In this document: positions 1 through 64,000 of the stretch, in pieces | How positions within the stretch are numbered: position 1 is the stretch's first letter | How the letters are laid out: every line of letters starts with the position of its first letter | Notes under the pieces: model-generated | Told to the model about the DNA's origin: nothing | Database searches by the model: none | The model's input: the letters and a program-made list of their open reading frames with translations, nothing else | Program-made: the position numbers and the translations under genes | Assembly (NCBI GenBank): GCA_021841935.1 | Contig: JAKCDL010000001.1 | Location: 133,679 to 197,678, forward strand | Length of the DNA stretch: 64,000 nucleotides | Source: Actinomycetes bacterium | GTDB lineage: Bacteria > Actinomycetota > Acidimicrobiia > Acidimicrobiales > Acidimicrobiaceae | Direction of reading: 5' to 3'

Positions 1-980
1 TGTTCAATCTCCGACTTTGTCGGTGTTCCATCGAGCAGCTCAACCAATATCGCACGACGCTTTGGTGGAAGAGTTCCCAATCCAGCCTTAATCGCCTCGA
101 CCTCTTCAGCGGTTGGATCTAGAGGAGAGAGGTCAGGCTCGGGGAAGTATCGATAGTCGTATGCCTCCTCCTTAGAGCGAAGAGACGAAGTCTTACCGAG
201 ATCTTCATTCCAGTGGCGTGTCTCTTGGATAACCTTGCCACCCTCTTCGACGATCTCCATCTGTCGTCGAGCCTCATAGGTGATAGCGCGGACTAGAGAC
301 CTGAGAGAATTTAGATTTTTTATCTCGCAACGAGTTCCGAGTACCTCAGTGCCCACTGGGCGAACAGAGACGTTAGCGTCAACGCGCAGCGAACCCTCTT
401 CCATCTTTCCATCGGTAGCACCTGTAGCTACGAGGATAGAGCGGAGTTCGCTCACATATTCGCGGGCCTCTTCACCACTAACCATGTCAGGCGCTGAGAC
501 GATCTCTACCAAAGGAATCCCAGAACGGTTGTAGTCAACTAATGAGTAGTCGGCGCCGGTGATTCGTCCGCTAGTACCTATGTGGGTGCTCTTGCCGGTG
601 TCTTCTTCGATATGAGCTCTGACAATATTCACGATCTTGCCAGTAATCGGCAGCTCCACGTAGCCATTTACACAGGTGGGCTCATCGTATTGAGTCACCT
701 GATAGTCCTTTGGCATGTCGGGATAGAAGTAGTTCTTACGATGAAAAACCGAGTGTTTGATTTCGCAATTTAGAGCAGTTCCTATCCGCATTGCATATTC
801 AACTGCTCTACGGTTCACAACCGGCAGTGACCCAGGTAGACCCAGGCAAACTGGACAGATATTTGTATTTGGCTCGGCGCCAAACTCGTTGGCACACCCA
901 CAAAATAGCTTTGTCTTGGTCCGCAGTTCAGTGTGAACCTCGAGACCAACAGTGATCAAGTACTTATCTTCCAAAGACAT
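1..980 (-). CDS. gatB: Aspartyl/glutamyl-tRNA(Asn/Gln) amidotransferase subunit B, C-terminus cut by window edge
   Basis: GatB binds misacylated Glu-tRNA(Gln) or Asp-tRNA(Asn) and amidates it with ammonia delivered from GatA. The frame read leftwards from the ATG at 980 stays open to base 1, giving about 326 residues; the family is usually near 480-500, so roughly the last third (tail and YqeY-like domains) is missing. The start [20 protein letters not shown] is the classic GatB N-terminus. It is followed by FCGC and, about 15 residues on, CPVC, the family's four-Cys zinc site, and by the conserved [12 protein letters not shown] segment. A strong ribosome site (GGGAGGTG) lies just upstream, directly after the gatA stop. 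It is the last gene of gatC-gatA-gatB. Identification is near certain. Confidence 0.97.
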
Positions 981-991
981 CTGACACCTCC

Positions 992-2461
992 CTACTTTCC
1001 TTTGTTATCCCACTCGGGAATTGCCTTATAGTTAGCCGCTGCTTCAAGCGCTGAGGCGACTTTGAACATCACGCCTTCTCCAAAAGATGGCGCAAGAACC
1101 TGTATTCCAATTGGAAGTCCACCTTCACCTCCAGCAAATGGAACGCTCATCGCTGGGTGGCCAGCAAGGTTTGAAGGGATGGTGCATACATCGGACATAT
1201 ACATCGAGAGGGGGTCGCTCTTAGCGTTGAACTCAAAGGCCACAGTAGGAGAGGTCGCCGAAATCAATACATCAAATCGATCGTATGCATTATCAAAGTC
1301 GTTAGCAATTAGCGTTCTGACCTTCTGCGCTTTGCCGTAGAGGGCGTCGTAGTATCCAGCGGAGAGTGCGTAGGTACCGAGCATAATTCGCCTCTTTACC
1401 TCAGGGCCAAATCCTTGCCCTCGAGTAAGCTCATACGTCTCGTTCATGTCTTTACCTTCGACTCGAACTCCATAGCGAACTCCATCGAATCTTGCTAGGT
1501 TTGAGGAGGCTTCGGCGGGTGCAATCAAGTAGTAAGCGGTCAATCCAAACTTTGCTGCTGGTACCGAGACCTCTTCCACTTGAGCACCGAGGGCACGTAG
1601 GGCATCGATGGCCAAGTTTAATGCATTTTCTACGTCACTTGAGAGTCCATCCAACATCTCAGTTATAACTCCGACCCTCAATCCCTTTACGTCATTGTCG
1701 ATCGGTTGATGGCTATAGCTTCTTTCAGCTAGTGACGTCGAGTCGCGGCCATCGTGGCCAGAGATCACATCTAGAACCAACGACGCATCGTCAACGCTTC
1801 TTGCGAAGGGACCGATTTGGTCTAGTGATGACGCGAAGGCGATCAAACCGTATCGAGATACGAGGCCATAAGTTGGCTTTACGCCAACCACTCCACACAG
1901 CGAAGCTGGCTGGCGAATAGATCCTCCGGTATCGGATCCTATAGCAATCGGGGCAAAGCGAGCTGCAACGCTCGCCGCACTTCCGCCCGATGATCCGCCA
2001 GGTACTCGATTCAAATCAATTGGATTTCGAGTCGAGAAGAAGGCCGAATTCTCAGTAGATGACCCCATTGCGAATTCATCTAAGTTCGTCTTGCCGATCG
2101 CTATTGCTCCAGCTGCTTCTAGGCGCTCAATTACAGTTGCCGTATACGGAGGAATCCATCCCTTGAGGATCTTGGAGGAGCAAGTAGTCTCAACCCCTCT
2201 ATATGCCATGTTGTCCTTGAGAGCCACTGGGACACCGGCCAAGGCACCGAGTTCTTCGCCGCGAGATCTTCTCTCGTCAACAGCCTTAGCACCATCAAGG
2301 GCTCTCTCGCCCATCTGAGTTACGAAAGACCTTACATCTCCCTCATGCTTATCAATTTGGTCAAGGTGGGCCGTAACAACCTCGACGGCACTAAATTCTC
2401 CGGAGCGAACTCCAGCAGCAATTTCGACCGCACTCATCTCGATGAAATTTAGATCACTCAC
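992..2461 (-). CDS. gatA: Glutamyl-tRNA(Gln) amidotransferase subunit A (amidase)
   Basis: GatA is the glutaminase of the GatCAB complex; it releases ammonia from glutamine and channels it to GatB. The 489 residues match the family length. The amidase signature is clear: Lys82 in VALKDNM, the cis-Ser157 in GGSSGGSAA and the nucleophile Ser181 in [11 protein letters not shown] form the Ser-cisSer-Lys triad with the usual family spacing. Translation begins at a GTG placed directly after the gatC stop codon, which implies coupling of the two subunits. The gatB start lies 11 bases beyond the gatA stop, with its ribosome site in that gap. Nothing is unusual in the sequence. Confidence 0.98.
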
Positions 2462-2764
2462 TTACTCTTCACCCACGATCTTTGGAACTAAAAACATCGA
2501 AGCTTGGGCATCTGGGGCAGATGCCAGTACCTCTTCGCGATCGAGCGAAGGACGAACCTCATCATCTCTCATAATGTTGACTACGTTGAGCGTATGGCGC
2601 ATCGGGGCAACACCATCTAAGTCAAGGGAAGCTATATCGTCGGCGTGCTTGAGAATAGCTGAAAGTTGGCCCGCATATTGGTTCACTTCACCTTCGTCAA
2701 GTGCCAAGCGAGCTAAGTATGCAATATGGCGCGTTGTTTCAATAGAGATATCGTCGTTTGACAT
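2462..2764 (-). CDS. gatC: Glutamyl-tRNA(Gln) amidotransferase subunit C
   Basis: GatC is the small belt protein that holds GatA and GatB together. It is about 100 residues, with the typical N-terminal ISIETTRHIAYLARLAL and the central IASLDLDGVAPMRH, and ends in a Phe-Leu-Val-Pro-containing tail. I place the start at the ATG at 2764 rather than the in-frame GTG at 2770, because an AGG-containing ribosome site lies eight bases before the ATG but is almost touching the GTG. It is the first gene of gatC-gatA-gatB; its stop abuts the gatA start. An esterase gene lies upstream on the same strand after a 50-base gap. Confidence 0.95.
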   Translation of the reverse strand: MSNDDISIETTRHIAYLARLALDEGEVNQYAGQLSAILKHADDIASLDLDGVAPMRHTLNVVNIMRDDEVRPSLDREEVLASAPDAQASMFLVPKIVGEE

Positions 2765-2816
2765 GTCCACAGCCTATTTCGACTAGGGACTTATCTAAGC
2801 CAGGGCGCTTACCTCG

Positions 2817-3575
2817 CTATGACAGTGAGTCGAAAAACGAGATCATCCCATCGTTGATGATCTCCTTATCGAAGTCCAACGTTGCAACGTGAAATGAGTT
2901 CTTCAGTACCACTTGTTCAAGGTTCTTGCACTTTTCAACCAGTAGTTCACCTGAGTCTGGCGACACCACATGATCGTCGATGGAGTTATACAGAAGAATC
3001 GGCATCTCTAGCTTTTCAACCTGAGGAGCAAGTTCAATAACCGCTTCAAACATGGACTTTGCCGTTCGAAGCGGTGAACCTCCATAGGACGCCTCCGTCA
3101 CCTCAGGATCTTTTATGTCGGATCCCACCGCCGGAAATATCTCGATGCCGGCTTCGATTCCTTGATCGATCATCTCTAGGAACGAGGGCGCCGGAGGTGC
3201 GATGAGTGGATTTATCAGCACCATTGCTCTAACTTGGCTAGGCCGTTTCAGTGCTAGGTCGATAGAGAGTGCGCCACCCATTGAGATTCCAACTACAAAG
3301 ATAGAACCGTGCTTAGCGATCAATTCATCAGCTACTTGAATTACCCTTTCCACGTAGTCTGAAAAGCGCGTCACAACCATATCTTCGATAGTGGTTCCAT
3401 GCCCTGGTAACTGGGGAACTTCGAAGCTATAGCCCTCCTTGGCGGCACGGATGTACTGCGGATATAGGGTCTGTGGGGATCCTGTAAAGCCATGGATAAA
3501 TAAAATTGGGTGCGGGCGAGTTCCCTCCGTGTATGAAACTTCGCTTCGCAGATCTTCTGGTGCCGAAAAACTCAA
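2817..3575 (-). CDS. Alpha/beta hydrolase, Est30-like carboxylesterase / monoacylglycerol lipase
   Basis: This 252-residue protein is a compact alpha/beta hydrolase. The oxyanion-hole motif ILFIHGFTGSP is near residue 25, the nucleophile elbow VGISMGG places Ser98, and acid (Asp200/201 in SIDDHVV) and base (His229 in NSFHVATLD) complete the triad. The HGFTGSP and PQLPGHGTT segments resemble Bacillus/Geobacillus Est30-type carboxylesterases, which hydrolyse short- to medium-chain esters. There is no signal peptide, so it should act in the cytoplasm. It lies just upstream of gatC on the same strand. The true substrate cannot be read from sequence; a general esterase or monoglyceride lipase is the safest reading. 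Confidence 0.85.
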   Translation of the reverse strand: MSFSAPEDLRSEVSYTEGTRPHPILFIHGFTGSPQTLYPQYIRAAKEGYSFEVPQLPGHGTTIEDMVVTRFSDYVERVIQVADELIAKHGSIFVVGISMGGALSIDLALKRPSQVRAMVLINPLIAPPAPSFLEMIDQGIEAGIEIFPAVGSDIKDPEVTEASYGGSPLRTAKSMFEAVIELAPQVEKLEMPILLYNSIDDHVVSPDSGELLVEKCKNLEQVVLKNSFHVATLDFDKEIINDGMISFFDSLS

Positions 3576-3759
3576 CGCTTCTCCTTTGATGTGGCCACTT
3601 AATGACGAATCGTATCAGCAATTGGATAGCTAAGGGTACTTTAGGTCAACTCGATCCAGAAAAGCCCTTGTGAGGTCGGTCGTGGCCGTTGGCTTAGCTC
3701 GCCTGCAACTACTTCAGTTTTGAGCGGTAGTCTAAAGTTACGTTAGGAAGGCGATTTAG

Positions 3760-4179
3760 TTGGAAAAGTACCCATTTTTATCACCCGAGTGGATCGACAA
3801 AGTTCGCGAACTTCGCAAAGAGTACGTCGACACCAACGGGATCCCCGCAACCGACACATCAATCCGCATGAATCAAATCGTCACCGAGGTTCCATTCGGT
3901 GACGGAGAACTCTTTACCTACATTGACACAACAAGTGGCTTCGTCGATATTGAGATGGGTCAACTTGAAGATGCCGAGATAACAATTCGGATCGACTACA
4001 ACACCGCCAAGGCGATCTTTGTAGACATGGATGCCCAGGTTGCAATGAACGCCTTCATGCAAGGGAAGATAAGGGTAACTGGCGACTTCACTAAGTTGAT
4101 CGCACTACAAGCTCAATTTGCACCCGGCGAATCAAATCCTCAAGTAATGATCGATCTACTAAAAGAGATAACTGCCTAG
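3760..4179 (+). CDS. SCP2 sterol-binding domain protein
   Basis: The 139-residue product is a single SCP2-like domain, a small fold with a hydrophobic tunnel that binds lipids or acyl chains. Diagnostic features are the central beta strands ending in AEITIRIDYNTAKAIF, followed by AFMQGKIRVTGDFTKLIALQ, the 'GKIkvtGD' helix typical of the family. Translation starts at a TTG preceded by AGGAAGG eight bases upstream; no better start exists in frame. It is a lone plus-strand gene among minus-strand neighbours and converges on the PASTA kinase gene. Stand-alone SCP2 proteins are common in actinobacteria with lipid degradation pathways, but no specific ligand can be named. Confidence 0.88.
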   Translation: MEKYPFLSPEWIDKVRELRKEYVDTNGIPATDTSIRMNQIVTEVPFGDGELFTYIDTTSGFVDIEMGQLEDAEITIRIDYNTAKAIFVDMDAQVAMNAFMQGKIRVTGDFTKLIALQAQFAPGESNPQVMIDLLKEITA

Positions 4180-4190
4180 AAATTCTCCCA

Positions 4191-6350
4191 CTACCTGCTT
4201 ATGGTATAAACGTCAACGCTCGAGCCAAACTTTACCGAAGTTCCGCCAGTTGGGTTTTGAAATATCACCACAACGTTTCCGTTAGGTCCATAGACGTTTC
4301 CAACCGACAGGCCAACCGCCGCCAATGCTGCTTGAGCCTGCTTGAGCGTCATAGTCGTCAAATCGGGAACTGCCACCAAGTGTGGTCCAAGTGAGACTAC
4401 AAAGGATATTGTTGTTCCTCGGGCTACCATGTTGCCAGCTGCAACTGACTGCGAGATAACCTGGCCCGCAGCTACAGTATCAGAGTAAGCAGTCGAAGCT
4501 GACGCCACCAACCCGATGCTAGTTAGCGCGCTTTGAGCCGCACTTTGGCTATCTCCAATTAAGTTTGGCACGCTTCGAGGTGCTGGCCCCTTCGACTCAA
4601 CTAGAGCGACAACAGAACCAACTTTTAGACTTCCCGATGCGGGGCTCTGCGATATTACAAAACCGCTTGGAACCGTCTCTGAGTATTGAGAGGTTACGGT
4701 CGAACTGAGTCCAGCGGTGATCAGAGAGTAGTCGGCACCGCTAAGCGAGGCACCAACAACATTGGGTACATTAACTGGAGCTGGACCAGTAGAAACTACC
4801 AGAGCAATCTTCGAATTCTGCTTCAATTTCGCACCCGGGAATGGATCTTCAGAGATCACAGAACCACTTGGAATCGATGGATCGTTTTGGTAAGAAATTG
4901 CCCCTGGTGTTAGCTGACTTCGCAGAATAGAACTCTTCGCCTGACTCAAAGTAAGAGATACTACGTTCGGGGCAGAATATAGAGTCGGAGGGCGATTGAC
5001 CAGTGTTGACAGATAAGCAAATACTCCACCGGCGACTAACAAAACTGCAATCAAAACGCCAATAATTCGCCCCTTCTTACCCTTAGTATCAGCCTTTATG
5101 TCCTCAGATTCGGGGTCCTTTGGGTCGTCAACGTCTGATTGGTTGACCGCTAACTCGTCATCGGAGCGCAAAAAAGTATCAATTGGCGCGTTGGCTTCGT
5201 CTTCATATGGAACAAATGAGTCATCTTGATCATACGGAAGGCGTCCAATACGACTTCCCGCCACAACTTCCACGACTTCAAAGTTTCGAGTTGCATCAAC
5301 GTCATCGAACCGCGGGTCGATTTCAACAGAGCCACTCTTTGGCGAATCTACAGCGTCGCCCCTATTGAAGGACTCTTTACTCTGTGTCTCGCTGGGAGTA
5401 GCGCCAGGGGCTGCGATGTCCTTGGTTGCAAAATCAGGAGATAGAACTTCTACAACTGTTGGAGGGTCAAGGACCGAACTTGAAGCAACGTAGTGGCTCA
5501 CGGCGACCTTGGATGGCCGCGGTAACAGCCGGGACAGCTCTCCGAAGGCCTCTTCTGCCTCTGATGCGCTTATTCGTTTTTCAGGGTCAAGGCGCGACAT
5601 CTCTCGCAAAATAGGACGAAGTGGGCCAAGAGCATCAGGAACTTCAAAGTCGCCATGCGTCCTAGCCATTGCAGACGCATATGCCGTGTCAGCCAGAAAT
5701 GGAGGAACCCCAGTTACGGACTCAGTAACAACGAGCGCAAATGAGTAGATGTCGCTTGCCTGATTCGATGACTCTCCAAAGATCTGTTCTGGCGCGGCAT
5801 ATCGCGCCGTTCCGACTACCGCTCCTACCGGTTCGGTCCAGGCAGCTGCAGCTAAGGCCCTTGCTATTCCAAAGTCGGCAACTCTTATTCGTCCCTCTTC
5901 GTCAAAGAGTAGATTAGATGGCTTTATATCTCGGTGAACGTAACCCTTTTGATGAGCGTACGCCAATGCAGCAGCTATGTCATGAGCAACGGCAGAGGCC
6001 TGAGGGTGATCGAGAACTACGTCCCGATCTAAAAGCGCGCGTAGCGTCCCACCCGCTAAGAACTCAAAGACTAGGTAAGGGGCTGAATCACTTTGCCCTG
6101 AATCAAAGACCCGAACGATACTTGGATGATTTAACGACGCGGCGGCTTTAGCTTCGGCGTGGAACTGTCTTGCAAAAGTGGAGTAGTTGCTGAGTCCTTC
6201 GTGAAGCAGTTTGATTGCCACCTTACGACCAAGGGTCATATCTCGGGCAAGGTAAACGACTCCCGAACCGCCCGCTCCCACGATGTCAATGAGGACGAAA
6301 CGATCTGAAAGAACAGAACCTATCTTTTCGCTCGGACTCTTCAAATGCAC
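4191..6350 (-). CDS. Ser/Thr protein kinase with four PASTA domains (PknB/StkP type)
   Basis: A 719-residue membrane-spanning kinase that should sense peptidoglycan fragments outside the cell and phosphorylate cytoplasmic targets. The kinase domain covers about residues 15-275: glycine loop GAGGSG, Lys47 in VAIK, catalytic Asp141 in HRDIKPSN and Asp159 in DFG. A long acidic linker (about 280-425) leads to one transmembrane helix at about 428-450, then four PASTA repeats to the C-terminus, each opening with a Pro-Asn/Asp-(Val/Leu) motif. The start is a GTG at 6350 with only a weak ribosome site. It lies between ligA and the gatCAB genes rather than with ftsW/pbpA, the usual actinobacterial site for pknB, so it may be an extra paralogue. 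Confidence 0.95.
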   Translation of the reverse strand: MHLKSPSEKIGSVLSDRFVLIDIVGAGGSGVVYLARDMTLGRKVAIKLLHEGLSNYSTFARQFHAEAKAAASLNHPSIVRVFDSGQSDSAPYLVFEFLAGGTLRALLDRDVVLDHPQASAVAHDIAAALAYAHQKGYVHRDIKPSNLLFDEEGRIRVADFGIARALAAAAWTEPVGAVVGTARYAAPEQIFGESSNQASDIYSFALVVTESVTGVPPFLADTAYASAMARTHGDFEVPDALGPLRPILREMSRLDPEKRISASEAEEAFGELSRLLPRPSKVAVSHYVASSSVLDPPTVVEVLSPDFATKDIAAPGATPSETQSKESFNRGDAVDSPKSGSVEIDPRFDDVDATRNFEVVEVVAGSRIGRLPYDQDDSFVPYEDEANAPIDTFLRSDDELAVNQSDVDDPKDPESEDIKADTKGKKGRIIGVLIAVLLVAGGVFAYLSTLVNRPPTLYSAPNVVSLTLSQAKSSILRSQLTPGAISYQNDPSIPSGSVISEDPFPGAKLKQNSKIALVVSTGPAPVNVPNVVGASLSGADYSLITAGLSSTVTSQYSETVPSGFVISQSPASGSLKVGSVVALVESKGPAPRSVPNLIGDSQSAAQSALTSIGLVASASTAYSDTVAAGQVISQSVAAGNMVARGTTISFVVSLGPHLVAVPDLTTMTLKQAQAALAAVGLSVGNVYGPNGNVVVIFQNPTGGTSVKFGSSVDVYTISR

Positions 6351-6441
6351 CTGCTACTGAATATCTGCAACCAAATCGGAATTACACCTATGAGTTTAGA
6401 ATTGAATTTCAAACCACCGTTTAAGTTGTCAATCACAACCA

Positions 6442-8532
<2,091 letters not shown>

Positions 8533-8582
8533 CTAATCGAGTTACAGGAAGGCTCAACGGCCAATGAGCCTAAGAAGGCGAT

Positions 8583-9617
8583 TCAACGAGCTACAACCGC
8601 GCTTCCTAATACGCAATTTCCATCGTAAAAAGCTACGGTTTGACCTGCTGCTACCCTTCGAACCGTTCCATCGACTATGACGTGATCACCGTGAAATGTA
8701 GCGGCTGTAATTCGGCCATGTGCTGAAGTTTGAATCTCGACCCTTTGCCCCTCTTCAATCGCGTCACCGATGAAGGTTACTGGACCGAATCGAATGGTTT
8801 CTGTATAGGTCTCTTCCAGGCGGCCCATTACTACGGTATTTGTCTCTGTGTCAACGTCAACCACATAACGCCTAGTAGAGTCACCAAGGGTACCAAGGCC
8901 CTTCCTCTGTCCAATTGTCACGACCTCGCGCGATTCGACTTCACCAAGGAGTGCACCACTTCCACTTTCGACCACCTTCGCCGGCGTCAACTTCGTCCTC
9001 TTGCTGAGAAATTCAACCCTAGAGGTAGTTGAAGCAATGAAGCATACATCTTGGGAGTCGGGCTTTTGGGCAGTGATCAGACCGGCGTCACTTGCGATCT
9101 GTCGAACCTTCTCCTTCTCCATCGCCCCAATTGGAAGCATTAGTCTGTCGAGTCGACTTTGCCCGATCATCGATATCACATACGATTGATCTTTATTGGA
9201 GTCAAGACCTCGCATGAGTCGGCGCTTACCACCACTCTCCTCTACCCTCGCGTAGTGGCCAGTTGCAACGAAGTCGAAGCCAAGGCGCACTGCACGATCG
9301 ATGAAGATATCAAATTTGATACTACGGTTACATTCGATGCAAGGGTTAGGAGTCAAGCCATCGGCATAAGAGTGAACGTAGTGTGAGACTACCTTTTCCT
9401 CGAACTCTTCTGTAAAGTTAAAGACGTGATGTTCAATACCAATCTTGTTGGCGACCATACGGGCATCTGCTACATCGGCGACGGAGCAGCAACCGGAGTC
9501 GCTTACACCACCCCACAACTTCATTGTGGCGCCTACTACATCGTGGCCCTGCCTCTTTAGAAGAAGCGCCGCAACTGAGGAGTCAACCCCTCCTGACATG
9601 GCAACCAAAATACGCAA
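8583..9617 (-). CDS. mnmA: tRNA-specific 2-thiouridylase MnmA
   Basis: MnmA adenylates and thiolates U34 of tRNA Lys, Glu and Gln. The PP-loop SGGVDSSVAA lies next to the N-terminus. The two catalytic cysteines are in NPCIECNRSIKFD and SQDVCFI, and the KGLGTLG segment and a C-terminal beta-barrel are present. I place the start at the TTG at 9617 (protein MRILVAMSGGVDSS, 344 residues), since GGAGA lies five to six bases before it and MnmA proteins normally begin only a few residues before the PP-loop; the longer in-frame start at 9659 adds a 14-residue extension with no family counterpart. It is followed by ligA on the same strand. Confidence 0.96.
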   Translation of the reverse strand: MRILVAMSGGVDSSVAALLLKRQGHDVVGATMKLWGGVSDSGCCSVADVADARMVANKIGIEHHVFNFTEEFEEKVVSHYVHSYADGLTPNPCIECNRSIKFDIFIDRAVRLGFDFVATGHYARVEESGGKRRLMRGLDSNKDQSYVISMIGQSRLDRLMLPIGAMEKEKVRQIASDAGLITAQKPDSQDVCFIASTTSRVEFLSKRTKLTPAKVVESGSGALLGEVESREVVTIGQRKGLGTLGDSTRRYVVDVDTETNTVVMGRLEETYTETIRFGPVTFIGDAIEEGQRVEIQTSAHGRITAATFHGDHVIVDGTVRRVAAGQTVAFYDGNCVLGSAVVAR

Positions 9618-9706
9618 CAGAGTCTCCGATAGATAAAAAGATTTGGCGAGATTGCCCACTACATTCTACCCCGGGCCACCACGGCTAGGGCGTAGCACGA
9701 TAGTGG

Positions 9707-10552
9707 CTAGATGAGCTCCTTCAGAAGGGATGGCCGATCGGTAATTAGTCCATCCGCCCCTCTCTCTATCAGAAGATCCATCTCGTCCCGCTCATTTATC
9801 GTCCATACGTGGACAGCTTTTCCACCCTCGTGGGCGGCCTCAATAAACTCCTCTGTAGCCAATTCAATCTCGCCATAGAAACGAGGGATCTGAAAGGCTA
9901 CATATGGCGAAGCATTAGCGATAGCGACGGCCTGCTTGAAGTCCGTGATGAGTGCAAAGTAAAATTCAGAGATCTCACCTGGACCAGCGGAGGTAAATAC
10001 TTCGGGGTTTATTTTTCTAACGGCAAAGAGGGATGAGTCTCGAAAAGAGGCGACTATGACCCGATCTTTTGCCCCCGCACCCAATATCTCGGAGACGACT
10101 TGGGCTTCATAAGGCTCAGAATTAGCCGGGGCCGCTTTGATGTCGACGTTAATGATGGTATTTGGATATCGCTCGAGAACTTCACGAAACGTTGCAACTC
10201 CGAACCGTCGATCCAAAGGCCACCTTCCTCGATAGAGGTACTCTGAACTTCTGCGACCGACAGAGCAGTACTCACCAGAGTCTGGAACGAACCAGTAGGC
10301 GTTATCGAGGACGGAAAGCTCTCTAATGCCCAGTTCTGAGACCTTTCCATCTCCGGGAGTGGTTCTATCTACCTCATTATCGTGGAGGACTACGATCACT
10401 CCATCCTTGGAGCAGTGCAGGTCAAGTTCGAGGCCGGGTATGCCGAGTTCTACGGCACGATCCATGGCGAATAAAGTCGACGAAGGAGCCTCTAAGGCTC
10501 CACCTCGATGGGCATAGTGCATTGAGCGGCGTTCGAGCCAGGGATTTATCAT
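9707..10552 (-). CDS. Glycerophosphodiester phosphodiesterase
   Basis: A 281-residue GDPD-family enzyme that should hydrolyse glycerophosphodiesters to glycerol 3-phosphate and an alcohol. The hallmark residues are visible: His-Arg in YAHRGGALEAPSST, metal ligands Glu-Asp in GLELDLHCSKDG, and the general acid His in VVLHDNEVDRTT. Near the C-terminus are VHVWTINERDEMDLLIERGADGL-type residues, the conserved ending of the barrel. No signal peptide is seen, so it is probably cytoplasmic. It lies between mnmA and a response regulator on the same strand, with about 36-47 bases on each side. Confidence 0.93.
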   Translation of the reverse strand: MINPWLERRSMHYAHRGGALEAPSSTLFAMDRAVELGIPGLELDLHCSKDGVIVVLHDNEVDRTTPGDGKVSELGIRELSVLDNAYWFVPDSGEYCSVGRRSSEYLYRGRWPLDRRFGVATFREVLERYPNTIINVDIKAAPANSEPYEAQVVSEILGAGAKDRVIVASFRDSSLFAVRKINPEVFTSAGPGEISEFYFALITDFKQAVAIANASPYVAFQIPRFYGEIELATEEFIEAAHEGGKAVHVWTINERDEMDLLIERGADGLITDRPSLLKELI

Positions 10553-10588
10553 CTCAAACTCACAATCGTCAAGAAAGTCTTAGATAAG

Positions 10589-11233
10589 CTACTCGATGAT
10601 CCCCTCGCGACGAGCAGTCGAGACGGCTTCGAGCATCGAGTGGCACTCTAGCTTCGAGATAATCCTAGCTATGTGGTTACGTGCAGTATTTAGTGAGATG
10701 TTGAGTGACGACGAAATGTCCGATGCGGAGTTCCCTTCATCGAGCATTCTCAGAACTTCGATCTCACGTTTGGTCAAATTGTCTCCGACTCTCTGGCGTC
10801 GACCTGACAAGATCGAGAGGACCTCGGTGGCCATTGAAGGCTCCATCACCGACCTACCTCGAACAGAATCACGTATTCCCCGAATCACATCGTGGAGTGG
10901 AACATCCTTAGTCAAGAAGCCAGCTGCACCGTGGGAGACGGCAAATGCAGCACTTCTAGCATCTCTTACCGCAGTCAAAACTAATATTGCGATGCTTTCG
11001 TCGAGAGAACGAAGGCGTTCAATAACGTCAAGGCCCTCATCTTCTCCCAACCTCATATCCATGAGAACCACGTCGCATCCGCGCGTCGTGATGTAGTTAG
11101 CTGCCTCGTTTCCATCTTTGGCGACGCCGACCACTCGCATATCTGATTGAGTCGAAAGCGCCATTGACATCGTCTCTGCGAAGACAGTATGGTCCTCGAC
11201 GATCAACACTCGGATTGGTTCATCTGGCAACAA
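10589..11233 (-). CDS. NarL/LuxR-family response regulator
   Basis: A two-domain response regulator of 214 residues. The receiver has the acid pocket ...VEDHTVF and phospho-acceptor Asp59 in VVLMDMRLGED; the C-terminal LuxR-type HTH begins at LTKREIEVLRMLDEG and includes SASDISSSLNISLNTARNH. The start is a TTG at 11233 or the next TTG at 11230; GGAGG lies five and eight bases before them. It is divergent from the CHASE3 sensor kinase gene at 11550, its most likely partner. The 316-base gap between them carries repeated ATGAGGT sites that could be its operators. Confidence 0.94.
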   Translation of the reverse strand: MLPDEPIRVLIVEDHTVFAETMSMALSTQSDMRVVGVAKDGNEAANYITTRGCDVVLMDMRLGEDEGLDVIERLRSLDESIAILVLTAVRDARSAAFAVSHGAAGFLTKDVPLHDVIRGIRDSVRGRSVMEPSMATEVLSILSGRRQRVGDNLTKREIEVLRMLDEGNSASDISSSLNISLNTARNHIARIISKLECHSMLEAVSTARREGIIE

Positions 11234-11549
11234 CGGAGCCTCCGACTCGAAAACAATAATCAGCTACAGATGCAAACATCAACTGAAACGAACGCTCGCC
11301 GTAACAAGCGACACAAGAGGACCCCCAACAGCTTTGACTTGTCGAGCCAGCCTATGCCTTCCCCCGAAAAACGGCAAAGATCCGAGACACTCAAAATTAT
11401 ACATCGCATATAGCTAGGATTTATCCCTAATTGAAGTTAATATAGTCATTTTGAATATAACTTGTTTGACTACGATCTGGCTTCTAATTAGTCGCCTGAA
11501 ATGAGGTGCGACGTGGCATACCTCATATTATTTGTTATGAGGTGAGAAG
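11234..11549. promoter_or_regulatory. Divergent regulatory region with three ATGAGGT half-sites
   Basis: This 316-base gap separates the divergent NarL-type regulator and CHASE3 kinase genes. Its right part is AT-rich and contains ATGAGGTG at 11501-11508, the reverse complement ACCTCAT at 11520-11526, and ATGAGGTG again at 11537-11544. The last copy overlaps the ribosome site of the kinase gene. The spaced inverted and direct 7-mers are the kind of site NarL-family regulators use, so feedback control by the adjacent regulator is plausible but inferred. The left part shows no other clear signal. Confidence 0.4.
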
Positions 11550-13226
11550 GTGAAGAATCGTCTAAAGGCAGCAAAAGCTAGGTTGTCATTCTCTGCAATA
11601 TTTATTATTGCTGGAATTTTTCTCTCGCTAACGGCCATAGTCAACGCATTTGCCATATATGGTGCCATCGCCAACGAAGTCAACACTTCAGATATTTCGA
11701 ATGGAATATTTCATCCCGCAGAGACTTCCATCGGAAATTTACTCATCGGATATCTAAACCAAGAGACTGGTCTTCGCGGTTACGTACTAACGGGAGATAC
11801 GAGCTTCCTGGCACCATTCGTTAGTGGAAGCGGGCAGGTGGAGTCGGCCTACAAAGTGCTCTCGTCCTCGCTGGCAAATTACCCTAAACTCTCGACCCTT
11901 CTACGTGAAGTTCAAGTTGCTGGCTCTAGTTGGGAGATTTCAGCATCACTTCATGAAAGCGTTCCTTCGCTCGAGCAGGGGGCGCTTCCATCGGCGATTC
12001 AATCAAGCCTTCAAGCGGACCAGGCAAGTTTTGACGCCCTCAACTCCAAGATAACCAATTTGAACATTCAAATCCTAAAGACAGATGACGCACTGCGGCG
12101 CGATGCCACCTCAGCACTTGTCAGATTAAAGAACACCGTCGCTATCGCAGCCATAGCGTCACTACTCGTAATTGCTACTCTCGGTACCCTATTCTTTAGA
12201 TTCATCGTCCAACCTATAAGACGCCTCCGTGATGGCGCGAATCTTGTAGCCGGTGGAAGCTTAAGTACCCCAGTAACCGTAAAGGGCGCGCGTGAAACTG
12301 AGTCCCTCTCTGCTTCCATCGAAGCTATGCGCCAAGGAATCCTCCGCGAGTCCGACATAGAGCGAAAGACTGCGCTACTCAACTCTCAATTTAGAGAGAG
12401 GCGTGAGGTGGCTGAAGCTATTCACGACAACCCACTTCAGCTTCTCGCCGCCGCCAAATTACGGCTACAGATAGCTCGAGGCGAGACTCACCTCGACCCT
12501 ATTGACCCCGTCGTTGCGCTCATCGACAAGTCAACCGACTGGATGCGAAATATGATCGCAACGCTTTATCCACCTGGACTTGCACGAATGGACTTTGAAC
12601 AAGCAGTTCGTGAACATATTGCATCTATTGAGTTAGGTGTCGAAAGCCAGATACATGCAAACGTCGAGCTTGATGAATTGGTCGATCGCGACTCTCACTC
12701 CGAGTCGACCCTCCTCCTCGGATTTCGGTGCGTACAGGAGCTGGCATCCAATGCTCTAAAGGGAGCTAATGGAGGATTGATATTGCTCAATGTGAAGGCT
12801 TCAAGACTTGAGATGCTAGTTGAATCGATTAATCCAATCGAAGACGAAGACTTCAAAGAGGTTTCTAAGATAGCAAATTCACTCAAGTCATCTTCGATTC
12901 GTCGCCACAGCAACGCTGGCCACCTTGGTATCCCACTACTCGTTGATTCGGTTGAATCTATTGGCGGGCAATTTACAATTCGAAATATCGATCTTCGGGG
13001 CGAAAGAATCAAAGAGAGGGCCATGTTCAAGAGCGAAGCTCCATGGTCGCCCCTCTACCAAGAAGATGGAGCAACTACTTCGACAAAGTGGGAGAGCACT
13101 CCAAAAGAGATCGCTCGGATGCTCACTTCATTGAATGCAAGCGACGGTCACTACATATTTTTTTCCGCCACCGTCCCGCTCCTTGGAGATGCAAACAAGG
13201 GATCAAGACCGATACTTTCAAACTAA
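11550..13226 (+). CDS. CHASE3-HAMP sensor histidine kinase-like protein with degenerate ATPase domain
   Basis: A 558-residue membrane sensor. A first transmembrane helix is at about 16-40, then an extracytoplasmic CHASE3 domain with the signature NQETGLRGYVLTGD (70-83), a second helix at about 195-219 and HAMP to about 272. A dimerisation helix carries His292 in EAIHDNPLQLL, similar to NarX/DegS-type kinases. The ATPase part keeps an N-box-like QELASNALKGA (396-406) and a GHLGIPLL segment, but no DxGxG nucleotide loop is visible where VESINPIEDED sits, so kinase activity is doubtful. The start is a GTG with GAGGTGAG upstream. It is divergent from a NarL-type regulator, its presumed partner. 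Confidence 0.85.
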   Translation: MKNRLKAAKARLSFSAIFIIAGIFLSLTAIVNAFAIYGAIANEVNTSDISNGIFHPAETSIGNLLIGYLNQETGLRGYVLTGDTSFLAPFVSGSGQVESAYKVLSSSLANYPKLSTLLREVQVAGSSWEISASLHESVPSLEQGALPSAIQSSLQADQASFDALNSKITNLNIQILKTDDALRRDATSALVRLKNTVAIAAIASLLVIATLGTLFFRFIVQPIRRLRDGANLVAGGSLSTPVTVKGARETESLSASIEAMRQGILRESDIERKTALLNSQFRERREVAEAIHDNPLQLLAAAKLRLQIARGETHLDPIDPVVALIDKSTDWMRNMIATLYPPGLARMDFEQAVREHIASIELGVESQIHANVELDELVDRDSHSESTLLLGFRCVQELASNALKGANGGLILLNVKASRLEMLVESINPIEDEDFKEVSKIANSLKSSSIRRHSNAGHLGIPLLVDSVESIGGQFTIRNIDLRGERIKERAMFKSEAPWSPLYQEDGATTSTKWESTPKEIARMLTSLNASDGHYIFFSATVPLLGDANKGSRPILSN

Positions 13227-13251
13227 GCCTTTGGCTCTAACGAATACCTAA

Positions 13252-13968
13252 CTAACTATTTTTGTAGGTCTCCTCAATCAGCTCAATTGACTCTTGAAGA
13301 TCCCACTTGTCGACCCCCTCAGCGGCCTTAAACTTCGCAAGGGCACTATCGGCAAAGTCCTTAGGAAGCTCCCTCCTGCAGATTTCCCCGATTAATGTGT
13401 GATGAAAAACTGGATCACCAGAGAGTTCCACCATCTTTTCGAGGTTTGCGTTATGTGCAGACTTCGGAACTGGACCCGTAACAAATTCCGCATCATTCGC
13501 TGCGATGGTCTCCCATAGCGCTGGAGGAACTTCGTTCTTTGAAAATCCCGATAGCCAGGAAGAACCCGGATCCAACTCAAGTAGGGTTAGCATCTCATGA
13601 ACCATTAATTCGAGGGCTCTCCGGGGCACTTGCTTGAACTTTAGGCAGTCACCAAATCGATTCAAGGGCAAATTAGGCGCCTGCGCAATCTCTCTGATTA
13701 CCTCGGCCGTAAGTTCAATCTGCTCAAGCAATGTTGACACCAACTGCTCACCTACGTAGGGCGACAACACTGACCTCAATATTGCCTCGACGTCGACCTC
13801 TCCCGAAGAGCCGTCCCAGTGTACAATAACCCGCTCTAGACTCTCTTCACCTTCGATCCTGCGATTGTGACCGAGTGGGCATTGAAAGTCTGGGTATACA
13901 ACGTCTTTGTCGCAATTTCCTCCCCAGATTTCAGAACACTTTGCAATCTGCAAGTTAGCCACGCCCAT
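13252..13968 (-). CDS. Hypothetical protein with Cys-rich N-terminus
   Basis: I do not recognise this 238-residue protein. The N-terminus has Cys11, Cys19 and Cys30 plus a following His in KCSEIWGGNCDKD...QCPLGH, which could bind a metal. The rest is a helical, acidic sequence with no transmembrane segment or signal peptide; an Asp/Glu- and Leu-rich middle (LELMVHEMLTLLELDPG) may be alpha-solenoid. It converges on the CHASE3 kinase gene 25 bases away. Base and codon use look like its neighbours, so it is probably a real, native gene. No function is proposed. Confidence 0.7.
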   Translation of the reverse strand: MGVANLQIAKCSEIWGGNCDKDVVYPDFQCPLGHNRRIEGEESLERVIVHWDGSSGEVDVEAILRSVLSPYVGEQLVSTLLEQIELTAEVIREIAQAPNLPLNRFGDCLKFKQVPRRALELMVHEMLTLLELDPGSSWLSGFSKNEVPPALWETIAANDAEFVTGPVPKSAHNANLEKMVELSGDPVFHHTLIGEICRRELPKDFADSALAKFKAAEGVDKWDLQESIELIEETYKNS

Positions 13969-14295
13969 TTCAAGAAGTCCATATCGATAAGAGATCTGCC
14001 AAAGACCTTTTATTCAAATTTCGACTTGGCCACACTAAGTCTTTAGCTGCACAATTCAAAGATCAGATTCCAAAGGGGAACTCGCCTCAAGTTGAGCTCG
14101 ACTCGAAATAGATGTACTCTTTGGTTTGACATCCTGTTATGAGTTATTCTCTGTGGTGACTGCGATGCGATCGCTCCTTGCCGCAACGTAGTATCTTTTT
14201 ACTACTCAAAAGTCACAACAATTGTCACAAAGCGACGCACATTGTCGATAATACTTGATGAGATTCGAGTTAGAAGTGTTGAGGCCGAGACGGTT
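13969..14295. other. Intergenic region with short repeats upstream of the receiver gene
   Basis: The gap between two divergent genes holds a small hairpin (GTAGTA/TACTAC around 14188-14205, loop TCTTTT) and a 7-bp direct repeat GTCACAA at 14212-14218 and 14224-14230, period 12. Either could belong to promoter control of the receiver gene. No open frame in it looks coding. Confidence 0.3.
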
Positions 14296-14673
14296 ATGCG
14301 AATTGTTATAGCTGATGATTCAGACGACTACCGTGAGGCCTTGGCCCATGCAATCGATGGCTGTCCAGATCTAAGCGTCGTTGGAGCAGCGCGTAACGGT
14401 GCCGAGTTGATCGAAATTTGTAGTGCAGAGCACCCTGATATTGCCATGACAGATCTTCGCATGCCAATAGTCGATGGGATCAGTGCAATACGGGAGATCT
14501 CTAAGGAGAGTCCAAGGACCCTCCTAGTCGCCTTCTCTACCGCAAATTCAGCGCCTATACGCCATGAGGCCATGGCAGCAGGGGCTCACATCTTCTTTCC
14601 AAAAGATCAGGCTATGACCGCACTTCAATCACTGAGCAAGGCGTACGAGGATCACTTCAAAGACGCGATCTAG
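14296..14673 (+). CDS. Receiver-only (CheY-like) response regulator
   Basis: This small protein is a single receiver domain: MRIVIADDSDDYREAL gives the acid pocket, Asp53 in MTDLRMP is the phospho-acceptor, followed by the conserved Ser/Thr (AFSTANS) and Lys (FFPKDQ) positions. I prefer the ATG at 14296 (125 residues), which puts the receiver at the N-terminus; an in-frame TTG at 14242 would add 18 residues with no clear role. No DNA-binding domain follows and no kinase is adjacent on the same strand. It may act by protein contact, or in a relay with the kinases nearby at 11.5 or 19.2 kb; that is inference. Confidence 0.88.
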   Translation: MRIVIADDSDDYREALAHAIDGCPDLSVVGAARNGAELIEICSAEHPDIAMTDLRMPIVDGISAIREISKESPRTLLVAFSTANSAPIRHEAMAAGAHIFFPKDQAMTALQSLSKAYEDHFKDAI

Positions 14674-14714
14674 CCCATTTTGTCAAATCTGAAAGATTCG
14701 CCTTCGCACACAGA

Positions 14715-15692
14715 TCAAATTAGCTGCGACCGCAGGTCAATCTCAAGGCGCGCACCAAAGTGAGTTATAATCTCTCCGGCGCAAATATTTCCAAAACGAG
14801 AGCAAGTTTCAACGTCACGCCCCGCGTACTTTCCATATAAATACCCTGCTGCAAAGAGGTCTCCGGCACCAGTCGTATCCACAACGGAAGTAGCTCGAGT
14901 TGCAGAATAGATAACTTCGCCACCAGATACGACCAACGCACCTCTGTCCCCAAGAGTCACCGCAACTTCTTCAGCCAACTTTGCTACTTGGAGAGCAGCG
15001 GCCTCTGCACTTTCGACCTCGCAAAGTCCAGTAATCTCGGCCTCATTTGCGAAAAGTAGAGAGACTCGTCCACTCTCTAGGATCTCCCATATCCTTTTGC
15101 GATGGCGATCGACGAGAAAGAAGTCGGATAGGGTGATCGCGATCTTCAAATCTTTCCTTTGGTTTGAAAGAATTGAGCTAATGATTCGGTCTCCACTGGG
15201 CGAATCAAAGAGGTAACCCTCGAGGTAGATGATCTTTTCTTCTTCATCGATTTCGCCAATTATCGGATCGAGATCTAAATGTTCGGTAAATTTTGATGAT
15301 GAGCCCAGGTTGGTGAACATAGTACGCTGTCCATCTTCAGTTACGACAACGATACAGTGTCCAGTTGAGCTTATATCTTCTCCAGCTCCTATCCCCTGAT
15401 AGGCAACTTGGGTTTCAGTAAGATCATCAACGTAGGCAGCGCCAAAGCTATCGTTTGCAACTACACCCATGAACGTTGGAAGAGTGCCAAATTTACCCAA
15501 AGCAGCGAGGGTATTTCCAACTGATCCGCCCGATGAAAATCGGTCAGGCGAAAAAAAGTTCAGCAGATTACGAGACTCTTCTTCATCTATTAGAGTCATA
15601 GAACCAGCATCGATCCCGAGTTGGTTCAGAACTTCGCTTCGCGATTCGACTATAAGATCCATAATCGCATGTCCAATGCCATAAATCTTCAT
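14715..15692 (-). CDS. PfkB-family sugar/adenosine kinase
   Basis: A ribokinase-fold kinase of about 325 residues. The N-terminus MKIYGIGHAIMDLIVE, the GGSVGNTLAALGKFG substrate-loop region and the C-terminal signature DTTGAGDLFAAGYLYG (catalytic Asp in GAGD) are diagnostic. The form of the N-terminus resembles adenosine kinase and sugar kinases of the PfkB-B group; the substrate cannot be fixed. I choose the ATG at 15692; the upstream in-frame TTG at 15704 directly touches the GGAAG ribosome site and so cannot be used. It is a single minus-strand gene between plus-strand genes. Confidence 0.93.
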   Translation of the reverse strand: MKIYGIGHAIMDLIVESRSEVLNQLGIDAGSMTLIDEEESRNLLNFFSPDRFSSGGSVGNTLAALGKFGTLPTFMGVVANDSFGAAYVDDLTETQVAYQGIGAGEDISSTGHCIVVVTEDGQRTMFTNLGSSSKFTEHLDLDPIIGEIDEEEKIIYLEGYLFDSPSGDRIISSILSNQRKDLKIAITLSDFFLVDRHRKRIWEILESGRVSLLFANEAEITGLCEVESAEAAALQVAKLAEEVAVTLGDRGALVVSGGEVIYSATRATSVVDTTGAGDLFAAGYLYGKYAGRDVETCSRFGNICAGEIITHFGARLEIDLRSQLI

Positions 15693-15857
15693 CTTGGTAT
15701 ACAACTTCCTACTTGGCGCCCTCTAATTTTACTGATTTATGATCCACTCTAAGTAGAGGGATCGCGCAACGTATTGGAATGATTTAGGGGCAAAACTTGT
15801 CAAGGTGACGTAGCAACCATGCACCTGATCGCGAAATTTTCTACTACGGTAGGGTAG

Positions 15858-18398
15858 GTGACTCAAGAACCATATCGCCTATACGAATATTTGAAACCAC
15901 AAAATTACGATCTTTTTTTAGCTCCCGATATCGAAAACGCAACGTTTTCCGGGCGAGTTACGATCGATTGCGAATTAGCCGTTCAAGCCTCGAACTTCAG
16001 ACTCAACTACGCCGAGTTGGAGTTCGCAAAGGTTGAGATTGAACAAGAGAACAACACTATCGGAAATAGTTTTCAGCTCGACGAGCAGAACGAGATAGTC
16101 GAGATCACCACCGTTTCACCCCTAAATCCGGGAGACGTGAGGATCACCATCGAATTCACCGGCATCCTCAACGACAAGTTAGCTGGCTTCTACAAGAGCC
16201 ACTACCGCGACCACGAGGGAAATAACGTCGCCATAGCTACGACTCAATTTGAGGCAACGGATGCAAGACGTGCCTTTCCATGCTTCGATGAACCATCCTT
16301 CAAAGCCACCTACGACATCTCTCTTGAGATCGATCAAGACCATCTTGCTATCTCAAATGGTGCAGAGGTCTCTCAAAGATCGCTAGGGAATGGCAAGAAG
16401 TTAGTCGTCTTTGAAAGGACGATGAAGATGTCGACCTATCTCGTCGCCTTTATCGTTGGAAGACTTGAAGCCACTGAGGCAACTGTTGTTCGCGGTATAC
16501 CAATTCGAGTCGTTCATAGACCCGGTTGGGGCGATATGACTAAATTTGCAATCAAAGTAGCGGAACACTCTCTGAACTTCTTCACCGACTTTTTCGGAAT
16601 TGACTACCCCGGCACAAAGATGGACCTAATCGCCATCCCTGACTTCGCGGCGGGTGCAATGGAGAACTTGGGCGCCATAACATTTCGCGAACCCCTCGTA
16701 GTCATCGAAGAGTCGACCGCCTCCCAGCCCGAACTCGAGCGAGCTGTTGACGTCATCGCACACGAGATAGCGCACATGTGGTTCGGTGACTTAGCAACTA
16801 TGAAGTGGTGGAATGGCATATGGCTAAACGAGGCATTTGCAACGTACATGGAGCTACTCTGTTGCGATGCATTCGAGCCAAAGTGGAAGCGATGGGTATC
16901 ATTTGGAATCTCCAAGGGAAGAGCACAGGATGTAGATGCCCTTCACGCGACACGGCCGATTGAATTCCCTGTGAATCATCCAAGCGACTGCCAAGGTATG
17001 TTCGATCTACTCACCTATGAAAAGGGCGGAAGCGTCCTACGAATGCTCGAGCGCTTTATCGGGATGGAAAAGTTCAGATCGGGCGTCTCCAACTACCTTC
17101 GCAAGTACTCATATGCCAATGCAGAGACTACAGACCTCTGGGATGCGATCGAAGAGGCCGAGGATGCACCAGTAAGGTCCATTATGGACTCTTGGGTCTT
17201 CCAAGGGGGGCTCCCAGTTGTAACCGTAGAGCGAGCTGCCGAAGGATTCAGAATCTCTCAACGGCCCTTTAGCTTCATCGAAAAGGGAGATCTTGACTCT
17301 GCAATCGGATCGAATTGGCATATTCCCGTAGGAGTCAGGTCGCTAAGTGGAAGTATCGATGAAAAGTTCCTACTAGAGGGTTCATCGATCGATTACCCCT
17401 CTAAAGAGACGGCGCTTATCGTTAACTCCCACGGCGATGGCTACTTCCACGTCCTTTACTCACCAGAGATTCTCGATGAATTAAAGAATCACCTCGGATC
17501 GCTCGAGGAGATTGAAGCATTCAACCTCATCTCAGATTCATTTGCATTTGTGGTAGGCAACATGATGTCGATTGATGACTTCTTCGACCTCGCAGCAGCA
17601 TATAGGTCAGCGGGGATCATCGAATCTTCGATCGACGCCATAATTGCTCGCGCCCTTGCAACCTATGCCAAAGCAGCTGGCAGCGCAGCTAGCGAGCGAG
17701 TTGTACAACTTGCAGATGCGCTCTTCGGACCGGTCCTAGAGTCTTTGGGTTTTGAAACCTCCGAAGATGACACCGCCTCTCAAGGTGCATCACGAAGGCG
17801 CGCACTCGAGATTCTTGGAACTATCGGTAAAAATCAAGAGGTAATTGCATTTGCAAATGACCAATTTCGCCTTGATATGTCTCAGGAAAAGGCACTCGAT
17901 CCGGAGTTAGCATCGTCGATCATCTCAATCGTCGCACACAACGGCGACGAGGCTGACTACGCCTTCGTCCTAGATCGCTACCGAAATGCACAAGATCCAG
18001 TAGAGGAGCAGCGTTATCTAAGTGGCCTTGGGTCATTTGAAGACCCATCGCTCATCGACAGAACTCTTGCCCTAGCTATGAATGAGATCCGAAGCCAAGA
18101 TGCGCCATTCGTTCTCTACTCGATGCTAGCTTCGGCCTCTGCAGGTGAACCTACCTTCAACTTCATTCGGGCAAACTACGAGAGGCTCGTGGAGCACTAC
18201 CCTGCCTCTGCAGTTCCAAGAATGCTTGAAGGAGTCTCCTCCCTCTTTGCTCCCAACATTAGTGAGCGCGCAACCGAGGTAAGAAACTTTCTAAGTAGCG
18301 TTTCCCTCCCCGAAACCGGCAAGAGGCTAATTCAGATCAAGGAGCGTTTCGAGGTAAACCAAGTTTTGGCATCCCAGATCCGTTCAAACGTCCGCTAG
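15858..18398 (+). CDS. M1-family zinc aminopeptidase
   Basis: An 846-residue cytoplasmic metallo-aminopeptidase of the puromycin-sensitive/PepN type that removes N-terminal residues from peptides. The exopeptidase motif GAMENLGAITFRE lies near residue 265 and the zinc motif HEIAHMWFGD at about 302-306, with the third ligand Glu in NEAFATYME about 18 residues on. The C-terminal half is the helical ERAP1-like domain common in such enzymes. The start is a GTG following AGGGTAG. A strong inverted repeat just after the stop probably ends its transcript. The length is normal for the family. Confidence 0.96.
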   Translation: MTQEPYRLYEYLKPQNYDLFLAPDIENATFSGRVTIDCELAVQASNFRLNYAELEFAKVEIEQENNTIGNSFQLDEQNEIVEITTVSPLNPGDVRITIEFTGILNDKLAGFYKSHYRDHEGNNVAIATTQFEATDARRAFPCFDEPSFKATYDISLEIDQDHLAISNGAEVSQRSLGNGKKLVVFERTMKMSTYLVAFIVGRLEATEATVVRGIPIRVVHRPGWGDMTKFAIKVAEHSLNFFTDFFGIDYPGTKMDLIAIPDFAAGAMENLGAITFREPLVVIEESTASQPELERAVDVIAHEIAHMWFGDLATMKWWNGIWLNEAFATYMELLCCDAFEPKWKRWVSFGISKGRAQDVDALHATRPIEFPVNHPSDCQGMFDLLTYEKGGSVLRMLERFIGMEKFRSGVSNYLRKYSYANAETTDLWDAIEEAEDAPVRSIMDSWVFQGGLPVVTVERAAEGFRISQRPFSFIEKGDLDSAIGSNWHIPVGVRSLSGSIDEKFLLEGSSIDYPSKETALIVNSHGDGYFHVLYSPEILDELKNHLGSLEEIEAFNLISDSFAFVVGNMMSIDDFFDLAAAYRSAGIIESSIDAIIARALATYAKAAGSAASERVVQLADALFGPVLESLGFETSEDDTASQGASRRRALEILGTIGKNQEVIAFANDQFRLDMSQEKALDPELASSIISIVAHNGDEADYAFVLDRYRNAQDPVEEQRYLSGLGSFEDPSLIDRTLALAMNEIRSQDAPFVLYSMLASASAGEPTFNFIRANYERLVEHYPASAVPRMLEGVSSLFAPNISERATEVRNFLSSVSLPETGKRLIQIKERFEVNQVLASQIRSNVR

Positions 18399-18428
18399 AG
18401 CACTTGCCATAGAGTAAACATTTAGTAA

Positions 18429-18475
18429 AATGGCCGCTACCAAAGGTAAAGCTGGATGTAGCGGCCATTACCTTT
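18429..18475 (+). terminator. Overlapping inverted repeats downstream of the aminopeptidase gene
   Basis: A perfect 12-bp inverted repeat (AATGGCCGCTAC at 18429-18440, GTAGCGGCCATT at 18458-18469) encloses a loop of 17 bases. Its loop contains AAAGGTAA (18442-18449), which is complementary to TTACCTTT at 18468-18475, overlapping the end of the first stem. The T-rich tail CTTTTCTG fits an intrinsic terminator, but the second pairing could form a pseudoknot or an alternative fold. Confidence 0.6.
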
Positions 18476-18533
18476 TCTGATATTCGCAGAAGGTAATCGA
18501 ACGCGATGTTGCCACCGCCATAGGGAGGAATAG

Positions 18534-19217
18534 ATGGAAGACAAACAGACCGTCTTGGTCGTCGATGACGAGGTGGCACTACGTCGAATCTTAGTTAGCT
18601 ATCTCAAAAAAGAGGGTTTCAATGTTTTAGAGGCTGGGGATGCCCAAGGCGCTCTCAGTATCTTCGAGCGAGCACAGGTGGACATAGCTCTCCTCGACGT
18701 CATGATGCCAGGTATGGATGGTTTCGAGTTAGTCAAGAATATCCGCAGAAAGAGCGACATACCTCTGATCATGGTTACGGCAAAGGGGGAAGAGAGCGCT
18801 AGGGTAGCCGGCCTCGAGATCGGCGCCGACGACTACATCACCAAACCTTTCTCAGCTCCCGAAGTAATCGCTAGAGTCAGAGCTCATCTTCGCAGGGCAA
18901 GTGGGGCTCTTACCGAGACGACCACAGAAGCGATATTAAATATCGGCGGAAGTTTGATAATCGATCCAAATTCAAGGCGCTGCATCGTTGATGGGAAAGA
19001 TGTCGACCTCTCCCGCCGCGAATTCGATCTAATCCTAAAGCTAGCCTCGTCTCCAGGGAAGGTATTTACTCGAGAAGCTCTACTATTGGCCGCATGGGGC
19101 ACTACATATATCACCGAAAAGACGATCGATGTCCACGTCGCATCTTTGAGAAAAAAGCTAGGAGATTCGGCCACCATTACGTCGTTGCGTGGGATTGGAT
19201 ACAGACTTGACGCATGA
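18534..19217 (+). CDS. OmpR-family response regulator
   Basis: A 227-residue regulator with a receiver (VVDDEVALRRIL, phospho-acceptor Asp55 in LLDVMMPGMDG, Lys in YITKPFSAPE) and a winged-helix DNA-binding domain (VDLSRREFDLILKLASSPG ... TIDVHVASLRKKLGD ... GIGYRLDA). The ATG is preceded by the strong ribosome site AGGGAGGAATAG. The sensor kinase gene starts inside its 3' end, so the two form a coupled two-component system. Confidence 0.96.
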   Translation: MEDKQTVLVVDDEVALRRILVSYLKKEGFNVLEAGDAQGALSIFERAQVDIALLDVMMPGMDGFELVKNIRRKSDIPLIMVTAKGEESARVAGLEIGADDYITKPFSAPEVIARVRAHLRRASGALTETTTEAILNIGGSLIIDPNSRRCIVDGKDVDLSRREFDLILKLASSPGKVFTREALLLAAWGTTYITEKTIDVHVASLRKKLGDSATITSLRGIGYRLDA

Positions 19218-20562
19218 CGGTGGATCTAGGGCCCCCAACCGCCGCCGCGTAAAGTCAATCCGGTCCCGGGTCCTCTCGGTTCTATTCCTAACTGGCGCAA
19301 TCGGCATTGTGGTCTCCTTTGCCCTTGCCACCCAACTAACTCGACTTAGTCAAAGAACCGATCTCAAACAAACCTCCCAGGCGATCGCGACCGCAGTTCT
19401 CCAACTCGTCAAAGACAACGCATCTCAACAAGCGATAGATAACGCTACCGCCGAGGCAAAGGGCTTTTATGTCGCGGTCTATTCAAATGGAAAAAAGATC
19501 TATTCAACATCTGACTTAGGCAAATTGAATGGACAAGTTACCGCAACAAAGACCACAAGTGACGGCAAGTACAGTGTCTTTGTCGTGGCTCCCCACGCAA
19601 ATCCGACCCCGGTTAGCGCAGAACTAACAGCCATAAGCGCCGTTGTAATAATAGGGGTCCTAATTGGTGCATTTTGGGCAACATCGATTATCGCACGTGA
19701 AATTGGAAACTCAGTCGAGGCAACGACCAAGGTTGTAACTCGAATTGAATCAGGCGACCTTAGTGCAAGAATAGACAGCGCCCTTCCACCGGAGTTCGAT
19801 CGGCTCGCCTCGGCCTTTGACAATATGGCTAAGGCCCTCGAGGAGGGCGACATTGAACAGAGGAGGTTTCTCTCGGATCTAGCTCACGAGATAGCAACTC
19901 CAATCAGCGCGGTGAGTGGATTGGCTATAGCAATCGCCGATCACATCATCGACGACCAGGACGAGATAGAAGAGGCATCGACGCTAATTTCGTCGGAGAC
20001 CAAGCGAATCAGACTCCTACTTGACGATCTGAGATCACTGAACCAACTCGAATTTCTTGACACAGTATCAACTGAGGACTTCAGTGCCCTCGAACTTGCT
20101 AGATCGCTCTATGGAAGATTCATAAACTCAGCTCGGGAAAAGGCCATAAAAATTGAGATCGACGCCGACGAAACTCAGATTCATCAAGACCGACGCTTGA
20201 TCGAAATGGTCCTAAATAACTTTATGACGAATGCGATCCGATACTCCAATAACGACTCCACCGTAACAATCAAAGGTTCAAGTCAAAGCGACGAGATGTA
20301 TCGGGTAACGGTCACGGATCAAGGGATAGGAATCAAAGAGGAGGAGCTCACTAAGATCTTCGAACGTCTCTATCGAGTCGATGAAGCCCGAGATCGTGAG
20401 CGTGGCGGTAGTGGATTGGGGCTAGCCATAGCGAGGCGGGCATCATTAAATATTGGTGGCTACATTGAAGTAGAGTCGACCTACCAGCAAGGATCGTCTT
20501 TTTCGTTAATTTTTCCCAAATCATCCGAAGATTTAGGACGATCAAGTAACTTACAGGGATGA
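19189..20562 (+). CDS. Two-component sensor histidine kinase (HAMP-HisKA-HATPase)
   Basis: A 457-residue kinase partner of the upstream OmpR-type regulator. Transmembrane helices are at about 28-48 and 146-168, with a small extracytoplasmic domain of about 95 residues between them, then HAMP, a HisKA domain with His233 in LAHEIATPIS, and a complete ATPase domain (N-box NNFMTNAIRYSN, G1 DQGIGI, F-box IFERLYR, G2 GGSGLGLAIA). The start is uncertain: GTG at 19189 overlaps the regulator gene by 29 bases; TTG codons at 19195 and 19207 are alternatives. The last four bases overlap the next gene (ATGA), so all three are probably cotranscribed. Confidence 0.95.
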   Translation: MGLDTDLTHDGGSRAPNRRRVKSIRSRVLSVLFLTGAIGIVVSFALATQLTRLSQRTDLKQTSQAIATAVLQLVKDNASQQAIDNATAEAKGFYVAVYSNGKKIYSTSDLGKLNGQVTATKTTSDGKYSVFVVAPHANPTPVSAELTAISAVVIIGVLIGAFWATSIIAREIGNSVEATTKVVTRIESGDLSARIDSALPPEFDRLASAFDNMAKALEEGDIEQRRFLSDLAHEIATPISAVSGLAIAIADHIIDDQDEIEEASTLISSETKRIRLLLDDLRSLNQLEFLDTVSTEDFSALELARSLYGRFINSAREKAIKIEIDADETQIHQDRRLIEMVLNNFMTNAIRYSNNDSTVTIKGSSQSDEMYRVTVTDQGIGIKEEELTKIFERLYRVDEARDRERGGSGLGLAIARRASLNIGGYIEVESTYQQGSSFSLIFPKSSEDLGRSSNLQG

Positions 20563-21209
20563 GTGCAAAACCATATTCTCCGGGTTATCTATCAAAGCTT
20601 GAGAGACTAACAACCATAAATCGTGGCTTCTTCACCTATGACGAAGGAATGAAGCTCTTCGACGAGGCTCGCAGATCCATGGCAGAAGGAACAGCCTACG
20701 CCATTGAGGTAGGATCCTACTGCGGAACCTCAACCGCATTTCTCGGTCTAGCGGCAAAGGCGACCGGTGGCGTTGTTGTCTCAGTCGACCATCACTTTGG
20801 CAGCGAGGAGAATGGTCCCTCCTGGGAGAGTTTCGACAAATCTCTATTTGATCGTGAGCGTGGAACGGTGAGCACGCTAAGTCGCTTTCGCTCCATGATC
20901 CATTCGCTAGATCTTGAAGAATACATCGCACCCGTTGTAAGCACTACATCACTTGCAACAAAGTTTTTAAGAGATCGCGCTGACTTTATATTTATCGATG
21001 GGGGCCACGGCGAGGAGGTCGCCTTCAACGACTACTTCTCCTATGTGTCTCTGGTTCGTAGGGGTGGCGTACTAGCTATTCATGACGTCTTCGAAGACCC
21101 TTCGAAAGGAGGTAGACCCCCTTTCGAGATCTACACCCGGGCAGTAGCATCGGAGCAATTTACCTACATGTCAAATCTAGGTTCACTCTACTTTTTACGG
21201 CGCCGCTAG
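20559..21209 (+). CDS. Class I SAM-dependent methyltransferase (Methyltransf_24-like)
   Basis: A 216-residue Rossmann methyltransferase-like protein. The SAM loop is seen in AIEVGSYCGTSTAFLGLAA, followed by the acidic VVVSVDHHFG and the strand DFIFIDGGHGEE, and then the GGVLAIHDVFEDP segment. This DGGH/HD pattern is typical of the Methyltransf_24 and cephalosporin-hydroxylase-like group, which methylates sugars or small molecules. It overlaps the stop codon of the kinase gene by four bases and converges on the helical-repeat gene of the opposite operon, whose stop it overlaps. Substrate unknown. Confidence 0.85.
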   Translation: MSAKPYSPGYLSKLERLTTINRGFFTYDEGMKLFDEARRSMAEGTAYAIEVGSYCGTSTAFLGLAAKATGGVVVSVDHHFGSEENGPSWESFDKSLFDRERGTVSTLSRFRSMIHSLDLEEYIAPVVSTTSLATKFLRDRADFIFIDGGHGEEVAFNDYFSYVSLVRRGGVLAIHDVFEDPSKGGRPPFEIYTRAVASEQFTYMSNLGSLYFLRRR

Positions 21210-22282
21210 TAGCCAAGGCTGCACAGAGCATCTTTGAAAGAGCTAACCTTAGAGCCTCGCGAGAGCATTGCGGAGGCGATTATGACCGCGGCAGTAGTGT
21301 AGCTCGACCTCTCTTCAGGAGGGAAGGTTACTGAATATGGTTCTACAATCCCAGTTACATATCCACCGTCACTCGAACGAAATCGTCGAAGGGTCGAATA
21401 GATCTCACGGGCTACGTCTATATTACCCAAAATAAGCGCAGCAATCGCTGCTTCAGCTGTCTCCGCAGCCGTAAACCAACTATTTGAGGCTTTGCACTTG
21501 ACGCCAAAGTCGGCCTCAAAAAACTGCTTTAGTCCGATCGAAAACCTATCTGTCAACTCTTGACCGGCCCCAGGAGCTAAAGCCAAGACCGGATAGTACC
21601 AATCCATCGCCCAATCTTCTGTTGCAGCAAAATCATCATCAGTAGCCTCTTCGTAGGCTCTACGAAGCCTTGTGAGGGACAGGTTCCATGATTGAAGTTT
21701 TCTAGCGTCCAGATTGGCCACCCTGGCAAAGGCTATAGAGGCCTCGAGAGAGGTCATTATCGAACAGTTAGCCGCGCGCAGGGGTCTCCCCTTCTCTGTT
21801 CCCTCTGGCCTCATCAGGGCCGGCATTAACCCATCTTCACGTTGGATCGTAACTACATAGTCCACCGCATCGATCAGAATCTGCACGTACGGCTTCACTA
21901 GGTCGAGGCCGTATATGGACAAGAGAGCTAGCATCCCGACGCCAAGGTAGCAGATAACGTTGGGGTCACGATCGGCCTCTTTGACGCCGTTATAGAGGTA
22001 GAAGTGACAAAATGATCCATCTCTATTCTGTAGGTTCGCCAAGCCATCTAATCCGCGCACCACGGCGTTACGCCGGCCACCGATCGCCATTGCAATTACA
22101 GATTCGATATGATTCCATGGATCAATGTGGCCTCCAACGTGCCACGGAATCAACCCTGAATCAAGCTGCAGTGCCTCGATCCATCTTGCACTTTGCTCAA
22201 TCTCTGACTTCGTGATGAAAAGTTCGTCGTCTGCAAATCTATTGAACATTACCAACTCGCTACCTTCGGGCATCGGTGTCAT
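21206..22282 (-). CDS. Alpha/alpha-barrel protein, prenyltransferase/squalene-cyclase-repeat-like
   Basis: A 358-residue soluble protein made of helical hairpins, with recurring motifs like LANLQNRDGSFCHF, TIQREDGLMP and FRSSDGGYVTG (Q-x-D-G-x pattern). Such repeats occur in the prenyltransferase/squalene-oxidase superfamily and in (alpha/alpha)6 glycoside hydrolases; no catalytic DxDD motif is evident, so enzyme activity is uncertain. The start is unsure: ATG at 22282 overlaps the upstream methyltransferase by 23 bases; ATGs at 22273 and 22249 are alternatives. It is the last gene of a minus-strand operon with a methyltransferase and a GT4 glycosyltransferase, suggesting a role in modifying a surface glycan or glycolipid (inference). 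Confidence 0.75.
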   Translation of the reverse strand: MTPMPEGSELVMFNRFADDELFITKSEIEQSARWIEALQLDSGLIPWHVGGHIDPWNHIESVIAMAIGGRRNAVVRGLDGLANLQNRDGSFCHFYLYNGVKEADRDPNVICYLGVGMLALLSIYGLDLVKPYVQILIDAVDYVVTIQREDGLMPALMRPEGTEKGRPLRAANCSIMTSLEASIAFARVANLDARKLQSWNLSLTRLRRAYEEATDDDFAATEDWAMDWYYPVLALAPGAGQELTDRFSIGLKQFFEADFGVKCKASNSWFTAAETAEAAIAALILGNIDVAREIYSTLRRFRSSDGGYVTGIVEPYSVTFPPEERSSYTTAAVIIASAMLSRGSKVSSFKDALCSLGY

Positions 22283-23000
22283 CTCGCTTTAGATAGACCG
22301 AAAATGACTTACCCATGATTGGATTTAGGTACTTGGCTTCGATCTCTTCCAGCTTTGGTCGCTCGCCCATCATCACCTCAACCAACTTCGAGTGATACTT
22401 TGCAACAATTTTTCTGTTGTTGTCTTCGATTCCCAACAGAGACTTCAGCCACCAGTAGGGAGAGTGGAGGCCGTGGTGGTAACTCGCCGATACGCTCTTC
22501 AATCCGGCCGCCTTGAGTCTTTCTTTGAGCTGTGTACTTCGATAAATTCTGATATGACCGCCAGCAGCGGAGTGGTACTCCTTAGATATCGCCCAATTTA
22601 TTACTTCTCCGAAGTAACGAGGGACCGAACAAGCGGCTACGCCGTTGGGCTTTAGCACCCTTCGCACCTCTGCCATGACCATTCGATCTTCATAGATATG
22701 CTCTAAAACTTCGCTTACCAGTACCACATCGAATGAGTCGTTGGCAAAGGGCAAGAACCTTCCATCACCAAGGATCGAACTCGCCCTCTTTGACAAAGTT
22801 CCCTCTTCGAGATCGAGGTACTCTTCCGCTCCAGCGATAGCATCTTCAATCTCTAAAAGAAGATCGAGGGAGATTTCAAAGCTAATTACTTGCGCTCCAC
22901 GCGCAAGGGCTGCAATACTATGTCGGCCCCCTCCAGCTCCCAAATCGAGGACGAGGGCGCCTGATAGGTCTCCGAGGCGATCAAAGTCAAAAGTGATCAC
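22260..23000 (-). CDS. Class I SAM-dependent methyltransferase
   Basis: A 246-residue methyltransferase. Motif I is VLDLGAGGGRHSIAAL, motif II VISFEISLDLL, and the FDVVLVSEVLEHIYEDR and RRVLKPNGVAACSVPRYF segments are the Methyltransf_11 motifs. A C-terminal helical extension carries the substrate site. The start is GTG at 23000, three bases after the glycosyltransferase stop, with AGGGATTAG serving as ribosome site. It overlaps the next gene and lies within a five-gene minus-strand run. A sugar or lipid acceptor is likely from context only. Confidence 0.88.
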   Translation of the reverse strand: MITFDFDRLGDLSGALVLDLGAGGGRHSIAALARGAQVISFEISLDLLLEIEDAIAGAEEYLDLEEGTLSKRASSILGDGRFLPFANDSFDVVLVSEVLEHIYEDRMVMAEVRRVLKPNGVAACSVPRYFGEVINWAISKEYHSAAGGHIRIYRSTQLKERLKAAGLKSVSASYHHGLHSPYWWLKSLLGIEDNNRKIVAKYHSKLVEVMMGERPKLEEIEAKYLNPIMGKSFSVYLKRDDTDARR

Positions 23001-23003
23001 GAA

Positions 23004-24296
23004 CTAATCCCTTATCACTTCAACATCATCGTTATAGTTTTCGTCTCGGTCGAGCATTCGAGAGTAGATCTTCTCGACCTTCTCGGCGCAGCGATCCCAC
23101 GTGTACCGTTCATAGACTCGATCTAAGCCATTTGCCGCTAAGCGATCTCGAAGTTCAGGATTATCAAGTAGCTCCTTGATGGCATTCGCGAGAGCTACTT
23201 CATCACGAGTCGGTACTAAAAGAGCGCAACCTCCATCGACGCCGACTACCTCGGGTATAGCTCCACCGAAGGTAGCCACCAAAGGAACTCCGCATGCCAT
23301 CGCTTCTATTGAAGGAAATGAAAATCCTTCGTAGATACTTGGCACAACAGCTACGGTCGACTCTGAATAGAGCCTGACCATCTCCTCCTGAGTCACGCGA
23401 CCTACAAAGTCAAATACCGTATCAAGGCCATTCGCGGCCACAAATCTATGCACTTCGCTGTCGCCCCTTGGGGTTCCTAGAACCTTTACTTCTAGTTCAG
23501 GGTATTCATCTTTTAGAATCAATGCGGCTTTGGCCAAATATATCAAGCCCTTCAAAACAACGTCGGCACTCGACGTTGTTACGATTCGAAACTTCCTTCG
23601 GTTCACGCCATCGATAGGGTGAAAGATCTTGGTATCAACTCCAACGTGAACGACATCAATCACGTCGCCTCTAGCCCCCATCTCATCGACGATGTCTTTC
23701 TTAGATGTCTCAGAGACGGTAATAATCTGTTGAGCTCGGCGTGCCGCGCGAACCTGAGATCTCACGAATCCATACCATCGCCATACACCAAACTTCTTGA
23801 CCACCCCATGAGCCGAAGCAAGGTCAAGACGACGATCCACAGTTATGGGGTGGTGTATGGCAGTCACTACAGGCTTGGATCTTTTGCCAATTCGCGTCAA
23901 AGTTGAATTCAACGACTGGTTGTCGTGGATAATGTCAAATTCATCCAACCGTGGAAGTAGATACCTTCGCAACCGAAGGCCGAAGGCTTTAGGCTCACAG
24001 AAGGATCCACCCAACGTCAACAAAAACTCATAAAGATCAGCAATGTTGTTTATCTCGGATAGTCGAGGGATCCGAATAGAGTCTCCATCGCGATACACAT
24101 CTAGAGACTCGACCTTTACAAGTTCACACCGATCGTCTAACTCAGGGTACGGAGGTCCTGAAAAGACAGTCACTTCATGACCCCTATCTGCTAACGCAGC
24201 CGTCATGTACTTTGTGTAGACACCCTGCCCGCCTGAGTATGGATTTCCTCTGTAAATGCAAAATGCAATCTTTAATTTTTTGTCTTCAACCGCCAA
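23004..24296 (-). CDS. GT4-family glycosyltransferase
   Basis: A 430-residue GT-B glycosyltransferase. The N-terminal domain has the Gly-rich RGNPYSGGQGVYTKYM loop and the C-terminal domain the GT4 signature VVPSIYEGFSFPSIEAMACG with EGFSFP..EA (the E-x7-E motif), which binds the nucleotide sugar. It should act at the cytoplasmic face of the membrane, possibly with UDP- or GDP-sugars. The TTG start lies inside the 3' end of the NRAMP-like gene (overlap 11 bases), indicating translational coupling. It is followed closely by a methyltransferase and a helical-repeat protein. Confidence 0.92.
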   Translation of the reverse strand: MAVEDKKLKIAFCIYRGNPYSGGQGVYTKYMTAALADRGHEVTVFSGPPYPELDDRCELVKVESLDVYRDGDSIRIPRLSEINNIADLYEFLLTLGGSFCEPKAFGLRLRRYLLPRLDEFDIIHDNQSLNSTLTRIGKRSKPVVTAIHHPITVDRRLDLASAHGVVKKFGVWRWYGFVRSQVRAARRAQQIITVSETSKKDIVDEMGARGDVIDVVHVGVDTKIFHPIDGVNRRKFRIVTTSSADVVLKGLIYLAKAALILKDEYPELEVKVLGTPRGDSEVHRFVAANGLDTVFDFVGRVTQEEMVRLYSESTVAVVPSIYEGFSFPSIEAMACGVPLVATFGGAIPEVVGVDGGCALLVPTRDEVALANAIKELLDNPELRDRLAANGLDRVYERYTWDRCAEKVEKIYSRMLDRDENYNDDVEVIRD

Positions 24297-25569
24297 TATG
24301 TAACCAACCCAAGACGCTTTGAACTAACAATACTAATGAAAGTATCGAAATGCTCACCACAACTATGGTTGCAACAGTTCTAAAGGCCGGAGTATTTGCG
24401 CGATCGCCAAGAATCGAAGATTTATTTGCAAGTTTTAGGATAAAGGCGAGGATGATAGGGGTAACGAGCCCCTGGAGCACCTGAGCAAAGACTAGGAATG
24501 TAATTAGGTTCGACGGGAGAAGTGCCACCACCGCTCCAATAACGATCTGCGCTGTAAAGATCCCAACAAAGACCGGTGCATCCCTAAACGAGCTCGAGAC
24601 ACTTCGTTCGTATCCGATCGCCTCGGCTAAGGCATACGAAGTCGAAAGGGGTACGACGGCCGCAGCAAGGGCAGAGGCCCCCAATAGCCCCGCCGCAAAT
24701 AGGTACACGTCAAAACTTCCCGCGACTGGCTTTAGCGCCGATGCAGCTTGCTGTGCCGAGGCTAGTGGCCCCGTTCCGCCAATAACTGCCGCAGTTGCGA
24801 TAATCATAAAGATCGAAATCACGTTGGCAAAGACAGCTCCACCTACGGCATCAAATCTCTCCAAAGAGTACTCATCGGGCTTCACGCCACGATCAACGAC
24901 TCCTGATGCCGCGTACAACTGCATATAGGGCGAGATCGTAGTTCCAATCAATCCAACAGCTAAGTAGATATAGCTCTTAGAGAGGATGAAGTGAGGCACT
25001 ACAAGATTTGACGCAACCGTAGAGACACTTGGGTGAGAAATTATGGCGGCCACGGGATAGGCGAAGAAGGCGAGTGACAGTATCAGGAAGACTCGCTCGG
25101 CATACTTATAAGAACCTAATAAAACTAACGCCCATATGGCTACAGCCGCAATCGGAATAGAGATGTATCGAGAGATTCCAAATAGGCCAAAGGATGCACC
25201 GATTCCCGCAAATTCTGAGACTACCAAGCCAAGATTCGTAACAGTTAGCGCAGTCATCGCTAAGGCGGTCATACGGATCGAAAACTCTTCGCGGATCAAT
25301 GAGGCTAGCCCTTTACCGGAAAAGGTTCCAAGGCGAGCGGCCATCTCTTGAACGACTATCAATCCAACGGTCACCAAAACCATGAAAAAGAGGGTCTTGT
25401 ATCCATACTGCGAACCGGCTGAGGCGTAGGTGATTACACCACCAGCGTCATTTCCAGCATTTGCTGCAATCAATCCAGGCCCCAAAGCAGCTAAGTAAGC
25501 GAGAGTAGAAAATCTTTTGGGACGTATTCCCTTAGCCTTTGAAGCGATATTCAAATTCAATTCAACCAC
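24286..25569 (-). CDS. NRAMP-related divalent metal (probably Mg2+) transporter
   Basis: A 427-residue polytopic protein with about 11 transmembrane helices of the SLC11/NRAMP fold. The first helix reads LGPGLIAANAGNDAGGVIT, where the classical Mn/Fe motif DPGN is replaced by NDAGG, and helix six reads GTTISPYMQLYAA instead of the MPH-containing motif of true manganese transporters. Such replacements mark NRAMP-related magnesium transporters (known for a branch of the family; here inferred). The gene upstream encodes a soluble MgtE-N/CBS protein, which supports a Mg2+ role. It is preceded by that gene by 12 bases and overlaps the glycosyltransferase gene downstream. Confidence 0.88.
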   Translation of the reverse strand: MVELNLNIASKAKGIRPKRFSTLAYLAALGPGLIAANAGNDAGGVITYASAGSQYGYKTLFFMVLVTVGLIVVQEMAARLGTFSGKGLASLIREEFSIRMTALAMTALTVTNLGLVVSEFAGIGASFGLFGISRYISIPIAAVAIWALVLLGSYKYAERVFLILSLAFFAYPVAAIISHPSVSTVASNLVVPHFILSKSYIYLAVGLIGTTISPYMQLYAASGVVDRGVKPDEYSLERFDAVGGAVFANVISIFMIIATAAVIGGTGPLASAQQAASALKPVAGSFDVYLFAAGLLGASALAAAVVPLSTSYALAEAIGYERSVSSSFRDAPVFVGIFTAQIVIGAVVALLPSNLITFLVFAQVLQGLVTPIILAFILKLANKSSILGDRANTPAFRTVATIVVVSISILSLVLLVQSVLGWLHIGG

Positions 25570-25581
25570 ACCTTAGAAGTC

Positions 25582-26934
25582 TTACGAAAGGAGCCTTGGG
25601 AAGCGGAAGCGACGCTCCTCGGGGATTATGGCATCTATTACGTCGTCAGCGAGGATGCGACCGACCGCGACCCCATCTTCAAGGACGATGACGCTTGATC
25701 GGCGAGACGAGGTAAGAACTTCGACGATTCTGTCAATGTCATCATCGACATTTACGGTCTGAGAATCTTCATCTTCAACGTCGTTTATCAACGAAGAGAT
25801 CGATGCAGTAGCGTCTTTCGCTACTAGTAGGTCAAAGAGGGGAATATCAGCAACGTAGTTGCCATCTTCGTCTACGACTACAACTGCATCGATATCAGAG
25901 CGATGCTCGGCATTTTCTCGCAAGCTATTTATAACGTCGCTGATCGACTCTCCCATAGGTACTTCAATTAGCGAAGTGGTCATCATTCCACCAGCGGTAT
26001 CCTCTTCATAGTCGATCAAATCTTCGAGATCCGCTGCCTTTTCAGGATCCATAAGATCGAGGATCTCTTGGCGCTTTTCATCCTCTAGGTCACGTAGCGC
26101 CTCCGCAGCCTCATCTGGTTCCATATTTTCAACTATGTCAGCGGCAATCTCAGGATCGCTTTGATTTATGATGACTTCGATATCCTCGCTGTCCATCTCT
26201 TCGATAGCGTCGGCCACGACCTCTGCGCCTAGCGCCTCAATGAGGCCATCGCGTTCTTTTCTATCCAGGTCCGAGAGAAGATCGGCTAGCTCCGATGGGC
26301 GAAGCCTCCGAATTCCGCCACTGGAACGTGAGGCACGCAATTTAACTGAACCAGAAGATTCGTCGAAGGCCGCTACGTCTCCCCAGTCGATGACCCGCTT
26401 TGGCTTAGCTTGCGCCCGTATTCGTCGCATCATCAAACGCCGTAGCAGTGCAGAGACGCCAACTTCCACACCTACCAAGCGCAAGGCTCCTAGGGCGTGG
26501 GCCACGTAAAGCTCTGAGGCCCGAATAACTTGAACGCCTTCGACGTCGACGAGTTGGTGATCTAGGACCTCTTTGCCTAAGATCACCTCTCCGGCTCGCT
26601 TTGCGAAGTCCCGAAGGTCGACCTTCGCAGACCGAAGTGTTATCTGGCTCGCACCAAGGATCTCAACCTTGTCGATATCGATAAAGGCCCTACGTCGCCC
26701 AACCCTAACTATTAGGCCAGTAAGTGGTGGGTAGTCGACGACCTCTGACCAGCGGGCTACGATGTCGTCGACCTTGCCAATTTCGCCGCCAAATTGATTC
26801 TTGACGGTAATACCAATTAGGCCACTCAAAGGAACGATAGAGGAGCGAATTTCTGCAATAGCTAAGACGCGGCGCGCCCTTGCCAAGCGGAGACGATTTA
26901 GGCGTTCGGACGGCTGTAGTTGTGTCCTATTCAT
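25582..26934 (-). CDS. Soluble MgtE-N / CBS-domain protein, putative Mg2+ sensor for the NRAMP-like transporter
   Basis: A 450-residue acidic protein without membrane helices. The N-terminal half has PRC-barrel-like beta segments (GITVKNQFGGEIGKVDDIV; DHQLVDVEGVQVIRASELYV). From about 210 comes an MgtE_N superhelix (LRPSELADLLSDL ... VVADAIEEMDSEDIEVII ... MEPDEAAEALRDL), and then a CBS pair (DTAGGMMTTSLIEVPM onward) to the end. In MgtE these cytosolic parts sense Mg2+ and gate the channel; here the channel domain is absent and a separate NRAMP-like gene follows 12 bases later. The ATG is preceded by GGAGGTGTAACG. It is the first gene of the five-gene minus-strand operon. Confidence 0.9.
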   Translation of the reverse strand: MNRTQLQPSERLNRLRLARARRVLAIAEIRSSIVPLSGLIGITVKNQFGGEIGKVDDIVARWSEVVDYPPLTGLIVRVGRRRAFIDIDKVEILGASQITLRSAKVDLRDFAKRAGEVILGKEVLDHQLVDVEGVQVIRASELYVAHALGALRLVGVEVGVSALLRRLMMRRIRAQAKPKRVIDWGDVAAFDESSGSVKLRASRSSGGIRRLRPSELADLLSDLDRKERDGLIEALGAEVVADAIEEMDSEDIEVIINQSDPEIAADIVENMEPDEAAEALRDLEDEKRQEILDLMDPEKAADLEDLIDYEEDTAGGMMTTSLIEVPMGESISDVINSLRENAEHRSDIDAVVVVDEDGNYVADIPLFDLLVAKDATASISSLINDVEDEDSQTVNVDDDIDRIVEVLTSSRRSSVIVLEDGVAVGRILADDVIDAIIPEERRFRFPRLLS

Positions 26935-27148
26935 CGTTACACCTCCGTCGTATCGTGGCTATTCTCTAGCGATCCTCGGTCTTAGACCCAACAATTAAAG
27001 TCCTGCTATGCCCCTCTGGAACATCTGTATGCGCCAATGCGGATTGCAGTGACGAATATAAGTTAACTTGTGCAACCGAAAATAAGGTGCCGAAAACAGC
27101 CAATTAGCGATAATTTTGCGCTTAGTTAAACTCGCGTTTACGAAAAAC

Positions 27149-27856
27149 CTAGGGCCGACGAGCCTTTATGATTCCGGCTTCCGCCACGATCCGTTCGACC
27201 TCGATGTCAACGAATCCAGCTTGGCGAAGAAGGTCGGTCCAAGCCTGCTGTGAGATCGGCTTTTCTTGGAAACGGAACATGTAACGGAAACCGTTCTTCA
27301 CGATCCTCCAATATCCGCCCAAACCCATCTTAGCCATCTGTTTGACCTTATCAGCGATGACTTTGCGATCTTCAGAGGTACCTCCACGACCAAACATCAT
27401 GTCACCGAAGATAAGCTCGCCACCGGGCTTCAACCACCTAAAAGCATCGTGAGCAAAGGCCATCTTTTCCTTATCGCTCAAGTGATGGAGTACGTAGTTT
27501 GATACGAGAAGGTCGACCGAACCATTTGATACTCCGTACTCTTGCACGGAGCCAACGGCCGCCTCAATATTTGAAATCCCTAAGTTCGCGAGCTTGTCCC
27601 GTAAAAGATCGATCATCTTGGGCGCGATATCTAAAGCAATGACCTTTGAGACGTGGCTAGCAAGGGGTATTGAAAGTTGCCCAGAGCCACAACCTAAATC
27701 AACCGCTAGGCATTCTGGGCGGTCGCCGACTCTTTCAACAAGCAGGTCAACTACCCTTTGTAAACCAGGATTTTGCATCTCATCCCAAGAGGTAGCGCGA
27801 CGCGACCAAACAATCCGCTGTAGCGTTAGACCTAGCTTTTCCTTGGTATTTGGCAA
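27149..27856 (-). CDS. Class I SAM-dependent methyltransferase (UbiE/Methyltransf_11-like)
   Basis: A methyltransferase with motif I AVDLGCGSGQLSIPLA, acidic VIALDIAPKMIDLL, the segment SVDLLVSNYVLHHLSDKEK and LKPGGELIFGDMMFG. A longer open frame runs to 28108 but overlaps moaC. I choose the TTG at 27856 (protein MPNTKEKLGL, about 235 residues), because AAAGAGGT lies seven bases before it and it leaves moaC intact; the true start could also be one of the GTGs slightly upstream. It is the last gene after moeA-moaA-moaC. The substrate is unknown; a role in molybdopterin cofactor is not implied by its motifs. Confidence 0.8.
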   Translation of the reverse strand: MPNTKEKLGLTLQRIVWSRRATSWDEMQNPGLQRVVDLLVERVGDRPECLAVDLGCGSGQLSIPLASHVSKVIALDIAPKMIDLLRDKLANLGISNIEAAVGSVQEYGVSNGSVDLLVSNYVLHHLSDKEKMAFAHDAFRWLKPGGELIFGDMMFGRGGTSEDRKVIADKVKQMAKMGLGGYWRIVKNGFRYMFRFQEKPISQQAWTDLLRQAGFVDIEVERIVAEAGIIKARRP

Positions 27857-27954
27857 AATAAAACCTCTTTGGAGAGTAGCATCGGAGCTCACGTAGCCAC
27901 CGACGCACTTAAACACAGCCTTAAAGATTAGTTTCTCGAAGGCAATTGCCCCAC

Positions 27955-28461
27955 TTAGAAGAGGGGTTCTTCCAAATTCTCGTGGCCAGGTCTCTTCCAA
28001 ACACCCGACTTGCCACCAATCTTCTCCCAAAGGGCTAAATCGGTTACGGTCATCGAACGATCGATCGACTTGCACATATCGTAGATGGTAAGAGCGGCGA
28101 CCGAACAACAGGTCAGCGCTTCCATCTCGACGCCAGTTCTATCTACAGTCTCAACCTGTGCTTCAACGTCAACGTAGTCGTCGCCTATTTGAAAGTTAAC
28201 ATAGACCGAACCAACCAAGAGAGGGTGGCAAAGTGGAATAAGTTCAGCGGTCCGCTTTGCAGCTTGAATTCCAGCGATTCGAGCAGCACCTAGAACGTCG
28301 CCCTTATTTATAGCGTTAGTCGCTACCTTGGCCGTCGTCTCTGGCTTCATGGTTACCCTACAACGAGCCACCGCACGCCTATGCGTGGGCTCCTTTGGCG
28401 TTACATCAACCATGCGGGCGCGACCAAGTGGATCTAGATGTGTTAATCCTGAATCAGACAT
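27955..28461 (-). CDS. moaC: Cyclic pyranopterin monophosphate synthase MoaC
   Basis: MoaC converts the MoaA product (3',8-cyclo-GTP) to cyclic pyranopterin monophosphate in molybdenum cofactor synthesis. The 168 residues are full length: N-terminal [20 protein letters not shown], the [15 protein letters not shown] segment, and [20 protein letters not shown] with the catalytic C-terminal Lys-containing DMCKSIDR. The ATG follows moaA by about 40 bases on the same strand. moeA and moaA lie upstream, so this is a cofactor operon. Confidence 0.97.
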
Positions 28462-28501
28462 ACATTAAACATTAGAGGCAAAAGCAGCTTTAGAGTTGCA
28501 G

Positions 28502-29506
28502 TTATCCGCCAATCTGGCTCATACTTCGCTTCGGACGAAGGAAATTGACATTTCCGATAGAATGACCACGCCATTTATCGCCAACTGCGCGTTCTATCAC
28601 TGCATAGATTTCGTCGTCGCCAGCCCCAGAACGAAGAAGCTTTCGGAGGTCGTACTCCTCGACCGAAAAGAGACAGTTTCGCAGTTGACCCTCTGCCGTC
28701 AGACGAATGCGGTCACAAGAGTCGCAGAATGGCTTAGTTACCGTAGGAATGACGCCAAACTCGAGGTCCATATCAGAAAATACATATCTTGAGGCAGGGT
28801 CGGATCCATTATCAATCTGTACCAAATCGTACCTTTGTGCTATCTGATCGACGATTTCATCAGAAGGCACAACGAGGTCGTTATTCCAAATATCATCACC
28901 ATCAAGCGGCATGAACTCGATAAACCTTACGTTCAATTGATTTTGGCGACCAAATTCGATAAAGTCCAAGATCTCGTCGTCGTTTTTACCTCGCATCACG
29001 ACATTGTTGATCTTCAACTTCGTAAACCCCGCCGCTTGAGCTGCTTTGATTCCCTCGATTACTTTATCGAATTGATCGCGCCGCGTAATCTCTGCAAAGC
29101 GACCACGATCAAGGGTGTCAAGAGAGATATTCAACCTACCTAGACCGGCCTCTTTCAAATCAATTGCTTGGTGCGCCAGCGTTGCCCCATTGGTTGTCAT
29201 GGCCAAGTCGAGTGGCTCACCATTAGGACGCCTTATCGCCGCTAACCGCTCGACAAGCCTCACCAACTGAGAACGCATAGTCGGCTCGCCACCGGTAAGT
29301 CTGATCCCGTTGAAGTCATATCGATCGACTACAAGTCGTGCCAACCGTTCAATCTCTTCGAAGGTCAATATTTCATCGCGCGGAACCCATTGCATTCCTT
29401 CGGCTGGCATGCAATATTGACATCGAAAGTTACATCGATCGGTAATAGAGATTCGCAGGTCGCGAACTCGCCGTCCATAATTATCTACTAATTCCACTAC
29501 GACCAT
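28502..29506 (-). CDS. moaA: GTP 3',8-cyclase MoaA (radical SAM)
   Basis: MoaA is a radical SAM enzyme that rearranges GTP in the first step of molybdenum cofactor synthesis. The N-terminal [4Fe-4S] motif CNFRCQYC (Cys25, 29, 32) and the C-terminal cluster ligands in KPFCDSCDRIRL and LRNCLFS are present, and the protein ends in the essential Gly-Gly (SQIGG). At 334 residues it is full length. It lies between moeA and moaC on the same strand. The start used is ATG at 29506; a GTG three codons downstream is possible. Confidence 0.97.
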   Translation of the reverse strand: MVVVELVDNYGRRVRDLRISITDRCNFRCQYCMPAEGMQWVPRDEILTFEEIERLARLVVDRYDFNGIRLTGGEPTMRSQLVRLVERLAAIRRPNGEPLDLAMTTNGATLAHQAIDLKEAGLGRLNISLDTLDRGRFAEITRRDQFDKVIEGIKAAQAAGFTKLKINNVVMRGKNDDEILDFIEFGRQNQLNVRFIEFMPLDGDDIWNNDLVVPSDEIVDQIAQRYDLVQIDNGSDPASRYVFSDMDLEFGVIPTVTKPFCDSCDRIRLTAEGQLRNCLFSVEEYDLRKLLRSGAGDDEIYAVIERAVGDKWRGHSIGNVNFLRPKRSMSQIGG

Positions 29507-29538
29507 CCAATAGCTTTAGTCGTTCGATCCGCTATAGC

Positions 29539-30765
29539 TTATATCCATACGCTCGAGTTGACGAGAACACGCACTAGGTCGCCCGCTTCAAATCCCTCAG
29601 AGTCGGGAACCTCGATCAGACAATTTGACTGCGACATCTCGTTCAAGTTGTGGGAAGACTGCTTTGGCAGTGGCAGAGCTGTTATCTCGTCATCTTCGAA
29701 GGATACAACACCTCTAATGAAGTGGATCTTTCCATCTAATGATCTTTTGTATCCACTTACTGATCGAGCTTTGACAAACTTAGGAAGTTGTCGATCCTTA
29801 CCCGCCATCTTGGCAAGCGCTGGCTTCATCAACAGTTCGAAGCTTACTAATGCAGAGACAGGGTTTCCAGGCAATCCAAAGAATGCTGCTCCATCTAACA
29901 CTCCAAATGCAAAGGGCTTGGCGGGTCTTATCGCTATCTGCATCCATCTCGCATTTCCTTGAGAGAGCTCTTGGACGATCGCTTTAGTAAAGTCAAAGTC
30001 ACCGACACTAACCCCTCCAGACGTTGCGATTGCATCGAACTCTTTGGCAGCCTTCGAAAGTGCATCTCGAATTAGATCTGCATCGTCTCGAATAATCCCC
30101 AAGTCAACGACTTCAACGCCCGATTGAGAGAGGGCTGCCACCAAGCTATGGCGATTTGAGTCATATATCTGACCCTCTTCGAGCGACTCTCCACCGTCTT
30201 TCAATTCGTCGCCAGTCGACAATACACCAACACGTAGGCGTCGGTAGACCGGAACCCGCACAAGACCTATTGAGGCTAGGGTTCCTATGTGGCTCGCATT
30301 CAATACTGTGCCCTCTGGAACAACGACATCACCGGTTGAGACGTCTGAGCCCTTTCTACGAATGTTACTGCCATGAGATAGTGCTCCTCGAAGCTCGACT
30401 GCCCCGCCATCGAGATCGATCGAGTCTTCAACCATTACTACCGCTGCTGTACCTTCCGGGGTTCTAGCACCGGTCATGATTCGATACGTCGATCCCCTTG
30501 GAATCTCTCTCAATTTGCCATCTCCAGCTGCAATCGTCCCTTCGACCGAAAGTGTTACGGAGCCTCTGCGCGCTAACTCCTCTAAAGATTCGGTATCGAT
30601 CGCAAATCCATCGACGGCGGTGTTGTCGAAGGGAGGGATATTTACCATCGAGACTACGTCACCCGAGGTTACTAACCCTAGAGCCTTATCAAGCGGCGTT
30701 GCGATCGCCCTCTTGCGTTCAACCTTCGATAGGACAAACTCTTGGGCTTCATAAAGAGAAATCAT
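29539..30765 (-). CDS. moeA: Molybdopterin molybdenumtransferase MoeA
   Basis: MoeA inserts molybdate into adenylylated molybdopterin. The protein shows domain III/I signatures: PPFDNTAVDGFAI, GDGKLREIPRGSTYRIMTGA, GVLSTGDEL, and the central ATSGGVSVGDFDF followed by FFGLPGNPVSALVSFELL. I start at the ATG at 30765 (MISLYEAQEF, 408 residues) rather than an upstream TTG at 30789 with no properly spaced ribosome site. It lies between galU and moaA on the same strand, as in mycobacteria where galU and moeA are neighbours. Confidence 0.96.
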   Translation of the reverse strand: MISLYEAQEFVLSKVERKRAIATPLDKALGLVTSGDVVSMVNIPPFDNTAVDGFAIDTESLEELARRGSVTLSVEGTIAAGDGKLREIPRGSTYRIMTGARTPEGTAAVVMVEDSIDLDGGAVELRGALSHGSNIRRKGSDVSTGDVVVPEGTVLNASHIGTLASIGLVRVPVYRRLRVGVLSTGDELKDGGESLEEGQIYDSNRHSLVAALSQSGVEVVDLGIIRDDADLIRDALSKAAKEFDAIATSGGVSVGDFDFTKAIVQELSQGNARWMQIAIRPAKPFAFGVLDGAAFFGLPGNPVSALVSFELLMKPALAKMAGKDRQLPKFVKARSVSGYKRSLDGKIHFIRGVVSFEDDEITALPLPKQSSHNLNEMSQSNCLIEVPDSEGFEAGDLVRVLVNSSVWI

Positions 30766-30825
30766 AACTCTAGATCTTAAGCGATCCAAACAAAAGTGAG
30801 AGTTCCTTTTAGGAAACTACGTGAG

Positions 30826-31764
30826 CTAACCAATGAAGTCGTTGGTGTCACTCGCCTCTCGAAGTCCTCTTACGCATAGCTTTGCCAAGCGAGGGTCGGC
30901 CATCACAATTTCGGCTAACACTTCGCGAAAGACACTTCCAAGGTCTTCGCGATTCAAAGCCGTTTCGACCGTAGCCCGAAGAAAGTCGATCTTATTTCCG
31001 ATGTCATATCGAACTTCGTTTGTTACGAGGGCGTAGATAGCTTGCCTCTCCAAAAGTAGCGAGATCGCATCGGTAAGTTGAATCTCGCCATTCTTTCCCG
31101 GCTCAGTCCGACCAATAGCCTCAAAGATCTCCGGAGTAAAGACGTACCGACCGGTAACCGCCAGATTAGAGGGGGCCTCTCCTGTCGACGGCTTCTCCAC
31201 TATCTGCGACACTCGCGCGAATGTTGGCGAAATAAATTCAGGGTCAACGCACCCGTAAAGGTGTATTTCGCTCATGGGAACTTCTCTAACCGCGATGACC
31301 GTTCGTCCATTTCGATAGTATTGATCGAGCATCTCGGGGAGGAGGCTCGAGCGATTTACCGCAATATCATCGGCTAGAAGAACTACGAAGGGGTCATTAC
31401 CGACATGACTCTTAGCAGCTGCAACCGCATGGCCCAAACCCTTCGGCTCTCCTTGGCGGACGTAGTGGATCTCTGCGAGCTTACTAATGGCGCGGATCTC
31501 TTCTAACGCGGCCTCTTTATGACCATCGTTTAGATAGTGCTCGAGTTCGAAGGACCGATCGAAGTGATCCTCGATCGATCTCTTAGATCGCCCCGTCACT
31601 ATCAAGATGTCATCGAGCCCAGCTGCGATCGCCTCTTCTACGACGTATTGAATAGCAGGCTTGTCCACCACGGGCAACATCTCTTTGGGTTGAGCCTTTG
31701 TGGCCGGTAGAAAACGGGTGCCAAGCCCCGCCGCAGGTATTACAGCTTTTCTTACCTTATTCAA
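30826..31764 (-). CDS. galU: UTP--glucose-1-phosphate uridylyltransferase
   Basis: GalU makes UDP-glucose from UTP and glucose 1-phosphate for glycans and sugar nucleotides. The N-terminal AVIPAAGLGTRFLPATKA with KEMLPVVDKPAIQY is the nucleotidyltransferase signature, and GEIQLTDAISLLL near the C-terminus is typical of GalU. It is 312 residues, full length. The start is a TTG preceded by GGAGGTCC at seven bases. It begins the galU-moeA-moaA-moaC run and is divergent from the Ruc-like gene. The same pairing is found in mycobacteria (galU and moeA1 beside Rv0991c). Confidence 0.97.
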   Translation of the reverse strand: MNKVRKAVIPAAGLGTRFLPATKAQPKEMLPVVDKPAIQYVVEEAIAAGLDDILIVTGRSKRSIEDHFDRSFELEHYLNDGHKEAALEEIRAISKLAEIHYVRQGEPKGLGHAVAAAKSHVGNDPFVVLLADDIAVNRSSLLPEMLDQYYRNGRTVIAVREVPMSEIHLYGCVDPEFISPTFARVSQIVEKPSTGEAPSNLAVTGRYVFTPEIFEAIGRTEPGKNGEIQLTDAISLLLERQAIYALVTNEVRYDIGNKIDFLRATVETALNREDLGSVFREVLAEIVMADPRLAKLCVRGLREASDTNDFIG

Positions 31765-31934
31765 CTAAAGGACCTCCGCCTCTGATGTCAATGCGCCTAG
31801 TATCATTCAACACGGAATTAGCGGCACAGAGCCAAACTTTGCGTGAAAAGATAGTTATCTTTCTCATCTGCATAGGCATTAGCAGCGGGCAACACAATCC
31901 CTAATGCACACAGTTAGACGCGTCGGTGGTAAAA

Positions 31935-31961
31935 TTAGCAGTCAATAGTGTTGAGTGCTAA
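31935..31961 (+). promoter_or_regulatory. CIRCE element (HrcA operator)
   Basis: TTAGCAGTC at 31935-31943, nine bases, then GAGTGCTAA at 31953-31961. This matches the CIRCE consensus TTAGCACTC-N9-GAGTGCTAA with one mismatch in the left arm. It lies 14 bases before the ATG of the FmdB-type gene, immediately ahead of its AGGAG ribosome site, the position where HrcA blocks heat-shock genes. HrcA repression is established for this element; no hrcA gene is in the window. Confidence 0.9.
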
Positions 31962-31975
31962 AACTAGGAGTTACG

Positions 31976-32299
31976 ATGCCTCGCTACGAGTACATTTGCA
32001 AATCGTGTTCATACAACTTCGAGGTACAGCAAAGCTTCTCCGATGACCCTCTGACCGTTTGCGAAAAGTGCGGCGGTGAGCTTCGAAAGGTCTTTGGTAA
32101 CATTGGAATTACCTTCAAAGGAAGCGGCTTTTACAAGACCGACTCACGCTCGTCATCAGCGTCGACCGTTCCGCCGACCTCTAACATCGATACAACGCCC
32201 GCGGCGTCTAGCGACACCGTAAAGCCAGCTAACGATGCTCCAGCTCCGGCAGCTCCGGCACCGGCAGCAAGCCCATCGACTACGCCAGCAGCAAGCTAA
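31976..32299 (+). CDS. FmdB-family zinc-ribbon protein, Ruc-like redox-regulated chaperone
   Basis: A 107-residue protein: an N-terminal FmdB zinc ribbon (MPRYEYICKSCSYNFE ... TVCEKCGGELRKVF, Cys8, 11, 29, 32), then a disordered Ser/Thr/Ala/Pro tail from about residue 56. Mycobacterium tuberculosis Rv0991c (Ruc) has the same build, is a heat- and oxidant-responsive chaperone, is under HrcA control and lies beside galU and moeA. Here the gene has a CIRCE element and is divergent from galU-moeA. The start is the ATG at 31976 after AGGAG; an upstream in-frame start would run through the CIRCE. Ruc function is inferred from these parallels. Confidence 0.88.
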   Translation: MPRYEYICKSCSYNFEVQQSFSDDPLTVCEKCGGELRKVFGNIGITFKGSGFYKTDSRSSSASTVPPTSNIDTTPAASSDTVKPANDAPAPAAPAPAASPSTTPAAS

Positions 32300-32342
32300 C
32301 GTATCCTTGCACTAATAAAGGCGCTGATAGAGGTAGTAGCAA

Positions 32343-33581
32343 CTAGCCTCCGAGAATGACTCGGGGGCCCCGTCCCCATGATATGTAGTGCCAAGACCAG
32401 TTGAGTAGTACCGAGAGTCTATTTCGCACACCTAATAGAGTCATGAGGTGGAGGGCGAGCCAAGCTACCCAAGCTGTGGTGCCAGTGAGCTTCATTCCAC
32501 CCGTCAATTCAGCGACAGCAGCATTTCTTCCAATAGTTGCCATCGTTCCTTTATCTTTGTAGTGGAACTTCTTGGTAGCACCACCGCCTATAAGGGCTTT
32601 GATGCTCTCTGCGGCGCAACTACCAGTCTGAATTGCAGGTTGTGCCAGTTGAGGCAAAAGTTGGCCCTCTCCTAGAAGTCCACCAGCGACGTCGCCGACT
32701 GCAAAGATGTTTTCGTAACCCTTTACCCTGAGATCCTCGCCAACTTCAAATCGACCGTTTCTATGTTGAGGAAGCCCCAACTCCGCAAATTGCTTCGAAA
32801 CACCTACGCCAGCGCTCCAGATAACTAGCCGCGACTCAATGAAGTTACCACCTTTAAGGGCGACCCCCTCCGGAGTCACACCCTCAACAACCGTGTTGAG
32901 GTAGACCTCAACACCTCTTCCCTTGAGTTCAGCCGAGGCGTACTTCGATAGTTCAGGAGAGAAGGCACCAAGGAGTCGATCTTGTGCCTCAATTAGGATC
33001 ACTCGAGCCTGAGCTGGATCTAATGCGGGGTAGTCCGTTCGAAATGCACGAAGCTTCAACTCCGCCAGGGCACCTGCCATCTCGACACCAGTTGCGCCAC
33101 CGCCAATTACAACAGTTGTAAGGGTGTTGTCCCGGGTGCCCCTCGAAGCCGCTCTCTCAAAGAGAGAGAAGACCTTATTTCGGACCTCAAGGGCCTCATC
33201 CAAGGTATAGATTGCGTGGCAATTTTCCTCAGCGCCAGGTACATTGAAGAAGTTAGTAGTCGCCCCCATAGCCAAAACTAGGTAGTCATATGGGATACGG
33301 CCGCCATCGACAAGGGCGATCTCGTTAGCCGCAGAGTCAATTCCACTCAGGATTCCCTGCCTAAAGGTAACTCCCTTTCGCTTTCTCAGAAGAGTTCTCA
33401 CAGGAAATGCGACGTCACCAGGGTTTAGACCCGCTGTTGCCACCTGATATAGGAGGGGCTGAAAGGTTGCGAAGTTGTGACGGTCAACCAGGGTAACATC
33501 TATTCCTGCATCAGAGAGAGTGCTCATTGCAGCTAGTCCTGCGAAGCCTGCGCCAACGATTACCACTTTTGCCACGTCCAT
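32343..33581 (-). CDS. ndh: Type II NADH dehydrogenase (NDH-2)
   Basis: A 412-residue flavoprotein that passes electrons from NADH to quinone without pumping protons. The FAD loop VVIVGAGFAGLAAM is at the N-terminus, followed by FQPLLYQVATAGL, the second dinucleotide loop VVIGGGATGVEMAGAL for NADH, and FAVGDVAGG. The C-terminal LTGTTAWVAWLALHLMTLLG is the amphipathic/hydrophobic membrane anchor found in NDH-2. It converges on the Ruc-like gene; the ATG is at 33581. Confidence 0.93.
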   Translation of the reverse strand: MDVAKVVIVGAGFAGLAAMSTLSDAGIDVTLVDRHNFATFQPLLYQVATAGLNPGDVAFPVRTLLRKRKGVTFRQGILSGIDSAANEIALVDGGRIPYDYLVLAMGATTNFFNVPGAEENCHAIYTLDEALEVRNKVFSLFERAASRGTRDNTLTTVVIGGGATGVEMAGALAELKLRAFRTDYPALDPAQARVILIEAQDRLLGAFSPELSKYASAELKGRGVEVYLNTVVEGVTPEGVALKGGNFIESRLVIWSAGVGVSKQFAELGLPQHRNGRFEVGEDLRVKGYENIFAVGDVAGGLLGEGQLLPQLAQPAIQTGSCAAESIKALIGGGATKKFHYKDKGTMATIGRNAAVAELTGGMKLTGTTAWVAWLALHLMTLLGVRNRLSVLLNWSWHYISWGRGPRVILGG

Positions 33582-33737
33582 ACCTCACTTACACCAATTT
33601 CGCCACACAGACCTACTCGTCCGGCAAGTGCAATAAGACGCTACGCCGATAACACTCGAAGACCCGTGCAACTTATTTCGTTAAAAACGCTAACGCTGAA
33701 GTAGCCCAAAATCGTTCTCTTGAAACAAAAATGTAAC

Positions 33738-34406
33738 TCAAAGACACTTAAATGAAGAATTTGTGCTAGACGGAACTACCCTACTTCTCCACCTTCTTGG
33801 GGGATCAAAGTACGATATTTTGCAATTTGACGACTTTAGAGCCTCAAGAAGCGACTCGGGATCAGAGCAATCGACGCCAGAATCAGTCTCAGTAAACGAG
33901 GATCCAATTGCTCCTTCAACATGAGCATCTGAATTTGAAACCATTGGAATTGAAAATCGCTCCGCAAATGCCCTAGCCCCCTTGCAAGTTCCGTCGGGCT
34001 TTGACTTTGAATTTCCAGCTTCGATTATGTCTATGAAGCCTCTGCGGGCAAAGTCTTCCACTTCTTCTAGATCGATTGAGACACGAACCAGATCGTTCGG
34101 ATGAGGGATCATCACCAAGCCGCCTTGATCCCTGATGCGATCGATGGCCGCCGCAAAGGTCAAAAGGGGAGGTATCGACTCCTCGAGGTAAAGTCCTATT
34201 ACCTCCCCTAGATCACATCGAAACTCCTGTCCGACAATCACCCTATTGGGAAGCATCTGCCGTAGTTGAAGCGCTCCGTCGACAGTAAGGTGATCCGTCA
34301 CTGCAACGATATCGATCCCACTTTTGAGAAATGCTTCACGGTATTCATCGAAGGTAGTGCTTGAATCACCGCTCACGTAGGTGTGTGTATGCAGGTCCAA
34401 TCTCAC
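33738..34406 (-). CDS. PHP-domain metal-dependent phosphoesterase
   Basis: A 222-residue PHP protein. The metal-binding motif DLHTHTYVSGDSS opens the protein, followed by VAVTDHLTVDG, MIPHPNDLVR and SNSDAHVEG, the four PHP motifs with their His/Asp/Glu ligands. Stand-alone PHP proteins act on nucleoside 3',5'-bisphosphates, histidinol phosphate or tRNA-derived products; none can be chosen here. The start is GTG at 34406, ten bases after the tldE stop, so it is probably cotranscribed with tldD-tldE. Confidence 0.88.
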   Translation of the reverse strand: MRLDLHTHTYVSGDSSTTFDEYREAFLKSGIDIVAVTDHLTVDGALQLRQMLPNRVIVGQEFRCDLGEVIGLYLEESIPPLLTFAAAIDRIRDQGGLVMIPHPNDLVRVSIDLEEVEDFARRGFIDIIEAGNSKSKPDGTCKGARAFAERFSIPMVSNSDAHVEGAIGSSFTETDSGVDCSDPESLLEALKSSNCKISYFDPPRRWRSRVVPSSTNSSFKCL

Positions 34407-34415
34407 AATGGGCCG

Positions 34416-35762
34416 TCAATTACCGCTAAGGCTTACGTCTCCAATGGCAAGGGTCATTCCAGCGGCCGAACCCAAGCGAAACGTGAGGTCGGAGGCAACT
34501 TCATGAACGTCACCAAGCATCTTTTGGATCGTCGAGGAGATCGTGAACTCTTTTATAGGCTCACCCAATTCTCCATTGGTGACAACCACACCTTCAGCAC
34601 CTACCGAAAAGTCGCCACTTATTGGGTTTACCCCCGAGTGAACACCCGAGATCGACTGTATCAAAACAGCCGAATCAACCTCTTTTATGAGGTCTTCTCG
34701 ACTCTTAATCCCGGCTTCAAAGTAACAGCCCCTTGGTCCCGGGGATGTAGATCCAGCAATCCCACCGCGATTAGCAGAACCCGTCGACTTTACCCCATCT
34801 TTTCGAGCGGTATAGGTGTCATAGAAGTACCCCTTCAACTCACCTCTATCGATCATCACATTTCGTCGAGAGGCAAGTCCCTCATCGTCTATAGGAACCG
34901 CAGCGAAGAACCTCTCATCTGTTGGATCGTCGACGAGCGTCAGCTTTGAACTTGCAACAGCTTCGCCGATTCGATTCGCAAAGAAGCTCCTCCCCTTCTG
35001 CACCCTCTCGGCAGATAAGGTCCCTGCTACGATAGAGGTGAACGACCTCGTTACTTCAGGCTCGAAGATGACCATAGTTCGCATCGAGCGCGGCTTGGTA
35101 GCGCCAAGCATGCGAGTCGCCTTCGTGGCAGCTTCGGATGCTGCAAATTCGATATCGATTTCACCAAAGTTCTTTGCTGCGCTCATTCCAAAACCGCTCT
35201 GGCTCTCGTCGCCTTCTCCTGCTAAAGCGTGGGCATATGCCCAGCAGTATGTTGCTTCGCTGTAACGCTCGATGCCATTGGAGTTAATGATGGCACTTGC
35301 ATAGGCGCTCTCTCCGTAGTTCGAAGAGTTCAGCGATCGAATACGACGATCAAATCGGCGTGTAAGTCTTTCAAGGTCACGGGCGAGCTCGATCTTTTTC
35401 TCCATTGGAGTCGAGAGAAGCTCGTGTGACCACTGAGAAGACATCGAGGGTGGTTCAACGCCATCGAACTCGGCAACTCCGGCAAATTCGTCGGGAGTAC
35501 CAAAACGAGAGTTATCGCGGGCCTCTTCGATTGCCCTCGTTATCGCATCTCGTTCGAGGGTCCCAGAGTATGAGATTCCAGTTCGTCCATCTCGAACGAT
35601 ACGTATTCCAACACCCGATGACTCAGCGGTAGTGAGCGATTCGATCTCAAGTTCGTAGATTCGAATTGAGACTTCCCTCTCTGACAGAATGAATGCTTCC
35701 ATGGCTTCGCCATCTGCCATCGCAGACTTTATATATTTGACTGCCTTCTCAAGATCATCCAT
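34416..35762 (-). CDS. pmbA: TldE/PmbA family protein, partner of the TldD metalloprotease
   Basis: The non-catalytic-motif subunit of the TldD/TldE heterodimer, which degrades unfolded peptides and processes some peptide antibiotics. It has typical PmbA/TldE segments (SGVGIRIVRDGRTGISYSG; GAEGVVVTNGELG near the end) and lacks the HExxxH zinc motif. The ATG at 35762 overlaps the end of tldD and has GGCGGAA as ribosome site; the frame extends to a TTG at 35777. tldD lies directly upstream. Confidence 0.94.
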   Translation of the reverse strand: MDDLEKAVKYIKSAMADGEAMEAFILSEREVSIRIYELEIESLTTAESSGVGIRIVRDGRTGISYSGTLERDAITRAIEEARDNSRFGTPDEFAGVAEFDGVEPPSMSSQWSHELLSTPMEKKIELARDLERLTRRFDRRIRSLNSSNYGESAYASAIINSNGIERYSEATYCWAYAHALAGEGDESQSGFGMSAAKNFGEIDIEFAASEAATKATRMLGATKPRSMRTMVIFEPEVTRSFTSIVAGTLSAERVQKGRSFFANRIGEAVASSKLTLVDDPTDERFFAAVPIDDEGLASRRNVMIDRGELKGYFYDTYTARKDGVKSTGSANRGGIAGSTSPGPRGCYFEAGIKSREDLIKEVDSAVLIQSISGVHSGVNPISGDFSVGAEGVVVTNGELGEPIKEFTISSTIQKMLGDVHEVASDLTFRLGSAAGMTLAIGDVSLSGN

Positions 35763-37146
35763 TTGCAGTTCCGCCAATCGTCACTTCAGTTATTCGTAGT
35801 GTCGGCTGGCCGCAGCCGACTGGAACGCTTTGGCCGTCCTTGCCACATGTTCCTGGGACCATAGAAAAATCATCTGCTACGGCATCGATGTTACGAAGCA
35901 CCTCTGGTCCATTGCCAATCAAGTTCGCCTCACGCAAAGGAGCGGTGATCTCGCCATTTTCAATTAGATACGCCTCGGTCATACCAAAGACGAAGTCGCC
36001 AGTTGCGGTATTTACCTGACCACCACCTAGTTGAGCTATGTATATTCCATATTCGGTATCGGCAATTATCTCTTGCGGGTTCGACTCTCCTGCGGTTAGA
36101 TACGTATTGGTCATCCTCACCATCGGAAGATGCGCATAACTTTGTCTTCGCCCGTTACCGCTCGATACCCTTTCTGCACGGTCAGATTGATTTTGGTCCC
36201 ACATGTAGTCGACGAGTACTCCATCTTTTATCAAAACGTTGCTCTTAGCTTCATTTCCCTCGTCATCGTATCTATAGGTTCCCCATTGCTTGCCAACAGT
36301 ACCGTCGTCGAGCAGCGTTACAAGCGGCGACGCTACACGCTCACCAATCTTTCCGGTGTAAACCGAAGAGTTCTTGGATATGTGATCAGCCTCTAGACCG
36401 TGGCCACAGGCCTCATGAAAGAGAACTCCTCCACCGCGCCCATTCAAGACCACAGGGAGTTTGCCACTTGGTGCTGGGCGAGCTGAAAGTTTTGTGATTG
36501 CTCTATTTGCAGCGGTTCGAGCAAGTTCTTCTAAGTCAATTTCGTCGATGAGTTCAAAACCCATAGTTCGAGCAACGGTCTCGTAGCCGCCCTGCATACC
36601 CGTGTCGCCAACTGCCACAGTAGAGACCGAGATCCGCGTCCTTATCTGCTCCTCCTCTACAAATGTTCCATTCGAGTTAGCGACTAAGAAACGTCGAAAT
36701 GAATCACCATAGGATGCCCCGACTTGTCGGATAGAGGCTCCTGCGGAGCGAGCGGCGGCATCAAGTCGAAGGAGGAGCTCAACCTTTCGATCCTTTGAGA
36801 TAGACGTAGCGATGATGGTATCAACATCCACTGGGACAAAAAGGCGCTGCGAGAGGGCAACGGTAGAGGTCTTGGCAGAGCTTCTTCTAGCCACAGCAGA
36901 GGCAGCCTCCGCAGCGCGGATAAGCCCCCGTTCACTCAAGTCGGCTGTGTGTGCAAATCCCGTTGTCTCGCCAAAACGGACTCGAATTCCTGCTCCCCGC
37001 GCCACTCCCGATGACAGCTCTTCAACGTTACCGTCGTCAAGCGCGGCAGAAAACGTTGCCTTCTCTTCTACGAAGACTTCAGCAAAGTCTCCACCACTCA
37101 TAAGAGCAGAACGCAAAACTCTCTCTACTATGTCTGCGTCGACCAT
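35755..37146 (-). CDS. tldD: TldD zinc metalloprotease
   Basis: The catalytic subunit of TldD/TldE. The zinc motif HEACGHG (His244, Glu245, His249) lies in LFHEACGHGLEAD, and a C-terminal Cys-containing segment GTCGKDGQSVPVGCGQP is characteristic. At 463 residues it is full length. The ATG at 37146 has GCGGAGG upstream. Its last bases overlap the tldE start (ATGGATGA), an arrangement that favours equal amounts of the two subunits. Confidence 0.96.
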   Translation of the reverse strand: MVDADIVERVLRSALMSGGDFAEVFVEEKATFSAALDDGNVEELSSGVARGAGIRVRFGETTGFAHTADLSERGLIRAAEAASAVARRSSAKTSTVALSQRLFVPVDVDTIIATSISKDRKVELLLRLDAAARSAGASIRQVGASYGDSFRRFLVANSNGTFVEEEQIRTRISVSTVAVGDTGMQGGYETVARTMGFELIDEIDLEELARTAANRAITKLSARPAPSGKLPVVLNGRGGGVLFHEACGHGLEADHISKNSSVYTGKIGERVASPLVTLLDDGTVGKQWGTYRYDDEGNEAKSNVLIKDGVLVDYMWDQNQSDRAERVSSGNGRRQSYAHLPMVRMTNTYLTAGESNPQEIIADTEYGIYIAQLGGGQVNTATGDFVFGMTEAYLIENGEITAPLREANLIGNGPEVLRNIDAVADDFSMVPGTCGKDGQSVPVGCGQPTLRITEVTIGGTANG

Positions 37147-37380
37147 AAAACCTCCGCTGGCCTTGGATATGCGATTTAAACTTTGACAAATTCACTACAA
37201 GTCGAAGTTACTCGCTTTTTTGCAACTAATTTTCTAGCCAATAAAAAACTACCAAATGGCACGTCTCAAGGGGCTTGAATCCTAGCAGCCTCTCCTTGGA
37301 ATATAATGAAGCCCTGAGAAAGTTTTCCGAACCTGACTACAAAAGGTCCAACTAGAGCTACTAACCCTAAGGAAGTCCAA

Positions 37381-38424
37381 ATGATGCACAAAGAGTTTGG
37401 GTCTCTAGGGGCAGCCACAACTAAGAACTTCGACCGCCATAGGGCCTTTAACTACCTTCGCGTCCTCGTCACGGTTATCACATTCTTCACAATAGCTGCG
37501 AAGGTTCACCTTGGTTGGATAGGGCAGATTGGCAAACGCGGCTTTGGCCTTTTATCTGTTGCATTCATAGCAACGGTTATTGGTATCGCGCTATCCGCCC
37601 TTCGTTGGAATGGAGCCCTCGATGCTCTCAAGGTGAAGAAAAAATTCAGCGAACTCTTCAAACTCCAGCTAGTAGGCCTATTCGCTAGTAACTTCTTACC
37701 CTCTACGGTTGGAGGCGATATAGTCAGAGCGCGCTGGCTCGGAAGATGTAGCGATCAGGTTGCGGAGGGCTTCGCAAGTGTGATTATTGAGCGTTTAACG
37801 GGGTGGCTCGTTTTACCCTGCCTTGCATTGATTGGTATAGCCTTTGACCCCGCAATGCTCCACCTAGGCAAAGTCTCTGGGATCATTATCACCATTGCTA
37901 CCGCAACATTGACGGCCCTCATGATACTCATTACCTTCACCATCTTGAAAAAGCAGGTAAAGCCAAATGGTAGATTCAAGTCTCTATCTGCAATCGTCGC
38001 CTCGCTTGAAGACGGAATCAATCAATTCAAAGCGGACCCCGCATCGCTCGCAAAACTCATCGCTTGGGCGATCGCCTATCAGTTGAGTATCGTTACAGCC
38101 GCCCTCTTTGCCGCATCGGCAATCCACATCGCAATAACTTGGAGAGAGCTCTTAGTGATGGTTCCCACCGTTGCAATGCTTCAGGTTCTTCCTCTTACAA
38201 TTGGCGGAATCGGAGTCAGGGAGGGTGCCCTCGTCCTCATGCTTCAGCCACTTGGGATAGCAACGACTCAAGCGATCGAATTTGGGCTAGTAGTTTATGG
38301 AATAAACGTTCTGGCCTCTCTTCTTGGGGCACCATCGTTTGCATTGGGTGGCCCTCAAGGTGAGCCCGTTACCGTAACAGAAGACGTAATTGGATCCGAC
38401 AAGACCAACTCGGGCGAAAGCTAG
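37381..38424 (+). CDS. Lysylphosphatidylglycerol-synthase-like transmembrane (UPF0104) protein
   Basis: A 347-residue polytopic membrane protein of the LPG_synthase_TM family, related to the flippase half of MprF. The diagnostic segment is GLFASNFLPSTVGGDIVRA near residue 95-115, and GGIGVREGALVLML near the C-terminus. About eight transmembrane helices are visible. The catalytic aminoacyl transferase domain of MprF is absent. It is upstream of crtE on the same strand with a 180-base gap; it may move lipids or carotenoid-related compounds across the membrane, but this is only context. The ATG has AAGGAAG upstream. Confidence 0.87.
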   Translation: MMHKEFGSLGAATTKNFDRHRAFNYLRVLVTVITFFTIAAKVHLGWIGQIGKRGFGLLSVAFIATVIGIALSALRWNGALDALKVKKKFSELFKLQLVGLFASNFLPSTVGGDIVRARWLGRCSDQVAEGFASVIIERLTGWLVLPCLALIGIAFDPAMLHLGKVSGIIITIATATLTALMILITFTILKKQVKPNGRFKSLSAIVASLEDGINQFKADPASLAKLIAWAIAYQLSIVTAALFAASAIHIAITWRELLVMVPTVAMLQVLPLTIGGIGVREGALVLMLQPLGIATTQAIEFGLVVYGINVLASLLGAPSFALGGPQGEPVTVTEDVIGSDKTNSGES

Positions 38425-38602
38425 AATGGATCTTTAGAAAGTCCCTTCGGTCGCAGTAGCGTCCAACAATGATAACGAGCCATCTAACCCGACGCAGTGG
38501 TACGAAATATTTTTGCAATAAATGTGGCTAAACAGATGTAGGTTTTTGAAGGTCTAGAGTTGCGAAAGCGCCTTGCGATGAAGTTTTTGAAAGGTCTCCG
38601 AC

Positions 38603-39676
38603 TTGACCAATGAGGTTATTTTGAATACTGCTCCACGCGGCCTAGCAGATGCAGCCGACATAGTCGACGAGATCCTCGGTGATCTGATGACTTCGGAGCG
38701 TGGACGTTGGACACTAATCGATGAGAATTTAGGGCTTCCATTTGACTCTCTCTTCGCTATGGTCCGTGCCGGTGGCAAGCGAATTAGACCCGCCCTTTGC
38801 TATGGCGCATTTATCGGAAGTGGTGGCGACAGAGAAGATGAAACTGCCCAAAAGGTGATGACCGCTCTCGAGCTACTTCACACCTTCGCCCTCCTTCACG
38901 ACGACATAATGGACGGCTCTTCGATGCGTCGGGGAAATTTGACCGTTCACGAAGAGTTCGCGGCTTTTCACTCCAAATCGAATTATCGGGGCGAATCTCG
39001 ACGCTTTGGCGACGGAGTCGGAATCCTCGCCGGCGACCTCGCCTTTGTCTATGCCGACATCATGATCGAAGAGGCTCCCCTCGATGTAAGAAAGATCTAC
39101 AGCGAGCTTCGCCTAGAGGTAAATATAGGCCAATACCTCGACCTTCTCGGGACGGCACGGTGTGAGCCAACCGTAGAGATGGCACGAAAGATAAACATCT
39201 ATAAGTCGGGCAAGTACACCATCGAGAGGCCGATGCACGTAGGTGCAGTCCTCTGCGGAAAGGGTCAGGACGAGTTGGATCAACTCTCAGACTTTGGCCT
39301 TCCACTCGGCGAAGCATTTCAACTCCAAGACGACATCCTCGGAGTTTTTGGGGACGACACTCTCACTGGAAAGCCAGTCGGTGACGATCTACGCGAGGGT
39401 AAACCAACCGAGTTGGTGGCACAGACGATAAATCTACTCAGCGTGAAGGATAGAGCAAAGTTTTCCGAACTCTTCAGACGCTGCCAGGATTCCACTGATG
39501 CAATCGCCGAGGCAATGGCCATGATCGAAGGAAGCGGTGCGAAGGTTCAGATCGAAGAGAGAGTCGACCTCCTCATCAACCAAGCGCTTCGAGCACTTGA
39601 AGGCAGCTACCTCAACGATTTAGGCAAAGAGATATTGAGGGACATTGCCCTCTATATCGCACATCGAAAAAACTAA
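38603..39676 (+). CDS. crtE: Geranylgeranyl diphosphate synthase (polyprenyl synthetase)
   Basis: An all-trans isoprenyl diphosphate synthase of 357 residues. The first Asp-rich motif DDIMD is at about 100-104 in LLHDDIMDGSSMRRG, and the second, DDILGVFGD, at about 243-251 in FQLQDDILGVFGDD. The residues before the first motif (LHTFA) are small/aromatic as in GGPP-type enzymes. It is followed by crtI and crtB, so the C20 product should feed phytoene. The start is a TTG with AAAGGT upstream. Confidence 0.93.
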   Translation: MTNEVILNTAPRGLADAADIVDEILGDLMTSERGRWTLIDENLGLPFDSLFAMVRAGGKRIRPALCYGAFIGSGGDREDETAQKVMTALELLHTFALLHDDIMDGSSMRRGNLTVHEEFAAFHSKSNYRGESRRFGDGVGILAGDLAFVYADIMIEEAPLDVRKIYSELRLEVNIGQYLDLLGTARCEPTVEMARKINIYKSGKYTIERPMHVGAVLCGKGQDELDQLSDFGLPLGEAFQLQDDILGVFGDDTLTGKPVGDDLREGKPTELVAQTINLLSVKDRAKFSELFRRCQDSTDAIAEAMAMIEGSGAKVQIEERVDLLINQALRALEGSYLNDLGKEILRDIALYIAHRKN

Positions 39677-39723
39677 GACCAAAAGACCTCAACTAACGAC
39701 AACGTACTAAGGACAGGGTATAA

Positions 39724-41262
39724 ATGGCGACCAATAGCCCCAACCGCACCGTTCGATCAATCGCGATCGTCGGAGGTGGCCTCGGAGGTCTCTCTGCCGC
39801 AGCGCATCTCGTATCCTCGGGGCATAAGATAACGATCTTTGAGACAGACTCCCACCTTGGTGGAAAGTCATCTCAATTCACTTCGGGTGGCTATACGATA
39901 GACGCCGGACCATCGGTTCTAACCATGCTTCCGATCATCGATACGATATTTGCAGCTCTTGGCGAAAAGACATCGGAACACCTTGATCTAGTAAAACTCG
40001 ACACCCTATACAAAGCTAATTTCGCAAGCGGGAATGATCCTTACGGAGAGGGAAGTCTATCGGTTCGGGCTAATCATGATGATATGGTCGCTGAGATCCG
40101 CTCAGTTGCTGGAGCTAAGGATGCGGACGCCTTTGTTCGATTTTCTAAGTATCTAAAGGACCTCTACGACGCCGAGTTTAATCAATTCATCGACCGCAAC
40201 TTCGATTCACTCTTCGACTTTCTAGCACCAATCTCACCTACATTGAAGCTACTGAAGTTAGGGGCCTTCAAAAAGCTAAATTCGATTGTCAGTAGCTACT
40301 TCTCCGACGAACGCCTGGTCAAACTATTTTCTTTTCAATCGCTCTATGCAGGAGTTTCACCCTTTGAGGCTCTTGGAATATATGCAGTCATCACGTATAT
40401 GGACACGATCGCCGGCGTCTACTTTCCTAAGGGCGGCATGGCGCAACTTCCAATAGCGATTGGAAAAGTACTTGCCGATAAGGGTGTAGCGATTAGAACC
40501 AAAACTAAGGTCACGTCGATACTTCGCTCAAACGGTATGTCAGGTTCCGTAACGGGAGTACAGCTAGAGGATGGCTCGAGAGAGTCCTTCGATGTAGTAA
40601 TTTCTAATGCAGAAGCCGCGATTACCTACAAACAACTCCTTGGCCAAAGTTCACCTCCCCGCAAGATTGCAAGGAGCGAATACTCACCTTCGGCCTTACT
40701 CATGCTCATGGGAACTAAGAGTAGGCCTACTGCAGAAGTTGCCCACCACAACATCTTCTTCGGAGACTCATGGAAGGATGCCTTCGTGGAGTTGATCGAC
40801 GAGGGAAGGCAGATGACCAATGCGTCCACATTGGTCACAATTCCATCATTTTCCGATCCCCAACTCGCAAAAGATAATGGCGCAGCGCTCTACTGCTTGG
40901 AGCCAGTACCTAACTTGGGCGGGAAGATCGACTGGAAGAACCAACGGCAAAACGCTGTCGAAAACTTCAAAGCATCCCTGAGGAGCGCAAAGATTCTAAG
41001 CGATGACCCCTCCGACATAGAAGTTGAAAAGATCATCGACCCCCTAGATTGGAAGGCGATGGGGATGGAGATGGGAACTCCATTTTCAATCTCTCACCGG
41101 TTCTTCCAAAGTGGACCATTTCGCCCCGCGAACAACGATAAGAGGGTTCCCGGCCTCTTCTTTGCTAGTGCCTCGACCACTCCAGGGGTCGGAGTCCCCA
41201 TGGTCCTCGTATCGGGGCGACTCGCCGCAGAAAGAGTAAGAACTTACCTTGGTGATCGATAG
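39724..41262 (+). CDS. crtI: Phytoene desaturase CrtI
   Basis: CrtI introduces four double bonds in phytoene to make lycopene using FAD. The N-terminal IAIVGGGLGGLSAAAHL FAD loop, LGGKSSQF, and TIDAGPSVLTML are typical; the C-terminal PGVGVPMVLVSGRLAAERV is the carotenoid desaturase signature. At 512 residues the length is normal. The ATG follows crtE by 47 bases; the crtB ATG lies two bases after the crtI stop. Desaturation number cannot be read, but the lycopene cyclase in the window suggests lycopene is made. Confidence 0.95.
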   Translation: MATNSPNRTVRSIAIVGGGLGGLSAAAHLVSSGHKITIFETDSHLGGKSSQFTSGGYTIDAGPSVLTMLPIIDTIFAALGEKTSEHLDLVKLDTLYKANFASGNDPYGEGSLSVRANHDDMVAEIRSVAGAKDADAFVRFSKYLKDLYDAEFNQFIDRNFDSLFDFLAPISPTLKLLKLGAFKKLNSIVSSYFSDERLVKLFSFQSLYAGVSPFEALGIYAVITYMDTIAGVYFPKGGMAQLPIAIGKVLADKGVAIRTKTKVTSILRSNGMSGSVTGVQLEDGSRESFDVVISNAEAAITYKQLLGQSSPPRKIARSEYSPSALLMLMGTKSRPTAEVAHHNIFFGDSWKDAFVELIDEGRQMTNASTLVTIPSFSDPQLAKDNGAALYCLEPVPNLGGKIDWKNQRQNAVENFKASLRSAKILSDDPSDIEVEKIIDPLDWKAMGMEMGTPFSISHRFFQSGPFRPANNDKRVPGLFFASASTTPGVGVPMVLVSGRLAAERVRTYLGDR

Positions 41263-41264
41263 TC

Positions 41265-42125
41265 ATGCGCCAAGATAATGATTCACTCGCCAAATCGTAC
41301 GAGAAGTGCAAAGAACTAAATAAGCGATTCGGAAAGTCCTACTACTATTCGACCTACCTATTGCCAAAGGCGAGTCGCAAATACATCCATTCGCTCTATG
41401 CCTTTTGCCGTTATGCAGATGACATCGTCGACGACTTTGATCCTTCGGATCTTGCCTCTAGGAGGGAGCGGCTCAAGAAGTTCGGGGACGACTTCTACCG
41501 CGATCTCCAAGTCGGAAGGTCAAGCGATGTGATTCTAAAGGCGGTAGTCAATACCGTCAAAGAGTTCGACATTGACAAAGTACTCTTCGATAAGTTTCTC
41601 TTTTCTATGGAGATGGACTTTACCAAAACTCGTTACGAAACCTACGATGACCTTCTCGTCTACATGGAGGGTTCGGCTGCCGTCATTGGAGAGATGACGC
41701 TACCCGTGCTCGAACCTTCCTCTAAATATGCACGCGAACCAGCGCGACAACTAGGTTTTGCCTTTCAGCTGACCAACTTCATCCGTGACGTAGAAGAGGA
41801 CTTGAAGAGGGGCAGAATCTATCTACCGCTAGAGGACATTGAAAAGTTCGGCGCTATCGACGATATAATTCGAAACAACAACAGCGACAAGGTCAAAGAG
41901 TTAGTCGCATTTGAGATTACCCGAGCACAAGAGCACTATAGTGAATCTCTCTTAGGAGATGTATATCTTCCACCTCGATCGGCCGCGTGCGTACAAGCAG
42001 CTAGGCAACTCTACTCCGGGATCCTAGAAGAGGTCGAGAAGGCGGACTATAAGATCTTTGGCAAAAGGGCCACGGTTTCAATGTATAAAAAGTTGAAGAC
42101 CGCAGCCCGAACAGTACTTCTTTAA
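41265..42125 (+). CDS. crtB: Phytoene synthase CrtB
   Basis: CrtB joins two GGPP into phytoene. Two Asp-rich motifs are seen: YADDIVDDFD (Asp52/53, 56/57) and NFIRDVEEDLKRGRIYLP (Asp175 etc.). The 286 residues are normal for bacterial CrtB. It is translationally close to crtI (two-base gap) and ends the plus-strand crtE-crtI-crtB run; rmuC converges on it from the other strand. Confidence 0.96.
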   Translation: MRQDNDSLAKSYEKCKELNKRFGKSYYYSTYLLPKASRKYIHSLYAFCRYADDIVDDFDPSDLASRRERLKKFGDDFYRDLQVGRSSDVILKAVVNTVKEFDIDKVLFDKFLFSMEMDFTKTRYETYDDLLVYMEGSAAVIGEMTLPVLEPSSKYAREPARQLGFAFQLTNFIRDVEEDLKRGRIYLPLEDIEKFGAIDDIIRNNNSDKVKELVAFEITRAQEHYSESLLGDVYLPPRSAACVQAARQLYSGILEEVEKADYKIFGKRATVSMYKKLKTAARTVLL

Positions 42126-42158
42126 ATTCAACTATCGCCAGTTAAGCGATACAAACGT

Positions 42159-43664
42159 CTACTCATCGGCCATTTCGAGACCTGGAAGCTCTTCAAGGGA
42201 GTCGAGTACTCCTTCAGTTGGAACCTCTTGAACGTCGCGCAATTTTCTTTCGATCGCTCTAGTCCTAACGGATGCGGCACTAATGTTGTTGCTCGCCTCT
42301 TCTAGCTTCTTCTGAGTCCTATCGAGAATTCCTCCAAACTTCTCAAACTCTGTCTTTACAGCGCCAAGAAGCTTCCACACCTCACTCGATCGCTTTTCAA
42401 TCGCTATAGTCCTAAAGCCCATCTGAAGGCTGTTCAAGATCGCCAAGATCGTTGTAGGTCCGGTCACTACAACCTTGCTTTCACGCTGTAGTTGATCCCA
42501 AAGGCCGGGGCGGCGAAGTACCTCAGCGAAGAGTCCCTCGATTGGAACGAACATGATCGCAAAGTCGGTAGTGGACGGAGGATTGATGTACTTTTCTGAG
42601 ATGCTTTTAGCTTGGCCTCTAATCGCAGCCTCTAACTGGCGGCCCGCAGCATTCACCGCCTCTATATCGCCTATCTCTTGAGCGTCGACGAGCCTCTGGT
42701 AGTCCTCGAGCGGGAACTTAGAGTCGATAGGAAGCCAAACGACATCTCCCCCGTCATCTTTACCAGGCAACTTGATAGCAAAGTCAACCCTTTCGCCACT
42801 ATTACTCTTTACCTGCACGCTCCTTTGGTACTGCGAAGGAGTCAATACCTGCTCTAGCATCGTCTCGAGCTGAACTTCACCCATAGTGCCACGGGTCTTC
42901 ACATTGCTCAGAACCCGCTTTAGGTCACCTACCCCTGATGCCAAAGTTGCCATCTCGCCTAGGCCCTTATGAACTTGTTCGAGGCGGTCGCTAACGAGCT
43001 TGAAGGACTCACCTAACCTCTGTTCCAATGTTGACTGTAACTTTTCGTCTACGGTAACTCTCATCTCTTCGAGACGACGACCATTATCCTCTTGCAATTT
43101 GGCGAGTCGAGATTCAAGAGTCTCGCGAATATCCTTCAACATCTCTTGGTTGACCGAGGTAAGCCCCTCGAGTTGTTTCGAGAACGAATCCAAGAGATTC
43201 TTATGCTGTTGAGACATTTCGCTAACGGCGCTAAGAACTGACTTTTGATTTGATGACATCGAGTTACTCACCTCACCTCTAAAAAGCTCAAAGCTATCGA
43301 GTAAGGAGCGGTTTACCTTTTCAAAGTCCTCAGAAAATTCACGATTAATCTCCGCTAGGAGTTCCATCTGCTCTTCGTGAGATCTGCCAAGGCTCTCTTT
43401 TACATCGTTACTCAAGTTTCTAAAAAGTGCACTTACCTCTTCGCGAGTGGCCTTGGATTGGCTATTTGCCTCTTCGCGACCTTGAGCACTGTCAGCCCTT
43501 AGAGTCCGCTCTAACCTCTCCTGAGAGGTACCTAGCTGGCCTATCTCTTGCTTTACCAAGGACGCGACTCCACCTGATTTACTGCTACGCAAGATCAAGA
43601 TGACGACGATTATCAAAACCACTAAATCTAGGAGGCTCACTCCAACGGCAATTGAGGTGTTCAC
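42159..43664 (-). CDS. rmuC: RmuC-family DNA recombination protein
   Basis: A 501-residue RmuC-like protein, thought to limit DNA rearrangement. One transmembrane helix at about 10-26 is followed by a long coiled coil (about 40-250) and the RmuC nuclease-like domain (GEVQLETMLEQVLTPSQYQ; WLPIDSKFPLEDYQRL; FVPIEGLFAEVL; PTTILAIL). The GTG start at 43664 has GAGAGA nearby. It converges on crtB and is separated from the Pr6Pr gene by a terminator hairpin, so it is probably an independent unit inside the carotenoid region. Confidence 0.94.
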   Translation of the reverse strand: MNTSIAVGVSLLDLVVLIIVVILILRSSKSGGVASLVKQEIGQLGTSQERLERTLRADSAQGREEANSQSKATREEVSALFRNLSNDVKESLGRSHEEQMELLAEINREFSEDFEKVNRSLLDSFELFRGEVSNSMSSNQKSVLSAVSEMSQQHKNLLDSFSKQLEGLTSVNQEMLKDIRETLESRLAKLQEDNGRRLEEMRVTVDEKLQSTLEQRLGESFKLVSDRLEQVHKGLGEMATLASGVGDLKRVLSNVKTRGTMGEVQLETMLEQVLTPSQYQRSVQVKSNSGERVDFAIKLPGKDDGGDVVWLPIDSKFPLEDYQRLVDAQEIGDIEAVNAAGRQLEAAIRGQAKSISEKYINPPSTTDFAIMFVPIEGLFAEVLRRPGLWDQLQRESKVVVTGPTTILAILNSLQMGFRTIAIEKRSSEVWKLLGAVKTEFEKFGGILDRTQKKLEEASNNISAASVRTRAIERKLRDVQEVPTEGVLDSLEELPGLEMADE

Positions 43665-43712
43665 GGCACAATCTCTCTCAAAGTAAATATCAACCGAATA
43701 CTAGCGCACGCT

Positions 43713-43743
43713 ACTTTTTTTAAAAGCGACAGTCAGTGTCGCT
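43713..43743 (-). terminator. Hairpin terminator downstream of the Pr6Pr gene
   Basis: On the minus strand a 7-bp perfect stem (AGCGACA/TGTCGCT, 43725-43731 with 43737-43743, loop of five) is followed by TTTTAAAAAAAG. It lies between the Pr6Pr-family gene and rmuC, both on the minus strand, and should end transcription of the former. Confidence 0.6.
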
Positions 43744-43833
43744 CAGCGTTCTCAGGACCCTAGAGGCGCCTAAACGGAGGGGAATCCTCAAATCCTCGAG
43801 AAGATAAAACCCTCGAAGTACACCTCGTCAAGA

Positions 43834-44463
43834 CTATGAATTTGATGTTCCAAAGAACGATGGAACCCTCTTTGAGATCTGCGACAAAACAAAGAAGAGA
43901 ACCAGGCCAAAGACGACAAGTCCAACGACGTTAGTCGCGATAGTGGCAACGCTGTGGTGCGCCGCGTCAAAGAACGGGTACGGATACCAATTTGTTATAG
44001 CACCTCGGATGAAGGTGTAGACCATATAGACAACCGGATAGACGACCCACAAAAGAGCTCTTCTGTATGTAATAGCAGGCTTCGGTGTATCTATGAGAAA
44101 GTCAATCAATACATACAACGGTGCTATGTGGTGATAGAGAAGGTTGACCAAGATCTCAGAGGTGCCAGATGAAGGGGCATTCAGTAGCAGATTGTAGATG
44201 ATGCCTGTTATGAGCAGGTAGGCCGTAGCCGCCCCACGATATCCTTGGAGACTTGCTGTTGATTCTCCTCTTACCGCTTTCCAACCTAACAATCCAAAGA
44301 CGAATGCTGCAAAGAGATTGCTCTCGTAGGTGAAATAGCTGAGGGTATCAACTATGGCTTGACGCTTCGTTACGATCACGTACATACGAATGACAAACAC
44401 AAGAGCGATAGCTGCGGCAAGGGCAATACGTGCGATCGAAATGATAATCCGTTTAGTGGTCAC
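43834..44463 (-). CDS. Pr6Pr-family integral membrane protein
   Basis: A 209-residue protein with about six transmembrane helices. Conserved-looking segments are YFTYESNLFAAFVFGLLG, YHHIAPLYVLIDFLID and VYTFIRGAITNWYPYPFFD, which match the Pr6Pr family of integral membrane proteins, whose function is not known. The start is GTG at 44463. It lies between crtZ and rmuC; a terminator follows its stop. No link to carotenoids is evident apart from position. Confidence 0.83.
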   Translation of the reverse strand: MTTKRIIISIARIALAAAIALVFVIRMYVIVTKRQAIVDTLSYFTYESNLFAAFVFGLLGWKAVRGESTASLQGYRGAATAYLLITGIIYNLLLNAPSSGTSEILVNLLYHHIAPLYVLIDFLIDTPKPAITYRRALLWVVYPVVYMVYTFIRGAITNWYPYPFFDAAHHSVATIATNVVGLVVFGLVLFFVLSQISKRVPSFFGTSNS

Positions 44464-44714
44464 ACCACAAATATAGCCATTACGCAGGCACTAATACGAG
44501 CCTTGAGTCTTGCGGCCCAAATTCGATCAAAGAAGAACCTACCCGTACCTGAAGAACCTTGCATATGGCTATCGCGAGAGAGAAGTATCGCCCCATGAGC
44601 GTTTGTCTCCCACATTTTGATCCCCACCACGAGTTAATCGCACTTTGGGTCTTATAGAAACAACTTTGCGTCAACGTCGCACATGACCGACAAAAAGGTC
44701 ATGTCGCCTTTATT
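44464..44714. other. Short intergenic region with an 8-bp inverted repeat
   Basis: The gap between crtZ (3' side) and the Pr6Pr gene (5' side) contains ACATGACC at 44681-44688 and GGTCATGT at 44697-44704, a stem with an 8-base loop just beyond the crtZ stop. On the minus strand it has no T-tract, so a weak terminator or operator is possible. Nothing else is clear. Confidence 0.35.
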
Positions 44715-45227
44715 TCACACCTCGAGGTAGCTACCCTTTGCCGACCAACCTGGGATTAGCTCATCAAATCCCATCTGCCGATTTGAAGCTAATACTGCTA
44801 GCGCTCTAGCCCGAACGTCCTTCGGAACGAAAGGAAATATCATTCCGAATGGCTCCTTGCCGTAGAGATGATGTATTTGGTGGTCAAACTTAAGCCTCTC
44901 CAAGATCGAGACCTTTGGCACCGTAAAGAACCTTCCGTGGATGTAAACATCGTGAATGAATGAGTAGACCGCGCCGTAGGCGGTAATTCCAATTCCCACA
45001 TACAAAAGGTAAGAGAGGCTTCCGTTACTCGTACCGATTGCCATAGCGGCAATTGTTATCGCCGCAAAGATTACAGGGTATGCATCGTTGGCCTCGATCC
45101 TCTTCAACGTGACCGAGTGGTGGCTTCTATGAAGCGCCCATCCCACTCCGTGCATAATTAGGCGATGGGCAAGATAGGCGACTGGCTCCATTATGAAAAA
45201 TGTCGCGATAATAAGCAGAAATTTCAT
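44715..45227 (-). CDS. crtZ: Beta-carotene hydroxylase CrtZ
   Basis: A non-haem di-iron hydroxylase that adds 3-hydroxyl groups to beta-ionone rings. The His clusters are visible: HRLIMHG, HRSHH, HDVYIHGR and HQIHHLYG. There are about four transmembrane helices. I use the ATG at 45227 (MKFLLIIATF, 170 residues), because GAGGAGGAG is seven bases upstream; the frame extends to 45257 without a better site. With CrtYcYd it predicts zeaxanthin from lycopene. It is downstream of crtYd on the same strand. Confidence 0.94.
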   Translation of the reverse strand: MKFLLIIATFFIMEPVAYLAHRLIMHGVGWALHRSHHSVTLKRIEANDAYPVIFAAITIAAMAIGTSNGSLSYLLYVGIGITAYGAVYSFIHDVYIHGRFFTVPKVSILERLKFDHQIHHLYGKEPFGMIFPFVPKDVRARALAVLASNRQMGFDELIPGWSAKGSYLEV

Positions 45228-45341
45228 ACTGCCACTCCTCCTCAGAGTTGACATCACTTCTTCTAAATCTTACTCCCGAGTCAAAGTTATGCGAGACAAC
45301 GTCTAACCACTCGGTATTCAATAGTTGTCAAACTATTCAAC

Positions 45342-45656
45342 TCATCGAGAGGGGTACCTATCCTTGAGTCGATTCCAGATCGTCAACGTCAACTGAATCA
45401 TCGCAAAGCCATAGATGAAGTCTTCGATCGGTATGGAAAATGGAAATCTAAACCCTGAAAAGTGGTGACTTGAATAGATAACGACCGGCGAAGACAACTT
45501 GGTCAAATATCCATCTACCAATATCTGAAAGAAGAAGATGATCGCAAGGGATATCCAAAAACTCCACTCTCTATAGAGCCTTCCCTTATCGAGGATAAGT
45601 TCAAGGGAGATAGCCGCAAGGGCTGCGACGATAGATCCAACTGTGTAAGCGTGCAC
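45342..45656 (-). CDS. crtYd: Lycopene cyclase subunit CrtYd
   Basis: The second half of the heterodimeric lycopene beta-cyclase of actinobacteria. The 104-residue protein has three transmembrane helices and the motif PIED (about 76-79) in FPFSIPIEDFIYGFA, corresponding to the catalytic PxE(E/D). Its GTG start overlaps the stop codon of crtYc by one base (TAGTG), giving coupled translation. CrtZ follows. In other organisms the two halves are fused. Confidence 0.94.
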   Translation of the reverse strand: MHAYTVGSIVAALAAISLELILDKGRLYREWSFWISLAIIFFFQILVDGYLTKLSSPVVIYSSHHFSGFRFPFSIPIEDFIYGFAMIQLTLTIWNRLKDRYPSR

Positions 45657-45988
45657 TATGGACGACCACCCTCAGCTCTGCGATTTAGAATTGACCGAAC
45701 TGCCTCAAGGGTCAATAGTGAGCAGATCGGAATCACAACGAAGAAGACGACCTCTTCGATTGGCAACCTTCCAAATATGTCGATTCCCGTGGTGTACTTA
45801 CTCGAATATCGCCACCAACCCCATACGATTGAGGAGAGGTCGAACAGCGAAAATAGTATCGTTGTGATCGCGACCGATGTGATAAGAGCTAATGGACGGC
45901 GATAGACCCTAGCCCTAAAGACGAACTCCAAGGGGAGCGTGAGCAGTAGACAAAGTGCCATCAAAATTAGGTAAGTGTACCTGATCAT
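45656..45988 (-). CDS. crtYc: Lycopene cyclase subunit CrtYc
   Basis: The first half of the heterodimeric lycopene cyclase, 110 residues and three transmembrane helices. The motif PIEE (about 76-79) in FGRLPIEEVVFFVV is the catalytic PxE(E/D). It is at the same residue number as PIED in CrtYd, in keeping with an ancient duplication. The ATG has GGAGAG upstream. The operon is crtYc-crtYd-crtZ on the minus strand, divergent from a GT-C-like membrane protein gene. Confidence 0.94.
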   Translation of the reverse strand: MIRYTYLILMALCLLLTLPLEFVFRARVYRRPLALITSVAITTILFSLFDLSSIVWGWWRYSSKYTTGIDIFGRLPIEEVVFFVVIPICSLLTLEAVRSILNRRAEGGRP

Positions 45989-46025
45989 CTACTCTCCGTC
46001 TTAGAACCTTGACCTGCTTGAGGTT

Positions 46026-47801
46026 TTGTCTTGTGCGCGAAGATTTCCACTTTATCTATACTTTCATAGAACCAAGAGCGGCATAAGGTCCCCTGCACCC
46101 TGTGAGTTATCATTGAAGCTTCCAAATAAATTGACTCTAAACAATGGGTCGAAGCTATCTTATCTTGCACTAATTCTCACGCTTTTTATCTCTTCCCTCG
46201 TTGCGGCAACCGTACCCTTTGGAAACGATACCGCAGCTCACCTCCACTTAGTCGAGTTTCTTCGCTCAACAAAAAGTCTCACAGCCTATGACCCCTGGTG
46301 GTACTTTGGCAAGGTCGAATTTGTCGGATACAGCCTCGCCTACTACCCTCTCGCTGCATTGACTAACGTCTACATTCCGCCGATTATTGCGCTATCTTCA
46401 ACTGCCGCTCTTATAACCAAAGCCGTTACCAAGAGAGCGCTCTCGGCTGTTGATGGAGGGTCAACCAAAATCGTGGAGACAAAACTCATAGGGTTTGTCG
46501 TCATCTGTTCAGTAAACCTCGCAGGGCTCATGTTGACTGGGGCGTATCCATTTCTAACGTCACTGCCATTCTTCGTCCTTGCATCTCTCACATTGATCTC
46601 GAAAAAAAATAATTGGATTGCCTATTCATCGTTGATCGTGATCGGCGCTCTCTTTTCCATCATCGCCACACTTTGGGTCGGAACTCTACTCGTAACTATC
46701 GGCACCCTAGAAAAGGGGAAGACCCTCAGAGATCGGATCCTCTATATTGCCTATGGCCTATCGCCGCTCGCGCTAGTTGCAATCTTCGAGATCCTTTCAA
46801 CGCGGAACTTATTTCCAAAGGGAAGCTATCCCTTCTACTTCACAGATCTACTAGAGCTATCGGTGTTTTTGATATTGATAGCTATCACCTCGTTACGAAT
46901 TTCGTGGCCTTCGCCCGCACTAGCCGCTGCACTTTATCTAGCAGGTTCGATTGTCAACTTTGTTTTAGTACGATCGTCACTCGGCGGCAACATCGCCCGC
47001 ATCGGTGAATTTGCCCCTTTGATCACGGCTTCCATAGCCATCATCTACCAAACTTCTAAAGGGCCAAGCCAAGTCGCCAAAGCTAAATCTCCAGCGTTGC
47101 TTGAAGAAAATTTTCGTCTATCGCGATTTCGCTCACGACAAATCGGCTCACTGCTCGTAGTCATGGCGATCGGAAGCGCACTGTGGTATGGTCAATTCAC
47201 CATAGATCCACTTGTCGACCCATCGGCCCACTACCTCGAAGATGCCGGGAATTGGGCTCAGCTCGCCTCAGTAGTACACAAAGACTATGGAGATCAAAGG
47301 ATTGAGTACGTTGACACCACTCTTCATGAAGGTGCATATTTTCTGCCAAAGTACGGCGTTGCAATAGCGCGTGGATGGTTCCGACAGAGCGATCAACCCG
47401 ATAACAGCCTCTTCTACACTTCGAATACTACCTTCAAAAAAAGCTACAAGAGTTGGCTCTGTGACTACGAGATAGCCGCTGTTGTACTTCCGCCCGGACC
47501 ATATGACTACTCATCCGTAGACGAAGCATCGCTGGTAAAGGGTGGTTTATCATTCTTGAAGATACAAGATGTAGTTGGCAAATTTCGGATCTACACAGTT
47601 GAAGGGTGCAAAGATTCAATCAAGGTTGAAGTTCACGCCAGCAACATCCAAATCGTCTCTCGCTACAGCAAAGTCGACGGAATAATTCCAATCCATTTTG
47701 CCAAACAACTTCAACCTCTAAATGGCCTCTCGCTACGGGAAGTAGGCGGCCTAGCTTCCATTAGTGGATCTAATAGCGATCGAGTAACGATCCACTTCTG
47801 A
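46026..47801 (+). CDS. Large polytopic membrane protein, GT-C / 6-PTPS-related domain
   Basis: A 591-residue protein with about ten transmembrane helices and an extracytoplasmic C-terminal domain of roughly 200 residues. A conserved-looking loop just after the first helix reads FGNDTAAHLHLVEFLRS followed by DPWWYFGKVEFVGYS, as in GT-C/PMT-like and 6-pyruvoyl-tetrahydropterin-synthase-related membrane proteins that move lipid-linked sugars. The start is uncertain: 46026, or about 46113 (TTG), where the sequence begins LKLPNKLTL; the 5' end overlaps the crtYc promoter region. It is divergent from crtYc. A glycosyltransferase role is inferred from architecture only. Confidence 0.72.
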   Translation: MSCARRFPLYLYFHRTKSGIRSPAPCELSLKLPNKLTLNNGSKLSYLALILTLFISSLVAATVPFGNDTAAHLHLVEFLRSTKSLTAYDPWWYFGKVEFVGYSLAYYPLAALTNVYIPPIIALSSTAALITKAVTKRALSAVDGGSTKIVETKLIGFVVICSVNLAGLMLTGAYPFLTSLPFFVLASLTLISKKNNWIAYSSLIVIGALFSIIATLWVGTLLVTIGTLEKGKTLRDRILYIAYGLSPLALVAIFEILSTRNLFPKGSYPFYFTDLLELSVFLILIAITSLRISWPSPALAAALYLAGSIVNFVLVRSSLGGNIARIGEFAPLITASIAIIYQTSKGPSQVAKAKSPALLEENFRLSRFRSRQIGSLLVVMAIGSALWYGQFTIDPLVDPSAHYLEDAGNWAQLASVVHKDYGDQRIEYVDTTLHEGAYFLPKYGVAIARGWFRQSDQPDNSLFYTSNTTFKKSYKSWLCDYEIAAVVLPPGPYDYSSVDEASLVKGGLSFLKIQDVVGKFRIYTVEGCKDSIKVEVHASNIQIVSRYSKVDGIIPIHFAKQLQPLNGLSLREVGGLASISGSNSDRVTIHF

Positions 47802-48039
47802 CGACCCATCAAAGGTTGCAGCAAAAGTTACCGTCAAGGCGGTGGCGTAAAACACGTAGTAAACTGTTCCTTAAGATTCGAAAATAAATATTGGTCGTAT
47901 ATCACGAAATAAACAGCGAGGCTTTCACGTAATAAACAAGGTGATCTTGTAGCTTCCGTGTCTCGCCGTAGAGTTTTCTAGAACAGCGACCACGTTATGA
48001 TCCGATCTCAAGCTCGTAAGGTGTACGGAGAAAGATTTA
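47802..48039. other. Promoter region of dxs, no clear element
   Basis: This 238-base gap contains no open frame of interest and no obvious riboswitch or operator. It is AT-rich near 47880-47930 (GAAAATAAATATTGG), which may contain the dxs promoter. Confidence 0.3.
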
Positions 48040-49962
48040 ATGTCCATTCTTGACAAAGTGAACTCGCCGGACGACTTGCGAAAGCTGAGCGACACCGACC
48101 TAGCAAAGCTCTCAACGGAGATTCGGGAGTTCATCGTCGATCATGTGAGCCTCACAGGTGGACACCTTGGTTCAAACCTCGGTGCAGTTGAAATGACTCT
48201 CGCACTGCACCTTTCGTTCAAGTCACCTAAAGATATTCTTCTCTTCGACACCGGCCATCAGGCATATGTTCACAAGATTCTTACTGGGCGCAAAAATCTC
48301 TTCGACTCCCTCCGTCAAGAAGGAGGTCTCTCTGGTTACCCTTCGAGGCGCGAATCGGAACATGATTGGATCGAGAACTCCCACGCTTCGACCGCACTTA
48401 GCTACGCCTATGGTCTAGCAACCTCTCTCGAATTGAAGAGGGGTCCTTACGTCGGTACAGCAGAGTTTCAAACGAGCAACGAAAGTGAGCGTTTCGTAGT
48501 CGCCGTTGTTGGTGACGGTGCCCTTACCGGTGGGCTCGCATACGAAGCCCTCAACAACCTCGGCCACTCCGATAAAAAAGTCATAATCATTTGGAACGAC
48601 AATGGCAGGTCGTATGCTCCCACGATCTCAAGACTTTCGTCATCGCTGACTAAGATTCGCCTCAACCCGGCCTACATGCAAGCTCGCGAGAGGATCAGGA
48701 ACATACTCCACGAAATGCCTAAGGTGGGATCCCTCGCATCTACTGGAATAATTGGTGTCACAACGGCACTTCGGGAGGCAATCGAACCAAGGGTCTTCTT
48801 TGAAGCGCTCGGAGTTCGCTATACAGGCCCGATAGATGGCCACGATATCGAGGCGATGCGTTATGCATTCAACGGTGCCAAAGAGTGGGACAGCGCGATC
48901 GTAGTCCATATTAAAACCGAAAAGGGTCACGGATATGAGCCTGCGATACTTGACGAGATTCAATGTTTGCACGACCTCAAACTTCGAAATAACGCCTTCG
49001 ACTCAACCAAGCGCCGATCATTCACAGAGACCTTCAGCGAGGAGTTGGTCCGTAAAGCGAGTGAGAGGCAAGAGATAGTAGCAATCACGGCTGCTATGCC
49101 AGGACCAACTGGTCTGCTTGAATTCCAAAGCAAATTTCCGGCACGCTTCTTTGATGTTGGAATCGCAGAGGGACACGCTGTTACATCGGCGGCAGGAATG
49201 GCAATGGGTGGACTTCGTCCAGTTGTGGCTATCTATTCGACATTTATGAACCGAGCCTACGATCAGGTAAACTTTGATGTTGCGCTCCACAATTTGCCGG
49301 TTCTCTTCGTTCTCGACCGTTCTGGCGTGACCGGCGACGACGGCGCTAGCCACAATGGCACAATGGATATCGTTGAGATGATGGCAGTACCAAATATGAC
49401 CCTCTATGCTCCATCTACTACAACTGATCTATCCCAATGCCTAGAAGAGGCTCTTAAACTCCCAACGCCATCGACCATTCGCTTTCCAAAGACACCAGGA
49501 CCTATCTCGCTTTCTGGAGAGTCACTTTCAATGTCTGGCAATCTCAAGGGTAAGGTACTTAGAAGTGGCGCCTCATCAATCGCAATCGTTGCAGTTGGGA
49601 AGATGGCAGAATTCGCACTTGATGCAGCGAACTACCTCGGCAACGAAAAGATCGTTGATGTAACGGTGGTGGATCCTCAGATTCTAAAGCCAATTCCTAA
49701 TGAACTTCTGACTTACCTCTCCAACTACAAACACGTCCTTACAGTTGAAGATGGATTTGTTCCAGGCGGATACGGCTCCCACCTCGACTTTGCTCTCTGC
49801 TCGCTCTATCAGGGCTCATCACCGAAGGTAGTTCAACTCGGCATTCCTATCGAATTCCTTTCGCATGCAAAAGTAGATGCAATTCACAAAATGCTCGAGA
49901 TCGATGCCTTTGGGATAGCGCAACACGTCAGAAATTACATTCTCGATAACGACCTGGTTTAG
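48040..49962 (+). CDS. dxs: 1-Deoxy-D-xylulose-5-phosphate synthase
   Basis: DXS condenses pyruvate and glyceraldehyde 3-phosphate, the first step of the MEP isoprenoid pathway, using thiamine diphosphate. The 640 residues carry GGHLGSNLGAVEM, DTGHQAYVHKILTGR, the ThDP motif GDGALTGGLAYEALNN ... IWNDNGRS, the DRSGVTGDDGASHNG segment and a C-terminal transketolase domain (PQILKPIPNELL). The ATG has GGAGAAAG upstream. Its place beside the carotenoid genes suggests supply for pigment, and whether a second dxs exists elsewhere cannot be seen. Confidence 0.97.
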   Translation: MSILDKVNSPDDLRKLSDTDLAKLSTEIREFIVDHVSLTGGHLGSNLGAVEMTLALHLSFKSPKDILLFDTGHQAYVHKILTGRKNLFDSLRQEGGLSGYPSRRESEHDWIENSHASTALSYAYGLATSLELKRGPYVGTAEFQTSNESERFVVAVVGDGALTGGLAYEALNNLGHSDKKVIIIWNDNGRSYAPTISRLSSSLTKIRLNPAYMQARERIRNILHEMPKVGSLASTGIIGVTTALREAIEPRVFFEALGVRYTGPIDGHDIEAMRYAFNGAKEWDSAIVVHIKTEKGHGYEPAILDEIQCLHDLKLRNNAFDSTKRRSFTETFSEELVRKASERQEIVAITAAMPGPTGLLEFQSKFPARFFDVGIAEGHAVTSAAGMAMGGLRPVVAIYSTFMNRAYDQVNFDVALHNLPVLFVLDRSGVTGDDGASHNGTMDIVEMMAVPNMTLYAPSTTTDLSQCLEEALKLPTPSTIRFPKTPGPISLSGESLSMSGNLKGKVLRSGASSIAIVAVGKMAEFALDAANYLGNEKIVDVTVVDPQILKPIPNELLTYLSNYKHVLTVEDGFVPGGYGSHLDFALCSLYQGSSPKVVQLGIPIEFLSHAKVDAIHKMLEIDAFGIAQHVRNYILDNDLV

Positions 49963-49984
49963 CTATCCAAAATCTAGGTAGGCG

Positions 49985-50686
49985 TTAGAAGAGAGTGCTC
50001 GGCTCAACGGGGGCTATGGCCATTGGAGACTTGAAGGTCGGTGAACCAACGCGCTTATCCACCTCATAGTAAAAAAGCGAGCTCTCTTTCGTAGTTCGTT
50101 TGGCCAACTCTAGAAGTTCAGCAACCTCGTCTCTATCTTTGAGCGATTCATCTAGCCAGCTAGTGACTATCTCATTTGAGAGCACCAAGGGCATCCTGTT
50201 ATGTACCTCGCTGATTTCAGCATTTGCCTCGGTCGTTACAAGGACAACACCCACTTCCCCTGTTTCACGATCCACCAATTCGATTCCCGCAATGGATGCA
50301 ATTGGGCCGCCGTCGAAATGGACGAAGTACGGCCTCTTAGGGGGCGTCGTTGTCTTCCATTCAAAGTAACCATTAATTGGGACGACAACTCTAGAGGTCA
50401 AAACACGACGCGAAAAGGTCGGCTTTTCTAAAACGGTCTCGACCCTTGCATTTAGCAAGGATTTGCGAGAGCCGCCCTTTCCCAGAGCGATATAGGTCCC
50501 AAATGTCTCCTGCGAGATGACAACTCCCTCACCATCGGACTTCAAAGTCAAAGCAACTTCAGATGGGGCGAGGTTGAAGTTCTCGAATCTCTCCTCACCT
50601 AAGATGTCAGTGTTTACAAGGTTTATAAAGGAATACTTGGCTAAAACATCTGCCAACGATATCGTTTGAGTAAATCGACCGCACAC
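49985..50686 (-). CDS. SRAP-domain protein (YedK/HMCES type)
   Basis: A 233-residue SOS-response-associated peptidase-like protein that forms a covalent cross-link with abasic sites in single-stranded DNA. After the initiator, Cys2 in MCGRFTQT is the active residue; the conserved Glu in VPINGYFEWK and His in EVHNRMPLVL complete the site. The start is GTG, which is removed to expose Cys2. It is divergent from the MFS transporter gene, with a palindrome between them. Confidence 0.94.
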   Translation of the reverse strand: MCGRFTQTISLADVLAKYSFINLVNTDILGEERFENFNLAPSEVALTLKSDGEGVVISQETFGTYIALGKGGSRKSLLNARVETVLEKPTFSRRVLTSRVVVPINGYFEWKTTTPPKRPYFVHFDGGPIASIAGIELVDRETGEVGVVLVTTEANAEISEVHNRMPLVLSNEIVTSWLDESLKDRDEVAELLELAKRTTKESSLFYYEVDKRVGSPTFKSPMAIAPVEPSTLF

Positions 50687-50786
50687 TCTCTAATCCCCCT
50701 CAACAAGAAGCCCTACGAGGGCAAACTCTAATTTCAAGCCGCATCTAATTCAATATCAGGAATAGTGTTGCACTGCCGATAAGTTA

Positions 50787-50811
50787 TTAGTTGTATGTTG
50801 CACACAACTAA
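50787..50811. promoter_or_regulatory. 25-bp palindrome upstream of the MFS transporter gene
   Basis: The sequence TTAGTTGTATG, TTG, CACACAACTAA has 11-bp arms with one mismatch around a 3-bp centre. It lies 46 bases before the ATG of the DHA2 transporter and between two divergent genes. This form suits a dimeric MarR- or TetR-type repressor; no such regulator gene is nearby. A second short palindrome, AGTG-TTG-CACT, lies at 50763-50773. Confidence 0.6.
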
Positions 50812-50853
50812 ATAGCAACTCGTCCACTTTTACTTCAACACAGGTGTCGGTAA

Positions 50854-52434
<1,581 letters not shown>

Positions 52435-52509
52435 CTAACCGAGCTCGAAAACACTACAGGCGGGACATCAAAATTATCCTTCGCCTGGCAATTAGCACAA
52501 GGTACGTAT

Positions 52510-53781
52510 ATGAAGACATTTGGAAGAGATAGTCAAGAACAAAAGAGTGATAGCCCGGAAAAGGTAAAGCGAAGTGCGATCTCATCGCTAAAGCAGCGAA
52601 ATTATCGCCTCTACTTCATCGGACAGATCATATCAAATGCCGGGACGTGGATGCAGATGGTTGCCCAGTCTTGGTTGGTTCTAGAGCTCTCAAAGTCCGG
52701 AAGTATTTTAGGAATCGTATCAGCCGTTCAGTTTCTTCCGATGCTTTTCCTCGGTCCGCTTGCTGGGGTCTACACTGATCGATACAACAAAAGAAAACTT
52801 CTAATTCTCACTCAAAGTCTCTTTGGCGTCGTGGCTCTAGCCCTTGGTATTCTCGATCTATCGGGCGTGATTCAACTTTGGATGATATTTGCTTCAGCCG
52901 CACTCATGGGAGTCATAAATACCATAGACATGCCTACCCGCCAAGCTTTCGTAATCGAACTCGTCGGACGAGAGGATCTTCAAAACGCAGTCTCGCTAAA
53001 CACAGTCGTCATGAATGGAGCACGAGTTGTTGGACCATCGATTGCGGGCGGGATCATCTATGCATTTGGCGTAGGACCCAACTTTATCCTTAATGCAATT
53101 AGTTATATCGCTGTCATCGTTGTCTTGCTCCGTCTAGATATGACCAAGCTCCGTCCGGCAACGCGAGTAGTTGCTAAGAGAGGGCAGCTACGTGAAGGGT
53201 TCAATTACGTTAGATCGAATGGAGACTTAGCGATACCACTTTTGATGATGGTCATAGTGGGCACCTTGGCATATGAATTTCAAATTTCCATTCCTCTTCT
53301 AGCCACTAACACATTCCACAAGGGTGCTGGCTCCTATGCAATACTTACGGCATCGCTCGGATTTGGAGCGGTTATTGGTGGCTTTCTTTCAGCTAAGTAC
53401 GCAAAGGTATCGCAAAGGCTTCTAAATGTCGCGGCTGGAATCTTCGGGGTGATGATGCTAGGCATGGCAATAGCACCTAGCTATGCAATAGAACTCGTTG
53501 TTACAGCAGCAACCGGTGCCATATCCATCCTCTTCTTGAGTACTGCCAATACTCTTCTGCAGATAACTGCTCGCGAAGAGATGCGTGGTAGGGTTATGGC
53601 ACTTTACGGGGTAGCTTTTCTTGGCTCGACACCCATCGGAGCTCCTCTAATCGGATTTATATCTCAACACTTCGGTGGACGAGTTGGAATTCTAGTTGGA
53701 GGCATTGCAACTCTTATCGCCGCCGCCTTCGGCCTATATCGAGCTAGTCGCGACAAGACGAATGAACTTGCGGAAGTTTGA
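52510..53781 (+). CDS. MFS transporter (EntS / MFS_3-like)
   Basis: A 423-residue transporter with about 12 helices. The N-terminal RNYRLYFIGQIISNAGTWMQ and SWLVLELSKSG are typical of the MFS_3 group, which includes the enterobactin exporter EntS. The loop after helix two has the motif-A form GPLAGVYTDRYNKRK. It lies just after the DHA2 exporter and may be cotranscribed. The start is ATG at 52510. No siderophore synthesis genes are in the window, so the cargo is unknown. Confidence 0.9.
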   Translation: MKTFGRDSQEQKSDSPEKVKRSAISSLKQRNYRLYFIGQIISNAGTWMQMVAQSWLVLELSKSGSILGIVSAVQFLPMLFLGPLAGVYTDRYNKRKLLILTQSLFGVVALALGILDLSGVIQLWMIFASAALMGVINTIDMPTRQAFVIELVGREDLQNAVSLNTVVMNGARVVGPSIAGGIIYAFGVGPNFILNAISYIAVIVVLLRLDMTKLRPATRVVAKRGQLREGFNYVRSNGDLAIPLLMMVIVGTLAYEFQISIPLLATNTFHKGAGSYAILTASLGFGAVIGGFLSAKYAKVSQRLLNVAAGIFGVMMLGMAIAPSYAIELVVTAATGAISILFLSTANTLLQITAREEMRGRVMALYGVAFLGSTPIGAPLIGFISQHFGGRVGILVGGIATLIAAAFGLYRASRDKTNELAEV

Positions 53782-54525
53782 GTAGGTAAAGGCGACGTAA
53801 CTAAGTCGCAGTTCGATGGGTCGCTACGCCCAGGTAGATTTGTCGAATCACGCCATGGCCAACCAAGATATTCAAGCCTCAGGGCCGCTTTTAGACAGAG
53901 CAGATCTGCTACTAGCCCTCCTCGCGTCGTTTCAATATGGACTAGTAAGCAGATTGAAGGCGGGTATTTTATAGAAACTCACCTCAAAGTCGTGAATTTG
54001 CGCTTCTTGGCCATCAGTCAGCACGAAGAGAACTTCTCTAGATCGAAGCAACGATTCCCTTAAATTACCTACTCGCCCACCTAGATAGCATCAAAAAATT
54101 CTTACCCCTGAAAATTAAAATTCGAAAGTGGCGATATGCCACTAGATGTATTTCGGAGCAAACATATGATTTTGAAGTATTAGACAACTATCACATTTGT
54201 CCATTTCGGCAGCAATTCTTTCTCGTACCATCCCACAAATTTAAAATCAAGATTCAATCTGACTATTCATCTAACATCTATTTCCACGGATCAAAGACCT
54301 TCATAGTTAACAAATTTCAGATTTTGAAGTTCACTAAAAACGTATGCACTTTCAAGCAACTATAACTAGTGCTGCTAGGCAATAGTTTTAAATGTAATTA
54401 CATACCATTTCAACGCTTAGCGAAATTGAAAATTATTAATACTTCTGTCCCGATGGTTCAAGTGTGCATCGTTGGTGGTATTTTTGACGATTGGGGAGAT
54501 GCATAATACGATACAAGGGGGAAAT
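53782..54525. other. AT-rich non-coding region upstream of the amino-acid permease
   Basis: A 744-base stretch without a credible gene, clearly richer in A/T than its flanks between about 53960 and 54450. It contains a small hairpin AGTGGC/GCCACT (54127-54132 with 54138-54143). Near its right end, TTGACG (54484-54489) and TACGAT (54507-54512), 17 bases apart, could be a promoter for the permease with a very short leader. No RNA gene or riboswitch is recognised. Confidence 0.4.
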
Positions 54526-56166
54526 ATGAGCGTCAAAAATCTCTCGCCCGTTAAGTTGAAGAGGGACATGTCCAAACTCGACTTAACGATGGCAGGCCTA
54601 GGAGCCATCATCGGCTCGGGTTGGCTCTTCGGAGTTCTTTACGCCGCTAACGATGCTGGCCCAGCGGCTGTAATTGCCTGGCTAATTGGAGGTGTAGCAG
54701 TTGCGCTAATTGCGCTCGTCTATGCAGAATTGTCTGGAATGCTTCCGCAATCGGGAGGAATTGCAAGGTACCCACACTTCACACATGGCTCTCTTACTGG
54801 GTTCATGATGGGATGGGCTGCATTTATTGCATATACGACAGTTCCAGCGATCGAAGCTGAAGCTGTAATTCAGTACTCTGAGCACTACATCAACTTCTTC
54901 GCCAATAGCAAGCTCAACAGCTTCATTGCTGAAGCAATCTTGATGGTTATCTTCTGGGGTATCAATGCCTATGGCGTCAAGGCTTTCGCCAAGACAAATA
55001 CCATCGTTACCTTCATCAAGTTCATCATGCCAACGGGAACGATTCTCGTCTTTCTCTTTGCTGCTGGACACTGGGGAAATTACACCCTTCACATGGCACC
55101 AGCGGCTAAGGCTCCTGGTGGCTTTGCGCCCTATGGCGTTGCCGGGATTCTAAAGGCAGTCGGTCTGTCGGGTATCGTCTTCTCTTTCCTAGGCTTCCGA
55201 CAGGCGGTCGACCTAGCCGCAGAGGCTAAGGATCCACAACGCGATGTTCCTCGCGCAATTCTTACCGCCGTTGGAATCGCAATCGTTCTTTACACTCTGC
55301 TCCAGGTCGTCTTCATCGCAGGCGTCGCACCATCAGCGCTAGCAAAGGGTTGGGCTGCTTTGAGCTTCTCTGGTCCATTTGCCCAAGTTGCAAGTGCGCT
55401 TGGTCTTGGATGGCTTGCAACCTTGCTGTATGCTGACGCTGTTCTATCGCCAGCTGGTACGGGTAATGTCTACCTCGCATCGACTGCGCGCGTACTCTAC
55501 GCACTTGGCAACAACAAGTACCTACCTGCGCCATTTCGAAGGCTCAATGAGCGAACTGCCGTTCCTTCAGTTGGCTTGATCGTTACCCTACTCTTTGGAA
55601 TTGCCGCGCTTGCACCATTTCCAACGTGGAGCAGCTTGGTTGGTGTTATCTCGTCGGCGACTGTTCTTACTTACATGATTGGACCAATCAGCCTTCACGT
55701 CCTCAGAAAGACACACCCAGAGGCAAACCGTCCATTCAAGTTAGGTGGAATGAGTGTCATCGCGCCGCTGGCATTCGTTATCGGTTCGCTCATCATCTAT
55801 TGGACTGGGTGGGCTATCGACTGGAAGCTAATCGTTGCAATCCTCGGCGGAAGCGTCATCTACGCTCTGGCATCAGCTGGCAAGAATACAACTCTCAACA
55901 AGGTCGATGCGGCGTCCCTAAAGAGCGCCACCTGGTTGATTGTTTACCTTCTAGCTATGCTTGCGATGACCTACTTTGGTTCGGCTACATTTGGATCTCC
56001 GTACAACCATGGCAAGGGCCTCATCCACTATCCACTCGACCTTATCGTCGTTGCTGCGATGGCACTTGGCTTTTACTACTGGGGCGTTGCATCTGGACGA
56101 AAGACCGAAGACGGCGTCGAAGCCCTTCGACAGATCGCAGAAGATCAGCTTTCAACTGGCCTCTAA
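54526..56166 (+). CDS. APC-family amino-acid permease
   Basis: A 546-residue transporter with about 12-14 helices. The first helix has the APC motif GLGAIIGSGWLFGV, and the SGIVFSFLGFRQAVDLAAEAK segment is typical of helix 6. It resembles aspartate/glutamate permeases of the YveA group, but the substrate is not certain. I choose the ATG at 54526 with AAGGGGG before it (MSVKNLSPVKLK); an upstream in-frame ATG at 54472 lacks a ribosome site. Two hairpins follow the stop. The long AT-rich region upstream suggests separate regulation. Confidence 0.9.
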   Translation: MSVKNLSPVKLKRDMSKLDLTMAGLGAIIGSGWLFGVLYAANDAGPAAVIAWLIGGVAVALIALVYAELSGMLPQSGGIARYPHFTHGSLTGFMMGWAAFIAYTTVPAIEAEAVIQYSEHYINFFANSKLNSFIAEAILMVIFWGINAYGVKAFAKTNTIVTFIKFIMPTGTILVFLFAAGHWGNYTLHMAPAAKAPGGFAPYGVAGILKAVGLSGIVFSFLGFRQAVDLAAEAKDPQRDVPRAILTAVGIAIVLYTLLQVVFIAGVAPSALAKGWAALSFSGPFAQVASALGLGWLATLLYADAVLSPAGTGNVYLASTARVLYALGNNKYLPAPFRRLNERTAVPSVGLIVTLLFGIAALAPFPTWSSLVGVISSATVLTYMIGPISLHVLRKTHPEANRPFKLGGMSVIAPLAFVIGSLIIYWTGWAIDWKLIVAILGGSVIYALASAGKNTTLNKVDAASLKSATWLIVYLLAMLAMTYFGSATFGSPYNHGKGLIHYPLDLIVVAAMALGFYYWGVASGRKTEDGVEALRQIAEDQLSTGL

Positions 56167-56189
56167 AGACCGCTCTTACATCTGACAAG

Positions 56190-56228
56190 TCCTATCTTTC
56201 TCTTAGCACAGCTAAGAGAAAGATAGGA
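56190..56228 (+). terminator. Perfect 18-bp hairpin after the permease gene
   Basis: Arms 56190-56207 and 56211-56228 are perfectly complementary (TCCTATCTTTCTCTTAGC and its reverse complement) around a 3-base loop ACA. It starts 24 bases after the permease stop. It lacks a T-run, but its strength suggests a transcription terminator or an mRNA 3'-end stabiliser; it may act in both directions. Confidence 0.65.
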
Positions 56229-56251
56229 GATAGTGCGAATATACCTATAGC

Positions 56252-56289
56252 GAAACACCCACCGAGAATTCGATCTCAGTGGGTGTTTC
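56252..56289 (+). terminator. Second hairpin terminator
   Basis: Arms GAAACACCCACCGAG (56252-56266) and CTCAGTGGGTGTTTC (56275-56289) pair over 15 positions with one mismatch, with an 8-base loop, and are followed by TTATT. This is a likely intrinsic terminator behind the first hairpin. Confidence 0.65.
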
Positions 56290-56620
56290 TTATTGAGTGC
56301 TGTCGATAATATCCTTTGTCACGCCAAACATTCACATGGGCAATCAACACATCCGATGCATCGTCTGCACGAGCAACTCCTTGCTCATCGATTGGATTGA
56401 GAGGGGTAACTGAAACTTTGAACAATCGACGAGAGGGCAATTTAGCCACATAGGGCTTTACTCAACTGACGCTAAGAAACGCATGCTGTGGGAAAAACTC
56501 ATACCAAAGAAGCTATTAGCCCAACTGGTCACAGGCCCAACTTGGTGCCGATCCCGACAATTAGAGGGTGCTTTGACCTCTTTCAATTACCATCAACTAT
56601 ATGAGTTGGGATGATCCAAG
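56290..56620. other. Upstream region of the MoxR/VWA operon
   Basis: The 331 bases between the second terminator and the first gene of the MoxR/VWA operon contain no credible gene. The promoter for the operon should lie here; no clear operator or inverted repeat is seen. Confidence 0.4.
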
Positions 56621-57913
56621 ATGAGCGAGATTGAAGTAGCACTCCAAAAGATCATGGGACTAGCTGATATTTACCGTGATTCGAAGCTTATCGTTTCAGC
56701 TACAAATCTACTTAGATCTCTTTTGGAAGCTGAAAACTCACTTTCCAAATCCACTATCGAATTTTTAAGAGCGCTCGGAAATAGCATTGAAGCCTTCCTA
56801 GCGTTGGCTCATTCAGCTGCCGAATCAGAGTATGACGTTCTTATTTGGTTGAATGCAAACGGCATCTTCGACTTCGACCCAAGCATCTCGAATGAAATAC
56901 GTTCAGAGCTCGCAAAAAAATCTCTAACCAACGAAGATTTAGAGCAAGTATCGGAGCAAACGAACTCAATCGTCAAAGAGAACCGATACGACGACCAAGA
57001 CTCAATCGGTCTAACCTCTTCCGAGGTCGATAGGTTAAAAGACCTTGCGCTCAATCCATCGACTTCCACTTCGCAGCTAAGCAGGTTGATCTCGCTTGGA
57101 AATCAAGATCTCAATCGAACGATAGCCTCACTCGAAAAGACGTCCGAAGAAGATCTCCGGGCCTTAGCCAAAAGCCATGAGCCGTCAATCGAGGTGGCAC
57201 TAGTCTCAAGAGGAAGCCTTAGCAACGAACTGTTCCATATAATCAGCGCCTCGCCAACTAGCTACGTTAGGTCGCATCTAGCACGACGCAAAGATCTAAC
57301 GATGGTACAACTTGCCTCCTTGAGCAACGATGTGGCTGCTACTGTGAGAGAGGCTCTTGCTGAAGATAGGTTCTTGCCAGAAGATATTGAGACGAAGCTT
57401 GCTCAAGATCCTGCAAAGTCCGTAAGGTACAGCGTCATTAGGAGCAGACGTGCATCATCCTTAGCCATCAGCACCGCATTTGAATACGATCGAGACGACG
57501 ATCGCATGCTGTTGATGATCGTCGAAAGTGAGAATGTCGACTCAGAAATCCTCTCCGAGGCTTCAAGCCACAGCGACTACGCAATTCGTATCAGAGTCGC
57601 GCGCCACCCCTCTTCGCCAAAGTCAGCACTATGGCGATTGGCCTTAGATGGAGACGAGTCAATTCGCACTGCAGTATCCGTTCATCCGAAAAGTGACGAT
57701 GAAATTTTGCGTCACCTATCGAAAGACTTTTCTCCTCTAGTTCGACGCGGGGTAATCCTAAATCCTCTTACCCCAGATGATCTCATTCTTGATCTAGCGG
57801 ACGACCCGATAGATTGGGTGAAGGACTCTATTCTTGAGCGCAAGAACTTGTCTCGCGATCTAAAAGTAGCTCTTTCCCTCAAGAACGGCACCTTCGAGTG
57901 GCGCGATCTATGA
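56621..57913 (+). CDS. Helical-repeat (leucine-rich-variant/HEAT-like) protein of a MoxR-VWA operon
   Basis: A 430-residue soluble protein. From about residue 145 to the end, units of about 24 residues recur with the pattern hydrophobic-LA-x-D/H-x3-(V/I)-R: for example SYVRSHLARRKDLTMVQLAS, ATVREALAEDRFLPEDIETK, YAIRIRVARHPSSPKSALWR and PLVRRGVILNPLTPDDLI. This resembles leucine-rich-variant or HEAT repeats that form protein-binding solenoids. The N-terminal 140 residues are unrecognised helices. It precedes a MoxR ATPase by 49 bases, followed without a gap by a metallopeptidase/VWA protein. I infer that it is a scaffold or substrate-recognition part of that complex. The ATG is at 56621. Confidence 0.8.
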   Translation: MSEIEVALQKIMGLADIYRDSKLIVSATNLLRSLLEAENSLSKSTIEFLRALGNSIEAFLALAHSAAESEYDVLIWLNANGIFDFDPSISNEIRSELAKKSLTNEDLEQVSEQTNSIVKENRYDDQDSIGLTSSEVDRLKDLALNPSTSTSQLSRLISLGNQDLNRTIASLEKTSEEDLRALAKSHEPSIEVALVSRGSLSNELFHIISASPTSYVRSHLARRKDLTMVQLASLSNDVAATVREALAEDRFLPEDIETKLAQDPAKSVRYSVIRSRRASSLAISTAFEYDRDDDRMLLMIVESENVDSEILSEASSHSDYAIRIRVARHPSSPKSALWRLALDGDESIRTAVSVHPKSDDEILRHLSKDFSPLVRRGVILNPLTPDDLILDLADDPIDWVKDSILERKNLSRDLKVALSLKNGTFEWRDL

Positions 57914-57962
57914 GAAAAAAGCATCACTTCGTATAAATTACCGATAATAGGAGTTCAACAAT

Positions 57963-59054
57963 TTGCGATCATCGAACCTAGCTGCTCTCGAAGTTTTAGT
58001 TGACGCTGGACTACCTACAATCATTTGGGGACCGCCAGGAGTCGGAAAGACTTCGACCATCAAAGCAATTGCGGCGGCCCGGAGCATCGCACTAGAGGTG
58101 GTGATAGCCTCCATTCGAGAACCAAGCGACTTCGCAGGACTGCCAATAAAAGTCGGTGATGGAGTCAGATTTGCACCACCGCAATGGGCGCTTAATATCG
58201 CCGAAAAGGGATCAGGGATAGTATTCTACGATGAGATCTCAAGTGCACCTCCGTCAGTTCAAGCAGCGCTACTAAGACCCATATTGGATGGATTTGTGGG
58301 CGATCTTCAACTTCCTTCTACCGTCATTACACTCGCCGCAGCTAACTATACGGACCTAGCTGCAGGAGGATGGGATCTTACACTTCCCCTGGCAAACAGG
58401 TTTGTTCACCTCGATTGGAGCGTTGATCCAATCGAGATAGCAGAAGGATTTTCGACCGGTTGGAACGAACCGCTTGCAAATCCTGGCTTTCACCTTGATA
58501 AAAACGAAATCTCAAAGGCGCTAGCAACTGTGGGGTCATTTATCGCCACTCGACCAGATTTAGTCCTTCTACTTCCCTCCGATAGCGATGACCGAAGGGC
58601 ATTTCCAACTCCCCGTAGCTGGGAGATGGCTGCACGCATATTGGCGGCATCTGATAGGGCTAAAATACCGTCGTCATTGCGACTGAAACTTCTAAAGGGA
58701 TGCGTAGGTAATGGACCAGCGATAGAACTTGAGGCCTTCTTAGGACAAATTGAGGAGGTCACCCCTGACGAAGTGCTGGAAAATCCTGATAAAGTCTCGA
58801 TTCCAAACGGGAGAAGCGATCTTGTTCACGTGGTGCTTTCCGCCGCTACATCTAAAGTTCGCGCCAGCGAAGATCAGCGTGATTGGTTAGCGCTAGGAAG
58901 GCTAATCGAGCGCATAATTGAACTTGGATATGTCGATGTAGCACTTCATAGCGCAAAGGTGTGGATGGCACTTAGGCCAAAAGGCGCAGTACCACCAACG
59001 TCAACGATTCGCGCCCTCGGACCAATCATGGCCGCAATAAGCGATGACCGCTAG
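57963..59054 (+). CDS. MoxR-like AAA+ ATPase
   Basis: A 363-residue AAA+ ATPase. The Walker A GPPGVGKTS (23-31), Walker B IVFYDE (86-91), sensor 1 LAAANYTD (Asn128) and putative arginine finger LPLANRFVHL (Arg146) are intact. MoxR-type ATPases act as chaperones that remodel VWA-domain partners, and the next gene encodes such a protein. The start is TTG preceded by AGGAG at nine bases. Its stop TAG is immediately followed by the ATG of the next gene, so the two are coupled. Confidence 0.93.
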   Translation: MRSSNLAALEVLVDAGLPTIIWGPPGVGKTSTIKAIAAARSIALEVVIASIREPSDFAGLPIKVGDGVRFAPPQWALNIAEKGSGIVFYDEISSAPPSVQAALLRPILDGFVGDLQLPSTVITLAAANYTDLAAGGWDLTLPLANRFVHLDWSVDPIEIAEGFSTGWNEPLANPGFHLDKNEISKALATVGSFIATRPDLVLLLPSDSDDRRAFPTPRSWEMAARILAASDRAKIPSSLRLKLLKGCVGNGPAIELEAFLGQIEEVTPDEVLENPDKVSIPNGRSDLVHVVLSAATSKVRASEDQRDWLALGRLIERIIELGYVDVALHSAKVWMALRPKGAVPPTSTIRALGPIMAAISDDR

Positions 59055-60224
59055 ATGGCTTTAGTCAACGAGCTCTCAATTAATGCGAAAATCGCTCTTG
59101 CGCGGGCGAAGGCCGTAGATCTCATGCCATATTTGGCAACGGGACTATTCAGGCTTTTCCCGGTGGAGTCAGACCAAACAGATACAATGGCCGTCAGCTC
59201 CGACTGGATATTGCACTACAACCTCAACTTTGTAGAAGAGACGCCCCTAGTAGAGCTGGCCGGGGTACTTATACATGAACTTCACCATTTACTGCAGGGC
59301 CATCAAGAGCGTATGGTTGCATTTGGGGCTGTTGATTCATTCCTTTGGAACATTGCCGCTGACGCCACAATCAACGACAGGCTTCTGGAAAATGGCATAA
59401 AACTACCCCAAACGCCGATAACTTCAAATCTTTTAAACATCAATGGGAGCCTGACCGCAGAAGAGATTTACCTGAAGATAAATGGCCAAAGGGATGACCT
59501 CTTGTCAAGCTTTGGCGAAGTCGACTGCGGTTCATGCGCAGGTGGTAGCCCGAGGAGTTACGAAGTAAAGCATGACGGGGCACCACAAACAGATAGCGAA
59601 GCGCTCTGCCTTGATCTACTAGCTAGAGCCATCATCAAATCCGACAATGCTCCTGCGCACCTTCGTGCGTGGGCGAATGAAAGAGTCAATCCAAAGATCA
59701 ACTGGGTCAGCCTACTGATGCGACAGGTACGCCAGGCCCTTGATCCTGCGGCGAACAAGGATTACGCAATTGGTGGATGGTCAAGGCGCGAAAGCGCCAC
59801 ATTCATCCTTCCTAGCCTAATTCCTAGACATCAGCCAAAAGTAGCTATCGTTGTAGATACGTCGGGCTCAATGGACACCGATGCATTTCAACGAATCATT
59901 ACCGAAATTGCGTCGCTAATTAGGACTCTACATGGGGCTCCGATGACTGTGATCTCTTGCGATGACAGCGTCCGGCTCACGCAAACTATAAGGGATGCTT
60001 CAGCTATCGAGCTAGTCGGAGGAGGCTCCACTGACCTCCGTGTCGGAATTGAGAAAGCTGCGCAAATCAAGCCTGCGCCAGATGTAATTGTCGTTATGAC
60101 TGATGGCCTTTCCCTATGGCCAAAGCAAAACCCATCACGCAAATCCAAGGTCGTAATCGTTCTCACGTCAGATGAGATAGAGACGCCAAATTGGGCTACA
60201 TCTATTCGAATAACTCAAAGTTAG
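59055..60224 (+). CDS. DUF2201-type metallopeptidase-like / VWA-domain protein
   Basis: A 389-residue two-part protein. The N-terminal region has HELHH at 74-78 (an HExxH zinc motif) in GVLIHELHHLLQGH, followed by WNIAADATIND, as in DUF2201_N metallopeptidase-like domains. A middle linker with Cys158, Cys161 (CGSC) leads to a C-terminal VWA-like domain with the MIDAS motif DTSGS (268-272), then GGGSTD and VVMTDG. VWA domains partner MoxR ATPases. Its start ATG touches the ATPase stop codon. The C-terminus ends at 60224 with ordinary coding sequence. Whether it cleaves protein is not known. Confidence 0.9.
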   Translation: MALVNELSINAKIALARAKAVDLMPYLATGLFRLFPVESDQTDTMAVSSDWILHYNLNFVEETPLVELAGVLIHELHHLLQGHQERMVAFGAVDSFLWNIAADATINDRLLENGIKLPQTPITSNLLNINGSLTAEEIYLKINGQRDDLLSSFGEVDCGSCAGGSPRSYEVKHDGAPQTDSEALCLDLLARAIIKSDNAPAHLRAWANERVNPKINWVSLLMRQVRQALDPAANKDYAIGGWSRRESATFILPSLIPRHQPKVAIVVDTSGSMDTDAFQRIITEIASLIRTLHGAPMTVISCDDSVRLTQTIRDASAIELVGGGSTDLRVGIEKAAQIKPAPDVIVVMTDGLSLWPKQNPSRKSKVVIVLTSDEIETPNWATSIRITQS

Positions 60225-60971
60225 ACAGATCGCCTCCTTGCCTAAAGAAAGCGAGTCAAGTAAACAGAATTGGACCAGTACTAAAAACAGCTGTTTTAAG
60301 AAGTTGGAGTCACTCTGGCTCTGAACTCTAGAGCAACCCAAGGCTAACAGCGTACTAATTTCGGTAGATCCTCCGTTATTTAGCGCAAGAACCTAATTCA
60401 AGATCGAAAGGTATTAGCCCTTTCCATTTGGATAAGCATCTTCAAGATGCCGACTACTTCACCGGTGTCTTGTTGAATATTCCCACTCGGCAATCATCGA
60501 TATCAGGTGTTCCTTCGACTCTTTTTCGTCAATCTTGATCCATTTAGCGGCAACAATGAAAAATGCAACAGCAACTATGCATTCGAGTCGCAGCATCTGA
60601 GGATTCGTAGCAAGGCTAAATGAAGTCTAAGTTAACTACAACGAAGCACGCCCATTACGACCGAAGGCTATGCGAATAGGTCAAATCTGTTAGCGCCCCG
60701 TCTCTAGCTGCTACTGCGAGAACGGCTAAAGCTCCCAAACTTCAAGTACCGCCTGCTTCGATTACTCCAAACCCCATTAATCGCCTCGCAACCCTGCTTT
60801 GTAGAAGTTCCAATTGACTCCCTGTGCGAGTGTGCGACGACAAAATAATTCATTGCATCGTCACAATATCCACCTGAACTTGATCCATAGAGTTCAAGGC
60901 ACCTTACTCTTTTCTCAAACTCTATTCTCAAACTGGAACTTTCCAAAAAGGATGTGTTTTCCACACTCTTC
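60225..60971. other. Non-coding region between the MoxR/VWA operon and the sensor kinase gene
   Basis: A 747-base gap between two converging units. I see no credible gene; an 86-codon frame on the minus strand at 60704-60964 has no recognisable features. No tRNA, terminator of clear form or repeat was found. The region may hold terminators for both operons that I cannot identify. Confidence 0.4.
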
Positions 60972-62483
60972 TCAAATCTTGCCTAGTTTGCCGCCAATAA
61001 CGTTCGTTTCGCGAGCTCCGTTCCGCTTTGATCCAATTAATTCTGATGAAACGGGCACGGTTTCATCAGCGGTCGAAGAATTTGCTGAAAACCACGACCG
61101 GTTATCTATATCTCCAGAAAAAGAGGAACCAATAGGAAGCCAAACAGTTGCCAACGCACCACCGTCTGGGTGATTTTCTAACTTTACAGTACCTCCGTGA
61201 GCGCCAACAATAAATTCAACGATGCTCAAACCTAATCCCGATCCACGAGAAAGTGAATGTTCTCCGTTTTGAACTCGCACGAAGGGCTCGAAAACGGTTC
61301 TCTCAAGTCCGGCTGGAAGCCCCACGCCATGATCTCTTACACTCATTATGACGCCTGCCTTCGCTGGGAGAAGACTCACTGTGACTGCAGATCCAGGTGG
61401 CGAATAACGAACAGCATTGCTCAAAAGATTCTCTACCACCTGTTCTATCCGAACTGGATCCACAAATACCCGAGCGACAATCTGAGCATCAAGCACCAAT
61501 AGCACGTCAGACATAGCAGCTAAAGGAGCGATTGTGCTTAATGCATTAGATACCACGGCCTCTAAATCAACCTCAACACTCTGCAAAGGCAGCGAACCAG
61601 CCTGCCCTTCCGCAATCAGCAAGAGCCCATCAACTATCGCACCCAAATACCCGACACGGCGCTCTAAACGTTGTAAAAGAGCCTCGTCGCTTGAGCTCGT
61701 AGCCACATCTCTAGTCTCAAGTTCGGCGCGCATACCAGCAAGAGGCGTACGCAATTCATGACTTGCTGATGCCACAAAGCGCTCTCGGATCTCTTGAGAA
61801 GTCGAGAGCTTATCCAAAAAGGAGTTCAATGTAACCGCCAAATCAGCTAACTCATCACGAGTACAGGGATCAGGGAGTCGAATATCTAGTCCGCACTCGG
61901 AAAGCCTCACAGCTTCACGCTGCATTCTTGCGACAGGACGCAATACAAAGGTTGCCGTAATTCCCGCCCCAACCACAGTTAGTAGGATGGCTAGCCCACC
62001 AAAGAGCCAAAGGAGCTGATCGACTAGCGAAACCGAATCCTGAGTTTGATCCATAGAGGTACCGACGAGGACAACTTCGTTGGACGCACTCGACGCTGGT
62101 TCAACGAGTAATAGAAGCTTGCTCCTACCGTTACGAATTGAGACCTCTTGAAAGGTAGGGTGGGAAATATCTTTGACTGTCATTCGAGAGATCAAGGGGA
62201 GACCTCCCGCGGCGGCGGTGGTGTACTGAAGCTCTCCACTACGGTTAATGATCTGCACAATCGACTGGTCCTCCTCAGGTTTTACCTGACTCCCAGAAGT
62301 TGCAAGAACGAATTTGTTACCCTCAAGCAACTGTTGCGCACGATAGGCACGAGCATTTAAGATTCTCTGCAGTGTTGCCACAGTGGCCGAGCCGACATAG
62401 ATGTGAAATCCAACACCAAAGATCACCACTAGCAAAAGCGCCATTGACGCCATTGACGCCATTATTCGAATGCGCAATGTCAT
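60972..62483 (-). CDS. Two-component sensor histidine kinase
   Basis: A 503-residue kinase. The first transmembrane helix is at about 8-32, the extracytoplasmic domain at about 33-165, the second helix at about 168-190, then HAMP, HisKA with the phospho-His at about 241 in SASHELRTPLAGM, and an ATPase domain (N-box NLLSNAVRYSP, G1 DHGVGLP, F-box VFEPFVR, G2 GSGLGLSIV). The ATG abuts the stop codon of the regulator gene. The first helix contains an unusual MASMASMA repeat from a 9-bp tandem repeat. Partner: the OmpR-type regulator directly upstream. Confidence 0.95.
   Translation of the reverse strand: MTLRIRIMASMASMALLLVVIFGVGFHIYVGSATVATLQRILNARAYRAQQLLEGNKFVLATSGSQVKPEEDQSIVQIINRSGELQYTTAAAGGLPLISRMTVKDISHPTFQEVSIRNGRSKLLLLVEPASSASNEVVLVGTSMDQTQDSVSLVDQLLWLFGGLAILLTVVGAGITATFVLRPVARMQREAVRLSECGLDIRLPDPCTRDELADLAVTLNSFLDKLSTSQEIRERFVASASHELRTPLAGMRAELETRDVATSSSDEALLQRLERRVGYLGAIVDGLLLIAEGQAGSLPLQSVEVDLEAVVSNALSTIAPLAAMSDVLLVLDAQIVARVFVDPVRIEQVVENLLSNAVRYSPPGSAVTVSLLPAKAGVIMSVRDHGVGLPAGLERTVFEPFVRVQNGEHSLSRGSGLGLSIVEFIVGAHGGTVKLENHPDGGALATVWLPIGSSFSGDIDNRSWFSANSSTADETVPVSSELIGSKRNGARETNVIGGKLGKI
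62436..62463. repeat. 9-bp tandem repeat in the sensor kinase gene
   Basis: The unit GCCATTGAC occurs about three times in tandem (two full copies plus a partial one) inside the first transmembrane helix of the sensor kinase, encoding Met-Ala-Ser units. Copy number change would add or remove three residues without a frameshift. Confidence 0.7.
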
Positions 62484-63251
62484 CTACGATCCTTCCCTTG
62501 GAGCTCTCACGCGCCAGCCAAGGCCATGTACTGTCTCAACTAAACCGTCACCGATTTGATGATTTAGAGCATTACGAAGTTCATGCACGTACCAATCGAC
62601 CGTGGCAGAGGTAACAGCTCTCGTGCGTTCTTGAAAATATCTTTCAACGTACTTTCGGGTAAGTACAACGCCCGGCGCCCTTAAAAGAAGGCGAAGAAGC
62701 TCCTCTTGACGATTTCCGATATCGAGCATCTTACCGTCGCACATGACCCCCTTTGCCGTGAGGTGGAAGACCATCCCTCCAGATTGAACCAGAGTGACGT
62801 GAATTCGCTTTTCTTCCACCCCATCCCATGTGCTCAATTCGCTACGCCGTCTGAGTACGGCGTGTACCCGAGCGCGCAATTCGGCAACCCCGAACGGCTT
62901 TACCAGATAGTCGTCGGCACCTGCTTCGAGTCCCCTCAGGGTGTGAGGTAAACTGCCCAGAGCGGTGATCATTATCAAACCAAGGTTAGGTCGCATTGCA
63001 ATTAGAGACTCGCAAACCGAAAAACCCGAAATATCTGGCAGCATTAAATCAAGCAGCACGATATCGAAGTTTTGGTTATCAAGTATCCCTATCGCCGATT
63101 TACCGTCATGGACGGTCGTTACGTTATAGAAATCACGACGTAGCTCAACAGCGATAGCACGCGCAAGCTCTACGTCATCTTCTACCAGGAGGATATCAGC
63201 GACCTTTTCCGACTTCGACGATAATTCCACTCTTTGCAGGTTACGCTCCAC
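62484..63251 (-). CDS. OmpR-family response regulator
   Basis: A 255-residue regulator: a receiver (LLVEDDVELARAI, phospho-acceptor Asp68 in VLLDLMLPDISG, Lys in DYLVKPFGVAE) and a winged-helix domain (NRQEELLRLLLRAPGVVLTR; SATVDWYVHELRNALN; VHGLGWRVRAP). A 20-residue N-terminal extension precedes the receiver. The GTG start lies nine bases after the stop of the solute-binding protein gene, with GGGAGAGATC as ribosome site; the kinase gene follows directly. Together they form a possible three-component operon. Confidence 0.94.
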   Translation of the reverse strand: MERNLQRVELSSKSEKVADILLVEDDVELARAIAVELRRDFYNVTTVHDGKSAIGILDNQNFDIVLLDLMLPDISGFSVCESLIAMRPNLGLIMITALGSLPHTLRGLEAGADDYLVKPFGVAELRARVHAVLRRRSELSTWDGVEEKRIHVTLVQSGGMVFHLTAKGVMCDGKMLDIGNRQEELLRLLLRAPGVVLTRKYVERYFQERTRAVTSATVDWYVHELRNALNHQIGDGLVETVHGLGWRVRAPREGS

Positions 63252-63260
63252 GATCTCTCC

Positions 63261-64000
63261 CTAAAGTGCGCTAGCACCACTCATATAAGAGTTACCTTGA
63301 CTTTGAAGTTGTGTAAGCGCTGCCGAAATCGACTGTGAACCAGTTACGGCTTGTTGGAACGCTGAATCGAGGACCGCTTGGACCTGAGCATAGCTATCAC
63401 TTACCGGTCGGGGGTAAGAGTACTGAGAGCTCATCGCTACGATCGACTGCTGAAGTCCTGGGTGAGAGGAAAGGAAGCTTTGTGGAATCGCGGCCGCACC
63501 GGCTTTTGTCATCGGAGCAAAACCAGTGTGCTCAGACCAATATACCTGTTGAGCAGGCTGGTACCACCAGTTCACAAATGTAAAGGCTGCATTATCCTCG
63601 GCTGCTGAATGCCCCTTAGGAAGAACAAAGCCAAGACCTTGCACCAAGTTTGCAGCATGACCGGTTGAACCAGCGGGCTCAACAAAAGCACCCACTTTGA
63701 ACTTCCCGCCGACCGCGGCAAGTACTTTTGCCTCTCCGGCTGAAGTACCGTCAATCATTGCCATATGCCCCGAGGCAAGATCAGCCCTCAAGGTTGAACC
63801 GTGATCAAAGACCAAATCACCGGCTGAGTAAAGATTCCTGAAGTATTGAAAGGTTGCAGTAGTCGCCGCGTTGTTGAAGTTGACTGAAGTGCCTACAGTA
63901 TTAGAGCCGTTCAGCATGCTTCCGCCATTAGATAGTATGGCCGGAAGAATGTGGGCAGAGGAGTCCTTCCATCCAAGTGGGATCACGTTCGAAGACTTCA
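63261..64000 (-). CDS. Extracellular solute-binding protein (ABC sugar-transport type), N-terminus cut by window edge
   Basis: The frame is open to base 64000, so about the last 246 residues are seen. Features of family-1 solute-binding proteins include NNAATTATFQYFRNLYSAGD, GHMAMIDGTSAGE, the GFVLPKGHSAAEDNAAFTFV segment and a C-terminal helical region (ALTQLQSQGNSYMSG). Such proteins are lipoproteins outside the membrane that deliver sugars to ABC permeases. No permease genes are visible; instead a response regulator and sensor kinase follow on the same strand after nine bases. The N-terminal signal is outside the window. Confidence 0.88.
   Translation of the reverse strand, partial: KSSNVIPLGWKDSSAHILPAILSNGGSMLNGSNTVGTSVNFNNAATTATFQYFRNLYSAGDLVFDHGSTLRADLASGHMAMIDGTSAGEAKVLAAVGGKFKVGAFVEPAGSTGHAANLVQGLGFVLPKGHSAAEDNAAFTFVNWWYQPAQQVYWSEHTGFAPMTKAGAAAIPQSFLSSHPGLQQSIVAMSSQYSYPRPVSDSYAQVQAVLDSAFQQAVTGSQSISAALTQLQSQGNSYMSGASAL

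Follow-up and report, generated by a model that had tools for sequence, protein, structure and literature searches.

Three adjoining plus-strand genes in an Acidimicrobiaceae genome (G000), within a 64,000-nucleotide stretch of DNA (the window), raise the question of whether a helical-repeat protein, an AAA+ ATPase and a protein joining a zinc motif to a VWA domain belong together and, if they do, what such a set could be used for.

Organization of the locus and its products

The relevant features, in window positions, are the following:

56252..56289, no strand: hairpin 3' of the upstream permease gene, with arms of 16 nt that are 94% complementary
56621..57913, plus strand: gene 1, 430 aa; low-confidence helical N-terminal region (residues 1-130) and LRV/HEAT-like solenoid (ORF, Pfam LRV, AlphaFold)
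57017..57883, plus strand: predicted LRV solenoid of gene 1, residues 133-421 (AlphaFold model, helix count)
57963..59054, plus strand: gene 2, 363 aa; AAA+ ATPase of the MoxR/NorQ/CbbQ/midasin kind (ORF, Pfam, PHROG 1297)
58029..58052, plus strand: gene 2 Walker A, GPPGVGKT, residues 23-30 (sequence)
58230..58235, plus strand: gene 2 Walker B, D90-E91 (sequence)
59055..60224, plus strand: gene 3, 389 aa; DUF2201_N zinc-metallopeptidase-like domain (residues ~11-237) and C-terminal VWA domain (~259-389)
59274..59288, plus strand: gene 3 HELHH zinc motif, residues 74-78 (conservation)
59361..59363, plus strand: gene 3 D103, presumed third zinc ligand (conservation; ligand role inferred)
59856..59870, plus strand: gene 3 MIDAS motif DTSGS, residues 268-272, completed by T326 and D350 (conservation)

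The ORF listing (56621-57913, 57963-59054 and 59055-60224) agrees exactly with the first-pass annotation, which had described three tightly packed plus-strand genes with the ATPase stop adjoining the start of the VWA gene: genes 1 and 2 are 49 nt apart, gene 2 starts with TTG and has an AGGAG at 57949-57953, and its stop codon (TAG, 59052-59054) abuts the ATG of gene 3 at 59055. The hairpin is likely the permease terminator, parting the permease from the trio; a consensus terminator scan did not pick it up, and terminator matches were below those in shuffled sequences. For the promoter region of its own that had been attributed to the set, the only support is a spacer of about 330 nt following the terminator-like hairpin; the promoter scan gave 3 promoter-like matches against 5.4 in shuffles.

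Gene 1 codes for the putative solenoid, a description supported by a Pfam match to LRV (PF01816, 3.7e-7; the whole-protein score is above the cut-off, each single repeat being non-significant) and by an AlphaFold model with pLDDT mostly above 90 across residues 133-421, in which the PF01816 repeats are predicted to form a two-helix solenoid of 11 repeats (22 helices). LRV and LRV_2 are its only Pfam families; its orthologs give LRV, HEAT-like families and weak noise, with the G012 ortholog matching LRV at up to 1.5e-20. Foldseek placed generic HEAT/ARM-type solenoids on top, with low TM scores (TMq 0.11-0.36), a PDB sequence search returned nothing informative, and a PADLOC match to GajB (0.0038) has no backing from Pfam, NCBIfam or PHROGs.

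The gene 2 product matches Pfam AAA (1.2e-6) and AAA_5 (1.5e-5), both above the cut-off, as well as PHROG 1297 (‘ATPase’, 1.1e-48). Because AAA_5 exceeds its cut-off (25.4 bits against 22) and AAA_3, the model of MoxR proper, stays under it (20.9 against 27), the protein appears nearer to AAA_5 members than to MoxR proper; midasin is its best solved relative by sequence. The motifs to which general knowledge assigns ATPase roles are all intact, namely Walker A (GPPGVGKT), Walker B (FYDE), the sensor-1 N and the Arg finger, and G23, P25, G26, G28, K29, D90 and E91, together with sensor 1 and the Arg finger, are invariant in the seven aligned gene 2 sequences, in keeping with the complete MoxR-type ATPase reported at first reading. 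Motifs and curated models alike fit a MoxR/NorQ-type AAA+ protein, a type assigned to the helix-2-insert clade. PADLOC matches (0.0024-0.098) cover the P-loop stretch only, the best of them 0.0024, and membership in a PADLOC system was rejected.

Gene 3 does combine HELHH with a VWA domain having an intact MIDAS in one protein, as had been read from its motifs: DUF2201_N (PF13203, 2.6e-29) and DUF2201 VWA-like (PF09967, 7.8e-19) both match, and PHROG 1314 matches nearly the full length (1.6e-47). Residues were counted in 54 sequences, the window protein and 53 usable DUF2201 stretches; loci under the E-value/length limit (e.g., L077 and L078) are in neither this count nor the 41-row tree described below. 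The zinc ligands H74 and H78 are kept in 54 of 54, D103 is invariant, and so are the MIDAS residues D268, S270, S272 and D350, with T326 in 53. The catalytic glutamate, E75, is kept in 41, including the five trios described below, and is absent from 13 that retain the zinc ligands (the same 13 rows in the 41-row alignment and in the full count). Cutting is therefore not the shared function of the DUF2201 family, and the earlier suggestion that the metallopeptidase part acts on a target is made uncertain by these Glu-less relatives. A PDB profile search related the zinc domain to M48-type peptidases at 0.0012 and worse, too weak for a fold assignment; a PDB sequence search gave nothing informative, PADLOC gave no match to gene 3, and VIA-align placed 50 rows on the VWA half (one extending back to residue 227), barely covering the N-terminal half.

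Distribution of the trio and of the MoxR-like/DUF2201 pair

A neighbourhood search across other genomes found the three-gene order in four further genomes (G001, G008, G012 and G778), and the five trios, all with one identical gene order, span three genera and two families, being present in 4 of the 42 genomes of the window's family. Identities between pairs of trios are closely correlated (gene 1-gene 2, 0.977; gene 1-gene 3, 0.991; gene 2-gene 3, 0.995), and gene 1 is the least conserved of the three proteins in 10 of 10 pairs; between G000 and G008 the proteins are 40, 66 and 50% identical, the neighbouring permease 94%. The faster change of gene 1 could reflect weak constraint and not recognition. 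In a DUF2201 tree of 41 rows (the window protein and 40 of the 53 usable stretches, near-copies and a few others having been removed by hand), the five trios group together (support 95/84; recovered in 96% of 200 bootstrap trees), and their branch sits within an actinobacterial clade save one myxococcal row, in a tree built without phage rows. G012, from the window's family, is sister to G778, from another family (100/100), and not to the window's genus, so transfer is likely; an old duplication followed by loss could in principle give the same conflict.

The trio genes are thus one conserved, co-diverging unit (five genomes, r 0.98-0.99, one clade), as the first-pass annotation had proposed, and since they form a single clade, diverge in step and conflict with taxonomy, the trio seems, from these comparisons, to move as a unit. 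The arrangement is not due to chance, because the order recurs in four other genomes and the structural model of the solenoid has high confidence. When the retrieved flanking sequences of all five trios were compared by tblastx, they had no long match in common beyond the trio itself, apart from a 0.7 kb upstream stretch in G001 and G008 (scattered short matches in the high-GC pair G012/G778 were treated as noise). It could still be argued that an ordinary pair happens to have an LRV gene next to it with no relation between them, since LRV genes are frequent in the order (the gene 1 profile matches 49 of its 397 genomes) and 32 of the 33 LRV loci inspected have no MoxR-like/DUF2201 pair alongside, but the three genes stay adjacent in five genomes from two families although their flanks have no long stretch in common, and this conserved linkage and the co-divergence contradict that explanation, which was rejected as highly improbable.

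Genes 2 and 3 are a pair already known, occurring in phages and in a number of bacterial phyla (at least six); the solenoid gene is what the trio adds to it. The genome-contig scan for the pair is a sample with at least 80 loci, 46 weaker ones (L113-L158) being outside those examined, and the gene 1 profile detected LRV at none of 54 other pair loci; at 47 of these, 1.5 kb or more of sequence ahead of the ATPase gene is available. Other lineages have different third genes: upstream in Streptomyces-like loci (462-514 aa in six of eight), downstream in Acidimicrobiales-like Glu-less loci (259-325 aa in five of six) and upstream in three Clostridia loci (875-1182 aa), where the two scanned (L105 and L108) code for an SNF2/ResIII helicase, that of L105 being related to phage DarB-like proteins (2.1e-243). 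Pfam gave no family over the cut-off for the third proteins of other lineages except these helicases and ankyrin repeats, the latter in one long, uncertain ORF.

Relatives of gene 3 occur in 199 phage records. In six phage loci, the ATPase gene precedes the DUF2201 gene in the same orientation, with one to seven genes in between, and HExxH is present; in two N4-like phages the pair stands shortly before the DNA helicase and polymerase. N4 gp24/gp25 are core genes of N4-like phages (PMC4193335, in the part available), and a virion-assembly role was proposed for a MoxR and metallopeptidase-vWA pair of jumbo phages (PMC7824862, likewise in part). Gene 1 had no tblastn match at 0.01 in 50,697 phage records, so presence of the trio in phages was rejected; a weak profile scan of viral contigs, using two short patterns only, gave 48 pattern matches and 0 confirmed. 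No function assigned to the pair in bacteria was found in the literature searched, and no named system for the trio in NCBIfam, PADLOC or that literature; the earlier statement that the set matches no named system is accurate for the trio and not for the pair (MoxR-like/DUF2201, N4 gp24/gp25).

Genomic setting

In G000, the trio is inside a segment of about 20 kb, between the permease and a tRNA-Ala, that is absent at the matching place in the close relative G008: the permease ends at C25:189843, collinearity returns at C25:210316 and G008 has 746 bp there, the insertion being polarised by this one relative. The tRNA-Ala(CGC) is the far edge of the segment in G000 and lies within the corresponding gap in G008, and the edge is seen in these two genomes only (no tRNA was found at the permease loci of six other relatives). 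An integrase-like fragment (phrog_95, 4.1e-5) adjoins this edge, where no attachment-site repeat was found, and the same variable segment contains an Mrr-type nuclease. In G008 the trio occupies another site, roughly 2 kb from a cas9 gene that is accompanied by cas1 and cas2, a repeat array of 64-nt period directly following cas2; this trio also adjoins an antitoxin-like gene. Collinearity of kinase/regulator genes in G008, from merged tblastx matches, was rejected, as they are on the other strand there. The scanned flank genes are ordinary (metabolic, regulatory, transport, surface) in G012 (six ORFs), G778 (three) and G001 (five, two of them without a match over the cut-off), with no phage structural genes among them. 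The conflict system proposed at first is therefore favoured circumstantially by mobility, the CRISPR-Cas9 neighbour in G008 and the Mrr-type nuclease in G000, and disfavoured by the ordinary flanks of the other three.

Candidate roles and relation to named systems

Our preferred reading, tentative and with a little less than an even chance of being right, is that the trio is an accessory, horizontally moving machine that uses ATP to remodel or proteolyse proteins and relies on its solenoid for target selection. By analogy with MoxR-VWA systems, gene 2 would form a hexameric ring, on which the VWA domain of gene 3 would dock to grip the client via the MIDAS metal, as in the mechanism described for NorQD (PMC9976466, available part), and ATP hydrolysis would then pull or twist the client. 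The solenoid, product of the fastest-changing gene, would be a lineage-specific adaptor for client choice or trigger sensing, and the zinc domain, whose HExxH is complete in all five trios, may cleave the client once it is presented; in the Glu-less part of the family it would be only a zinc-stabilised binding or stator domain. Use of the trio is most likely conditional (stress or mobile-element conflict) and not housekeeping, and a defence role is possible. For study the trio is conveniently small, since it links the pair to a putative subunit for target recognition and, as a mobile unit, lends itself to deletion or transfer.

The trio could instead be a maturation chaperone of the NorQD/CbbQO/RavA-ViaA kind, its ring and VWA protein opening an enzyme client so that metal or cofactor can be inserted, with neither proteolysis nor a conflict role; the zinc domain would then serve for binding or as a stator, and the solenoid would act as adaptor to the client. 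Function-tested MoxR-VWA pairs act so (PMC9976466, in part), and ligands kept in all 54 relatives with the Glu in only 41 would fit, but the Glu is kept in all five trios, no long flanking gene is common to them by tblastx, and the trio is mobile and patchy (4 of 42 family genomes), all of which makes this reading somewhat unlikely. Mobility and patchiness would suit anti-mobile-element defence, in which the solenoid would sense a phage or plasmid protein and genes 2 and 3 would inactivate that or a host protein. The cas9-cas1-cas2 and antitoxin-like neighbours in G008, the Mrr-type nuclease in G000 and the conflict role proposed for MoxR-VWA ternary systems (PMC7159879, in part) also favour it; we nonetheless regard it as unlikely, as PADLOC has no fitting family, the scanned flanks of G012, G778 and G001 have no defence genes, and phages themselves carry the pair.

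A phage replication or virion-assembly pair, taken over and given a new adaptor, is a decidedly unlikely origin. It is suggested by the 199 phage records, by the position before helicase and polymerase in two N4-like phages, by the core status of gp24/gp25 (PMC4193335) and the virion-assembly proposal (PMC7824862), both sources seen in part, and by the Clostridia pairs that follow a long gene, helicase-coding in L105 and L108 and DarB-like in L105. Against it, gene 1 matched no phage record searched, no phage structural gene is among the scanned flanks, and, in the tree built without phage rows, the trios lie within an actinobacterial branch save for one row.

Like the preferred machine, CbbQ/CbbO and RavA/ViaA join an AAA+ ring to a MIDAS VWA protein for client remodelling, and systems of the NorQD/CbbQO type have a constant client enzyme gene beside the pair, unlike the five trios, whose flanks show none by tblastx. 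To our knowledge, NorQ/NorD, CbbQ/CbbO and RavA/ViaA have neither a DUF2201 domain nor an LRV partner. NorQD likewise remodels its client through an AAA+ ring and a MIDAS VWA protein (PMC9976466, in part). The MoxR-vWA ternary systems, proposed as conflict systems and, in the part of the source available, divided into VMAP, iSTAND, FtsH and beta-propeller classes (PMC7159879), share with the trio a MoxR ATPase, a vWA protein and a third constant protein, thought in their case to be the trigger sensor. The third protein here is, by Pfam, an LRV solenoid and none of those four, and the vWA of the trio, in gene 3, is C-terminal to the DUF2201 metallopeptidase-like domain, whereas theirs carries variable C-terminal effectors; membership in the four classes was rejected, as gene 1 gives LRV/LRV_2 only. 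It is conceivable, though doubtful, that the trio belongs to a fifth ternary class, in which a MoxR-like ring loads DUF2201-VWA and a swappable third gene sets the target, the whole being an ATP-driven and perhaps proteolytic plug-in for immunity or against mobile elements, used by bacteria and, stripped down, by phages. The third genes would then be the LRV solenoid here, an SNF2/DarB-like helicase in Clostridia and others in Streptomyces-like and Acidimicrobiales-like loci. N4 gp24/gp25 and the jumbo-phage pair belong to the same two protein families as genes 2 and 3 (PHROG 1297 and PHROG 1314) and differ in their intervening genes and in lacking the LRV gene (six loci). The other MoxR-DUF2201 operons have the same pair in the same order as the trio with a different third gene. 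Should that gene be what determines the target, the family would amount to a modular motor, and perhaps a protease, that different lineages direct at different things.

The trio and its insertion site

The trio is composed of three genes, which the first-pass annotation had placed as plus-strand ORFs at positions that ORF calling confirmed:

56621-57913, plus strand: gene 1, 430 aa, LRV (Pfam)
57963-59054, plus strand: gene 2, 363 aa, start codon TTG, preceded at 9 nt by AGGAG, AAA and AAA_5 (Pfam)
59055-60224, plus strand: gene 3, 389 aa, DUF2201_N and DUF2201 (Pfam)

Gene content, linkage and the integrity of the motifs are directly observed, and the gene 2 stop abuts the gene 3 start. The ATPase encoded by gene 2 scores under the cut-off of AAA_3, the MoxR model of Pfam, and its closest solved relative by sequence comparison is midasin. 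No second DUF2201 was found in the window's genome (G000, 87% complete). An amino-acid permease gene ends 5' of the trio, at about 56165-56166, and is separated from it by a terminator-like hairpin (56252-56289); on the opposite strand, 3' of the trio, lie genes for a histidine kinase and a response regulator. A perfect 18-nt inverted repeat with a 3-nt loop (56190-56228) is found after the permease, ahead of the hairpin.

The site was compared between 223 kb of the window's contig (G000:C25) and 159 kb of contig C40 of G008, another trio genome, the polarity of the insertion resting on this one relative. The two contigs are collinear on either side of the trio segment (about 70-86% DNA identity), and the interval from the permease end (C25:189843) to C25:210316 measures 20.5 kb in G000 and 746 bp in G008, the trio being present at the site in the former and absent from it in the latter. 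tRNA-Ala(CGC) lies inside the G008 gap and at C25:209753-209828 in G000, and nearly all the extra G000 DNA therefore falls between the permease and the tRNA. Next to the tRNA in G000 there is a 134-aa integrase-like fragment (phrog_95, 4.1e-5, positions 460-565 of 651), which gave no match in a Pfam search, and 1.4 kb from the tRNA a Mrr-type restriction endonuclease (1.1e-13):

L187 10723-11322 and 12249-12653 (G000:C25, about 207.7-209.7 kb): Mrr-type endonuclease and integrase-like fragment

The segment need not be one island, because it also contains ABC-transporter and two-component genes. No att repeat was found at its tRNA-Ala edge.

Conservation and mobility of the three-gene unit

The trio is a real, conserved and mobile three-gene unit. 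The first-pass annotation had proposed a search for the same neighbourhood elsewhere, and the trio was indeed recovered in four other genomes, with identical gene order in 5/5; where gene ends are clear (four trios), the spacers measure between -11 and 58 nt. In the DUF2201 tree the five trios form one branch (support 95/84, 96% of 200 bootstrap trees), within which G012, from the window's family, is sister to G778, from another family, rather than to members of the window's genus. When the trios are compared two by two, the identities of the three proteins are correlated (0.977-0.995 over ten pairs), and gene 1 shows the lowest identity in all ten. The ten pairs are drawn from five genomes and are not independent, so that p-values computed for these correlations should be disregarded. 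Between G000 and G008 the permease is 94% identical, and the products of genes 1, 2 and 3 are 40, 66 and 50% identical.

Outside the trio, the flanking DNA retrieved around the five copies gave no long mutual match, apart from 0.7 kb on the 5' side shared by G001 and G008; many scattered short matches between the high-GC pair G012 and G778 were treated as noise. In G008 the shared stretch contains an antitoxin-like gene (MazE_antitoxin, Pfam) and a piece that, judged by eye only, resembles the end of a PIN toxin. The G008 trio sits on a different contig from the permease site (G008:C25), where a cas9-cas1-cas2 operon begins some 2 kb away with cas9; a repeat array, recognised by its 64-nt period, starts ~40 nt past cas2 and spans about 5 kb (34 copies in one count, 42-43 in another). 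Operon and array are covered by L040 9154-16000 and L202 1-2900, with >70 copies of the repeat over the two stretches. The flank genes scanned around the other trios are ordinary, in G012 (six ORFs), in G778 (three) and in G001, where two of the five ORFs had no match over the cut-off. A defence role, supported by context in one or two of the five loci, is not established.

Distribution of the pair and its other partners

The gene 2-gene 3 pair is widespread. Of 396 genomes from the phylum, 31 contain DUF2201_N, that of the window among them, and 20 of the 46 places listed were fetched for their neighbourhood; the ATPase adjoins DUF2201 in 19 of these (the exception is L075), preceding it in 17 and coming second in two weak-scoring ones (L077, L078). 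A contig profile scan across bacteria provided 34 loci (L079-L112), taken among the matches listed, that cover at least six phyla (Actinomycetota, Myxococcota, Verrucomicrobiota, Pseudomonadota, Thermodesulfobacteriota and Bacillota), with both genes in 31 and the ATPase alone in three. The gene 1 profile detected no LRV gene at any of the 54 loci; the sequence 5' of the ATPase match extends for 1.5 kb or more in 47 and is cut short in six, L075 having no ATPase. Within the window's family, DUF2201 occurs in 5/42 genomes, four of them with trios; the fifth (G010) is truncated by the contig end and shows 29% identity over 242 residues, and the gene 1 profile has no match anywhere in that genome.

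The window's order is probably Acidimicrobiales, to judge from order-mates that cluster in the DUF2201 tree with a named Acidimicrobiales MAG. Across 397 sampled genomes of this order, the gene 1 profile matches 49, exceeding 300 bits in G008, G000 and G778 only, the last, from a different family, providing the fifth trio. Among 33 LRV loci inspected, the pair adjoins the LRV gene in one, that of G778. LRV proteins are abundant in the order, and those at L046-L058 and L160-L178 have no adjoining AAA or VWA genes; for the one at G000:C2, the G001 and G008 counterparts match the same stretch.

Other lineages place different third genes beside the pair, as seen by clustering ORFs within 4 kb of it. 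Streptomyces-like loci (n=8, a label inferred from the tree) have a same-strand gene 5' of the pair (462-514 aa in six), and Glu-less loci, lacking the catalytic Glu of HExxH (n=6), a gene 3' of it (259-325 aa in five). In Clostridia (n=3) a gene of 875-1182 aa ends at the ATPase start (L105 4432-7890, L107 5269-7896, L108 4343-7891); the two that were scanned, L105 and L108, encode SNF2/ResIII helicases, that of L105 matching phage DarB-like (antirestriction) proteins at 2.1e-243, and it is possible that these loci represent a sister system with a different third gene. Scanned third genes of the non-Clostridia lineages gave no Pfam family over the cut-off, except at L066. This Streptomyces-like locus has a long ORF 5' of the pair (10641-13727) with ankyrin repeats toward the ATPase end, which, if the frame is real, would be another solenoid in the third-gene position; exact gene ends in high-GC loci are unsure, because they were called from ORFs and codon-position GC only. 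Ten actinobacterial DUF2201 proteins (L042, L043, L044, L059, L060, L062 and L083, together with L079, L081 and L082) make up one branch in which every zinc ligand is kept but the catalytic Glu of HExxH is missing; among the first seven loci, six have in common a downstream gene with no assigned family.

Relatives of gene 3 also occur in 199 of 50,697 phage records, and in all six loci examined the ATPase lies 5' with one to seven genes between; in LIT1 and SBP1 a DNA helicase follows the pair, with a DNA polymerase a few genes further. PHROGs (phrog_1314) and several records (H6, H14, H17, H35) give these phage metallopeptidase-VWA proteins the name 'HNH endonuclease', a label that looks misplaced because SBP1 has a separate HNH gene adjoining the DUF2201 gene. 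In jumbo phages the pair, consisting of MoxR and a metallopeptidase-vWA protein, was described by Iyer et al., with a proposed role in virion assembly (PMC7824862), and N4 gp24 and gp25, annotated as 'unknown' and 'vWFA domain', are two of 14 core genes of N4-like phages (PMC4193335).

Proposed function and comparison with known systems

By analogy with NorQD, the trio is most likely an ATP-driven remodeller, in which the LRV solenoid would select the client or the trigger. In NorQD a VWA 'finger' was modelled within the pore of the ring, with the client presumably bound by the MIDAS (PMC9976466). In the trio, gene 2 would form a hexamer with which the VWA protein would dock, gene 1 would bind the client and gene 3 might cleave it. 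The first-pass annotation could match the trio to no named system and, in agreement, no description of an LRV/ATPase/DUF2201 trio was found among titles and abstracts of an open-licence library. Four MoxR-vWA ternary classes have been published (PMC7159879), from which the trio is set apart by the nature of its third protein and by where the vWA domain is placed; it is a new variant of MoxR-VWA systems, founded on the already known DUF2201 pair.
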